From an uncultured beta proteobacterium (GTDB taxonomy: Bacteria; Pseudomonadota; Gammaproteobacteria; Burkholderiales; Burkholderiaceae_B): DNA of 36,975 nt. The stretch covers positions 1-36,975 of the forward strand of contig CAIJKV010000047.1 in assembly GCA_903821335.1 (NCBI GenBank), in the 5' to 3' direction. Positions 1-36,975 of this stretch are shown one piece after another. The notes beneath the pieces are model-generated. The model was given only the letters and a program-made list of their open reading frames with translations, was not told where the DNA came from and searched no databases. How positions within the stretch are numbered: position 1 is the first letter of the stretch; the number at the start of each line of letters is the position of its first letter. The position numbers and the translations under genes were made by a program.

Positions 1-1
1 C

Positions 2-955
2 GCGTTTTCGGTTGTCCAGGCGGCAGAGGTCAAACCCTATCGGATCACCATGGTGGTATTTCGCGGTTGCGAAGAGGCCTGCAAGGGGTTCAGGGACTAT
101 TGGGTCGACCACAAGATTCCTGTCGAGATCGAGATTCTCGATGTCCAGACCGACATAAGCAAAATTCCGGGGTTTATTGCAAGAGTGAAAGCGACCAAGC
201 CCGACCTTCTTGTCACCTGGGGTACGTCAGTCTCCCTGGAGATGCTTGGAACGATCGACAACGCGCATCCAGAAAAATACGTGACGGACATTCCGGCGCT
301 GTTCATGATCGCCTCGACACCTGTGGGTTCAGGGCTGGTGCGCAGCCTGGCCGCGCCCGGGCGTAACGTGAGCGGAACGCTATATATCGTTCCTGTCGAT
401 ACGCAGTTGAACGTTGCAAAACTTTATATGCCGTTCAAACGCGTGGGCTTTATCCTGAACCCGAGCGAAAATAATTCCCAGGTGGTGCTCAATGAATTGC
501 GAGCCGCCCGCAGCAAGTTCGGTTTCGAGTTGGTTGAGCGCGTGGTGCCGTTGGACAAGGCTGGCAAACCGATTGCAGCAAGCCTGCCTGGACTGGTGAA
601 CCAGTTGGCGGACGAGAAAGTAGATTTTCTGTATTTCGCGCCAGACACCTTCCTGCTGATCAACCGTGACATCATCACGCGCACCGCTGTAGAGCGCAAG
701 TTGCCGGTACTGGCGACGTCTGAGGCGGTGGTGCAAGAGGCCGACGCTCTGTTTGGCGTGGTCAATCACTATTACACCGTCGGCCAGCTGACGGCCTCAA
801 AGGCGGAAATGATTCTCGCCAAAAAAGTCCACCCCAAGGACATTCCCGTGGCAGCGCCTCCGGGGTTTTCCTTGGTGGTCAATATGCGCGTGGCCAACGA
901 GCTTAAAAATTACCCGCCGATCAGGGTGTTGAAGGTCGCGGAAATTATTCGCTAG
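2..955 (+). CDS. ABC-type substrate-binding protein (ABC_sub_bind family), 5' end cut by window
   Basis: The first ATG is at 50, but the frame is open to the left edge. The residues before it (AFSVVQA then AEVKPYRI) look like the end of a signal peptide with an A-x-A type cleavage site, so the true start lies outside the window and about 317 residues are visible. The fold pattern (RITMVVFRGCEEACKGF, TKPDLLVTWGTSVSLEML, ALFMIASTPVGSGLV, RPLPVLATSEAVV-like segments) fits the periplasmic binding proteins of PF04392, often paired with TrpX-type permeases. No permease or ATPase gene is visible here, so it is either orphan or its partners lie upstream. The ligand is unknown. Its 3' end overlaps the convergent formyltransferase by 11 bp. 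Confidence 0.75.
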   Translation, partial: AFSVVQAAEVKPYRITMVVFRGCEEACKGFRDYWVDHKIPVEIEILDVQTDISKIPGFIARVKATKPDLLVTWGTSVSLEMLGTIDNAHPEKYVTDIPALFMIASTPVGSGLVRSLAAPGRNVSGTLYIVPVDTQLNVAKLYMPFKRVGFILNPSENNSQVVLNELRAARSKFGFELVERVVPLDKAGKPIAASLPGLVNQLADEKVDFLYFAPDTFLLINRDIITRTAVERKLPVLATSEAVVQEADALFGVVNHYYTVGQLTASKAEMILAKKVHPKDIPVAAPPGFSLVVNMRVANELKNYPPIRVLKVAEIIR

Positions 956-1883
956 TGGTCAGGCGCGAATGGATGGCGTCGCGCAGGCGTTCAATGACGG
1001 GTGCGGTGCCGTGGGCATGAATGGCGGCCGTGTCCTGCTCGAGTGTCGCAGGGTCGAACAGGATCGACATCGCAGGCACGAGGGCCTCAGGGCAAAACTT
1101 CCGTAGCAGTTCACCGTAGACTTCAAACGAGACGGGTTTGATATTGCGCGCGCGCATCTCTTCAAATACGTGCTCTTCGGGCAGGTGGTAATAGCGAAAC
1201 GCTGCCTTGTCCTGCACACGCAGTACCGGGGTGTTGCCTGCTGCGATGTCCTTGAGCAAGTCGAGCAAGCTGGTGAGGCCCATCTGGTAGAGGTTGCCGA
1301 TGTGGGCAAACACAGACTGCGGGGGCTTGGACGGCATGTACGAAACCGAATAGATCGGTCCGGTATCGATCCCCATGTCGACTTTGTGCAGGGTGCATCC
1401 CAGCATGTCGTCGCCGTTGAGTATGCCCCTGAGCGGGGCGCACAAGCCTGCATAGCCGGGCAGGGCGCCCGGATGAATATTAAAGATGCCGTGGGGTGGA
1501 ATTTGCTCGATGTTGCCTTTGAAAATGAGGCTGAAACGTGCCGAAACGATGATGTCTGGTGCCCAGTCCCTGATCCTCTGCTCGCTCTCTGGCGCGTTGA
1601 TATTCTGGATGGTCTGGATGCTGACCCCGTACTCGTGCGCGCAGCCCTTGAATGTCAATAACTGTCCGTGCAAGGGTTGCGCATCAATGAGCGGGAAAAG
1701 AAGATCGAGTGGGAGCTCACGTTCGAGAAACTTCTCGTCGACCAGTTCTGGCACCTTGTTTTCTTCGGAACGGGTTTTGTCTGATAACAGCACCTTGACC
1801 TGATGGCCTGCCAGTTGCGGCAGGATAAAGTTCAGGATCGTTGCACCAAAGATGTCATTTTTAGAGCAGAACAGAATTTTCAT
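945..1883 (-). CDS. Formyltransferase-family protein (Fmt/ArnA-like N-terminal domain)
   Basis: This is a 312-residue protein with the N10-formyltetrahydrofolate-dependent formyltransferase fold. The catalytic triad is visible as Asn135 and His137 in FNIHPGALP and Asp173 in GIDTGPI. The Asn-to-Asp spacing of 38 equals that of E. coli methionyl-tRNA formyltransferase (N106/D144). It is not the housekeeping Fmt: the C-terminal tRNA-binding domain is unlike it and there is no def or rsm neighbour. Such stand-alone enzymes formylate amino sugars or amines, but the substrate cannot be told from sequence. It lies 52 bp behind the TAXI receptor gene on the same strand, so the two may be cotranscribed. 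I see no strong Shine-Dalgarno site before the ATG. Confidence 0.75.
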   Translation of the reverse strand: MKILFCSKNDIFGATILNFILPQLAGHQVKVLLSDKTRSEENKVPELVDEKFLERELPLDLLFPLIDAQPLHGQLLTFKGCAHEYGVSIQTIQNINAPESEQRIRDWAPDIIVSARFSLIFKGNIEQIPPHGIFNIHPGALPGYAGLCAPLRGILNGDDMLGCTLHKVDMGIDTGPIYSVSYMPSKPPQSVFAHIGNLYQMGLTSLLDLLKDIAAGNTPVLRVQDKAAFRYYHLPEEHVFEEMRARNIKPVSFEVYGELLRKFCPEALVPAMSILFDPATLEQDTAAIHAHGTAPVIERLRDAIHSRLTTSE

Positions 1884-1935
1884 TTTCAGCTAGTGAGGTG
1901 TGATTCAGGAGGCCAGCATTTTGCCTGGACCTCTG

Positions 1936-3237
1936 TCAGGTGTGATGTGGGGACGTGGGTCCCTTATTTTTTTTTGTGATGTCCCAGATGAGCTGCGTGG
2001 CTTTTTTGCTCGTGCCATCACTCTCATTGAAATAGGCCTCGATCTTTCGGATTTTTTTCAGTTCATTCGTCGAAAGAGATTTTTTTTGCGCCTTCTTGTG
2101 AAGATTTTCCAGTGCCGCGAGGTGGCGGTCAGCCGTGCCACCTTTCCAGATGTTGTAGGGTGAGGGAAAACCCATGAAACTGAAGAATACGTACGCACTC
2201 AATACAAAGCTCAAGAGCAGTGCAATTTTGTCCAGGACGCCAGCGATCCAGAAATTAAAGATTTTATATAGTGTCGGGACGAATCCGGTACCGCTCTTGT
2301 AGATTCTTTCCGCATCGGTGTCGCTGTCGAGGTCACGCTCAAGGTCCATGGTCGGGAAGGCACCACGGCTGGTCACCAGCGTGGGCGCCCGGAAGGCTTC
2401 TTTGAGTGTCAGGGCGATCTCTGTCACGACTGCCGGGTGGATATTGTCTTTTGCAATCACGGTCGCCGGTATGCCTATCATTTGAATGGGCGTGGCGGGC
2501 AAGTCCTTGCCCAGGCTAAAGGCACCAGGCTCGATGGTCAGGTGGTGAAGGTAACCGTATTTTTTAATGATGGCCTCCGCGCGGCCCAGGGACATCAGCG
2601 TTGCGACGCCAGACTCGCCGATGCGTGCGACGACCTTGTTGTTGGTTGGCTGCAGGAAGAACGCCACGTCAACCGTACCTTTTTCAATTGCATCCGCCAT
2701 TTCCAGTAAGGACAGAGGCACGTAGGTTGCATTGCCGGGATGAATACCATAGAGGTCCAGGACGGCGTCTGTCACGACACGCCCGCCGGTGTCGAGCGGG
2801 CCGACGCCGAGCCGCAAGCCAGCAAAATCTGCCGGGCTGTCAATCTTGAGGTTTTGCCTGAGGTATATAAAGAGGGGGTCCATGGTGATTGAGCCCAGGG
2901 ACTTGATATTCTGATATTTTCCTACGGGGACTTCATGGGCGATGAAGCCAATATCAACCCCTGACTTGGGGTCATCGACATGCTTGATGATCTGTAAGGT
3001 TTCTTCACTATTGATGACCGTGACAGTAATGCCTTTTTCCTTCAGTTTGGCTTTCAACAGGTGGGCGGTCGTGTCGAAGAAGCCTCCTTTTGGCCCGGCC
3101 TCGATGGAAACCGATTTTGGAGGCGCGTTAACGATGGCAGCAATAATGAGTGCAATCGCAAGCGCCAGGCAAATCCAGGGAAAAAATCGATAGATATTGA
3201 TTTTCTCGAGAGACTCGATCTTTGCGTTGTCGGTCAT
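1936..3237 (-). CDS. TAXI-family TRAP-type solute receptor with membrane anchors at both ends
   Basis: This 433-residue protein matches the TAXI group of TRAP transporter solute receptors. The binding domain starts after residue 40 (SVSIEAGPKGGFFDTTAHLL) and contains VDIGFIAHE and VDVAFFLQPTNN. Unlike a free periplasmic receptor it has an N-terminal hydrophobic segment (about 18-38) without an obvious cleavage site, and a second one near 335-357, followed by a charged Lys-rich cytoplasmic-type tail. It is therefore probably membrane-anchored at both ends. No TRAP permease (DctQ/DctM type) is in the window, so it may serve a distant permease or act as a sensor. The formyltransferase gene follows on the same strand. 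Confidence 0.8.
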   Translation of the reverse strand: MTDNAKIESLEKINIYRFFPWICLALAIALIIAAIVNAPPKSVSIEAGPKGGFFDTTAHLLKAKLKEKGITVTVINSEETLQIIKHVDDPKSGVDIGFIAHEVPVGKYQNIKSLGSITMDPLFIYLRQNLKIDSPADFAGLRLGVGPLDTGGRVVTDAVLDLYGIHPGNATYVPLSLLEMADAIEKGTVDVAFFLQPTNNKVVARIGESGVATLMSLGRAEAIIKKYGYLHHLTIEPGAFSLGKDLPATPIQMIGIPATVIAKDNIHPAVVTEIALTLKEAFRAPTLVTSRGAFPTMDLERDLDSDTDAERIYKSGTGFVPTLYKIFNFWIAGVLDKIALLLSFVLSAYVFFSFMGFPSPYNIWKGGTADRHLAALENLHKKAQKKSLSTNELKKIRKIEAYFNESDGTSKKATQLIWDITKKNKGPTSPHHT

Positions 3238-3447
3238 GGTGGCTGCACGGGAATGGGTAAGGGGAAATTCAGGGCATGCTATTTCCCTGTTGCTTGATAT
3301 AAGGCAAGCGAACCCGATGTTATAGGAAAATGGCGCCTTCGTGGCGACTCAGCGGGTGCGGTGGTCGCTGTTGTGGCTCGGCATGGACGTTTATTGACTT
3401 GACTTGACTGACGATTGACCGTTGCGTCAGGAAACCACTGGATTGCA

Positions 3448-3978
3448 TCACCACAGCGTGTAGGCGGTGACGTATTTACTCGCAGCGTGACCTTGTCGGA
3501 CGGCCAGTTGATGCCACTTGCGTGACTCGTTCATGTCTTGCGGCACGCCCATGCCCTGGGCATACATGATGCTCAGGCTGAGTTGGGCGTACGCCAGTCC
3601 CTTCTCTGCAGCCTTACGAAAGTAAGCGGCAGCCTCTTTGTAGTCTATGGAAGTCCCGCGGCCATTCAAGTACATGTAGCCGACGTTGCCCAGGGCGTAG
3701 ACATTATCCCGATGTGCGTAATCCTTGAATTTTCGCAAAGCCGCCTTGTGGTTGCCGATTTGGTATTGCGCCAACGCTGCTTTGAGCTCGACCGAGTCAG
3801 TGCTCTGGGCCGAGGCACCCGCGCACCACAAGGAACATAAAAAGAGCAGGAATTTGACCAACGATGTTTTAAGCAGGCCTGCACGTAAAAATTGACCCCA
3901 GGTGGCGCTCACACCAGTTCTCAGCCCTGTCGGGCAGTGCATATTCAGGGCAGAAGGGTAAGTGATATCAGCGTGCAT
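3448..3978 (-). CDS. Exported Sel1-like repeat protein
   Basis: The C-terminal two thirds hold tandem Sel1/TPR-like repeats: ALGNVGYMYLNGRG, EAAAYFRKAAEKGLAYAQ, LSIMYAQGMGVPQD and SRKWHQLAVRQGHA. A typical signal peptide (LVKFLLFLCSLWCAGASAQ) begins only about residue 40 of the longest frame, so the ATG at 3978 may not be the real start. A TTG (Leu codon before VKF) or the GTG about residue 23 are alternatives, but none has a clear Shine-Dalgarno site. The first 35 or so residues should be treated as doubtful. Sel1 repeats mediate protein-protein contacts and the partner is unknown. The gene is divergent from the metallophosphoesterase-like gene across an AT-rich intergenic stretch. Confidence 0.7.
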   Translation of the reverse strand: MHADITYPSALNMHCPTGLRTGVSATWGQFLRAGLLKTSLVKFLLFLCSLWCAGASAQSTDSVELKAALAQYQIGNHKAALRKFKDYAHRDNVYALGNVGYMYLNGRGTSIDYKEAAAYFRKAAEKGLAYAQLSLSIMYAQGMGVPQDMNESRKWHQLAVRQGHAASKYVTAYTLW

Positions 3979-4000
3979 GGCTTAAGTAGGTTATCAATTG

Positions 4001-4068
4001 ATTAAAATGATACCTTATAAAGCATATTAAGTGATTAATATGATATTAATGCCTTAAAAATGATACGA
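4001..4068. repeat. Three spaced copies of an AT-rich ATTAAWATGATA-like motif
   Basis: The core ATGATA, preceded by an A/T tract, occurs at 4007-4012, 4040-4045 and 4060-4065. The spacings of 33 and 20 bp are close to three and two helical turns. The stretch is far more AT-rich than the flanking genes and lies between the divergent Sel1 and phosphoesterase genes. It may be a protein-binding array or simply a curved AT-rich promoter region; no regulator can be assigned. Confidence 0.35.
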
Positions 4069-4132
4069 ATTAGTTGTGATTCTGCATCAAAAGGGTGAGT
4101 CTAGTCTCTCGATTCAGGCAATTTTGCTGGGC

Positions 4133-4146
4133 TTGATTGATATCAA
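4133..4146. promoter_or_regulatory. Putative FNR/ANR box
   Basis: TTGAT-TGAT-ATCAA is a perfect match to the FNR/ANR-type dyad TTGAT-N4-ATCAA. Its centre is 45 bp before the start codon of the exported phosphoesterase-like gene at 4185 and about 160 bp before the divergent Sel1 gene. For class II activation (centre near -41.5) the transcript of the plus-strand gene would begin almost at its ATG, so repression, or activation of the divergent gene, must also be considered. Confidence 0.5.
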
Positions 4147-4184
4147 CTTGTTGATTTTGTTCGATTTTTCTTGTAAGCTAAGAT

Positions 4185-5180
4185 ATGTTTTGGATTATTC
4201 GTCAACTCTGTAATCTGCAAGGCGTTGCGTTTGCCCTTTGCCTGGCAACGCTTGTGCTCATGGGTGCCTCGGGGGTGGCCAGGGCTGACAGCTTTTCTTT
4301 TGTTGCGCTTGGCGACTTGCCTTATGGCTTTGATGCCACGGCGGGTGCGCAGTATCGGGCCTTGATCCAGAAAATTAACCAGACCCAGCCTTTGTTTTCA
4401 GTGCATGTTGGTGATTTCAAGGCCGGCTACACGCCCTGTTCAGACCAGGAGTTTGCTAAACAACGCGGGCACTTTGACCTGTTTGAGCAGGCAGTCGTCT
4501 ATACACCCGGTGACAATGACTGGACCGATTGCCATCGCCTGTCCAACGGCAACTACGATCCGCAGGAACGTTTAGCCAGGCTGCGCGAGGTCTTTTTCTA
4601 TCCGCACCAATCGCTTGGCCAGCATCCCATGCCTGTTGAAAGCCAGCCGCAAGTGATGCCCGCGTACCGCGCTTTTGTCGAGAACCAGCGCTGGCAAATC
4701 TCCAGGACCTTGTTTGTGACCCTGCATCTCGTGGGTAGCAACAATAACTATGACTTTCTCAATGCCACGGCGCAAAAGGAATTTCGCGAGCGCGAGCGCG
4801 CGAATATCGCCTGGATTCAGGATGCGTTTCGGTTGGCCGACGAGCGTAAACTTCAAGCTGTCGTGTTTGCCTTCCAGGCCGATGTGTTTCGGTCGGCATC
4901 GTTGCAAGAAACCTATCCGCGTGCGTCAGGGTTCCGGAATTCGGTTGGGCTGACGTTGCTGCCGCTGGCACGTGCCTTTGGCAAGCCTGTGTTGATCGTT
5001 CATGGAGACAGCCATGAATTCAAGTTCAACCAGGCTTTTTATCTTGATCAAAAACGCTTGTTGAATGTTTACCGCCTGGAGGTTCCAGGCGATTTCAGTA
5101 CCGAGGCAGTGCGTGTCCAGGTCGACGAGGGCAAGGCTGCACCGTTTACTGTACGCTTGCTTGATACACGCCACCGCTAG
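4185..5180 (+). CDS. Exported metallophosphoesterase-like protein
   Basis: This 331-residue protein has a signal peptide (hydrophobic residues 12-33, likely cleavage after the Ala of VARA). The calcineurin-type metal motifs are recognisable but divergent: ALGDLPYG (GDxH region with the His replaced), VHVGDFKAG (GDxxD-like), PGDNDWTDCHR (standing for GNHD) and VHGDSHEFKFN (GHxH region). The order fits the metallophosphoesterase fold, but replacement of key His residues leaves activity uncertain. An in-frame TAA lies at 4179-4181, so the ATG at 4185 is the first usable start. The Bug receptor follows 10 bp downstream on the same strand. The role is unknown; phosphomonoesters or nucleotides in the periplasm are the natural guess. 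Confidence 0.65.
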   Translation: MFWIIRQLCNLQGVAFALCLATLVLMGASGVARADSFSFVALGDLPYGFDATAGAQYRALIQKINQTQPLFSVHVGDFKAGYTPCSDQEFAKQRGHFDLFEQAVVYTPGDNDWTDCHRLSNGNYDPQERLARLREVFFYPHQSLGQHPMPVESQPQVMPAYRAFVENQRWQISRTLFVTLHLVGSNNNYDFLNATAQKEFRERERANIAWIQDAFRLADERKLQAVVFAFQADVFRSASLQETYPRASGFRNSVGLTLLPLARAFGKPVLIVHGDSHEFKFNQAFYLDQKRLLNVYRLEVPGDFSTEAVRVQVDEGKAAPFTVRLLDTRHR

Positions 5181-5190
5181 GAACAACAGA

Positions 5191-6159
5191 ATGCTTTTAC
5201 GTTGCAGTTTCTTTCTTTTGTTGTCCTTTGCCACGGGCGTATTTGCCCAGGTTACGGCACCGAATCCGACCTATCCGAGCGGCACGGTCAAAATCGTGTC
5301 TCCCTTTGCCACCGGAGGCATCGCAGATACCTTTGCCAGAGTCATTGCCCAGCATCTGAGCGAAGCTTTCCACCAGCCTTTCATCGTCGAGAACAAGACC
5401 GGCGGTGGGGGCAACATCGGGGCCGATCTGGTTGCCAAGGCGGCGCCAAATGGCTATACGCTTGTCATGGGAAGCATCGGCACGCATGCGGTTAATCAAT
5501 ATCTCGTCAAGGATATGCCTTACGATCCCATCCGGGATTTTGCACCGGTGGCCTATGTCATGAATGCGGAGGGCTTGCTCGTCATCCATCCGTCCATTCC
5601 TGCGGACAGCGTCAGCGAACTGATTGCGCTGATCAAGGCGCGGCCCGGAAAAATTGCCTATGGCTCCGGAGGTGTCGGAACCAGCGGACACCTGGCGGGT
5701 GAGTTGTTCAAGTCGACTGCAAACGTCGACATGGTGCATGTCCCGTACAAGGGAAATACGCTGGCCATCAACGATTTGATTGGCGGACAGACACAAGTGA
5801 TGTTTGCGACCATGCCGACTGTCTTGCCTTTCGTTAAGTCCGGAAAGCTCAAGGCACTGGCTGTGATCGGGCCGTCCAGAGCCAGCGCGTTGCCACAAGT
5901 GCCGACGGTCGCCGAAACACTACCTGGGTTTGAGGTGACGAACTGGATTGGATTGTTTGCCCCCGCCGGCACGCCACCAGATATTGTCAACAAGCTCAAC
6001 GCCGAAGTGATTCAGGTCATGCAGGAGCCAGCGGTGCAGGAACGACTTGCGGCAGAGGGGGCCACTTTTTCGCCCATGACACCCAAGGAATTTGGTGCTT
6101 TCCAGCAGTCCGAGTCCGACAAGTGGGCAGGGATTGTGCGTGGGCTGAAGTTTGACTGA
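5191..6159 (+). CDS. Bug-family tripartite tricarboxylate transporter receptor
   Basis: I start this gene at the ATG at 5191, preceded by AGGAACAACAG and followed by a signal peptide (LLRCSFFLLLSFATGVFAQ); the frame is open further upstream but only as overlap with the previous gene. The mature part has the Bug signature: VKIVSPFATGGIADTFARV, the P-loop-like VENKTGGGGNIGADLVAKA, MPYDPIRDFAPV, ARPGKIAYGSGGVGTSGHLAGELF, and the end GAFQQSESDKWAGIV. Length (322 aa) is normal. Bug receptors bind carboxylates or amides for TctAB permeases; no TctA/TctB gene is in the window. This family is greatly expanded in Alcaligenaceae. Confidence 0.9.
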   Translation: MLLRCSFFLLLSFATGVFAQVTAPNPTYPSGTVKIVSPFATGGIADTFARVIAQHLSEAFHQPFIVENKTGGGGNIGADLVAKAAPNGYTLVMGSIGTHAVNQYLVKDMPYDPIRDFAPVAYVMNAEGLLVIHPSIPADSVSELIALIKARPGKIAYGSGGVGTSGHLAGELFKSTANVDMVHVPYKGNTLAINDLIGGQTQVMFATMPTVLPFVKSGKLKALAVIGPSRASALPQVPTVAETLPGFEVTNWIGLFAPAGTPPDIVNKLNAEVIQVMQEPAVQERLAAEGATFSPMTPKEFGAFQQSESDKWAGIVRGLKFD

Positions 6160-6193
6160 GCTGTCTGGCACGGTGTGCCACGGGTTGCCAGGT

Positions 6194-6601
6194 ATGTTGA
6201 AACAAAACCAGTATTGCCCTTGTGGGCGTCTGAACGGTAAGCGTGCCTTGTCGTACGCACTGTGCTGTGGTCGCTATCTCGACCATTTTGAAACAACACC
6301 GGCGCCTGACGCAGAGAGCCTGATGCGTTCGCGCTACACCGCCTTTGTGCTTGAACGTGACTGCTATTTGCGTGACACCTGGCTGGCCGAAAAATGTCCT
6401 GACCTGCTCGCTGTTGAGCCTGATGTGAAATGGTTAGGGCTTGAGGTCAGGGCGCATCGCCAGCTGGACGCCGACCACGCCGAGGTCGAGTTCGTGGCGC
6501 GCAACCGCCTGCAGGGCCGGGCGTCGCGCCTGCATGAAACCAGTCGTTTTGTTCGCCTGGCAGGTCGCTGGCTCTATGTCGACGGTGTGGTTCGCCCTTG
6601 A
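6194..6601 (+). CDS. ychJ: YchJ-family protein (UPF0225, SEC-C-like zinc motif)
   Basis: I chose the ATG at 6194, which gives 135 residues starting MLKQNQYCPCG; an upstream ATG at 6152 would overlap the Bug gene and add residues not seen in the family. The N-terminal Cys cluster (YCPCG ... ALCCGRYL) is the SEC-C-like zinc-binding motif, followed by the conserved ESLMRSRYTAFVL segment and an NTF2-like domain ending in RWLYVDGVV. The biochemical function is not established. It is a small cytoplasmic protein in a run of same-strand genes. Confidence 0.85.
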   Translation: MLKQNQYCPCGRLNGKRALSYALCCGRYLDHFETTPAPDAESLMRSRYTAFVLERDCYLRDTWLAEKCPDLLAVEPDVKWLGLEVRAHRQLDADHAEVEFVARNRLQGRASRLHETSRFVRLAGRWLYVDGVVRP

Positions 6602-6686
6602 TCAGTGCCTCAGGCCGACGCGATTGCCCGTGCATAATCATCATCCCATCACTCAACGCCAACAAGCCATCCCTCAGGGCCACAAA

Positions 6687-7379
6687 ATGTTCAAACTCTA
6701 CCTCGGTAACAAGAACTATTCGTCGTGGTCCATGCGTCCCTGGGTGTTGATGCGCCAGGCGGGCATTCCTTTTGAAGAGGTTCTGGTTCGTTTCGACTCC
6801 TTTGAGGCTGACTCGCAATTCAAACGTACCGTTTCGGCGGTCACGCCCACGGCTAAGGTTCCGGTGCTGGTTGACGGTGACCTGGTCGTCTGGGATACGC
6901 TCGCCATGACTGAATACTTGGCCGAACGCTTGCCGGGCTTGAAGCTCTGGCCGACCGACGCCAGCGCCCGGGCGCGGGCGCGAAGTGTCTGCGCAGAGAT
7001 GCACTCAGGGTTCGGCAACTTGCGCACGGCGTGTCCGATGAATATTGAGGCGAGTCTTGCACAGGTCGGCGCGCTGGCCTGGCGGGACAAGCCCGGTGTG
7101 CGCGCCGATGTTGCGCGGCTTGAAAACATGTGGGCCGCGTTGTTGGCCGAGCATGGCGGTCCGATGCTGTTCGGGGCGTTCAGCGCGGCCGATGCGTTTT
7201 TTGCGCCCGTCTGCATGCGGTTCAGAACCTACGCCTTGCCGGTGTCTGAGACGGTGTCAAACTATGTCGAGCGTGTTGCGGCCTTGCCAGCTGTGCAGGA
7301 CTGGATGCGAGATGCGATCGCTGAGAATGATTTTCGCGATTTTGAAGAACCTTACCGCCTTGGGAATGCCCGGACATGA
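6687..7379 (+). CDS. Glutathione S-transferase family protein
   Basis: The start at 6687 gives MFKLYLGNKNYSSWSMRPWVLM, the characteristic N-terminus of a bacterial GST subgroup with NYSSWS-R-P near the active site. The thioredoxin-like half (about 1-80) includes TPTAKVPVLVDGDLVVWDTLAMTEYLAE (cis-Pro loop and the E-S/T-like glutathione contact region), and the helical half follows to residue 230. The frame is open upstream to 6441 only as antisense or overlap with ychJ. The stop overlaps the start of the next gene (ATGA at 7376-7379), so the two are translationally coupled. The substrate is unknown. Confidence 0.85.
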   Translation: MFKLYLGNKNYSSWSMRPWVLMRQAGIPFEEVLVRFDSFEADSQFKRTVSAVTPTAKVPVLVDGDLVVWDTLAMTEYLAERLPGLKLWPTDASARARARSVCAEMHSGFGNLRTACPMNIEASLAQVGALAWRDKPGVRADVARLENMWAALLAEHGGPMLFGAFSAADAFFAPVCMRFRTYALPVSETVSNYVERVAALPAVQDWMRDAIAENDFRDFEEPYRLGNART

Positions 7380-8038
7380 TTCATTTTCTTTCGCGACTGG
7401 TGTTGGGTGCTTTGTTATGTGGCAGCACAGGATGGCTGGCGAGCGCGGGTTGGGCGCAAACACCGCACACCCACCAGCACAGCTTTGGTGGTGCGGACCA
7501 GTGGGCACAGGTTTTTGACGATCCCGAGCGCGACAAGTGGCAAAAGCCCCACGAGGTGATTCAGGCGTTGGCGCTTAAACCTGATTCAGTTGTCGCCGAT
7601 ATTGGCTCGGGTACTGGTTATTTCGCGATTCGGCTGGCCCACATGGTGCCGCAGGGCGTCGTCTATGGGGTCGACACTGAGCCGGATATGGTGAAATACC
7701 TGACCGAGCGCGCCCGAAAACTAGGCCTGACGAATCTGATTGCTCTGGCCGGCGCGCCTGATGATCCGCGCTTGCCGGCTAACGTCGATGTCGCGTTATT
7801 TGTCGATGTGTTTCATCACGTTGAAAACCGTGCGGCGTATTTGAAAAAACTGCGTGCGTCTCTCAAACCGGGTGGTCGAATCGCCGTGATTGACTTCCGG
7901 ATGGATGGTCCGGTGGGGCCCCCGAAAGAGGGAAGGATTTCAGCCGAGCAGGTCACGGTCGAACTCAAGGCGGCAGGTTTTTCGCTAGTCCAGCAGCATG
8001 CGTTCTTGCCAAATCAATACTTCCTAATCTTTCAATAG
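7376..8038 (+). CDS. Exported class I SAM-dependent methyltransferase
   Basis: This 220-residue protein starts with a hydrophobic signal sequence (residues 5-28, likely cleavage after WAQ), then a His-rich stretch (TPHTHQHSF). A complete Rossmann methyltransferase domain follows: VVADIGSGTGYFAIRLA (motif I), VYGVDTEPDMVKYL (motif II acidic loop), VDVALFVDVFHHVEN and LKPGGRIAVIDF. The signal sequence is unexpected because S-adenosylmethionine is cytosolic. It may be a membrane-tethered or mis-predicted leader, or a family whose periplasmic members have another ligand. It is coupled to the GST gene by ATGA overlap and its 3' end overlaps the convergent DUF779 gene by 15 bp. Confidence 0.75.
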   Translation: MIHFLSRLVLGALLCGSTGWLASAGWAQTPHTHQHSFGGADQWAQVFDDPERDKWQKPHEVIQALALKPDSVVADIGSGTGYFAIRLAHMVPQGVVYGVDTEPDMVKYLTERARKLGLTNLIALAGAPDDPRLPANVDVALFVDVFHHVENRAAYLKKLRASLKPGGRIAVIDFRMDGPVGPPKEGRISAEQVTVELKAAGFSLVQQHAFLPNQYFLIFQ

Positions 8039-8404
8039 GGCTTTTTCTTCCAGATCCAGCTCGGCCATTTCCGCTTGCGTAAACACCCGGGATCGGGTGT
8101 GAAAGGCCTTGCCTTCCGGGCCTTCAAGGGAAAATGTCCCGCCATGCCCGTCGATCACGTCGATGATCAGCTGGGTATGTTTCCAGTACGCGTACTGTGC
8201 GAGGCCAATATAGAACGGGCAGCCACCGATATCGCCCAGGTACACATCACCCGCACCCATGGTGATCTCACCGGGCAGGTAACAGTTTGCCGCGCTGTTG
8301 TCGCAGCACCCCCCGGACTGGTGGAACATCAGCGCGCCGTGCTTTTGCTTGAGAAACTCGACCAGTTCCACCGCCGCAGGCGTGGCGATCACTTTTTCAA
8401 CCAT
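8024..8404 (-). CDS. DUF779 domain protein, aldehyde dehydrogenase partner
   Basis: This 126-residue protein matches DUF779: FHQSGGCCDNSAANCYL, VYLGDIGGCPFYIG and YWKHTQLIIDV. Four clustered Cys residues suggest metal binding. Genes of this family sit next to acetaldehyde-type dehydrogenases in many proteobacteria, as here. The start is well supported by AGGAG before the ATG at 8404. A short inverted repeat TGGCG-CTAA-CGCCA (8415-8428) lies just upstream of the ribosome binding site. The function is not established; a role in maturing or assisting the dehydrogenase is inference from context. Confidence 0.85.
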   Translation of the reverse strand: MVEKVIATPAAVELVEFLKQKHGALMFHQSGGCCDNSAANCYLPGEITMGAGDVYLGDIGGCPFYIGLAQYAYWKHTQLIIDVIDGHGGTFSLEGPEGKAFHTRSRVFTQAEMAELDLEEKALLKD

Positions 8405-8437
8405 GTCACTCTCCTGGCGCTAACGCCACAGGTACGA

Positions 8438-8465
8438 AAGGGGGGGCAGTTGCCTGCCCCCCCTT
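8438..8465 (-). terminator. Strong GC hairpin between aldehyde dehydrogenase and DUF779
   Basis: A perfect 11-bp stem (AAGGGGGGGCA at 8438-8448 with TGCCCCCCCTT at 8455-8465) closes a 6-nt loop. On the minus strand it follows the dehydrogenase stop by 38 bp and precedes the DUF779 start by 33 bp; only TTT follows it. It may be a partial terminator or an mRNA-stabilising element that lowers DUF779 expression relative to the dehydrogenase. Confidence 0.6.
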
Positions 8466-8503
8466 GTTTAGCACTTCTTACTGGTGTCTGGCGAGCGCTC
8501 CGG

Positions 8504-10024
<1,521 letters not shown>

Positions 10025-10082
10025 GTTCTTGTCTCCTCGAAATGCAATATGGTTTGATTTTCCCTAGTGGGTATTTCTACAT

Positions 10083-10098
10083 ATCAATAATCGTGCCT
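10083..10098 (-). promoter_or_regulatory. Possible sigma-54 (-24/-12) promoter of the aldehyde dehydrogenase gene
   Basis: Read on the minus strand this is AGGCACG-ATTA-TTGAT, against the consensus TGGCACG-N4-TTGCA. The spacing is exact and the -24 GG is kept; the -12 GC is changed to GA, so the match is imperfect. A start about 12 bases downstream would give a leader of about 45-50 nt before the gene at 10024. The neighbouring gene encodes a sigma-54 activator with an intact GAFTGA loop, which supports the call. Confidence 0.5.
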
Positions 10099-10157
10099 GA
10101 TCCGTATAAAAATCATTGTTCATTGATTTGATTGGATTTTTTAAGCTTTACTCGCTA

Positions 10158-10239
10158 TTGTTCGGACAACAAGCCTGGCAAGCAGTTGTATCAGGTTTTG
10201 ACAGTTGTCCAAAAACGTTACAGTTGTGCGGACAGTTGG
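10158..10239. promoter_or_regulatory. Cluster of CAGTTGT repeats and a TTGTT/AACAA dyad: putative activator sites
   Basis: The intergenic region of 304 bp holds CAGTTGT at 10183-10189, 10202-10208 and 10221-10227 (exact 19-bp period) and CAGTTGG at 10233-10239. TTGTT-CGGAC-AACAA at 10158-10172 is a dyad using the inverse of the same GTTGT core, and GACA-GT-TGTC at 10200-10209 is a short palindrome. They lie 60-155 bp upstream of the possible -12 element, a normal distance for enhancer sites of a sigma-54 activator. A TATACT (10273-10278) may be the -10 box of the regulator gene. Confidence 0.5.
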
Positions 10240-10328
10240 TGCAGAGCATTGCACATCGGCTAGGTGTGTTTCTATACTGAAATCAGAAAAAAGCGGGAAA
10301 TTTTCCATTGATCCGCTGAGGAGACATC

Positions 10329-12248
10329 GTGCGAAATTCAACGCCGACACCGGCCTTGCGCCAGGCCAGGCAACACTTGGTCGAGCACGGAACCGCCCCG
10401 TCCGGTGCCATCAATGAGCGACTGGCTCGCTCGTGGCAACGCAGTCTGGCGGCGGGCTTGCTGCCGATGGGGCGGCTGGCCTCGGTTGAACATGCAAGCG
10501 GGACTGAATTACGCCATGCGCTCGCCCGCAACCATGCGTTACTGGCACACTCGCGCCCGGTGATGGAATATCTCTTCGAACAGGTGCGTCATGCCCAAAG
10601 TGTCGTGATCCTTGCCGACAGCCAGGGAACACTCATGCACACGCTGGGCGACGCATACTTCCTGAACAAGGCCGAGCGCGTGGCGCTGGCAACCGGCGCG
10701 TGCTGGCATGAGGACCACCGCGGCACGAATGCGATCGGCACCGCCATCGCAGAGCGCGGTGCAGTGCAAATCCATGGTGCCGAGCACTTTCTGGATCGTA
10801 ATGGTTTCCTGACGTGTGCCGCGGCGCCCATCATGTCTTCCTGTGGCGACTTGCTGGGCATTCTGGATATTTCCGGCGATCAGCACAACGGCCATCCGCA
10901 AACGCTCGGACTTGTCAGTACGGCTGCGCGCATGATTGAAAACAGGTTGATGGAGTCAACCTGCCGGCGCAACATTCGCTTGCATTTGCACGGCTATGCA
11001 GAAGGGCTGGGGACCGTCGCCGAGGGGATTGTCGCGGTCTCGGAGGATGGCTGGATTATTGGTGCCAATCGGGGCGCCCTCGCGTTGTTACAGATGACCG
11101 CACAAGGCATCGGCGGCACCCAGCTGGGTAGCGTTCTGGATGTGCGTCTCACGGATTTGCTGATGCGTCACAGGCGCCGTCCCGGTCAACCGGTGCAAGT
11201 CAGTCTGCTTGACGGCACGCCGGTGTTCCTGCAGGTGCACGCAGACCCTGCACTGTTGTCCACCCAAAGTGTCCGTTCACCGCACGAATCTGAGCAAGCG
11301 GTTAAGGACGCGCTCTCCAGTCTGGACACTGGGGACCTGAAATGGCGTAGTGCTGCCGACAAGGCGCGCCGGGTAATGGACAAGCCCATTCCTATCCTGA
11401 TCCAGGGTGAATCTGGCGTTGGCAAGGAGTTGTTTGCGCGCGCGATTCACGACAGCAGCAAACATCGAAGCGGTTCCCTGGTTGCCATCAATTGTGCCGC
11501 GATCCCTGAAACGCTGATCGAAGCCGAGCTGTTTGGGTATGTGTCGGGCGCCTTTACTGGTGCAAAAAAAGAAGGCAGCATCGGTCGGCTGCGTGAGGCC
11601 AACGGCGGGACACTCTTTCTGGATGAAATCGGAGACATGCCGCTGAGCATGCAGACACGCCTGCTGCGCGTGATGCAGGAACGCATGGTGACCCCGCTTG
11701 GCGGAGGGCGGCCCGTGGAGGTCGACTTCGCCCTGATATGCGCCACCCATTGCAATCTTCGCGACGAGGCGGAAAAGGGGCGCTTTCGAAGCGATCTTTT
11801 TTACCGTATCAACGGCCTGACGGTCCACCTGCCCGCGCTTCGGGAACGAACAGACTTCCAGGCGCTGACGGAAAGACTGCTCAGCGACCTGAACCCAGAT
11901 TGCGAGGTGCACCTGGCCCCGGAATTGCTTGGAAAAATGAGCAAGTATTGCTGGCCGGGAAATCTTCGTCAGCTGGCAAGTGTGTTGCGCACCGCCAGTG
12001 CGATGCTCAATGACGAGGAGAACTGCATTGACTTGCCACACCTGCCCGATGACATCGCCGAGGATTTACTGCTGACGCCAAGCGCGCAATCAACACTACG
12101 TGAAAAGCAGGGTCCGCAGAATCTTGAAGAGTTGTCGCGCTACGCAGTGCGGCAAGCGCTGCAAAGCAGTCGCGGGAACATCTCGCTGGCGGCCAGGACA
12201 CTTGGTATTAGCCGCCAGACCCTTTACAGGAAAATGGGCGACCAGTAA
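10329..12248 (+). CDS. acoR: Sigma-54-dependent transcriptional activator, AcoR type
   Basis: This 639-residue protein begins with GTG at 10329, with GAGGAG six bases upstream. Domains in order: GAF sensor (about 75-210), a PAS-like segment (about 220-300), AAA+ sigma-54 interaction domain (about 330-560) with Walker A GESGVGKE (360-367), GAFTGA loop (407-412), Walker B GTLFLDEIGD (427-436), arginine-finger region and GNLRQL sensor II, then a Fis-type helix-turn-helix (RGNISLAARTLGISRQTLYRKM, residues 613-634 approx.). The GAF/AAA/Fis layout is that of AcoR, which answers to acetoin or related small metabolites. It is divergent from the aldehyde dehydrogenase gene, its likely target. The symbol is by family; the effector is unknown. 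Confidence 0.85.
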   Translation: MRNSTPTPALRQARQHLVEHGTAPSGAINERLARSWQRSLAAGLLPMGRLASVEHASGTELRHALARNHALLAHSRPVMEYLFEQVRHAQSVVILADSQGTLMHTLGDAYFLNKAERVALATGACWHEDHRGTNAIGTAIAERGAVQIHGAEHFLDRNGFLTCAAAPIMSSCGDLLGILDISGDQHNGHPQTLGLVSTAARMIENRLMESTCRRNIRLHLHGYAEGLGTVAEGIVAVSEDGWIIGANRGALALLQMTAQGIGGTQLGSVLDVRLTDLLMRHRRRPGQPVQVSLLDGTPVFLQVHADPALLSTQSVRSPHESEQAVKDALSSLDTGDLKWRSAADKARRVMDKPIPILIQGESGVGKELFARAIHDSSKHRSGSLVAINCAAIPETLIEAELFGYVSGAFTGAKKEGSIGRLREANGGTLFLDEIGDMPLSMQTRLLRVMQERMVTPLGGGRPVEVDFALICATHCNLRDEAEKGRFRSDLFYRINGLTVHLPALRERTDFQALTERLLSDLNPDCEVHLAPELLGKMSKYCWPGNLRQLASVLRTASAMLNDEENCIDLPHLPDDIAEDLLLTPSAQSTLREKQGPQNLEELSRYAVRQALQSSRGNISLAARTLGISRQTLYRKMGDQ

Positions 12249-12251
12249 GGC

Positions 12252-12372
12252 GGCGCAACGGCACCTTAACGGGAACCGCCACGGTACGGCAACGGCACAG
12301 TAACTGCACAGTAACGGGGCACCGCACCGCAACCGCACCGGAACCGCACCGCACCGGCACCGTAACCTGTCA
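12252..12372 (+). repeat. Degenerate 11-bp tandem repeats after the activator gene
   Basis: About ten imperfect units of 10-13 bp, most ending in AC, follow one another: for example GGCAACGGCAC, AGTAACTGCAC, CGCACCGCAAC, CGCACCGGAAC. They begin four bases after the activator stop and fill most of the gap to the convergent OB-fold gene. The stretch has little secondary structure of a classical terminator. It looks like a slippage-derived or decayed minisatellite. Confidence 0.6.
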
Positions 12373-12405
12373 GTGGTCATGCTGACTGGTGCGTGTCAGG
12401 GTTGG

Positions 12406-13122
12406 CTACTTCTCGATCGTTCCGTCTTCGATCATGACCTTGTAGGCATAACCCGAGCCAAAATTCTTGTCTATGCGCACGGTTCCTTTCACGGTCACGG
12501 TATCACCGATTTGCGCGGCATTCTTGGTGGTAACTAAAATATCATTAGTGTTGTCGGTCGCAGAACCTGAACCGTCGCGCAGGTGAATCCAGTTCTTGTC
12601 CATGATTTCGGGGTTGTACTTCACAATCTTGCCACTGACCCGGACAGGCTTGTCTTTCAGTTCAGCGCTTTTTGTGACGATTTCGGCAACGGTGTATGCA
12701 TTGGCTCCGGTTGCCTTGGCGACCTTGATGTTTTCAACGTCCACGTTTGTCGTCAGGCCGGAATGCGGTGAGACGGGATCAGCGGGGGCGCCACCCAGTG
12801 AACCAAACAGGATGGTTGCAAAGGTGCGCTTGAGCGTCTTGCTCTCAAAATTATTCATCAGGCTGCCGTTTTCAACGGTCACGGTGTCGCCTTTCTTGAC
12901 CGCTGCGGTTGGCACGGCGGCCCAGGTCTCGCCATCTTTTGTTTTCAGCCGAAGGTAGGTGAAACCCGGGACATCCAGGCTCTCGAGCACTGCACCTGTG
13001 GTGGACGCGACAGTACCCGCCACGGGGACTGAGTCCGCCGCGGCAGCGACGGTCGGGGGCGCGTCGGCCGCCCAACTCAGGCCAGCGGTGATGACCAGGC
13101 AGACTGCCAGTAATGTTTTCAT
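12406..13122 (-). CDS. Exported NrfJ-like OB-fold protein
   Basis: I start at the ATG at 13122 (AAGGAAT upstream), which begins a clear signal peptide (KTLLAVCLVITAGLSWA); the longer frame to 13191 lacks support. The 238-residue product has two similar beta-barrel halves. The first holds YLRLKTKDGETWAAVP and KKGDTVTVENGSLMNNFESKTLKRTF. The second, an OB-fold (about 155-238), holds KPVRVSGKIVKYN, DKNWIHLRDGSG and GDTVTVKGTVRI. This layout is that of NrfJ-related periplasmic proteins; their function is not well defined. It is convergent with the activator gene, separated by the 11-bp repeats. Confidence 0.75.
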   Translation of the reverse strand: MKTLLAVCLVITAGLSWAADAPPTVAAAADSVPVAGTVASTTGAVLESLDVPGFTYLRLKTKDGETWAAVPTAAVKKGDTVTVENGSLMNNFESKTLKRTFATILFGSLGGAPADPVSPHSGLTTNVDVENIKVAKATGANAYTVAEIVTKSAELKDKPVRVSGKIVKYNPEIMDKNWIHLRDGSGSATDNTNDILVTTKNAAQIGDTVTVKGTVRIDKNFGSGYAYKVMIEDGTIEK

Positions 13123-13193
13123 GGCTCGGTATTCCTTAAGGGCGGGGCATTCGTTAACGGCGATTGATGATATTGAAACCAATGTCCTCAATT

Positions 13194-13248
13194 AGACCAC
13201 TTACTGAAACCACTTGCCTTAAACCACTTGCCTTAAACCACTCGCCAC
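13194..13248 (+). repeat. 14-bp tandem repeat upstream of the OB-fold gene
   Basis: AAACCACTTGCCTT occurs twice without change at 13207-13220 and 13221-13234, followed by a diverged copy (AAACCACTCGCC, from 13235) and preceded by a weaker one (AGACCACTTACTG, from 13194). It sits between the divergent OB-fold and uppP genes and may overlap regulatory DNA of the former. Confidence 0.75.
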
Positions 13249-13313
13249 GGACGCAGTCTTCAGGGCGAGTTTGGCTTCACTGATATCCGTTCAGCATGGC
13301 AATTCGGTTTTCA

Positions 13314-13349
13314 TGTCAAAATTGACACGATATGGTTTGATCCTTTAAT
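13314..13349 (+). promoter_or_regulatory. Putative uppP promoter overlapping a TGTCAA/TTGACA dyad
   Basis: TGTCAA-AA-TTGACA (13314-13327) is a perfect dyad whose right arm is a consensus -35 hexamer. TTTAAT at 13344-13349 follows after 16 bp as a -10 box. The implied start is only about 5 nt before the uppP ATG at 13361, so transcripts would be nearly leaderless, or this is not the main promoter. A repressor bound to the dyad would cover the -35. Confidence 0.4.
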
Positions 13350-13360
13350 CGAGATTGCGC

Positions 13361-14197
13361 ATGTCAGAATCAACACTGCAATTAATCAAGGCCTTTTTTC
13401 TTGGAATTGTCGAGGGAATTACTGAATTTCTGCCAATTTCAAGTACTGGGCACCTGATTCTTGTAGGTAAGTGGATTGATTTCGCGTCGACCGACAGCAA
13501 AGTGTTTGAGGTCGTCATCCAGTTGGGCTCTATTCTGGCCGTGATGTGGATTTTCCGCGAACGGTTGATTAAATTGTGCGTAGGCACCTTGCAGCGCGAT
13601 CCGGTCGAAATGGGGTTCATGCGCAACCTGATTATCGCGTTCCTGCCGTCGGCGATTATTGGTTTTATCTTTATCAAGGCCATCAAGGCACTGTTCTTTC
13701 AACCTGCAGTCGTGGCTGTCACGCTCATACTGGGTGGTTTCATCATGTTGTGGGTTGAGCGCACGCGTCCTGGGGGTCAGTCGGCCGGTTCGTCGGTGAC
13801 CGCCACGACGCTTGAGTCCATTAGCTGGAAACAGGCGCTGGTTGTGGGCTGCGCGCAGTGCCTGGCGATGATTCCCGGTACGTCTCGTTCAGGCGCGACG
13901 ATTATTGGTGGAATGCTGGCCGGAATCAACCGCAAGACGGCCACCGAATTTTCGTTTTTCCTTGCCATGCCAACGATGATGGCTGCGGCGGGTTACGACA
14001 TGTTCAAGAATGCGAGTTTGATCTCGCAGGCCGACATGCTCGCGATCGCGGTGGGTTTCGCCAGCGCGTTCTTCAGTGCCCTGGTTGTGGTGCGCGCGAT
14101 CCTCGCCTTTATTTCCAAGCACACCTACCGGGCGTTCGGCTGGTACCGGATCCTGCTGGGCGTGGTGGTCGCCGTTTGGCTCTACCGACTCGGCTAG
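13361..14197 (+). CDS. uppP: Undecaprenyl-diphosphatase UppP (BacA)
   Basis: This integral membrane enzyme dephosphorylates undecaprenyl diphosphate to recycle the lipid carrier of peptidoglycan and other envelope polymers, and gives bacitracin tolerance. The two family signatures are present: GIVEGITEFLPISSTGHLIL near the N-terminus (Glu, Ser and His of the active site) and CLAMIPGTSRSGATI in the second half. Several hydrophobic helices and the 278-residue length are typical. A TTG in frame at 13355 is possible, but the ATG at 13361 with GAG seven bases before it fits better. trhO follows 28 bp downstream. Confidence 0.95.
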   Translation: MSESTLQLIKAFFLGIVEGITEFLPISSTGHLILVGKWIDFASTDSKVFEVVIQLGSILAVMWIFRERLIKLCVGTLQRDPVEMGFMRNLIIAFLPSAIIGFIFIKAIKALFFQPAVVAVTLILGGFIMLWVERTRPGGQSAGSSVTATTLESISWKQALVVGCAQCLAMIPGTSRSGATIIGGMLAGINRKTATEFSFFLAMPTMMAAAGYDMFKNASLISQADMLAIAVGFASAFFSALVVVRAILAFISKHTYRAFGWYRILLGVVVAVWLYRLG

Positions 14198-14225
14198 GCC
14201 ACCTTCACATTGGTAATCCTTCCTT

Positions 14226-15245
14226 ATGCAATCAGCTTCTACGCCCTCCGCTCCACAAGTCGCCGCAGCGACGCACGCCGTCGCGCCACCAGCCGGCCGT
14301 TTCCTGACAGCCGCTTTTTACAAATTTGTCGAGTTGGCAGATTTTGAGCAGCGCAAACCGCCGCTTCTGGCGTTTTGCGAAGCGCACAATGTCAAAGGCA
14401 TCATTTTGCTGGCCCGCGAGGGCATCAACAGCACCATTGCCGGGGCCGACGACGACGTGCGTGCGGTCTTGGCGTATTTGCGTGCCGACCCCTTGCTTGC
14501 CGACCTTCAGCACAAAGAGGCCTGGGCCGACCAGCCTCCGTTCAGGCGGATGAAGGTCCGGCTGAAAAAGGAAATCGTGAAGATGGGTGTGCCTGGCATC
14601 AGCCCGACCACGATGGCTGGCATCTACGTCAAGCCCGAAGACTGGAACGCGCTCATTAGCGATCCGGACGTCGTACTGGTGGACACTCGCAATGACTATG
14701 AGGTGGACCTTGGCACCTTTGCCGGGGCGATTGACCCGCGTATCAAGTACTTCACAGAGTTGCCAGCTTGGGTGGACCAGTCTGCCGCCCTGGGGGCCAG
14801 CACAGGCAAGAAACCAAAGGTGGCAATGTTTTGCACCGGTGGAATCCGTTGCGAAAAATCGACCGCACTGATGCGCGCCAAGGGGTTCGACGAGGTCTAC
14901 CACCTCGAGGGTGGCATTCTGAAGTACCTGGAAACCGTGCCCAAGGCCGACAGCCTCTGGAACGGCGAGTGTTTTGTGTTTGATGAACGCGTTTCGGTCG
15001 GACATGGCCTGATTCCAGGCAATCATCTGTTATGCCGGGCGTGCCGCCAACCGATGCTGGACGGGTGGTTAGAATCGGAAAAATTTGAGCTGGGGGTCAG
15101 TTGCCCGCGCTGTATTGACAAACGCAATGCCCAGCAAAAACTTGGCGCGCGCGAACGCCAGCGACAGTGCGAACTTGCCGATGCGCGCCAGCAGGCGCAT
15201 GTCGGTGCCCGGATGCCAGCGCTTGCCCGGCCGCCCGGGCCCTGA
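14226..15245 (+). CDS. trhO: tRNA uridine(34) hydroxylase TrhO (rhodanese-like, YceA family)
   Basis: TrhO makes 5-hydroxyuridine at wobble position 34 of certain tRNAs using oxygen. The protein (339 aa) has an N-terminal acylphosphatase-like domain (LAREGINSTIAG), the conserved KEIVKMG segment, a rhodanese domain with VLVDTRNDYEV and the essential Cys203 in MFCTGGIRCEKS, and a C-terminal zinc-type pair (CRACRQPM and CPRC). The N-terminal 22 residues (Ala/Pro rich) and the C-terminal tail after ARERQRQ are loose extensions. It follows uppP at 28 bp and may share its transcript. Confidence 0.9.
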   Translation: MQSASTPSAPQVAAATHAVAPPAGRFLTAAFYKFVELADFEQRKPPLLAFCEAHNVKGIILLAREGINSTIAGADDDVRAVLAYLRADPLLADLQHKEAWADQPPFRRMKVRLKKEIVKMGVPGISPTTMAGIYVKPEDWNALISDPDVVLVDTRNDYEVDLGTFAGAIDPRIKYFTELPAWVDQSAALGASTGKKPKVAMFCTGGIRCEKSTALMRAKGFDEVYHLEGGILKYLETVPKADSLWNGECFVFDERVSVGHGLIPGNHLLCRACRQPMLDGWLESEKFELGVSCPRCIDKRNAQQKLGARERQRQCELADARQQAHVGARMPALARPPGP

Positions 15246-15301
15246 CTCGTCGGGAAGTCCTGCCATCGACCTCGGGATCTAGAGCTGACAAAGGAATAAA
15301 C

Positions 15302-16435
15302 GTGGGTCAATCAACGCGGCGCCAATTTATAAAGAGTAGTGTCACCGGGGCCGGCGTACTCGTGACGGGTGCTGGACTCGGGCAGGCAACCCCCACTGTC
15401 AACGCTCAGGTAAATTCCCAGGCAACCTCCCAGACAACCTCTGCCCAAGGCCCGCAGGCGATGGCACAAGAGGTTTCCGACAAACTGTTCGCAAACGATG
15501 GCCTGGCGCGACCCGTGCCCGCCACGCCGGTCGCGTCTGACTTGGCCAAAGGGCTGGATCGCACCTTGGTACTGGGCGGCGGCGGCGAATATTATGTCGC
15601 ATGGTATTGCGGTTTTTTTCATGGCCTGGCCGAGCAAGGCCTGGACCTGCGCGCGCTTGCTGAACTGGTGGTCGGGACGTCGGCTGGGTCCTATATGGGC
15701 AGCGCACTGACGTCCGGGCATTTCGAGCGCTTACGCACCGAGTTCGAATTCTTTGGACGTTTCCCGGCGCTGTTCGCCAAATTGGCGCCGGTTGCCAACC
15801 CGAATATCAGTCAGCAGCGCGCGCTTGAGGTGAACCTCAGGGTGACGGACGGTAGCAACGCATCGATTCGCACGATCGGGCATGCTGCGCTTGCTGCGGA
15901 TAACAAGGTGAATGGTCCTGCCGTGGAACGGCTGGCCTGGCTACTGACGGGTGACAGCAAGACCGGTTGGCCGCCGTCAAACATGGTCACCACGGCTAAC
16001 GACTGTTATACCGGCGAGCGGCTGATCGTCACACAGTCGATTGCCAGGAAAAATAATATCGCGCTCGCCCATGCTGCGGCTGCCAGTTCTTCGCTGCCCG
16101 GCATGATTGGGCCGACGCTGTTGGGTCAGCGCTATGGTATGGATGGTGGTATCGCGATTTCGACCTCGCATGTGGATGTGGTGGCGGGCTCAAAGCGGGC
16201 CTTGGTCATCACCCTGACCGACGGGCTGACGGGTGCCAAGCTGACTGGCATTCCACACAATGTGCATGACGAAATCAAGAGTCTTGAGGCCACGGGCACC
16301 CTGACCATGCTGATTGTGGCGGGCACGCCACCAGGCGTGAATCTGCTGGACCCGACGCAAATTGAACCGGCTTTGCGTACAGGCTACGCACGGGCTAAGA
16401 CCGAGGGACCGAAGATCAGGGAATTCTGGGCCTGA
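15302..16435 (+). CDS. Tat-exported patatin-like phospholipase
   Basis: I start at GTG 15302, preceded by AAAGGAA; the frame is open upstream only as overlap with trhO. This exposes a twin-arginine signal, STRRQFIK at residues 4-11, followed by a Gly/Val-rich hydrophobic stretch, so the 377-residue protein is probably exported folded. The patatin dyad is visible: glycine-rich oxyanion loop LGGGGEYYV (91-99), nucleophile elbow GTSAG with Ser127, and Asp281 in DGG. The region between 30 and 60 is low-complexity Gln/Thr/Ala. The substrate (phospholipid or other acyl ester) is unknown. Confidence 0.8.
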   Translation: MGQSTRRQFIKSSVTGAGVLVTGAGLGQATPTVNAQVNSQATSQTTSAQGPQAMAQEVSDKLFANDGLARPVPATPVASDLAKGLDRTLVLGGGGEYYVAWYCGFFHGLAEQGLDLRALAELVVGTSAGSYMGSALTSGHFERLRTEFEFFGRFPALFAKLAPVANPNISQQRALEVNLRVTDGSNASIRTIGHAALAADNKVNGPAVERLAWLLTGDSKTGWPPSNMVTTANDCYTGERLIVTQSIARKNNIALAHAAAASSSLPGMIGPTLLGQRYGMDGGIAISTSHVDVVAGSKRALVITLTDGLTGAKLTGIPHNVHDEIKSLEATGTLTMLIVAGTPPGVNLLDPTQIEPALRTGYARAKTEGPKIREFWA

Positions 16436-16510
16436 CCTGCGCTGAGCGGTCGTTCTAAAAACCGAAATTCAAATAAGAGCCGTTATTCAACAATCATTGG
16501 GGGCAGTGTC

Positions 16511-17383
16511 ATGCGTTTATTCAGTTATCTAGACCAGAACAAACAGAAGCGAGTCGGATTGCTACGTGCAACGGATAGCAAGGAATTTATTGATGTCGCG
16601 GCGACGGACCCCAGTCTGCCAGCCAGTTTGTGCGATATTATCGCCACTGAAGGTGCGATGGCACGTGTCGGGCAGCTCCTGACACAACCGTCCGCAGTGA
16701 TCAGGGACTTGGCCGGCGTGACGTACATTCCGCTGGTGGACAATCCCGGAAAAATTATCTGCCTGGGTTTGAATTATGCCGATCACGCGGCCGAGGGCGG
16801 TCATTCACGGCCGGACTACCCAGCCTTCTTTATGCGCGGACCCAGCTCCCTGGTCGGCCACCTGGCCCCGATGATCCGGCCCAGGGTGTCGGACAAATTT
16901 GATTATGAGGCCGAGCTTGCCTTTGTGGTCGGGAAAAAAGCACGTCACCTGACGACGCAAAACGCGCTTGATTATGTCGCGGGCTATAGCGCCTTCAACG
17001 ATGGCAGTCTGCGCGACTACCAGCGTAAATCGACGCAATGGACAATCGGCAAGAATTTCGATGCCACGGGTGGCTTTGGCCCATGGCTGGTGACCCCGGA
17101 CGAACTGCCCCCGGCGGCCGATGGCCTGCGGATCCAGTCGCGCCTGAATGGTCAGATCATGCAGGACGCCAACACCAAAAATTTCCTGTGGGGCATTGTC
17201 GAGACGCTGGTGCTGATTACCGAATGCATGACGCTCGAACCCGGTGACGTCGTGATTACCGGCACACCCGCTGGCGTGGGTTATGCAAGGAAACCACCCG
17301 TGTTCATGAAAGCCGGCGACACCATCGAGATCGAGATTGAGGGCGTCGGACTGCTGAGCAATCCGATCATTGACGAGGCCTGA
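16511..17383 (+). CDS. Fumarylacetoacetate hydrolase (FAH) family protein
   Basis: This 290-residue protein has the FAH C-terminal domain: KIICLGLNYADHAAEGG, FMRGPSSLVG, FDYEAELAFVVGKKARH (metal ligand Glu residues), NDGSLRDYQ, TIGKNFDATGGFGPW and PGDVVITGTPAGVGYARKP. The N-terminal 75 residues form the small FAH_N-like cap. The family includes ring-cleavage product hydrolases and decarboxylases, acylpyruvases and diketo-sugar acid hydrolases. The true substrate is open. It is convergent with an HpaI-type aldolase, so both could act in one pathway. Confidence 0.9.
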   Translation: MRLFSYLDQNKQKRVGLLRATDSKEFIDVAATDPSLPASLCDIIATEGAMARVGQLLTQPSAVIRDLAGVTYIPLVDNPGKIICLGLNYADHAAEGGHSRPDYPAFFMRGPSSLVGHLAPMIRPRVSDKFDYEAELAFVVGKKARHLTTQNALDYVAGYSAFNDGSLRDYQRKSTQWTIGKNFDATGGFGPWLVTPDELPPAADGLRIQSRLNGQIMQDANTKNFLWGIVETLVLITECMTLEPGDVVITGTPAGVGYARKPPVFMKAGDTIEIEIEGVGLLSNPIIDEA

Positions 17384-17391
17384 CGGCCTTT
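17376..17391 (+). terminator. Short inverted repeat at the FAH gene stop
   Basis: AGGCC-TGAC-GGCCT places the stop codon TGA inside a 4-nt loop and is followed by TTC. The stem is only five base pairs, so termination would be weak. The remaining gap to the convergent aldolase shows no other clear structure. Confidence 0.3.
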
Positions 17392-17455
17392 CAATCCATC
17401 ACAATTTTGAATCCGGCAGTTCAAGACCTGATGGCTCGACCCTGTTGCCGGGTAT

Positions 17456-18238
17456 TTAGGTCTGTGCCTCAAGATGCTTTCTGCAGTTCGACAAGAGGGT
17501 GTCGCTGGCGCGAGCCAGCAGACCCTGGTCGGACCCCAGCCCGACCATCGTGTAGCCCCAGCTGATATAGCGTAGGGCATCCGCCTCGGAAGCGGCCAGA
17601 ATGCCCGCTGCCTTGCCAAGTGACTTGGCGATCGGGGGGATCGACTCGATGGCACTCTGTACGTGGGCGTTTGATTGCTGACCGAGGTACCCCATGCTGG
17701 CTGCGAGATCGTTGGGGCCCACGAACACGCCGTCCAGGCCGTCCACCGCAAGGATTGCGCCGACGTGCGCCACGCCCTCGGCAGATTCTATTTGTGCCAG
17801 CACGCAAATCTGCTCGCTCGCTGTCGCGTGATAGTTCGCAACGCGACCCCAGCGGTTGGCGCGCTGCTGGCCGGCAACGCCCCGCACACCCTGAGGCGGG
17901 TAGCGGGTTGCGCAAACAATGTCGCGGGTTTGTTCGACGGACTCGACATTGGGCAGCACGATGGTGCGCAGGCCCATGTCGAGATACTGCTTGACCAGGT
18001 CTTTGTCGAATTTCACCAGTCGCACGGCGGGCTCAAGATCGTAGGCCGCCAGCATCTGTAGTTGTGACAAGATCGACTGCAGATCGTTGGGCGAGTGTTC
18101 CATGTCGAGCGTCAGCCAGTCATAGCCCGAGCACGCGAGAACCTCGGTGGCGTAGGTGCTTGACAGCGCGCACCACAGGCCGAGTTGGACCTGGTTGTTC
18201 TTGAGGGCAGCTTTGAGTGCATTCGGTTTGATGAGCAT
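17456..18238 (-). CDS. HpcH/HpaI-family class II aldolase
   Basis: The 260-residue protein is a divalent-metal pyruvate aldolase of the HpaI type. Key residues align one for one with HpaI: His48 in LDMEHSPND, Arg73 in AVRLVKF, metal ligands Glu151 (AQIESAEG) and Asp177 (VFVGPNDLAASMG). These enzymes cleave 4-hydroxy-2-oxo acids to pyruvate and an aldehyde. The gene begins two bases after the hydroxyacid dehydrogenase stop on the same strand, so the two are cotranscribed and probably coupled. Together they could reduce or oxidise a 2-hydroxy/2-oxo acid and then cleave it. Confidence 0.9.
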   Translation of the reverse strand: MLIKPNALKAALKNNQVQLGLWCALSSTYATEVLACSGYDWLTLDMEHSPNDLQSILSQLQMLAAYDLEPAVRLVKFDKDLVKQYLDMGLRTIVLPNVESVEQTRDIVCATRYPPQGVRGVAGQQRANRWGRVANYHATASEQICVLAQIESAEGVAHVGAILAVDGLDGVFVGPNDLAASMGYLGQQSNAHVQSAIESIPPIAKSLGKAAGILAASEADALRYISWGYTMVGLGSDQGLLARASDTLLSNCRKHLEAQT

Positions 18239-18240
18239 GA

Positions 18241-19209
18241 TCAGCGCGCCAGGGTTTCGGGGTTGACAACATACAAGGCAGGGGTCCCTGCAAGGATCGC
18301 AGCCATGTCATCGGACATGGACTGGTAGATGCGGCGCATGGCACCCGCGGTCGTGGCCATGGCGTGCGGTGAGACCAGGCAATGCGCGTGGCCGAATATG
18401 GGGTGAGTGTGATCGGGCGGTTCGATGTCAAACACGTCCAGCGCGACGCCGCTCAACTGACCGCTGACCAGCATGTCATAGAGCGGATCCAGGCTTTCGA
18501 TCACGCCGCCACGCGCCAGATTGACCAGATAGGAGCCCGGTTTCATCAGGCTCAGGTTGTTTCGGTTGACGAGTCCTAGGGTCTCCTCGTTCTGGGGACA
18601 GTGCAGCGATACGAAATCGGCTTGCGACATCAGTGCATCCAGTCCGACCAGTCGCACGCCGAGGTTTTCTGCGATCTGGGGATCGAGGTACGGGTCATGC
18701 GCGACGATGGTCATGTCAAACGGCCTGGCCATTTTGGCAACAATCTGGCCGATACGGCCCAGGCCGATAATGCCGAGCGTTTTTCCGTCAAGATCGTCAC
18801 CCTGGGCGGTGATCCTGGATTGCCAGTTTCCGCGCTTGACCGCGCTGTCCCAGTACGACACGATTTTGCACAGTGACAGCATGAACGTCATGGCACCCTC
18901 GGCCACCGCGCGGGCACCTGCGCCGGGGGTGTGCACCACGGCGATCCCGCGCGCCGTCGCGGCGGCAATGTCGACCGTTTCGTAACCGACGCCAGTTCGC
19001 CCGATGACTTTCAGGTTGGGGGCCGCGTCCATCAGTGACGCCGTGATGGCTACCTGGCCCCTGACGACCAGTGCGATGGCGTCGGCGATTTCACGTGTCA
19101 CGCCGGCCTGGGTGGGTTCGGCCACGATGCGGAATTCACCGAATTTTGCCAGGGTATCTTCGGCGTATTGATCAAGCGGCTGGGTCGATAGGATGATCGG
19201 GCGATTCAT
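18241..19209 (-). CDS. NAD(P)-dependent D-2-hydroxyacid dehydrogenase
   Basis: This 322-residue protein shows the 2-hydroxyacid dehydrogenase layout: catalytic-domain halves around a nucleotide domain with GLGRIG (149-154), VAHDPYL (acidic residue at the end of strand two, suggesting NAD), LHCPQNEET, LARGGVIE with substrate Arg233, LDVFDIEPP with Glu263, and catalytic His282 in VSPHAMATT. It resembles phosphoglycerate or glyoxylate/hydroxypyruvate-type enzymes, but the substrate is not defined. It is the first gene of a pair with the HpaI-type aldolase. Confidence 0.9.
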   Translation of the reverse strand: MNRPIILSTQPLDQYAEDTLAKFGEFRIVAEPTQAGVTREIADAIALVVRGQVAITASLMDAAPNLKVIGRTGVGYETVDIAAATARGIAVVHTPGAGARAVAEGAMTFMLSLCKIVSYWDSAVKRGNWQSRITAQGDDLDGKTLGIIGLGRIGQIVAKMARPFDMTIVAHDPYLDPQIAENLGVRLVGLDALMSQADFVSLHCPQNEETLGLVNRNNLSLMKPGSYLVNLARGGVIESLDPLYDMLVSGQLSGVALDVFDIEPPDHTHPIFGHAHCLVSPHAMATTAGAMRRIYQSMSDDMAAILAGTPALYVVNPETLAR

Positions 19210-19337
19210 GCGCGGTGAGTTTCCGGGTGTGTGTAGTGGTGATTAGGATTATTTTTTTGAACCGTATCGAGAGTAGTCGGTAAGTAGGCAGGGATCAAGT
19301 CAGGCGGCAATGCCGTGGCGGCGAGGCGATACCGATG

Positions 19338-19373
19338 AAAAAAAGGAGCCACGAGAAATCTCGAAGCTCCTTT
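19338..19373 (-). terminator. Rho-independent terminator of the aldehyde dehydrogenase operon
   Basis: On the minus strand AAAGGAGC and GCTCCTTT pair as an 8-bp outer stem with an inner CGAG/CTCG stem and ATTT loop, followed by a run of seven T (19338-19344 read in reverse). It lies about 85 bp after the dehydrogenase stop at 19459 and separates that operon from the hydroxyacid dehydrogenase pair. A second small palindrome, GGCGCC-AGT-GGCGCC, is at 19380-19394. Confidence 0.8.
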
Positions 19374-19458
19374 GGAGGTGGCGCCAGTGGCGCCGGGAGA
19401 GCAAACTGACCGGCTGGCTAGCGTCGCCTGGTACGCAATGCTCTTGCCCTGCGTGCAA

Positions 19459-20970
19459 TCAGTTCAACCGTTTTGGTTGACCATCGTCCTTGTACCAGTC
19501 GATGGTCTTGCCACTCAGGTTCAGTGTGACTGCCTTGGGTTCAGTGAATTCGGAAAATGACTCGATGCCGGTTTCGCGACCAATACCGCTGTCTTTGAAG
19601 CCGCCCCAGGGTGAGGCGGGGTCGAGTCGGTGGTGATCGTTGATCCAGAGGATGCCGAAGGTCAGCTTGCTAGCGACGCGGTGCGCACGCGCGACATCGT
19701 TGGTCCAGATTGACGCGGCCAGACCGAACTTGGTGCCGTTGGCTATCCGCAGGGCGTCTGCTTCGTCTTCAAACGGGATGACGACGGTGACAGGGCCAAA
19801 CACCTCATCCTGGCCGAGTTCAGAGTCTGGTGCCACGTCGTACAAAGCAGTCGCCTTTATGTAAAAGCCAGGTCCTGCCTCGGGTGCGGCGCGACCGCCA
19901 GCCAGCACTTTCGCACCGCTCGCCACGGCACGATCCAGCATAGCCAGAATTCGGCTGCGTGAACGCTCGGAAATGACAGGGCCCAGTTGGGTGCTGGTTT
20001 CAGACGGCGGACCCACGCGGATGGCTTCGATCTTGGCACGGAATTTTTCAAGGAACTGTGGATACATGCTGCGCTGCACCAGAATGCGCGCCCCGCATAC
20101 GCAGGTTTGGCCCGCGCCGATAAACGCGGCAAAGGCCGCGCCGTTGACGGCACGGTCAATATCGAGGTCGTCAAACATGATGACCGCGCCCTTGCCGCCC
20201 AACTCAAGCGTGGTCTTGGCAAAGTTCCTGGCGGCCGCCTCGCCGATGGTGCGACCCACGTCGGTGCCGCCGGTGAAGACGATTTTTTTGATCTTGGGGT
20301 GGCACGCGAGTGCTGCGCCCGCGATGCGTCCTTCGCCGTTGATCACGTTGACCACGCCGTCCGGAACACCAGCCTTCTTGAGCAGCGCCACCAGACGAAC
20401 CGTAGTAAGTGGTGTTTGCTCCGAGGGCTTGATGACCACGCTATTGCCAGAAGCCAGTGCGGGGGCCAGGCTCTTGGACAAAATCATGAGCGGATGGTTA
20501 AACGAGGTCATCAGCGCGCACACGCCGAGCGGGACGCGCTGGGTGTAGCAAAGGTAGTCGCCCTCGATCGGGATGACGTCGCTGCGCGAGGTCAGGGCCA
20601 GGGCTGCGAAGTATCGGTAGAACTGTGGCAGGCGTGCAATCTGCGCGCGCGTCTCGGTAACCGGACGACCGTTGTTGAGCGTCTCGAGCCTGAAAAACTG
20701 TTCGATGTCAGCCTCGAACAGATCCGCAAACGTGTTCAAAATCCTTGCACGCTGCTGCACAGGCATGTCGCGCCAAACGCCAGACTCAAAGGCGCGCTGC
20801 GCGACGTTGACTGCGCGATCCACGTCCTGGGCATCGGCCGCGGCCAGGCTGCCGATCTGACTGCCGGTTGAGGGGTCGGTGATGGGCATTGTGGCCCCGG
20901 CTTGCGCCGGCACAAACTCACCGTCGATAAAAAGTTGGGCCGAATATTCCTGCGCCATGTTTTCTTTCAT
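19459..20970 (-). CDS. Aldehyde dehydrogenase family protein
   Basis: This 503-residue enzyme has MTSFNHP (Asn158), VIKPSEQTP, VFTGGTDVGR, LELGGKGAVIMF with Glu256, GAGQTCVCGAR with catalytic Cys290, and GGFKDSGIGRETG near the end. It is distinct from the first dehydrogenase in the window. The second Met (MAQEY, four codons in) is an equally likely start because AAAGAAA lies before it. It closes an operon with a crotonase-like gene and an MFS carrier; substrate uptake, CoA chemistry and aldehyde oxidation would fit catabolism of an organic acid, but which one is unknown. Confidence 0.9.
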   Translation of the reverse strand: MKENMAQEYSAQLFIDGEFVPAQAGATMPITDPSTGSQIGSLAAADAQDVDRAVNVAQRAFESGVWRDMPVQQRARILNTFADLFEADIEQFFRLETLNNGRPVTETRAQIARLPQFYRYFAALALTSRSDVIPIEGDYLCYTQRVPLGVCALMTSFNHPLMILSKSLAPALASGNSVVIKPSEQTPLTTVRLVALLKKAGVPDGVVNVINGEGRIAGAALACHPKIKKIVFTGGTDVGRTIGEAAARNFAKTTLELGGKGAVIMFDDLDIDRAVNGAAFAAFIGAGQTCVCGARILVQRSMYPQFLEKFRAKIEAIRVGPPSETSTQLGPVISERSRSRILAMLDRAVASGAKVLAGGRAAPEAGPGFYIKATALYDVAPDSELGQDEVFGPVTVVIPFEDEADALRIANGTKFGLAASIWTNDVARAHRVASKLTFGILWINDHHRLDPASPWGGFKDSGIGRETGIESFSEFTEPKAVTLNLSGKTIDWYKDDGQPKRLN

Positions 20971-21001
20971 GATGATGACTTTTTATAAATGAGGAAACGG
21001 T

Positions 21002-22342
21002 TTATTTGGAAGCGACGCCGGTCAGTTGCTCGAGACCTTGCTTGCTCGATTCGATCCCGATCGTGGCCACGGCGATGATCTGGACGATCAGCAGCGTGAT
21101 CATCAGCGCCAGCACCCCCGTCACACCGAAAGCGTTGAACAGGGCCACCACCAGGAAAGGTGTGCCGATTGTGGCACCCCGGCCGAACGTGTTGCAGATG
21201 CCCGAGGCGCGTAAACGCACTTCGGTCGGGAACAGCTCAGGAACATACATCCCGAACAAGGCGGCGACCAGCACATAAATTGGAATGACCAGCAACAGGC
21301 CAACAAACGGCAACAAGGCCGGATCGCGCACAAAGGGATAGATCGCACCGAAAATCGCGGCGACCACCGACGCGCCGATGATCATCGGCTTGCGTCCGAC
21401 CTTGTCTGCCAGGAAAGCGCCCATGGCCGCACCGACAGGCGCGCCCAGCGACATGATGAAGGCGAAGTTGAACGATTTGGCGATGGTCATGCCTTCCTTG
21501 ACGAAGAAGGTGGGTAGCCAGGTGACAAAACCATAAAGCAACGTGTTGATCACGATCAGGGTGATGGACCCCACAATCATGCGGGGCAACATTTTGCTGC
21601 TCAACAGGTAGCCGAGCTTTCTGGATACGACGGCCACCGGTGCTGTCGAGGGCGCAGGCAGCGGGCCTTTCTCGGCCGTGACTTCGGCTTCGATCTTGGT
21701 GATCAGTGCCTCGGCCTCGGCGTGACGCCCGACCGACTCCAGCCAGCGTGGTGATTCCGGCAAGGACTTGCGCACGAACCAGACGACCAGTGCACCGAGT
21801 CCACCAATCACGAACATGATGCGCCAGCCAAAATTTGGAACCAGCAACAACCCGAGCAGGGCGCTGACGGGTAAACCGGTGACCACGAAGGTTGCCATCA
21901 GGCCTTGCAGCTTGCCGCGTTTCTGCGGCGGTGCGAACTCGGCGAGTGTCGAGTAGCCGACGACGTTTTCCGCGCCCAGCCCGACTCCCATGAAAAAGCG
22001 GCAAACGATCAGTACGCCCATATTCGGCGCAAAGGCCGCCACCAGTGACGCCAGGCCGAACAAGGCCAGGTTGGCCTGGTAGGTGAAACGCCGACCATAC
22101 CGATCCCCAAGGAAACCTGTGCCAAAGGATCCGATCATCATGCCCAGGAACGTCATCGACACGAACAGCGCGTTTTCCCCGAGCGTCGAGAACCCGGTGC
22201 TGAGCGTGGCGCCCAGCACGGTCGAGGCGATGTAGATGTCAAAGCCATCAAAAAACATGCCGATGCCGATCAGCCACATGATCCGGCGGTGGAATGCCGA
22301 CATGGGCAACCGATCCAGTCTTGCTCCAGTATTCACGCTCAT
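21002..22342 (-). CDS. MFS transporter (aromatic/organic acid type)
   Basis: A 446-residue membrane protein with about twelve hydrophobic helices. The first helix carries FFDGFDIYI, like the DGFD motif of aromatic acid:H+ symporters, and the loop between helices 2 and 3 has GFLGDRYGRR, the MFS signature. RFFMGVGLGAENV and LPESPRWLESVGR are further family marks, with a central cytoplasmic loop near residues 200-240 and a repeat of the loop motif (LADKVGRKP) in the second half. GGAGAC before the ATG supports the start. It is the middle gene of the operon and probably imports the compound that the operon degrades. Confidence 0.9.
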   Translation of the reverse strand: MSVNTGARLDRLPMSAFHRRIMWLIGIGMFFDGFDIYIASTVLGATLSTGFSTLGENALFVSMTFLGMMIGSFGTGFLGDRYGRRFTYQANLALFGLASLVAAFAPNMGVLIVCRFFMGVGLGAENVVGYSTLAEFAPPQKRGKLQGLMATFVVTGLPVSALLGLLLVPNFGWRIMFVIGGLGALVVWFVRKSLPESPRWLESVGRHAEAEALITKIEAEVTAEKGPLPAPSTAPVAVVSRKLGYLLSSKMLPRMIVGSITLIVINTLLYGFVTWLPTFFVKEGMTIAKSFNFAFIMSLGAPVGAAMGAFLADKVGRKPMIIGASVVAAIFGAIYPFVRDPALLPFVGLLLVIPIYVLVAALFGMYVPELFPTEVRLRASGICNTFGRGATIGTPFLVVALFNAFGVTGVLALMITLLIVQIIAVATIGIESSKQGLEQLTGVASK

Positions 22343-22394
22343 TTTGTCTCCAGTCCTTTGTTGTCTTGCGCAGCCCCCTGTGGGGCTTGGCTAT

Positions 22395-23135
22395 TTATGA
22401 CTTCTGTGCAGCGGCCATCAACCGCATGCTGTTGACGGTCAGGGTTTCATTCGCCAGCCGGAAGTTCTGTTCCAGCGTGCCTTCCTGTGCGGCCTGGAAG
22501 TAACGCTTGCAATGACGTGCGCCGTCGGGGTCCAGCGCCAGGATCTCAAGGGCCAGGGCATCAGCGTCGCCGTGGAGCGAATCCGGGGCGCAAATCTGTG
22601 TAATCAGGCCTGCCCCGAGTGCGACGTGCGGCGTGAAGTCGCGACCGAATAGCACCAACGGGAACGCTGCTTTGGGCAGTGCGTAGTGACCCAGGTAAGC
22701 CATGATGGCAGCGGGCGGCAAGCCTTTGCGCATTTCCGGGAAGGCGAGCGTCGCGTTTGACGCGACCAGAGTGAAATCACACAGCATGGCCAGCCCGACG
22801 CCAAAACCATGCGCGGTGCCCTGGACTTCGGCAATCGAGATGAGTGTGGTCGAGCGCAGCGCGGCCTTGAGCGAAATCAGTCGGGCGACCTCGGCATGGA
22901 TGGAAGTGGCGTCGCGACCGGCGCGTTCGCGTCCCATGCAGAACGTGTCCCCCTTTGCGCGCAAGCGCAGCACCCTGACGGCTGGATCCAGTGCGGCCAC
23001 GGCAAGCGCTTCTTTCATCGCCTCCATCATGGCGGCGCTGACCTCGTTGCCTGACTGCGGGTTGTTCAGGGTGAACGTGAGGACTCCTCCGTCTTCACTG
23101 ATCAGGACTGTCTCTGGAGCTGAAATATTTTTCAT
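22395..23135 (-). CDS. Enoyl-CoA hydratase/isomerase (crotonase) family protein
   Basis: This 246-residue protein has the crotonase fold: VLTFTLNNPQSGNEVSAAM, VRVLRLRAKGDTFCMGRE, AEVQGTAHGFGVGLAMLCDFTLVAS, and FPEMRKGLPPAAIM. Against rat crotonase the first catalytic Glu (Glu144) is Gly here, while the second (Glu164) is kept in FPEM. It may therefore carry out an isomerase, hydrolase or other crotonase reaction rather than simple hydration. It is the first gene of the operon facing the GntR regulator. No good Shine-Dalgarno site precedes the ATG. Confidence 0.85.
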   Translation of the reverse strand: MKNISAPETVLISEDGGVLTFTLNNPQSGNEVSAAMMEAMKEALAVAALDPAVRVLRLRAKGDTFCMGRERAGRDATSIHAEVARLISLKAALRSTTLISIAEVQGTAHGFGVGLAMLCDFTLVASNATLAFPEMRKGLPPAAIMAYLGHYALPKAAFPLVLFGRDFTPHVALGAGLITQICAPDSLHGDADALALEILALDPDGARHCKRYFQAAQEGTLEQNFRLANETLTVNSMRLMAAAQKS

Positions 23136-23167
23136 GATTTTTTAGATTTAATTTGAAACGAGCCAAT

Positions 23168-23184
23168 TGTATACGCTGTATACA
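23168..23184. promoter_or_regulatory. GntR/FCD operator palindrome
   Basis: TGTATAC-GCT-GTATACA is a perfect 7-3-7 palindrome in the 89-bp gap between the crotonase-like gene and the divergent GntR gene. FCD-type GntR proteins bind short dyads of the T-GT-N-AC-A kind, which this contains. A TATAAT at 23197-23202 is a likely -10 box for the regulator, putting the operator over its -35 region. The site lies 32 bp before the minus-strand start codon, so one bound protein could control both directions. Confidence 0.75.
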
Positions 23185-23224
23185 GGGAATACTACATATA
23201 ATCCGTCAACAGGTTGAGCCCCCT

Positions 23225-23953
23225 ATGCCGCATACACAATCCATCGAAGACCGAGACAAATGCCTGGCGGCAATCGCTGCGCGCTACCGTGAGGCCCCAG
23301 TCACCGAGATGGCGGCCACAGATGCCCTGAGTGACCTGGTCGTGGTGCCAACGCTGCGCGAGGCCATTGTTGGCAATCTGCTCAAGCCAGGCAGTCGGCT
23401 GCTTGAAACGCAGTTGTCGCAACAGCTCGGCGTGAGCCGTACGCCCCTGCGCGAGGCCTTTGTGCAACTCGAGCGCGAAGGGCTGGTCACGATCATTGCC
23501 CGCGTGGGTGTGTTCGTGCGCGAGGTCAGCGAGGTCGACATCGAAGAGATCTACACCGTTCGCGCGGCGCTCGAAAGCCTGGCGGTCGAACTGGCCGCCC
23601 AAAAAGTCGACCCGGTCGGTCGTGCGCGGCTCGATCGCGCGATTGAACAAATGCGCTTGCGGGTGCATGCACACGACGTGATCGGCTACACCGAAGAGCT
23701 CGACGAGTTTTATGCGATTGTCATGTCGCTGGCTGACAATGCGGTCCTGCAAAGCACGCATAACAGCCTGCTGGGTCCCGTGCGACGACTGCGCCGCATC
23801 GCCATGTCCCGCGAAGGGCGCATGCAGGCCTCTTTCGAGCAGACCATCCTGATCCGTGACGCCCTCGTCGAGGCCAACCCCGATTGCGTGCGTCTGATGC
23901 GCGAGCAACTTGGCAATGCCTGCGTGGCTGCAAAAAATGCGCTGAAGCACTGA
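23225..23953 (+). CDS. GntR-family regulator, FadR/VanR (FCD) subgroup
   Basis: I start at ATG 23225 (MPHTQSIEDR); the frame is open to 23153 but that would run through the operator and -10 box. The 242-residue protein has a winged helix (LREAIVGNLLKPGSRLLETQLSQQLGVSRTPLREAF split over residues 42-80) and an all-helical FCD ligand domain (EIYTVRAALESLAVELAA onward). The C-terminal domain normally binds a carboxylate through a metal site. By position it regulates the divergent crotonase-MFS-aldehyde dehydrogenase operon and itself. The stop codon falls within a tandem array of 8-bp repeats. Confidence 0.9.
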   Translation: MPHTQSIEDRDKCLAAIAARYREAPVTEMAATDALSDLVVVPTLREAIVGNLLKPGSRLLETQLSQQLGVSRTPLREAFVQLEREGLVTIIARVGVFVREVSEVDIEEIYTVRAALESLAVELAAQKVDPVGRARLDRAIEQMRLRVHAHDVIGYTEELDEFYAIVMSLADNAVLQSTHNSLLGPVRRLRRIAMSREGRMQASFEQTILIRDALVEANPDCVRLMREQLGNACVAAKNALKH

Positions 23954-24055
23954 AGCACTGAATCACTCATGCGCTGAAGGGTTGAAGCACCGACGCACTG
24001 AAGCACTGAAGCACTAAAGCACTAAAGCACTAAAGCACTGAAGCGCTCAGGCACC
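23939..24055 (+). repeat. 8-bp tandem repeat (GCACTGAA), about 14.6 units, across the GntR stop codon
   Basis: Read in strict 8-bp register from 23939 the units are mainly GCACTGAA and GCACTAAA, with variants GCGCTGAA, TCACTCAT, GGGTTGAA and GCACCGAC. Five units are GCACTGAA, and three consecutive units are GCACTAAA (24011-24034). The first two units encode the last residues (ALKH) and stop of the GntR protein; the rest lies between it and the TSUP gene. The unit length is not a multiple of three. Confidence 0.9.
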
Positions 24056-24161
24056 TTGCCGTGGCCGGCAGGACGCTTTCGCAGGCGCGCTGAAATATCT
24101 TGTGCTGCACGGTAACCCTCACCTATAAATAGGATCCATACCTACAAAGGCGGGCGTACCG

Positions 24162-24914
24162 ATGCTGGATCAGGTCCTATCCATCACGCTGATCTCCCTG
24201 ATTTTCCTGCTTGCCGGACTGGTCAAGGGCGTACTCGGGATGGGGCTGCCCACCGTCGCCATCGGCATCCTCGGGCTTGTCATTGCACCGGTCGAGGCGG
24301 CCGCGATGCTGGTGCTGCCGTCACTCATCACCAACATGTGGCAACTCTGGGCGGGCCCCAGTTTCGTGACACTCAGCAAGCGTTTCTGGGTCTTGCTGGT
24401 CGGGATCTGCCTGGGCACGCCCATCGGCGTCAGTTTCATCACCAGTGGGTCGGTGCAGATTGTCTCGACATTTCTTGGCACGGTCCTGACTGCCTATGGA
24501 TTGTTCGGGCTGTCACGCAAGCACTTTTCGGTTTCCCCAACATCGGAAAAATGGGCCTCCCCTGTCACAGGTTTTTTTACGGGCATCCTGATGGGCGCAA
24601 CCGGAATTTCCGCCTTGCCAGCAGCGCCCTATTTCGTCGCACTGAACCTGAAAAAAGATGACCTGATCCAGGCGCTGGGCTTGTCGTTTACGGTGTCGTC
24701 TTTCGCGCTTGCGGTGGGGTTGCTGGCCACCGGGCAATTCCAGATGTCGGTCGCAGGCAGTTCATTACTGGCGCTGATCCCGGCTTTTGCAGGGATGTTC
24801 GTCGGACAGGCTGTCCGTGATCGTTTGCCACAAAATATTTTCCGCCTATGTTTTTATGCCGGGCTTGTGATGCTCGGCTGCTACATGGCCATCCACGCAC
24901 AGGGAATTGTCTGA
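24162..24914 (+). CDS. TauE/SafE (TSUP) family membrane exporter
   Basis: A 250-residue membrane protein with about eight hydrophobic helices in two similar halves. LLAGLVKGVLGMGLPTVAIGIL in the first and FTGILMGATGISALPAAPYFVAL in the second are the repeated G-x-G-rich TSUP signatures. Members move sulfite, sulfoacetate, or other small organic anions; the substrate here is unknown. AAAGG is upstream of the ATG. The amidohydrolase gene starts four bases after its stop, so this is the first gene of a three-gene operon with a crotonase-like gene. Confidence 0.85.
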   Translation: MLDQVLSITLISLIFLLAGLVKGVLGMGLPTVAIGILGLVIAPVEAAAMLVLPSLITNMWQLWAGPSFVTLSKRFWVLLVGICLGTPIGVSFITSGSVQIVSTFLGTVLTAYGLFGLSRKHFSVSPTSEKWASPVTGFFTGILMGATGISALPAAPYFVALNLKKDDLIQALGLSFTVSSFALAVGLLATGQFQMSVAGSSLLALIPAFAGMFVGQAVRDRLPQNIFRLCFYAGLVMLGCYMAIHAQGIV

Positions 24915-24918
24915 CACC

Positions 24919-25779
24919 ATGCCTTTTTCTATTTCTCATTCAGCGGGCATCCAAAAGCCCTTGACGACCGTACCCGACAATGCCTGTGACGCCCATATCC
25001 ATCTCTACGACGCACGACTCGCGCCGCCGGGCGCGCTGGGCATGCTCGAGCATGCCACGGCTGACGATTACCGCCTGGTGCAGCAGCGCCTGGGGACGAC
25101 CCGCACGGTGATCGTCAACCCACGCGCCTGCCAGACCGACAATCGCGTGACGCTCGATGGCATCGTCCGGTTGGGCCGTGCGCAGACGCGCGGCGTGGCA
25201 GTCGTGCGTGCGGATGTCACGGACCAGGAATTATGTAGTCTGGATGAAGGCGGCATCTGTGGCATCCGGTTCAGCCTGTACCAGCCTGACAACGCAGCGG
25301 TCAGTTTCGAGATGGTCCAGCCTCTCGCCCGGCGTGTTGCGGCGCTTGGCTGGCATGTCCAGTTGCACTGGACGGCAGACCAGATCGTTGAACACCAGGA
25401 CATGCTCAGGCGCCTGCCGTCGACGATTGTTTTTGATCATCTGGCGAGGTTGCCCATGCCTCAGGGCATTTCGCATCCTGCGCATGCAATCGTGTGTGAA
25501 CTGCTCGACCAGGGGCGCACGTGGATCAAGCTTTCCGGTGCCTATCTTGATTCCGCTGTTGGCGAGCAACAAGGCTATCGTGACCTTGACCCCGTGGCCC
25601 AAAGCTGGCTGTCGCAAGCGCCCGACCGGCTGGTCTGGGGCAGTGACTGGCCCCACCCGACCGAGAAGGTCAAGCCCAACGACGCTGACCTGATGGATGT
25701 GCTGGGTCGCTGGGCCGGTGAGCCGTCCTTGCTCAAAAAAGTCCTGGTTGATAATCCTGCAAGTCTGTATGGATTTTAG
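24919..25779 (+). CDS. Amidohydrolase-2 family metal hydrolase (PDC-lactonase-like)
   Basis: I use the ATG at 24919; a TTG at 24907 in frame overlaps the preceding stop. The 286-residue TIM-barrel protein has the amidohydrolase marks CDAHIHLYD (His26/His28), WHVQLHW, IVFDHLAR and VWGSDWPHPT (catalytic Asp). The pattern follows 2-pyrone-4,6-dicarboxylate lactonase (LigI) and related hydrolases that open lactones or decarboxylate aromatic intermediates. It sits between a TSUP exporter and a crotonase-like protein, suggesting breakdown of a cyclic organic acid. Exact substrate unknown. Confidence 0.85.
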   Translation: MPFSISHSAGIQKPLTTVPDNACDAHIHLYDARLAPPGALGMLEHATADDYRLVQQRLGTTRTVIVNPRACQTDNRVTLDGIVRLGRAQTRGVAVVRADVTDQELCSLDEGGICGIRFSLYQPDNAAVSFEMVQPLARRVAALGWHVQLHWTADQIVEHQDMLRRLPSTIVFDHLARLPMPQGISHPAHAIVCELLDQGRTWIKLSGAYLDSAVGEQQGYRDLDPVAQSWLSQAPDRLVWGSDWPHPTEKVKPNDADLMDVLGRWAGEPSLLKKVLVDNPASLYGF

Positions 25780-25814
25780 GGTCGTACGCATCACGAAAAA
25801 AATTGGAGACAGAC

Positions 25815-26597
25815 ATGGGTGAATTGCTGATTGAGAAAAAAGGTGCTGTTGGAATCATTACATTTTCCAACCCCAACAAGATGAACGCCATGTCGGTCCA
25901 GATGTGGACCGACCTGCCCAAGGCGATTCAGGCGTTTGACGCTGACCCGGCGGTGCGCGTCATCGTGCTGGTCGGGCAGGGCGACAAGGCCTTTGTGTCG
26001 GGAGCCGATATTTCTCAGTTTGACCAGCTCCGCAGTTCGGCCCAGGGCCAGGAGGCCTACGAGGTCGCGGTCTCAGCCTCGATGGATGCGCCGGTCAACT
26101 GTTCCAAACCGGTCATCGCAAAGATACGCGGATTTTGTTTCGGCGGTGGTCTGGGCCTCGCGGCAGCCTGCGATATCCGCCTTTGCTCGGCGGACGCCAC
26201 CTTTCGCATGCCGGCCGCACGCCTGGGGTTGGGCTACGGACACGAAGGCATCAAGCGCTTTACCGACATCCTCGGGTTGGCCAACGCGACCGATATTTTT
26301 GTAACCGCTCGCCGCTTTGATGCACCAGACGCGCTGCGCATGGGGTTCGTGTCCAGGGTGTGCGCGGCAAGCGAGCTCGACGCGGTGGTCGACACGTACA
26401 CCACGAATATTTCTGAAAACGCACCGCTGACGGTTGCCGCCAGCAAATACAACATCAGGCAAGTCTGCGCGCACCCTGATGATCAGGATATCGAGGGTGC
26501 CGTGGCGATGGTGCTCAAGTGTTTCGCAAGTGAAGACTTCCGGGAAGGCCGGGCAGCCTTCCTGGAAAAACGTCCAGCCCAGTTCAAGGGGCGCTGA
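25815..26597 (+). CDS. Crotonase-superfamily protein lacking both catalytic glutamates
   Basis: I choose the ATG at 25815 with TGGAGAC five bases before it, giving 260 residues; the TTG at 25803 is less likely. The fold is clear: GIITFSNPNKMNAMS, FVSGADISQF (oxyanion loop) and IRGFCFGGGLGLAAACDIRLCS. In the aligned rat crotonase positions Glu144 is Gly (GGGLGLA against GGGCELA) and Glu164 is Ala (MPAARLG against QPEILLG). Simple enoyl-CoA hydration is thus unlikely; dehalogenase-, decarboxylase- or hydrolase-type reactions of the superfamily are options. Last gene of the TSUP operon. Confidence 0.85.
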   Translation: MGELLIEKKGAVGIITFSNPNKMNAMSVQMWTDLPKAIQAFDADPAVRVIVLVGQGDKAFVSGADISQFDQLRSSAQGQEAYEVAVSASMDAPVNCSKPVIAKIRGFCFGGGLGLAAACDIRLCSADATFRMPAARLGLGYGHEGIKRFTDILGLANATDIFVTARRFDAPDALRMGFVSRVCAASELDAVVDTYTTNISENAPLTVAASKYNIRQVCAHPDDQDIEGAVAMVLKCFASEDFREGRAAFLEKRPAQFKGR

Positions 26598-26631
26598 AGA
26601 CGTTTGGCGTCGGGGCTGCGTGGCGTTGCAT

Positions 26632-26648
26632 GCCAGCGTTACGCTGGC
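26632..26648. terminator. Hairpin holding the CoA-transferase stop codon in its loop
   Basis: GCCAGCG-TTA-CGCTGGC is a perfect 7-bp stem with a 3-nt loop. The loop read on the minus strand is TAA, the stop codon of the CoA-transferase gene. It lies between two convergent genes 41 bp apart and may end transcription in both directions, though no T run follows. Confidence 0.45.
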
Positions 26649-27874
26649 GCGTCACGCAGTTCCATGCACGCCTGCGCCTGAAGCAGGCGCGCGAATTCAT
26701 CGGGTTGCACGCCAAACGCCCGCAACACTTCGCGCGTATGTTGGCCCAGCATCGGTGCCGCTTCGCGCGCGGGGTGATTGGCGCCATTGAATAGAATCGG
26801 CAAGCCCAGTGACTGCATCACGCCACCATTGGCATTGTCTGCTTCGATCACCATGTTCAACGCATGCGTTTGTGGATGATTGAGGGCTTCGCCCACGTTC
26901 TGCACCGGGCCGGCAGGCACGCCCGCTGCGAGAAATTTTTCTTCCCAGTACGCGCGCGTGTGGCTGCCCAGCACTTCATTGAACAAGCCTTCTAGCGCGA
27001 GGCGATTGCCGATCCTGTTCTTGGGCGAGTCAAAACGCGGGTCCTGATCCCACTCGGGTTTGTTGAGGACTTCGACGATTTTTTTCCATATCGTATTGTT
27101 TCCGCCGCCGATCGCAAGCTCGCCGTCTGAGCAGCAAAAGGTCTGGTAGGGCGCGATCAACGGATGCGCGGTTCCCAATCGCGTTGGCAGCACGCCGCTC
27201 GCGAGAAACGCGGCGGCTTGCCAGTACAACTGTTGAATCGATGCCTGGAGCAGGGACGTCTGCACCCATTGCCCCTTGCCGGTTCGCAGACGATAGATAT
27301 AGGCACTGAGCGTGCCCAGTGCGGCAAGAATACCTGCGTTGATATCGGCAGTGGGCACACCGGGCTTGACGGGTGCGCGGTCTGGCTCGCCCGTGACGCT
27401 GATCAGGCCGCTAAAGGCCTGCAAGACCAGGTCAAACCCACCACGGCTGCTCAACGGGCCTTGCGAGCCATAGCCGCTGACCGAGACGACGATGAGTTTG
27501 GGATTGATGCGGATCAGGTCCAGCGGGGCCAGCCCCAGACGCGCCAACACACCCGGACGATAGTTTTCCGTGACGACATCGACCTGCTGCAGCATTCTGA
27601 GCAGGGTCTCCCGACCAAGGGGTGCCTTGAGGTCCAGTGCGACAGATTTTTTACCGCGATTGATCATCTGGAACGAGGCCGGCATTTCGCGTGCGCCGCC
27701 CGAACTATTGAAGGCGCGTGCGTCGTCTCCACCCGGGAATTTCTCGATCTTGATGACTTCGGCACCCAGGTCACCCAGCATCAGACCGCAGATGGGGCCG
27801 GCCATGATTTGCGACAACTCGAGTACGCGCATGCCCTCCAGAGGGCGCAGCGGATCTGGCATCGATTCAGCCAT
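26639..27874 (-). CDS. CaiB/BaiF-family CoA-transferase (class III)
   Basis: This 411-residue protein has the class III CoA-transferase signature: LEGMRVLELSQIMAGPICG, LGDLGAEVIKIEKFPGGDDAR, NRGKKSVALDLK, VVTENYRPGVLARLGL, and TADINAGILAALG containing the Asp expected to form the acyl-enzyme anhydride. These enzymes move CoA between carboxylic acids such as formyl, succinyl, itaconyl or carnitine-type acids. The start at 27874 has a second Met (MPDPLRPL) four codons in. It follows the Bug receptor gene by 37 bp on the same strand, so uptake of a carboxylate and its CoA activation are plausibly linked. Confidence 0.9.
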   Translation of the reverse strand: MAESMPDPLRPLEGMRVLELSQIMAGPICGLMLGDLGAEVIKIEKFPGGDDARAFNSSGGAREMPASFQMINRGKKSVALDLKAPLGRETLLRMLQQVDVVTENYRPGVLARLGLAPLDLIRINPKLIVVSVSGYGSQGPLSSRGGFDLVLQAFSGLISVTGEPDRAPVKPGVPTADINAGILAALGTLSAYIYRLRTGKGQWVQTSLLQASIQQLYWQAAAFLASGVLPTRLGTAHPLIAPYQTFCCSDGELAIGGGNNTIWKKIVEVLNKPEWDQDPRFDSPKNRIGNRLALEGLFNEVLGSHTRAYWEEKFLAAGVPAGPVQNVGEALNHPQTHALNMVIEADNANGGVMQSLGLPILFNGANHPAREAAPMLGQHTREVLRAFGVQPDEFARLLQAQACMELRDAPA

Positions 27875-27911
27875 CAGGTTTTTCTCAAGAGTTTGGTGTG
27901 GTGCGGCGCGC

Positions 27912-28883
27912 TCATTCGGGCTTCATGCCCGTCGCTTTCACAATCTCACTGGACACGGCATAGTCCGCCTCAATATATTGTTTGAATGCGTTGGCATCCA
28001 TATGCCCGACCTCGCCGCCCAGGCTGGCGACCCTGGATTTGACGTCAGCGTTGGCCAGTACTTTCATCACCGCCTGACTCAACGCCTGCGCCTGTGCTTC
28101 TGTTGTCCCCCCGGGTGCCATCAGCCCGATGAAGGTCAGGTGTTCAAAATCCGGCAGGCCGTATTCGGCAGCGGCAGGAATGGTCTCGGCGCCGGGCCAG
28201 CGCTTTTTCGAAGTCACCGCCAGAGGACGAATTTTGCCAGCCTTGATCAAGGGCATGGCGGCCACCAGGGAAGACACTGCGACCGGAATCTGACCACCTG
28301 CGAGGTCCGTAAGCGACGGACCCGAGCCGCGGTAGGGGGCATGGACCAGCTTGACGCCCGCTGCCTTCTCAAGAAGTTCGCCCGCGATGTGACTGGGTGT
28401 ACCGATGCCGGCACTGCCATAGGTAATGGTGTCAGGCCGCTTTTTCGCATCAGCCAGTAACTGGTCGAGCGACATGTAGACAGAGTTGGCTGGCACGACA
28501 ACAACGCTAGGCCCCCACATCAGGTCGGCGATCGGCACCAAGTCGCTGATTTTGTAGCCGGCGTCGGCAAACAGTGTCGGATTGATGGTGTGGTTATTGG
28601 CCGTCACCAACAGGGTCGTGCCATCAGGGGGGGCCTTGGCCACGAGTTGTGTGGCAAGGTTGCCGCCGCCTCCGGGTTTGTTTTCGACCACCACGACGGT
28701 GTCGAGCAACGGGCCAAGTTTTTCACCCACCAGGCGCGCCATGGCGTCTGCGCTGCCGCCAGGGGCCACAATCACGACCAGGCGAATGGGTGGGCCAGCG
28801 GCCTGCGCGAGGTGAGTCATGCTACCCAGACTCAGGCTGGCCAATAGGGCAAATAGCAGTCGGGGCCATCCGGATCGTTTCAT
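27912..28883 (-). CDS. Bug-family tripartite tricarboxylate transporter receptor
   Basis: Start chosen at ATG 28883, with AAGGAGA upstream; it opens a signal peptide (residues 1-28, cleavage near AQA-AGPP). The 323-residue product has IRLVVIVAPGGSADAMARLV, VENKPGGGGNLATQLVAKAPPDG, ITYGSAGIGTPSHIAGELLEKAAG, VHAPYRGSGPSLTDLAGGQI and the tail SEIVKATGMKPE, all Bug features. The ligand-loop sequence differs from that of the other Bug receptor at 5191, so they likely bind different ligands. It heads a two-gene unit with the CaiB-type enzyme and is divergent from the thioesterase gene. Confidence 0.9.
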   Translation of the reverse strand: MKRSGWPRLLFALLASLSLGSMTHLAQAAGPPIRLVVIVAPGGSADAMARLVGEKLGPLLDTVVVVENKPGGGGNLATQLVAKAPPDGTTLLVTANNHTINPTLFADAGYKISDLVPIADLMWGPSVVVVPANSVYMSLDQLLADAKKRPDTITYGSAGIGTPSHIAGELLEKAAGVKLVHAPYRGSGPSLTDLAGGQIPVAVSSLVAAMPLIKAGKIRPLAVTSKKRWPGAETIPAAAEYGLPDFEHLTFIGLMAPGGTTEAQAQALSQAVMKVLANADVKSRVASLGGEVGHMDANAFKQYIEADYAVSSEIVKATGMKPE

Positions 28884-28930
28884 GCTGTCTCCTTGCCGTC
28901 GCTCAGGCGAGTGCAAATTTTTTTAATTTT

Positions 28931-28936
28931 TATAAT
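28931..28936 (+). promoter_or_regulatory. Putative -10 box of the thioesterase gene
   Basis: A consensus TATAAT lies in an A/T-rich stretch 43 bp before the ATG at 28980, in the gap to the divergent Bug gene. I see no good -35 hexamer at 16-18 bp, so activation or an extended A/T element may be needed. Confidence 0.4.
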
Positions 28937-28979
28937 GGTAATTCAGCGCTTGAATTTAACACTTTGTCTTGAGGCCGAT

Positions 28980-29420
28980 ATGTCTGAACGTCCCGTAGTG
29001 CCCGAAGGGTTCACCACCCTGAACATCACCGAGCCTTTTTCGACGCGCGTTGGACCCATTTATGGCCGCCGTGATGGTGACATGCTCAGGTTGGGTTTCG
29101 TGGTCGATGCGTCGCACCTGAACATCGAAGGCGTCGCACATGGTGGCATGCTTTCGACCATGGCGGATCAGGTCATCGGGATGAACATCGCGCTTGCCAA
29201 TAATCAGGGCAACGATGTGCTCACCCTCCATCTGTCCGTGGACTTTATCGGCCCGGCATACCTGGGCGACTGGGTCGAGGGCATCGCCACACTGAGCAAG
29301 GTCAGTGGACGGGTACGCTTTGGCAGTTGCGAGTTGTGGGTGCAAGACCGCCTGGTGCTCAAGGCCTCGGCAATATTCGCCGCCCGGGTCAATCGAAATA
29401 AGGTTTTGCCCAAAGACTGA
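28980..29420 (+). CDS. PaaI-type hotdog thioesterase
   Basis: The start at 28980 (GAGG six bases upstream) gives 146 residues. The hotdog signature GVAHGGMLSTMADQVIGM carries the HGG motif and the acidic residue used for thioester hydrolysis, and LSVDFIGPAYLGDWVEG follows as the central strand. Members hydrolyse acyl-CoA or aryl-CoA thioesters, often to release CoA from stalled intermediates. It faces the Bug/CaiB pair and lies 97 bp before the CmlA-like gene on the same strand; whether it belongs to the catabolic side or to the biosynthetic locus is not clear. Its stop codon overlaps an inverted repeat (TGAACA 29418-29423 with TGTTCA 29443-29448). Confidence 0.85.
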   Translation: MSERPVVPEGFTTLNITEPFSTRVGPIYGRRDGDMLRLGFVVDASHLNIEGVAHGGMLSTMADQVIGMNIALANNQGNDVLTLHLSVDFIGPAYLGDWVEGIATLSKVSGRVRFGSCELWVQDRLVLKASAIFAARVNRNKVLPKD

Positions 29421-29517
29421 ACACCTGCAACAGACTGTCTGCTGTTCAATAAGGTTTCATGAAAGTAAGCGATACTACAAAGATCGATATTGAAAGCGTA
29501 ATAGGTAAGGAAAAAAA

Positions 29518-31110
29518 TTGACCAATCAACTGGTAACGCTACAACCGAACGTCGTCATCGAACCCCTGGTTGAGCGCTGGTACGCATGGTCACACTTGAT
29601 ATCCCCAGCCACGGCTGCCATGAACATTCCGTTCCGACACCTGACCTTGCTTGAGTCCTTTGTCAGCGCACCGGATGTGCATGCCGCAGCATGCAGCAAT
29701 CCGAGTTTGCGTGGCGGGCCCTTCGTGGATCTTCCCGCCACTGAGGTCGAGGCTGTCCGGTCGCTGATCCAGACCACCCAAGCCAGGCAGGCACTGCAAA
29801 TCGCGTTTGGCGAAGGTCTGCGCGATGCCTACCGGTTAATTCTCAAGCAGGCTGATGGCTTTAGTATCGAACAGCATTACGCCAGTTTGCCAGCACCTGT
29901 GCGTGGCTATGTTGAGTTGGTTTACACACTTGGCGGCTATCCAGACTTGCGGGTCATCGAGCCTTTGCTCTACCGCAGTCCGATTAATAACAAAGCGGCC
30001 CAAAGCGCCATAATTTACCGCGCAAATGGCGATGAGCGGGCCTTCGCCTTCAGCACACCGCGCATGCCACGACCGGATGCCTATGAATTGCAGCATGCGT
30101 TTGACTCCGATATTTATGATTTCCTGGGTCGTTTACGTGCCCAACCCATGCCAGAGGCGGCCGTGCTTGAGCGTCTGGGTCTGACGGGTGCCGACGCAGA
30201 GCTCTTCCGAAGTTTCCTGACCGACGCGCCTCTGGAATCGCGCACCGACTCCCGACCCGCCGGTCGCACGCGCTGGCGCTACTTTGGCCATGCCTGTGTG
30301 CTGGTTGAGTCGGCGAGCGGCGCAAACGTATTGGTTGACCCCATCATTGCCTACGATGCAAATGGTGGGATCAAGCGCTTTGTCCTGGCAGACCTGCCTG
30401 ACCACATTGATTACGTTGTCCTGACGCATAATCATGCCGATCATGTCCTCATCGAAACCCTGCTGGCCCTGCGTTACAAAATCGGCACGATTGTCGTGCC
30501 GGCGAGCGCAGGCAGTCTGGCCGACCCATCTCTCAAGTTGATGCTCGAGTCCATCGGCTTCAAACACGTGATAGAACTTGGGGTGCTGGGTTCGGTCGAG
30601 CACGATGATCTGCGTGTCACGGCGCTGCCTTTCCTGGGTGAGCATGGGGACCTGGATATTCGCTCAAAGGCTGCCTGGCTTGTCCAGGCCAGTGGTCATC
30701 AGCTGTTGTTTGCCGCCGACAGCAACAACCTGGAGCCGGTTCTTTATGACCAGCTGCGCACCATCTTCGGGCAAATTGACACGCTCTTTATCGGTATGGA
30801 GTGCCTGGGCGCACCCTTTAGCTGGACCTATGGCCCACTATTACCGATCGCGGTTGATCGCAAAAAAGACCAGTCGCGCCGTTTGAATGGCTCTGACTTT
30901 ACCCGTGGCATGAAAGTCGTCACGAGTCTCGGTTGCCAGAAGGTCTATATCTATGCCATGGGTGCCGAGCCCTGGTTGCAGTATGTGACCAGCATCAATC
31001 CAGACGAAAATACGCCGCCCGTCGTCAACGCCAGGCAACTGGTTGCTGCTTGCAAAGAAATGGGGCTGACTGCAGAGCGCCTGTATGGGTGCGCCGACGT
31101 GGTGCTATAG
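29518..31110 (+). CDS. CmlA-like diiron beta-hydroxylase (metallo-beta-lactamase fold), NRPS-associated
   Basis: This 530-residue protein starts with TTG at 29518, seven bases after TAAGGA; the next Met is at residue 35. An N-terminal domain of about 240 residues precedes a metallo-beta-lactamase fold: RYFGHACVLVES, VLVDPII, THNHADH with His304, His306, Asp308 and His309, FLGEHGDLD with Glu375, and LLFAADSNN with Asp401. Length and ligand order match CmlA, the oxygenase that beta-hydroxylates a carrier-bound amino acid in chloramphenicol synthesis (ligands about H305, H307, D309, H310, E377, D403), including the Glu that replaces a normal MBL His. FIGMECLGAPFSWTYGPLL is a conserved-looking later segment. 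I infer hydroxylation of an aminoacyl-S-carrier on the adjacent NRPS. Confidence 0.85.
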   Translation: MTNQLVTLQPNVVIEPLVERWYAWSHLISPATAAMNIPFRHLTLLESFVSAPDVHAAACSNPSLRGGPFVDLPATEVEAVRSLIQTTQARQALQIAFGEGLRDAYRLILKQADGFSIEQHYASLPAPVRGYVELVYTLGGYPDLRVIEPLLYRSPINNKAAQSAIIYRANGDERAFAFSTPRMPRPDAYELQHAFDSDIYDFLGRLRAQPMPEAAVLERLGLTGADAELFRSFLTDAPLESRTDSRPAGRTRWRYFGHACVLVESASGANVLVDPIIAYDANGGIKRFVLADLPDHIDYVVLTHNHADHVLIETLLALRYKIGTIVVPASAGSLADPSLKLMLESIGFKHVIELGVLGSVEHDDLRVTALPFLGEHGDLDIRSKAAWLVQASGHQLLFAADSNNLEPVLYDQLRTIFGQIDTLFIGMECLGAPFSWTYGPLLPIAVDRKKDQSRRLNGSDFTRGMKVVTSLGCQKVYIYAMGAEPWLQYVTSINPDENTPPVVNARQLVAACKEMGLTAERLYGCADVVL

Positions 31111-31115
31111 CGCGC

Positions 31116-31144
31116 GGCGGTCATTCGCGCGGCGATCGACCGCC
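31116..31144. terminator. Inverted repeat between convergent biosynthetic genes
   Basis: GGCGGTC (31116-31122) pairs with GACCGCC (31138-31144) around a 15-nt loop, in the 36-bp gap between the CmlA-like gene and the convergent JmjC gene. A bidirectional terminator role is possible but there is no T run. Confidence 0.35.
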
Positions 31145-31146
31145 AG

Positions 31147-32010
31147 TCATGACCGACGCTGCCGCTGGCGCCAACGTGACAGGGCATAGAGGTAGCTCGC
31201 TTGCGGGGTACACGCGTAGCGCCAGAGCGGGGCGACCTTCCAGAACCGATTCACCGAGCAAATATAATCGTTGCCCAGTGATTCAATCTCGTGCCACCAG
31301 CCCAGCGGAATATAAAGGGTTTCGCCCGCAGTCAGTTCGACAATCTGCCTGTGGTGCAACGCCTGCGCCAGTTTTGGATACGTGTCAAAGTCTGGCTGGT
31401 CGATGTAGACCTGACTGAAGTTGGGCGTCAGCCCGCCATGCGACAGGGGAAAGGGGTAGAGGCCCGCTTGAATGGAAGGTGGGAAAAGCGAGACACGTTT
31501 GGTTCCATGGAACTGTGACAGTGTGCCGTCCTGGCCGTCGTAGTGCAGGGGCTCGACGTGACCGCCCGGGCCGACCCAGAGATTGACGTCGTTAGGCAAA
31601 CGACGCACCAGACCCGTATGGGCCGCAATGGCGTCAATCGCCGGCCCGATAATCTGGCGCAAGGGCGTTTGACCCATCTCAACCATTGCCAGATAGAGGT
31701 GGTCACGTGCTGCGACGCCATTGTCAAGCAAAGCACAATAGTCTGCTACGGTCAGTGTTGTTGTTTCGCAGTAAGTCTTCCATTGCGCTTTGGGGCGGTC
31801 AAAACGACCCGTTCCATAGCACCTGATCGGGACCCCCATCTGGCCAACGTGGGAGAGCAGCGCGTCGATGTTGAGCGCAGGTGTCGCGTCCAGAGCGCCA
31901 GTGATGACGACCGGAGTCCCTTTGCGCTGAAAGTCCCTGTGAAACCGGGCCGGCGTCAGGTCCTGAATGGAAACACGGGGAACCTGTCCGGAATCTTGCT
32001 GTGGGCTCAT
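31147..32010 (-). CDS. JmjC/cupin-8 Fe(II)/2-oxoglutarate dioxygenase
   Basis: I take the Met at 32010 (MSPQQDSGQVPRV), since an upstream Met at 32091 would overlap the previous gene. The 287-residue protein is a cupin-like JmjC domain: TPVVITGALDATPAL, NLWVGPGGHVEPLHYDGQDG with His156 and Asp158, FHGTKRVSLFPP with a Lys placed to bind 2-oxoglutarate, LTAGETLYIPLGWWHEIES with His240. The HxD...H iron triad is intact. Relatives include the asparagine hydroxylase FIH and many NRPS-linked hydroxylases. It is the last gene of the minus-strand NRPS operon, 31 bp after the hydroxylase fusion. Confidence 0.85.
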   Translation of the reverse strand: MSPQQDSGQVPRVSIQDLTPARFHRDFQRKGTPVVITGALDATPALNIDALLSHVGQMGVPIRCYGTGRFDRPKAQWKTYCETTTLTVADYCALLDNGVAARDHLYLAMVEMGQTPLRQIIGPAIDAIAAHTGLVRRLPNDVNLWVGPGGHVEPLHYDGQDGTLSQFHGTKRVSLFPPSIQAGLYPFPLSHGGLTPNFSQVYIDQPDFDTYPKLAQALHHRQIVELTAGETLYIPLGWWHEIESLGNDYICSVNRFWKVAPLWRYACTPQASYLYALSRWRQRQRRS

Positions 32011-32041
32011 GCAGGTCTGCTGATTTTGTTGATATCGAAAG

Positions 32042-33790
32042 TCAAGCGCCACCTTCCTTCGACGACTGCAACGCCTGCCGGTCACGTCCATTCAGAAAAT
32101 CAGGCCGCTGAAGTTGACCGGACGAAATCGGGGTGTTGCTGATCGCGTTGTAGGTGAGGATGACCAAACGCCTGCTGTGCGGTGAAATATTTGCCTGTGA
32201 GGCGTGCACGAGATTCCCGTGAAACCAGACCGCGGTACCTTTTTTCCCTGTCGCAGAAAACAGGCCGCCCTGCTCAACCAGTTGCTGCACTTGCGCCTGC
32301 GTGACTTGATACGTGAGCGACGCACTGACGTTGCCTTCCCAGCCAGCGGGAGCTTCGGTCGATTTTTGCGAATCTATACAACCCACCCGATGCGATCCGG
32401 GAATAAAAAACAGCGGGCCGTTGAATTCGGTGATGTCATCGAGGAAGATCATGACGCTGACAATCGCGTCGGTTGGCACCTGGTCTTCGTTGCGCCAATA
32501 GATGTAGTCCTGATGCCAGGGCCACATCTCACCAGAAAAGGCTTGCTTGAGGTTGACTTTAAGTTGGTGAATGTACACGTCATCGTTCAAAATCTGTCGC
32601 GCCGGTTCCAGCATTTCAGGCCGTCGGATCAAGGCATCAAAGTCTTCGTCGTACAAATGGCAGCCATGAAAGGCGCGGTAACTCTTGCCATGCTGCTCAA
32701 GGATATGTCCAGGATGGGACTGTTGTTCAAACTGGCTGATGCGATCAAGGAGTTTGTCGACAGCCGATGCGCAGAGCAGTCTGGACTGCACCAGGAATCC
32801 ATCACGGTGGTAGGCGGCCAAGTCTTTTTCCGCAAGACACGGCGTTAAGGACTCGGGTTGGCCGTATGTCGCAACGGCTGCGGTGGCTGCTGTTTTCGCT
32901 GCCTTCAGTCGGTGATAGGTGCCCAGTCCGCGGTGAAGGACGTGATCGGTTTCCGAGATTTCCCCCAGTGCGAAGACAGGCGCGTCGGCGAATGGCTCTG
33001 ACAGCAGGGCGAAATCATTGCGTGCCATCTCGGTCAGGTGCTCCAGGTCATCCAGCACAAAATAGGTATGTTGCAAATCATAAATCCAGAAGTCCGAACG
33101 CATCACACGGTCGACGTCAAACGCCAGCCTGTTGGGAGAATCGTCTTGCAGCGCAAACAGGATTTCTTTTTCAGACGAAGCGATCGCCGCGCCAAAACTG
33201 CGCAACCCATTGGGTTGCCTCACCAGACCGACCTCGACGGTGTACCAATACAGACGGGCGATGCGTTCGAGTAAATCTTTCTGGTCATGCTTGAACGCGC
33301 GCACGGCGGCAGCACCGCAGGCCTGGATGAAGTCCGCGATCACGGGGTACATCAACAGCGGGACGTGTCCAAAAATGTCATGGAACACGTCCGGGTATTC
33401 CTGGTAGTCAAGCTCATTGGGCTTGCGCATGTAACAACCAGCGGGAAAGCGTCGATTGGCGAGGTGTTCAAAAAACACTTCGTCTGGAACCAGACCAGGC
33501 ACGGCCACCACCTGCCAGCCGGTGTGACGCATCAGGCGTTCTGATAGTGACACGAAGTTTGGAATTTCGTCCGGCTCCATGGGGAGTTCAGCCAACCCAC
33601 GCACAAACAGGTCGCAGGTACGATCCGTCATCAGTTGCGTCATGCGGGCAAAGAGTACTTTCCACGTGTTGTGTTCTTCGGGCGTGTAGCGATGCCACTC
33701 CTGGTCGATCGTCCAGTCGCGACGCTCAGGCTGATAGCCCTCAACATTGACGGGATCCATGGGTGCCATATGACTGGGCTGGGTAAGCAT
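32042..33790 (-). CDS. Fusion of aromatic amino acid hydroxylase (PhhA-like) and PhyH-type 2-oxoglutarate dioxygenase
   Basis: A single 582-residue chain. Residues about 15-290 form a pterin-dependent aromatic amino acid hydroxylase core with VFHDIFGHVPLL (iron ligands His137 and His142) and RLYWYTVEVGL (Glu186), very like bacterial phenylalanine 4-monooxygenase; compared with it there is a loop about three residues longer between the ligands. An Ala/Thr-rich linker (about 296-310) leads to a PhyH dioxygenase (about 318-565) with YHRDGFLV, WPWHQDYIYW (His426, Asp428), GPLFFIPGSHRVG, distal His529 and Arg540/541 in SPHSRRLVIL for 2-oxoglutarate. All iron ligands of both domains are intact. The gene lies between the NRPS (58 bp) and JmjC genes. 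I infer two successive hydroxylations of an aromatic amino acid. Confidence 0.85.
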   Translation of the reverse strand: MLTQPSHMAPMDPVNVEGYQPERRDWTIDQEWHRYTPEEHNTWKVLFARMTQLMTDRTCDLFVRGLAELPMEPDEIPNFVSLSERLMRHTGWQVVAVPGLVPDEVFFEHLANRRFPAGCYMRKPNELDYQEYPDVFHDIFGHVPLLMYPVIADFIQACGAAAVRAFKHDQKDLLERIARLYWYTVEVGLVRQPNGLRSFGAAIASSEKEILFALQDDSPNRLAFDVDRVMRSDFWIYDLQHTYFVLDDLEHLTEMARNDFALLSEPFADAPVFALGEISETDHVLHRGLGTYHRLKAAKTAATAAVATYGQPESLTPCLAEKDLAAYHRDGFLVQSRLLCASAVDKLLDRISQFEQQSHPGHILEQHGKSYRAFHGCHLYDEDFDALIRRPEMLEPARQILNDDVYIHQLKVNLKQAFSGEMWPWHQDYIYWRNEDQVPTDAIVSVMIFLDDITEFNGPLFFIPGSHRVGCIDSQKSTEAPAGWEGNVSASLTYQVTQAQVQQLVEQGGLFSATGKKGTAVWFHGNLVHASQANISPHSRRLVILTYNAISNTPISSGQLQRPDFLNGRDRQALQSSKEGGA

Positions 33791-33848
33791 AAATATGATT
33801 CCATTTGGTACGATTATCGGACAAACAGCGTCGAACGAGTATCAAAAA

Positions 33849-36800
33849 TTAGGTCAATAGGGTGATTGCAGCCTTTCTGCTTTTGTTCAGGTATTCACGG
33901 ATCACAGAGGCGATCACGGGTACCGCGCCTGGTTGCCACAGCATGTCGGAGTGTTTGGCTTGCAAGCCGACCACGGTGACGTCGCCACTGGTATACGGTT
34001 GCCAGTCAAACGCAGTGCTCAGAACAGGCGCCGGATCAAGCAACGCCCGGAACAGCAGAATAGGAGCCGCGGCTTGCCCGATGACATGACCAGCTGTCAG
34101 ATTTCTCGAACTGACTGATAGTTGCAGCAGTCGCTTGAACCAGTCAAGCGGGGTGCCGGGGGGAATCATTCCGACTTCAGCCATGTGGTCTCTGACCGCT
34201 GTCATCAGCAGGTCGTTTTCGATTGACAAATCACCCACATCAACCAGACCAGCATCGTTGGCGATCGCCAGCAGCAGGGTGCGCCTGCGTGCTTCGGAGC
34301 TGTCACCGGCCGGGCCGGACAGGGTTGTGGCTGTGTCGAGCAGAGCCAGCAGGGCGACCTCATGTCCAAGCGACTCCAGTTGGCAGGCAATCGCGTGCGC
34401 GATCGTGCCACCCAGAGATGTCCCGAGCAGATGGTAAGGTCCTTGAGGCTGCACCGAGCGGATTGCCGCGGCGTAGTCATCGACCAGTTCCTGCATGGTT
34501 TCATGCACGGATTCACCGTGTTCCAGTCCACGCGCTTGCAGCGCCCAGACCGGGTGATCTGACCCCAGGGCATCAGTCAGATTTTTATACACGGTACCGC
34601 TGCCGCCCGCAGGATGAATGCAAAAGAGCGTCGGTTGCGTGCCGGTCTTGCGCAGCGGCAATAGCGGTGTGTACACGCTGGTGCTGATCGCCTCAAGGTG
34701 CGGGGCAAGCTGCTCGGGGGTCGGAAATTCGAACAGCGTTCGCATGGCCAGCGACGCCACGCCTTCCTGGCGCAACCTGGCGATCAGACGCATCGCCAGC
34801 AAAGAATGGCCGCCGATTGCGAAAAAATTGTCGTCGAGTCCAACAGGGTCTGTCCCAGTGATCTCGCTGAACAGTCGGCACAATAAGGTTTGTTGTTCGG
34901 TCTTGGGGCCTCGGTAAGCCTTGGCGCTGACGCGCTGCCCTGGCGCTGGCAGGGCGCGACGATCAAGTTTGCCGTTTGGCGTCAGTGGCAAGCGATCCAG
35001 GGTTGTAAAGACCTCTGGAACCATGTAGTCGGGCAGACTCATGCTGATCGCGACCCGGACGCCGTCAACCAAGTGATCCTGCAGATGCTCGCGCAAGGGA
35101 TCGCTGGTGAGTGTGTGTGGCGACCGCGCACCCTCCGGGAACCAGTTCCGCAATGGCTGTTCTGGTTGCTCAAAAAGCGCATGCAGGCAGGCCAGGTCAG
35201 TTTGTGACCAGACCAGTCGCAGTCGCACACCGAGGCTGTCGGCGAGCAGGTACAGGAGATCAGGATCCATGGCGTGCTGTGCGGCGCGTGCTGCGAGCGT
35301 CTTGAGTTCGCCCGCTGAACCCGCAAACGTGTCGATTCTGGCCGCCGCCCATACGTCAGGGGCAATGCGCGCATTCGGGATGTGCAAGACTTCCAGCGAG
35401 GCCCCGAAGCCCGTGCTCAGGGTATGGCGCAGTTGTGTGATCGACTGCCACGACTGCGTCTGCACAGGCTTGAGTACGGTGAGGTCGTCGCGACGTGTCA
35501 GGGTGACGTCGTAACGCCACCGGGACATTTCGTTGAGATGGGCGCCGCGTTTGATCTGGGTCTCGACGACCGCATGCACGTGTGGCTGGCTGGCAAAGTC
35601 TGTAAAGAACGCCGGATCAATGAGTAGCTCGCGATCGGCACGCAGGCGATCCTTGATACGCAGGGCAATGTCTGACACGGGTTCTAGATCATCGGCCTGG
35701 AATAGCTCGACCGAAGTCCAGAATGCGTGGTGGTGCGCCAATGACCTGACGTCACCGACAAACAGCGCATGACTGCTGGCGCGCATGGCTGCATCGATTA
35801 CATGCCTGAGATAGCGGGCACTCGGGAAATATTGGACGACCGAATTCAGAATCACCAAGTCAAAAGTCTGATCGACAATGTCAGGTATGTCTTGAGCGGT
35901 GCGATGCTCAAGGCGCACGTTGTGCAGGCCGCGCGCGAGGACCAACGGCTCAAGTTTACGGATGGACTGTTCCGAGAGGTCCGTGCCGTAGTACTGGTCG
36001 ATCCCGCCGATGATTTTCCAGAGTATCAGTCCCGAACCCGAGCCAATTTCCCAGACATTGCGTGCCGCGATGGCCTGGATCCTGGCAATCGTCGTCTGCA
36101 GCCACTCAGCCATCTCTATGGCGGGAATGGCGACGCGCGAGTAGGTGCTGATCCAGATGCTGGTGTCAAAATCAACCTCGGTGGCAGCCGCATGTTGATA
36201 GCTTTCATCGTAGATTTGTTGCCACTGGTCTTGCAGCCGGTTTTCAGCTTGCTGGATCATCGCGGCGATGACGGGGGCACTTTCTTCCATGACGATATAG
36301 GACGCCAGCTGGGTGTTGCCAGCCGCGTTGCGCCGCGTGACCGTCACAGCTTGGCGCACGCCTTCACAGCCCAGAATGACGGCGTCGATCTCGCCGAGTT
36401 CAATGCGGTGTCCGCGAATTTTGACCTGATCGTCCGCACGTGCCAGGTAGGTGATCGCTCCGTCCGCGCGTCGGCGTGCCAGGTCTCCGGTCCGGTACAT
36501 GCGCGCACCTGGCTCGCCAAACGGGCAGGCGATGAAGCGTTCCGCAGTCAACCCCGCCCGATGCAGATAGCCGCGCGCCAGTGCCGGGCCAGCGATGTAA
36601 ATCTCACCGACCACCCCGTCAGGAACGGGTTCAAGTCGCTCATCAATAATGTAAATGTCGTAGCCTTCCAAGGGCTTGCCTATCGCTGCGGCAACCAGAG
36701 AACTTGACGCATCGTCTGGGCCAATGGCCTGCGTGCTGGCCCATACTGTTGCTTCGGTGGGGCCGTACAAATTCGTCACGGGCCCCACGGCTGACATTTG

Positions 36801-36975
36801 ACTCGCCAGATATGTTGGCAAGGCCTCGCCTCCAGACAAGAGTCGCAGTGGACGATTGATCGGTTCACCGAGAATCATTTCCCAGAGTGAAGGCGTTGCC
36901 TGGATCACCGAGATCTGGTGCTTGTCGATAGCCTGGCTGATCGCTTGCGGGTCACGGCTGGCGGCGCCGTCGAGC
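33849..36975 (-). CDS. NRPS terminal module: A domain interrupted by methyltransferase, carrier protein, thioesterase (N-terminus beyond window)
   Basis: The frame is open to the right edge, giving 1041 visible residues; the GTG at 36908 is not the start, because residues before it (AIDKHQISVIQ) continue the adenylation domain. Numbering from that codon: A5 NLYGPTEATVW (46-56), A6 GEIYIAGPALARGYL, A7 YRTGDL (138-143), A8 DDQVKIRGHRIELGEID (159-175), inserted methyltransferase (about 212-600) with motif VWEIGSGSG (285-293), A9 LPDYMVP (625-631), A10 NGKLDR (645-650), carrier FFAIGGHSLLAM with Ser702, type I thioesterase with GTSLGG (Ser831), Asp858 and His986. The insertion site after A8 is that of N-methyltransferases. 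It ends the assembly line and heads the operon that continues with the hydroxylase fusion. Confidence 0.9.
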   Translation of the reverse strand, partial: LDGAASRDPQAISQAIDKHQISVIQATPSLWEMILGEPINRPLRLLSGGEALPTYLASQMSAVGPVTNLYGPTEATVWASTQAIGPDDASSSLVAAAIGKPLEGYDIYIIDERLEPVPDGVVGEIYIAGPALARGYLHRAGLTAERFIACPFGEPGARMYRTGDLARRRADGAITYLARADDQVKIRGHRIELGEIDAVILGCEGVRQAVTVTRRNAAGNTQLASYIVMEESAPVIAAMIQQAENRLQDQWQQIYDESYQHAAATEVDFDTSIWISTYSRVAIPAIEMAEWLQTTIARIQAIAARNVWEIGSGSGLILWKIIGGIDQYYGTDLSEQSIRKLEPLVLARGLHNVRLEHRTAQDIPDIVDQTFDLVILNSVVQYFPSARYLRHVIDAAMRASSHALFVGDVRSLAHHHAFWTSVELFQADDLEPVSDIALRIKDRLRADRELLIDPAFFTDFASQPHVHAVVETQIKRGAHLNEMSRWRYDVTLTRRDDLTVLKPVQTQSWQSITQLRHTLSTGFGASLEVLHIPNARIAPDVWAAARIDTFAGSAGELKTLAARAAQHAMDPDLLYLLADSLGVRLRLVWSQTDLACLHALFEQPEQPLRNWFPEGARSPHTLTSDPLREHLQDHLVDGVRVAISMSLPDYMVPEVFTTLDRLPLTPNGKLDRRALPAPGQRVSAKAYRGPKTEQQTLLCRLFSEITGTDPVGLDDNFFAIGGHSLLAMRLIARLRQEGVASLAMRTLFEFPTPEQLAPHLEAISTSVYTPLLPLRKTGTQPTLFCIHPAGGSGTVYKNLTDALGSDHPVWALQARGLEHGESVHETMQELVDDYAAAIRSVQPQGPYHLLGTSLGGTIAHAIACQLESLGHEVALLALLDTATTLSGPAGDSSEARRRTLLLAIANDAGLVDVGDLSIENDLLMTAVRDHMAEVGMIPPGTPLDWFKRLLQLSVSSRNLTAGHVIGQAAAPILLFRALLDPAPVLSTAFDWQPYTSGDVTVVGLQAKHSDMLWQPGAVPVIASVIREYLNKSRKAAITLLT

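Follow-up and report, generated by a model that had tools for sequence, protein, structure and literature searches.

The locus described here raises the question of why two hydroxylases that draw on different cosubstrates are encoded as one polypeptide, and whether the two halves serve one reaction or two. It lies in the window, i.e., the whole stretch of 36,975 nucleotides that was analysed, whose host is a bacterium related to Zwartia, and the fusion is known from this one genome assembly (3.99 Mb in 408 contigs). The initial annotation, made from the letters of the window, had proposed a single-chain fusion of a pterin-dependent aromatic hydroxylase (PAH) and a 2-oxoglutarate dioxygenase (PhyH) without any frameshift. 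This was borne out by a 582-amino-acid open reading frame lying exactly at 32042..33790 on the minus strand, in which hmmscan against Pfam places both predicted domains, Biopterin_H (PF00351) at residues 34–267 (E 2.2e-42) and PhyH (PF05721) at residues 327–541 (E 1.3e-37). The PAH half (residues 1–292; 32915..33790, minus strand) carries the ligands His137, His142 and Glu186, the PhyH half (residues 321–582 and the stop; 32042..32830, minus strand) carries His426, Asp428 and His529 together with the Arg of an RPDF motif, and a junction (residues 293–320; 32831..32914, minus strand) joins them. Both iron ligand sets are complete, as the annotation had stated, and are conserved in 42 of 42 aligned PAH rows and 22 of 22 aligned PhyH rows, respectively, counts in which copies of the same gene are included. 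Judged from its sequence, the PAH half is predicted to use tetrahydropterin and the PhyH half 2-oxoglutarate; the view that two complete hydroxylases with separate cosubstrate systems share a single chain is supported. No description of a PAH–PhyH fusion was found in searches of an open-access full-text library, in agreement with the earlier remark that no characterised enzyme has this layout.

The fusion arose in the window lineage by the joining of two operon neighbours through the loss of a stop and a start. Relatives were gathered by one pattern-based scan of 84,980 species genomes, which gave nine, and three of these, all belonging to the genus of the window, have both halves: Zwartia panacis (L023), Z. 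vadi (L024) and an Alcaligenaceae MAG (L022). Their PAH and PhyH are separate genes, 30–33 bases apart and in the same order as in the window, with 64–67% identity to the PAH half and 66–70% to the PhyH half, and two of the three already have PhyH in the same frame as PAH. The PAH of both Zwartia species ends in QATAA and that of the MAG in CAVAA. Where these relatives have a TAA or TGA stop, the window reads GCC as codon 305, with all three bases changed (GTT as codon 306 when the alignment puts the 3-base difference downstream of the former stop); the former ATG of PhyH is absent, and the reading frame is preserved across the 3-base difference. Codons 256–323 hold no in-frame ATG, GTG or TTG, and since TTG at codon 324 and GTG at codon 334 persist as candidate starts after the junction, internal starts may exist. 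The Ala/Thr-rich linker noticed earlier, which is real, is thus the old PAH tail and the translated spacer, leading into the N-terminus of PhyH.

A single fused copy in a genome of 408 contigs could also be an assembly or sequencing artefact, and the fusion was indeed unseen in the other genomes searched. No further copy was found in the 32 genomes of the genus, among the matches listed for 300 genomes of the order (at most four candidates scored in each) and 268 genomes of the family (at most five), in seven genomes hit by the scan or in the 61 genomes of the search concerning the Polynucleobacter genome G563, sets which overlap; among plasmids, 0 of 120 matching records span 80% of the query. 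However, an artefact through one lost stop was considered and judged unlikely, as a one-base error would not account for a stop triplet that differs at three of three bases, a PhyH start that is also gone and a run of codons (256–323) free of in-frame starts, all with the frame intact. We therefore regard an artefact as very improbable.

The PAH half resembles a familiar enzyme with an altered pocket. Its closest solved structure by sequence is the phenylalanine 4-hydroxylase (Phe4H) of C. violaceum, and in an AlphaFold2 model of the whole chain, in which the PAH half was good (mostly pLDDT >90), it matches the fold of that enzyme (TMt ~0.9; 45–47% identity in the structure alignment with 1LTU and 3TK2). 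Fold, pterin and iron chemistry and iron ligands are alike, whereas the C. violaceum enzyme stands alone and has Phe, Gly and Glu where the window has Val187, Ala202 and Tyr132. The residue following the iron-ligand Glu is Val187, and Ala202 stands 15 positions further on. Across 64 non-redundant PAH rows, this Val and Ala pair occurs in ten and Phe with Gly, the state of Phe 4-hydroxylases, in 54 of the 54 others. The ten carry Tyr, Phe or Leu at position 132, where 53 of the 54 others have Glu (and the remaining one Gln), and at positions 50, 120, 130, 235 and 237 no residue is common to the two groups. The ten form one clade, with support of 100/95 from all columns (a bootstrap that the program itself calls rough) and of 90/90 and 92% of bootstrap trees when six trait columns were masked and 21 distant rows dropped. 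These trees were rooted by midpoint only, and the position of one member (L072) is unsure owing to its very long branch.

The clade also keeps distinctive company. Eight of its ten loci adjoin non-ribosomal peptide synthetase (NRPS), PKS-NRPS or thioesterase genes (the window, L046, L047, L054, L056, L069, L071 and L072), another (L055) adjoins PhyH and CmlA genes, and the last (L070) is truncated at the end of its contig. No adenylation motif was found by the 54 Phe/Gly PAHs, a weak control given that most flanks are only ~1.5 kb. We considered whether a catabolic PAH of the organism had been drawn into the fusion and judged it unlikely: no second PAH was found in the window genome besides that of the fusion, and the clade to which this one belongs is mostly NRPS-linked. 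The pterin recycling gene (PF01329) was uninformative as a link, being present in all 12 genomes that were checked for it, whether or not they have a PAH.

The changed positions are those discussed for the Phe 3-hydroxylase Phe3H (PacX), a characterised pterin enzyme that makes m-Tyr and which, like the window half, is a PAH-family member in a natural-product pathway, that of the uridyl peptide antibiotics (PMC7027792). According to that study, Cys187 of Phe3H replaces the ring-stacking Phe of Phe 4-hydroxylases and Thr202 replaces Gly, the two positions set meta regiochemistry, and mutants at position 202 yield part para product. The window has Val and Ala in place of Cys and Thr, and its 187 and 202 were equated with C187 and T202 of Phe3H from the text of that paper and the equal spacing of 15, rather than by an alignment with PacX. 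In both enzymes the residue is smaller than Phe at the first position and larger than Gly at the second, and because the size changes match in direction, it is plausible that the PAH half hydroxylates the ring off the para position. There is some support for the earlier proposal that Phe is converted to an isomer of tyrosine, in that both regiochemistry positions are changed; against it, the PAH half still scores above the cut-off of the Phe 4-hydroxylase family TIGR01267 (280.2 bits against 264.75), so plain Tyr formation is possible, while it falls just below that of NF008877 (246.6 against 247).

On the latter reading the PAH half would be an ordinary Phe 4-hydroxylase supplying L-Tyr, its pocket changes being neutral or rate-tuning. 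The TIGR01267 score and the identity to the C. violaceum enzyme speak for it, as does the finding that Phe3H itself is just 24–28% identical to characterised Phe4Hs (PMC7027792). Nevertheless, we consider it the less likely reading, given residues at 187 and 202 that are fixed in every other PAH row and replaced in every member of the clade, a Glu132 that is likewise replaced, and the association of most clade loci with NRPS, PKS-NRPS or thioesterase genes. Since the window half is up to 59% identical to Phe/Gly-type PAHs, against the 24–28% that Phe3H shares with Phe4Hs, the clade probably has an origin separate from Phe3H. It is conceivable, though less likely than not, that the Val187/Ala202/Tyr132 clade is an independent second route to m- or o-Tyr within the Phe4H branch, which in the window would have been joined to a proline hydroxylase, one polypeptide then providing two different unusual residues for one assembly line.

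For the PhyH half, the whole-chain model was poor because its alignment was shallow, and the half was therefore folded alone with 20 rows (pLDDT 88.9). The best PDB matches of this model are the trans-3/4-proline hydroxylase H11 (7DZZ, 8H7Y; TM ~0.9, 38–39% identity, rmsd 2.1–2.8 in the top rows), then GriE, the L-leucine 5-hydroxylase of griselimycin, in complex with L-leucine (5NCI; TM 0.9, 35% identity, rmsd 1.5), then EctD. At the level of models, the fold comparison cannot choose between proline and leucine, as TM is equal and the rmsd to GriE is smaller. At the sequence level H11 leads GriE (224 against 189 bits), and a HGCHLY stretch is common to the PhyH half and H11 and lacking from GriE. 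The HxD...H ligands and the PhyH fold are those of free amino acid hydroxylases, and the Arg of RPDF aligns, counted along the alignment, with Arg242 of GriE, which binds the leucine carboxylate (PMC5676206). The ectoine hydroxylase family TIGR02408 is scored at 161.9 bits against a cut-off of 336.5. From the H11 score, the HGCHLY stretch and the carboxylate Arg, the best guess is that the PhyH half acts on a free amino acid, with proline first; H11 itself stands alone, whereas here the half is fused and its substrate predicted. A text search of the literature for 7DZZ found nothing related.

It is possible instead that the substrate is leucine, as for GriE and on the way to methylproline, or another residue such as Asn. 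The model fits GriE as well as H11, and an Asn-like adenylation code, DA(S/T)K..EVGK, is found in the PhyH-bearing genomes G000, G303, G316 and G319. However, no counterpart of the GriE partner, the dehydrogenase GriF, is among the annotated neighbours, and the sequence scores and the HGCHLY stretch favour H11, which leaves this alternative less likely than proline.

The setting of the fusion is the end of an NRPS cluster, with the last NRPS module upstream (A-MT-T-TE; 33849..36974, minus strand, cut by the contig end) and two oxygenases downstream. One is a Cupin_8 (JmjC-like) oxygenase with a HYD motif (31147..32010, minus strand), whose reading frame opens at 32091, overlapping the fusion, and whose likely start is the second Met. 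The other, a CmlA-type di-iron beta-hydroxylase (29518..31110, plus strand), has the CmlA_N domain (PF18456) and a metallo-beta-lactamase fold, as other enzymes of its type, shows a HNHADH motif and lies outside the fused chain. Z. panacis has the cluster in full, with two NRPS proteins (3258 and 6498 amino acids) and seven adenylation domains, followed by PAH, PhyH and cupin genes in that order, with CmlA on the opposite strand. Modules matching those of Z. panacis are found in the window genome on contigs C107, C108 and C263, where module order is established for modules 1–4 (contig C107), the others lying on separate contigs. The adenylation codes, which were read by hand, are DGQTLV(A/G)VCK (module 1), DVWH..(M/L)IHK (module 2, from G000 and G328), DAQL(V/I)TLVVK (module 3), DVWH..LIDK (module 4), DAWTLVAVCK (module 5), DASKYIEVGK or DATKLIEVGK (module 6) and, in Z. 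panacis, DILQMVMVWK (module 7). The last module of the window shows its code minus the first three letters, with a readable end QLSLVW. We take these codes to stand for an aromatic residue, a Ser/Thr-like residue, a Pro-like residue, Ser, a Phe-like residue, an Asn-like residue and a Gly-like residue with N-methylation, respectively. No paper was found that describes a Zwartia or Polynucleobacter peptide or this NRPS cluster. Bordering the cluster, at 24162-28916 of the window, are TauE, amidohydrolase, enoyl-CoA hydratase, CoA-transferase and TctC genes, which look like ordinary acid metabolism rather than peptide biosynthesis.

Taken with this cluster, the fusion may be a two-in-one enzyme that supplies building blocks to a seven-module NRPS, a reading to which we give a probability of about 0.48. 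In it, free L-Phe would be the substrate of the PAH half, whose tetrahydropterin-dependent ring hydroxylation would probably fall outside the para position or at least not be confined to it, and module 1 would load what it makes. The PhyH half with 2-oxoglutarate would act on another free amino acid, with hydroxylation of L-proline at C3 or C4 the most likely case, and module 3 would load the result. The fusion would then couple the two supplies in amount and place, with no need for channelling of one substrate. Two building blocks are probable because the PhyH half resembles H11 and GriE and because the third module of the NRPS looks proline-like. In the genus, that module or one with a similar proline-type code is present in six of the eight genomes with a PhyH orthologue (G000, G303, G330, G328, G313 and G316; two others, G319 and G322, were covered only in part). 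Points against the two-supply reading are the TIGR01267 score, the association of PAH with PhyH across the genus (see below), a genome (G318) with a proline-like module without a PhyH orthologue and the tie in fold between H11 and GriE. Moreover, a single step of a pathway is often served by genes that adjoin each other or are fused.

For module 1, the DGQT code was found in G000 (the window genome), G303, G330, G328, G563 and G564, which are exactly the genomes with the PAH of the window or one 51–67% identical to it. It was absent from the best one or two matches of each of ten other genomes, four of which carry more distant PAHs of the clade. The coincidence of code and close PAH (Fisher p 1e-4, uncorrected for kinship) is in part owed to shared descent.

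The initial annotation had favoured channelled double hydroxylation, in which one aromatic amino acid would pass from the PAH half, which hydroxylates the ring, to the PhyH half for a second position. That the halves are fused or adjacent in four genomes is in keeping with it, and so is their distribution in the 32 genomes of the genus, where they co-occur above chance. Here PhyH orthologues were counted at ≥58% identity (matches of ~35% and less excluded) and cupin orthologues at ≥59%, and a partial PAH match in G323 was excluded. On these terms a clade-type PAH is present in seven genomes (G000, G303, G330, G328, G313, G301 and G325), PhyH in eight (G000, G303, G330, G328, G313, G316, G319 and G322) and the cupin in seven, all seven of which have PhyH. 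CmlA is found in 13, covering all those with the cupin or PhyH. Five genomes have both PAH and PhyH, two PAH alone (G301 and G325; 99 and 98% complete), three PhyH alone (G316, G319 and G322; 91, 86 and 76% complete) and 22 neither (p 0.005, uncorrected for kinship). PAH is also associated with the cupin (p 0.002), and the association of PhyH with the cupin is stronger (p 2e-6; both among the 32 genomes). The PAH–PhyH association is as expected of members of one kind of cluster, from which either can be missing.

Against channelling, the relatives encode the halves separately and each is found without the other. Outside the genus, the Polynucleobacter genome G563 has them on different contigs, G564 has PAH only and G942 PhyH only. 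The two belong to different clusters in G313, with PhyH and the cupin on contig C29 and PAH on C26, where it adjoins a hybrid synthase that combines adenylation, acyltransferase, dehydratase and ketoreductase domains. Furthermore, the nearest structures to the PhyH half act on proline, leucine and ectoine, the first two as free amino acids, and a second hydroxylation of the aromatic residue has another candidate in the CmlA-type enzyme of the cluster, a role that we presume. Channelling is thus improbable, and supply of two separate building blocks remains the preferred reading.

The fusion alone is a modest novelty, a natural case of a pterin and a 2-oxoglutarate system on one chain that would serve one NRPS, and more notable is the PAH clade, in which the pocket is altered. 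Residue-by-residue tests of ring position have been blurred by the low identity of Phe3H to Phe4Hs. With a clade inside the Phe4H branch that differs at few fixed positions, the question would become testable with close pairs.

Related loci show further variation. In G316 a carbamoyltransferase (L049:9121-10965) lies between the NRPS and the PhyH–cupin pair, and no PAH match was found; this is a related cluster with other tailoring. In a Polynucleobacter locus, a clade PAH is separated from an NRPS module of the DGQT type by a second, more distant PhyH (L054:9844-10665). The tailoring genes of G328 (L055:4948-8351, G328:C24:4793-5623) are rearranged: the split PAH–PhyH pair and CmlA adjoin ParA and ABC genes, and the cupin shares a contig with the thioesterase module of the NRPS. 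Genes of similar sizes near the start of the NRPS or PAH recur in several genomes (L055:343-4685, L063:13874-16888, L066:10659-14848); those of the first encode SPFH/Band_7, ABC ATPase (543 amino acids), DUF697 and ParA-like proteins, one of the second is ParA-like, and together they may form an accessory unit of the cluster.
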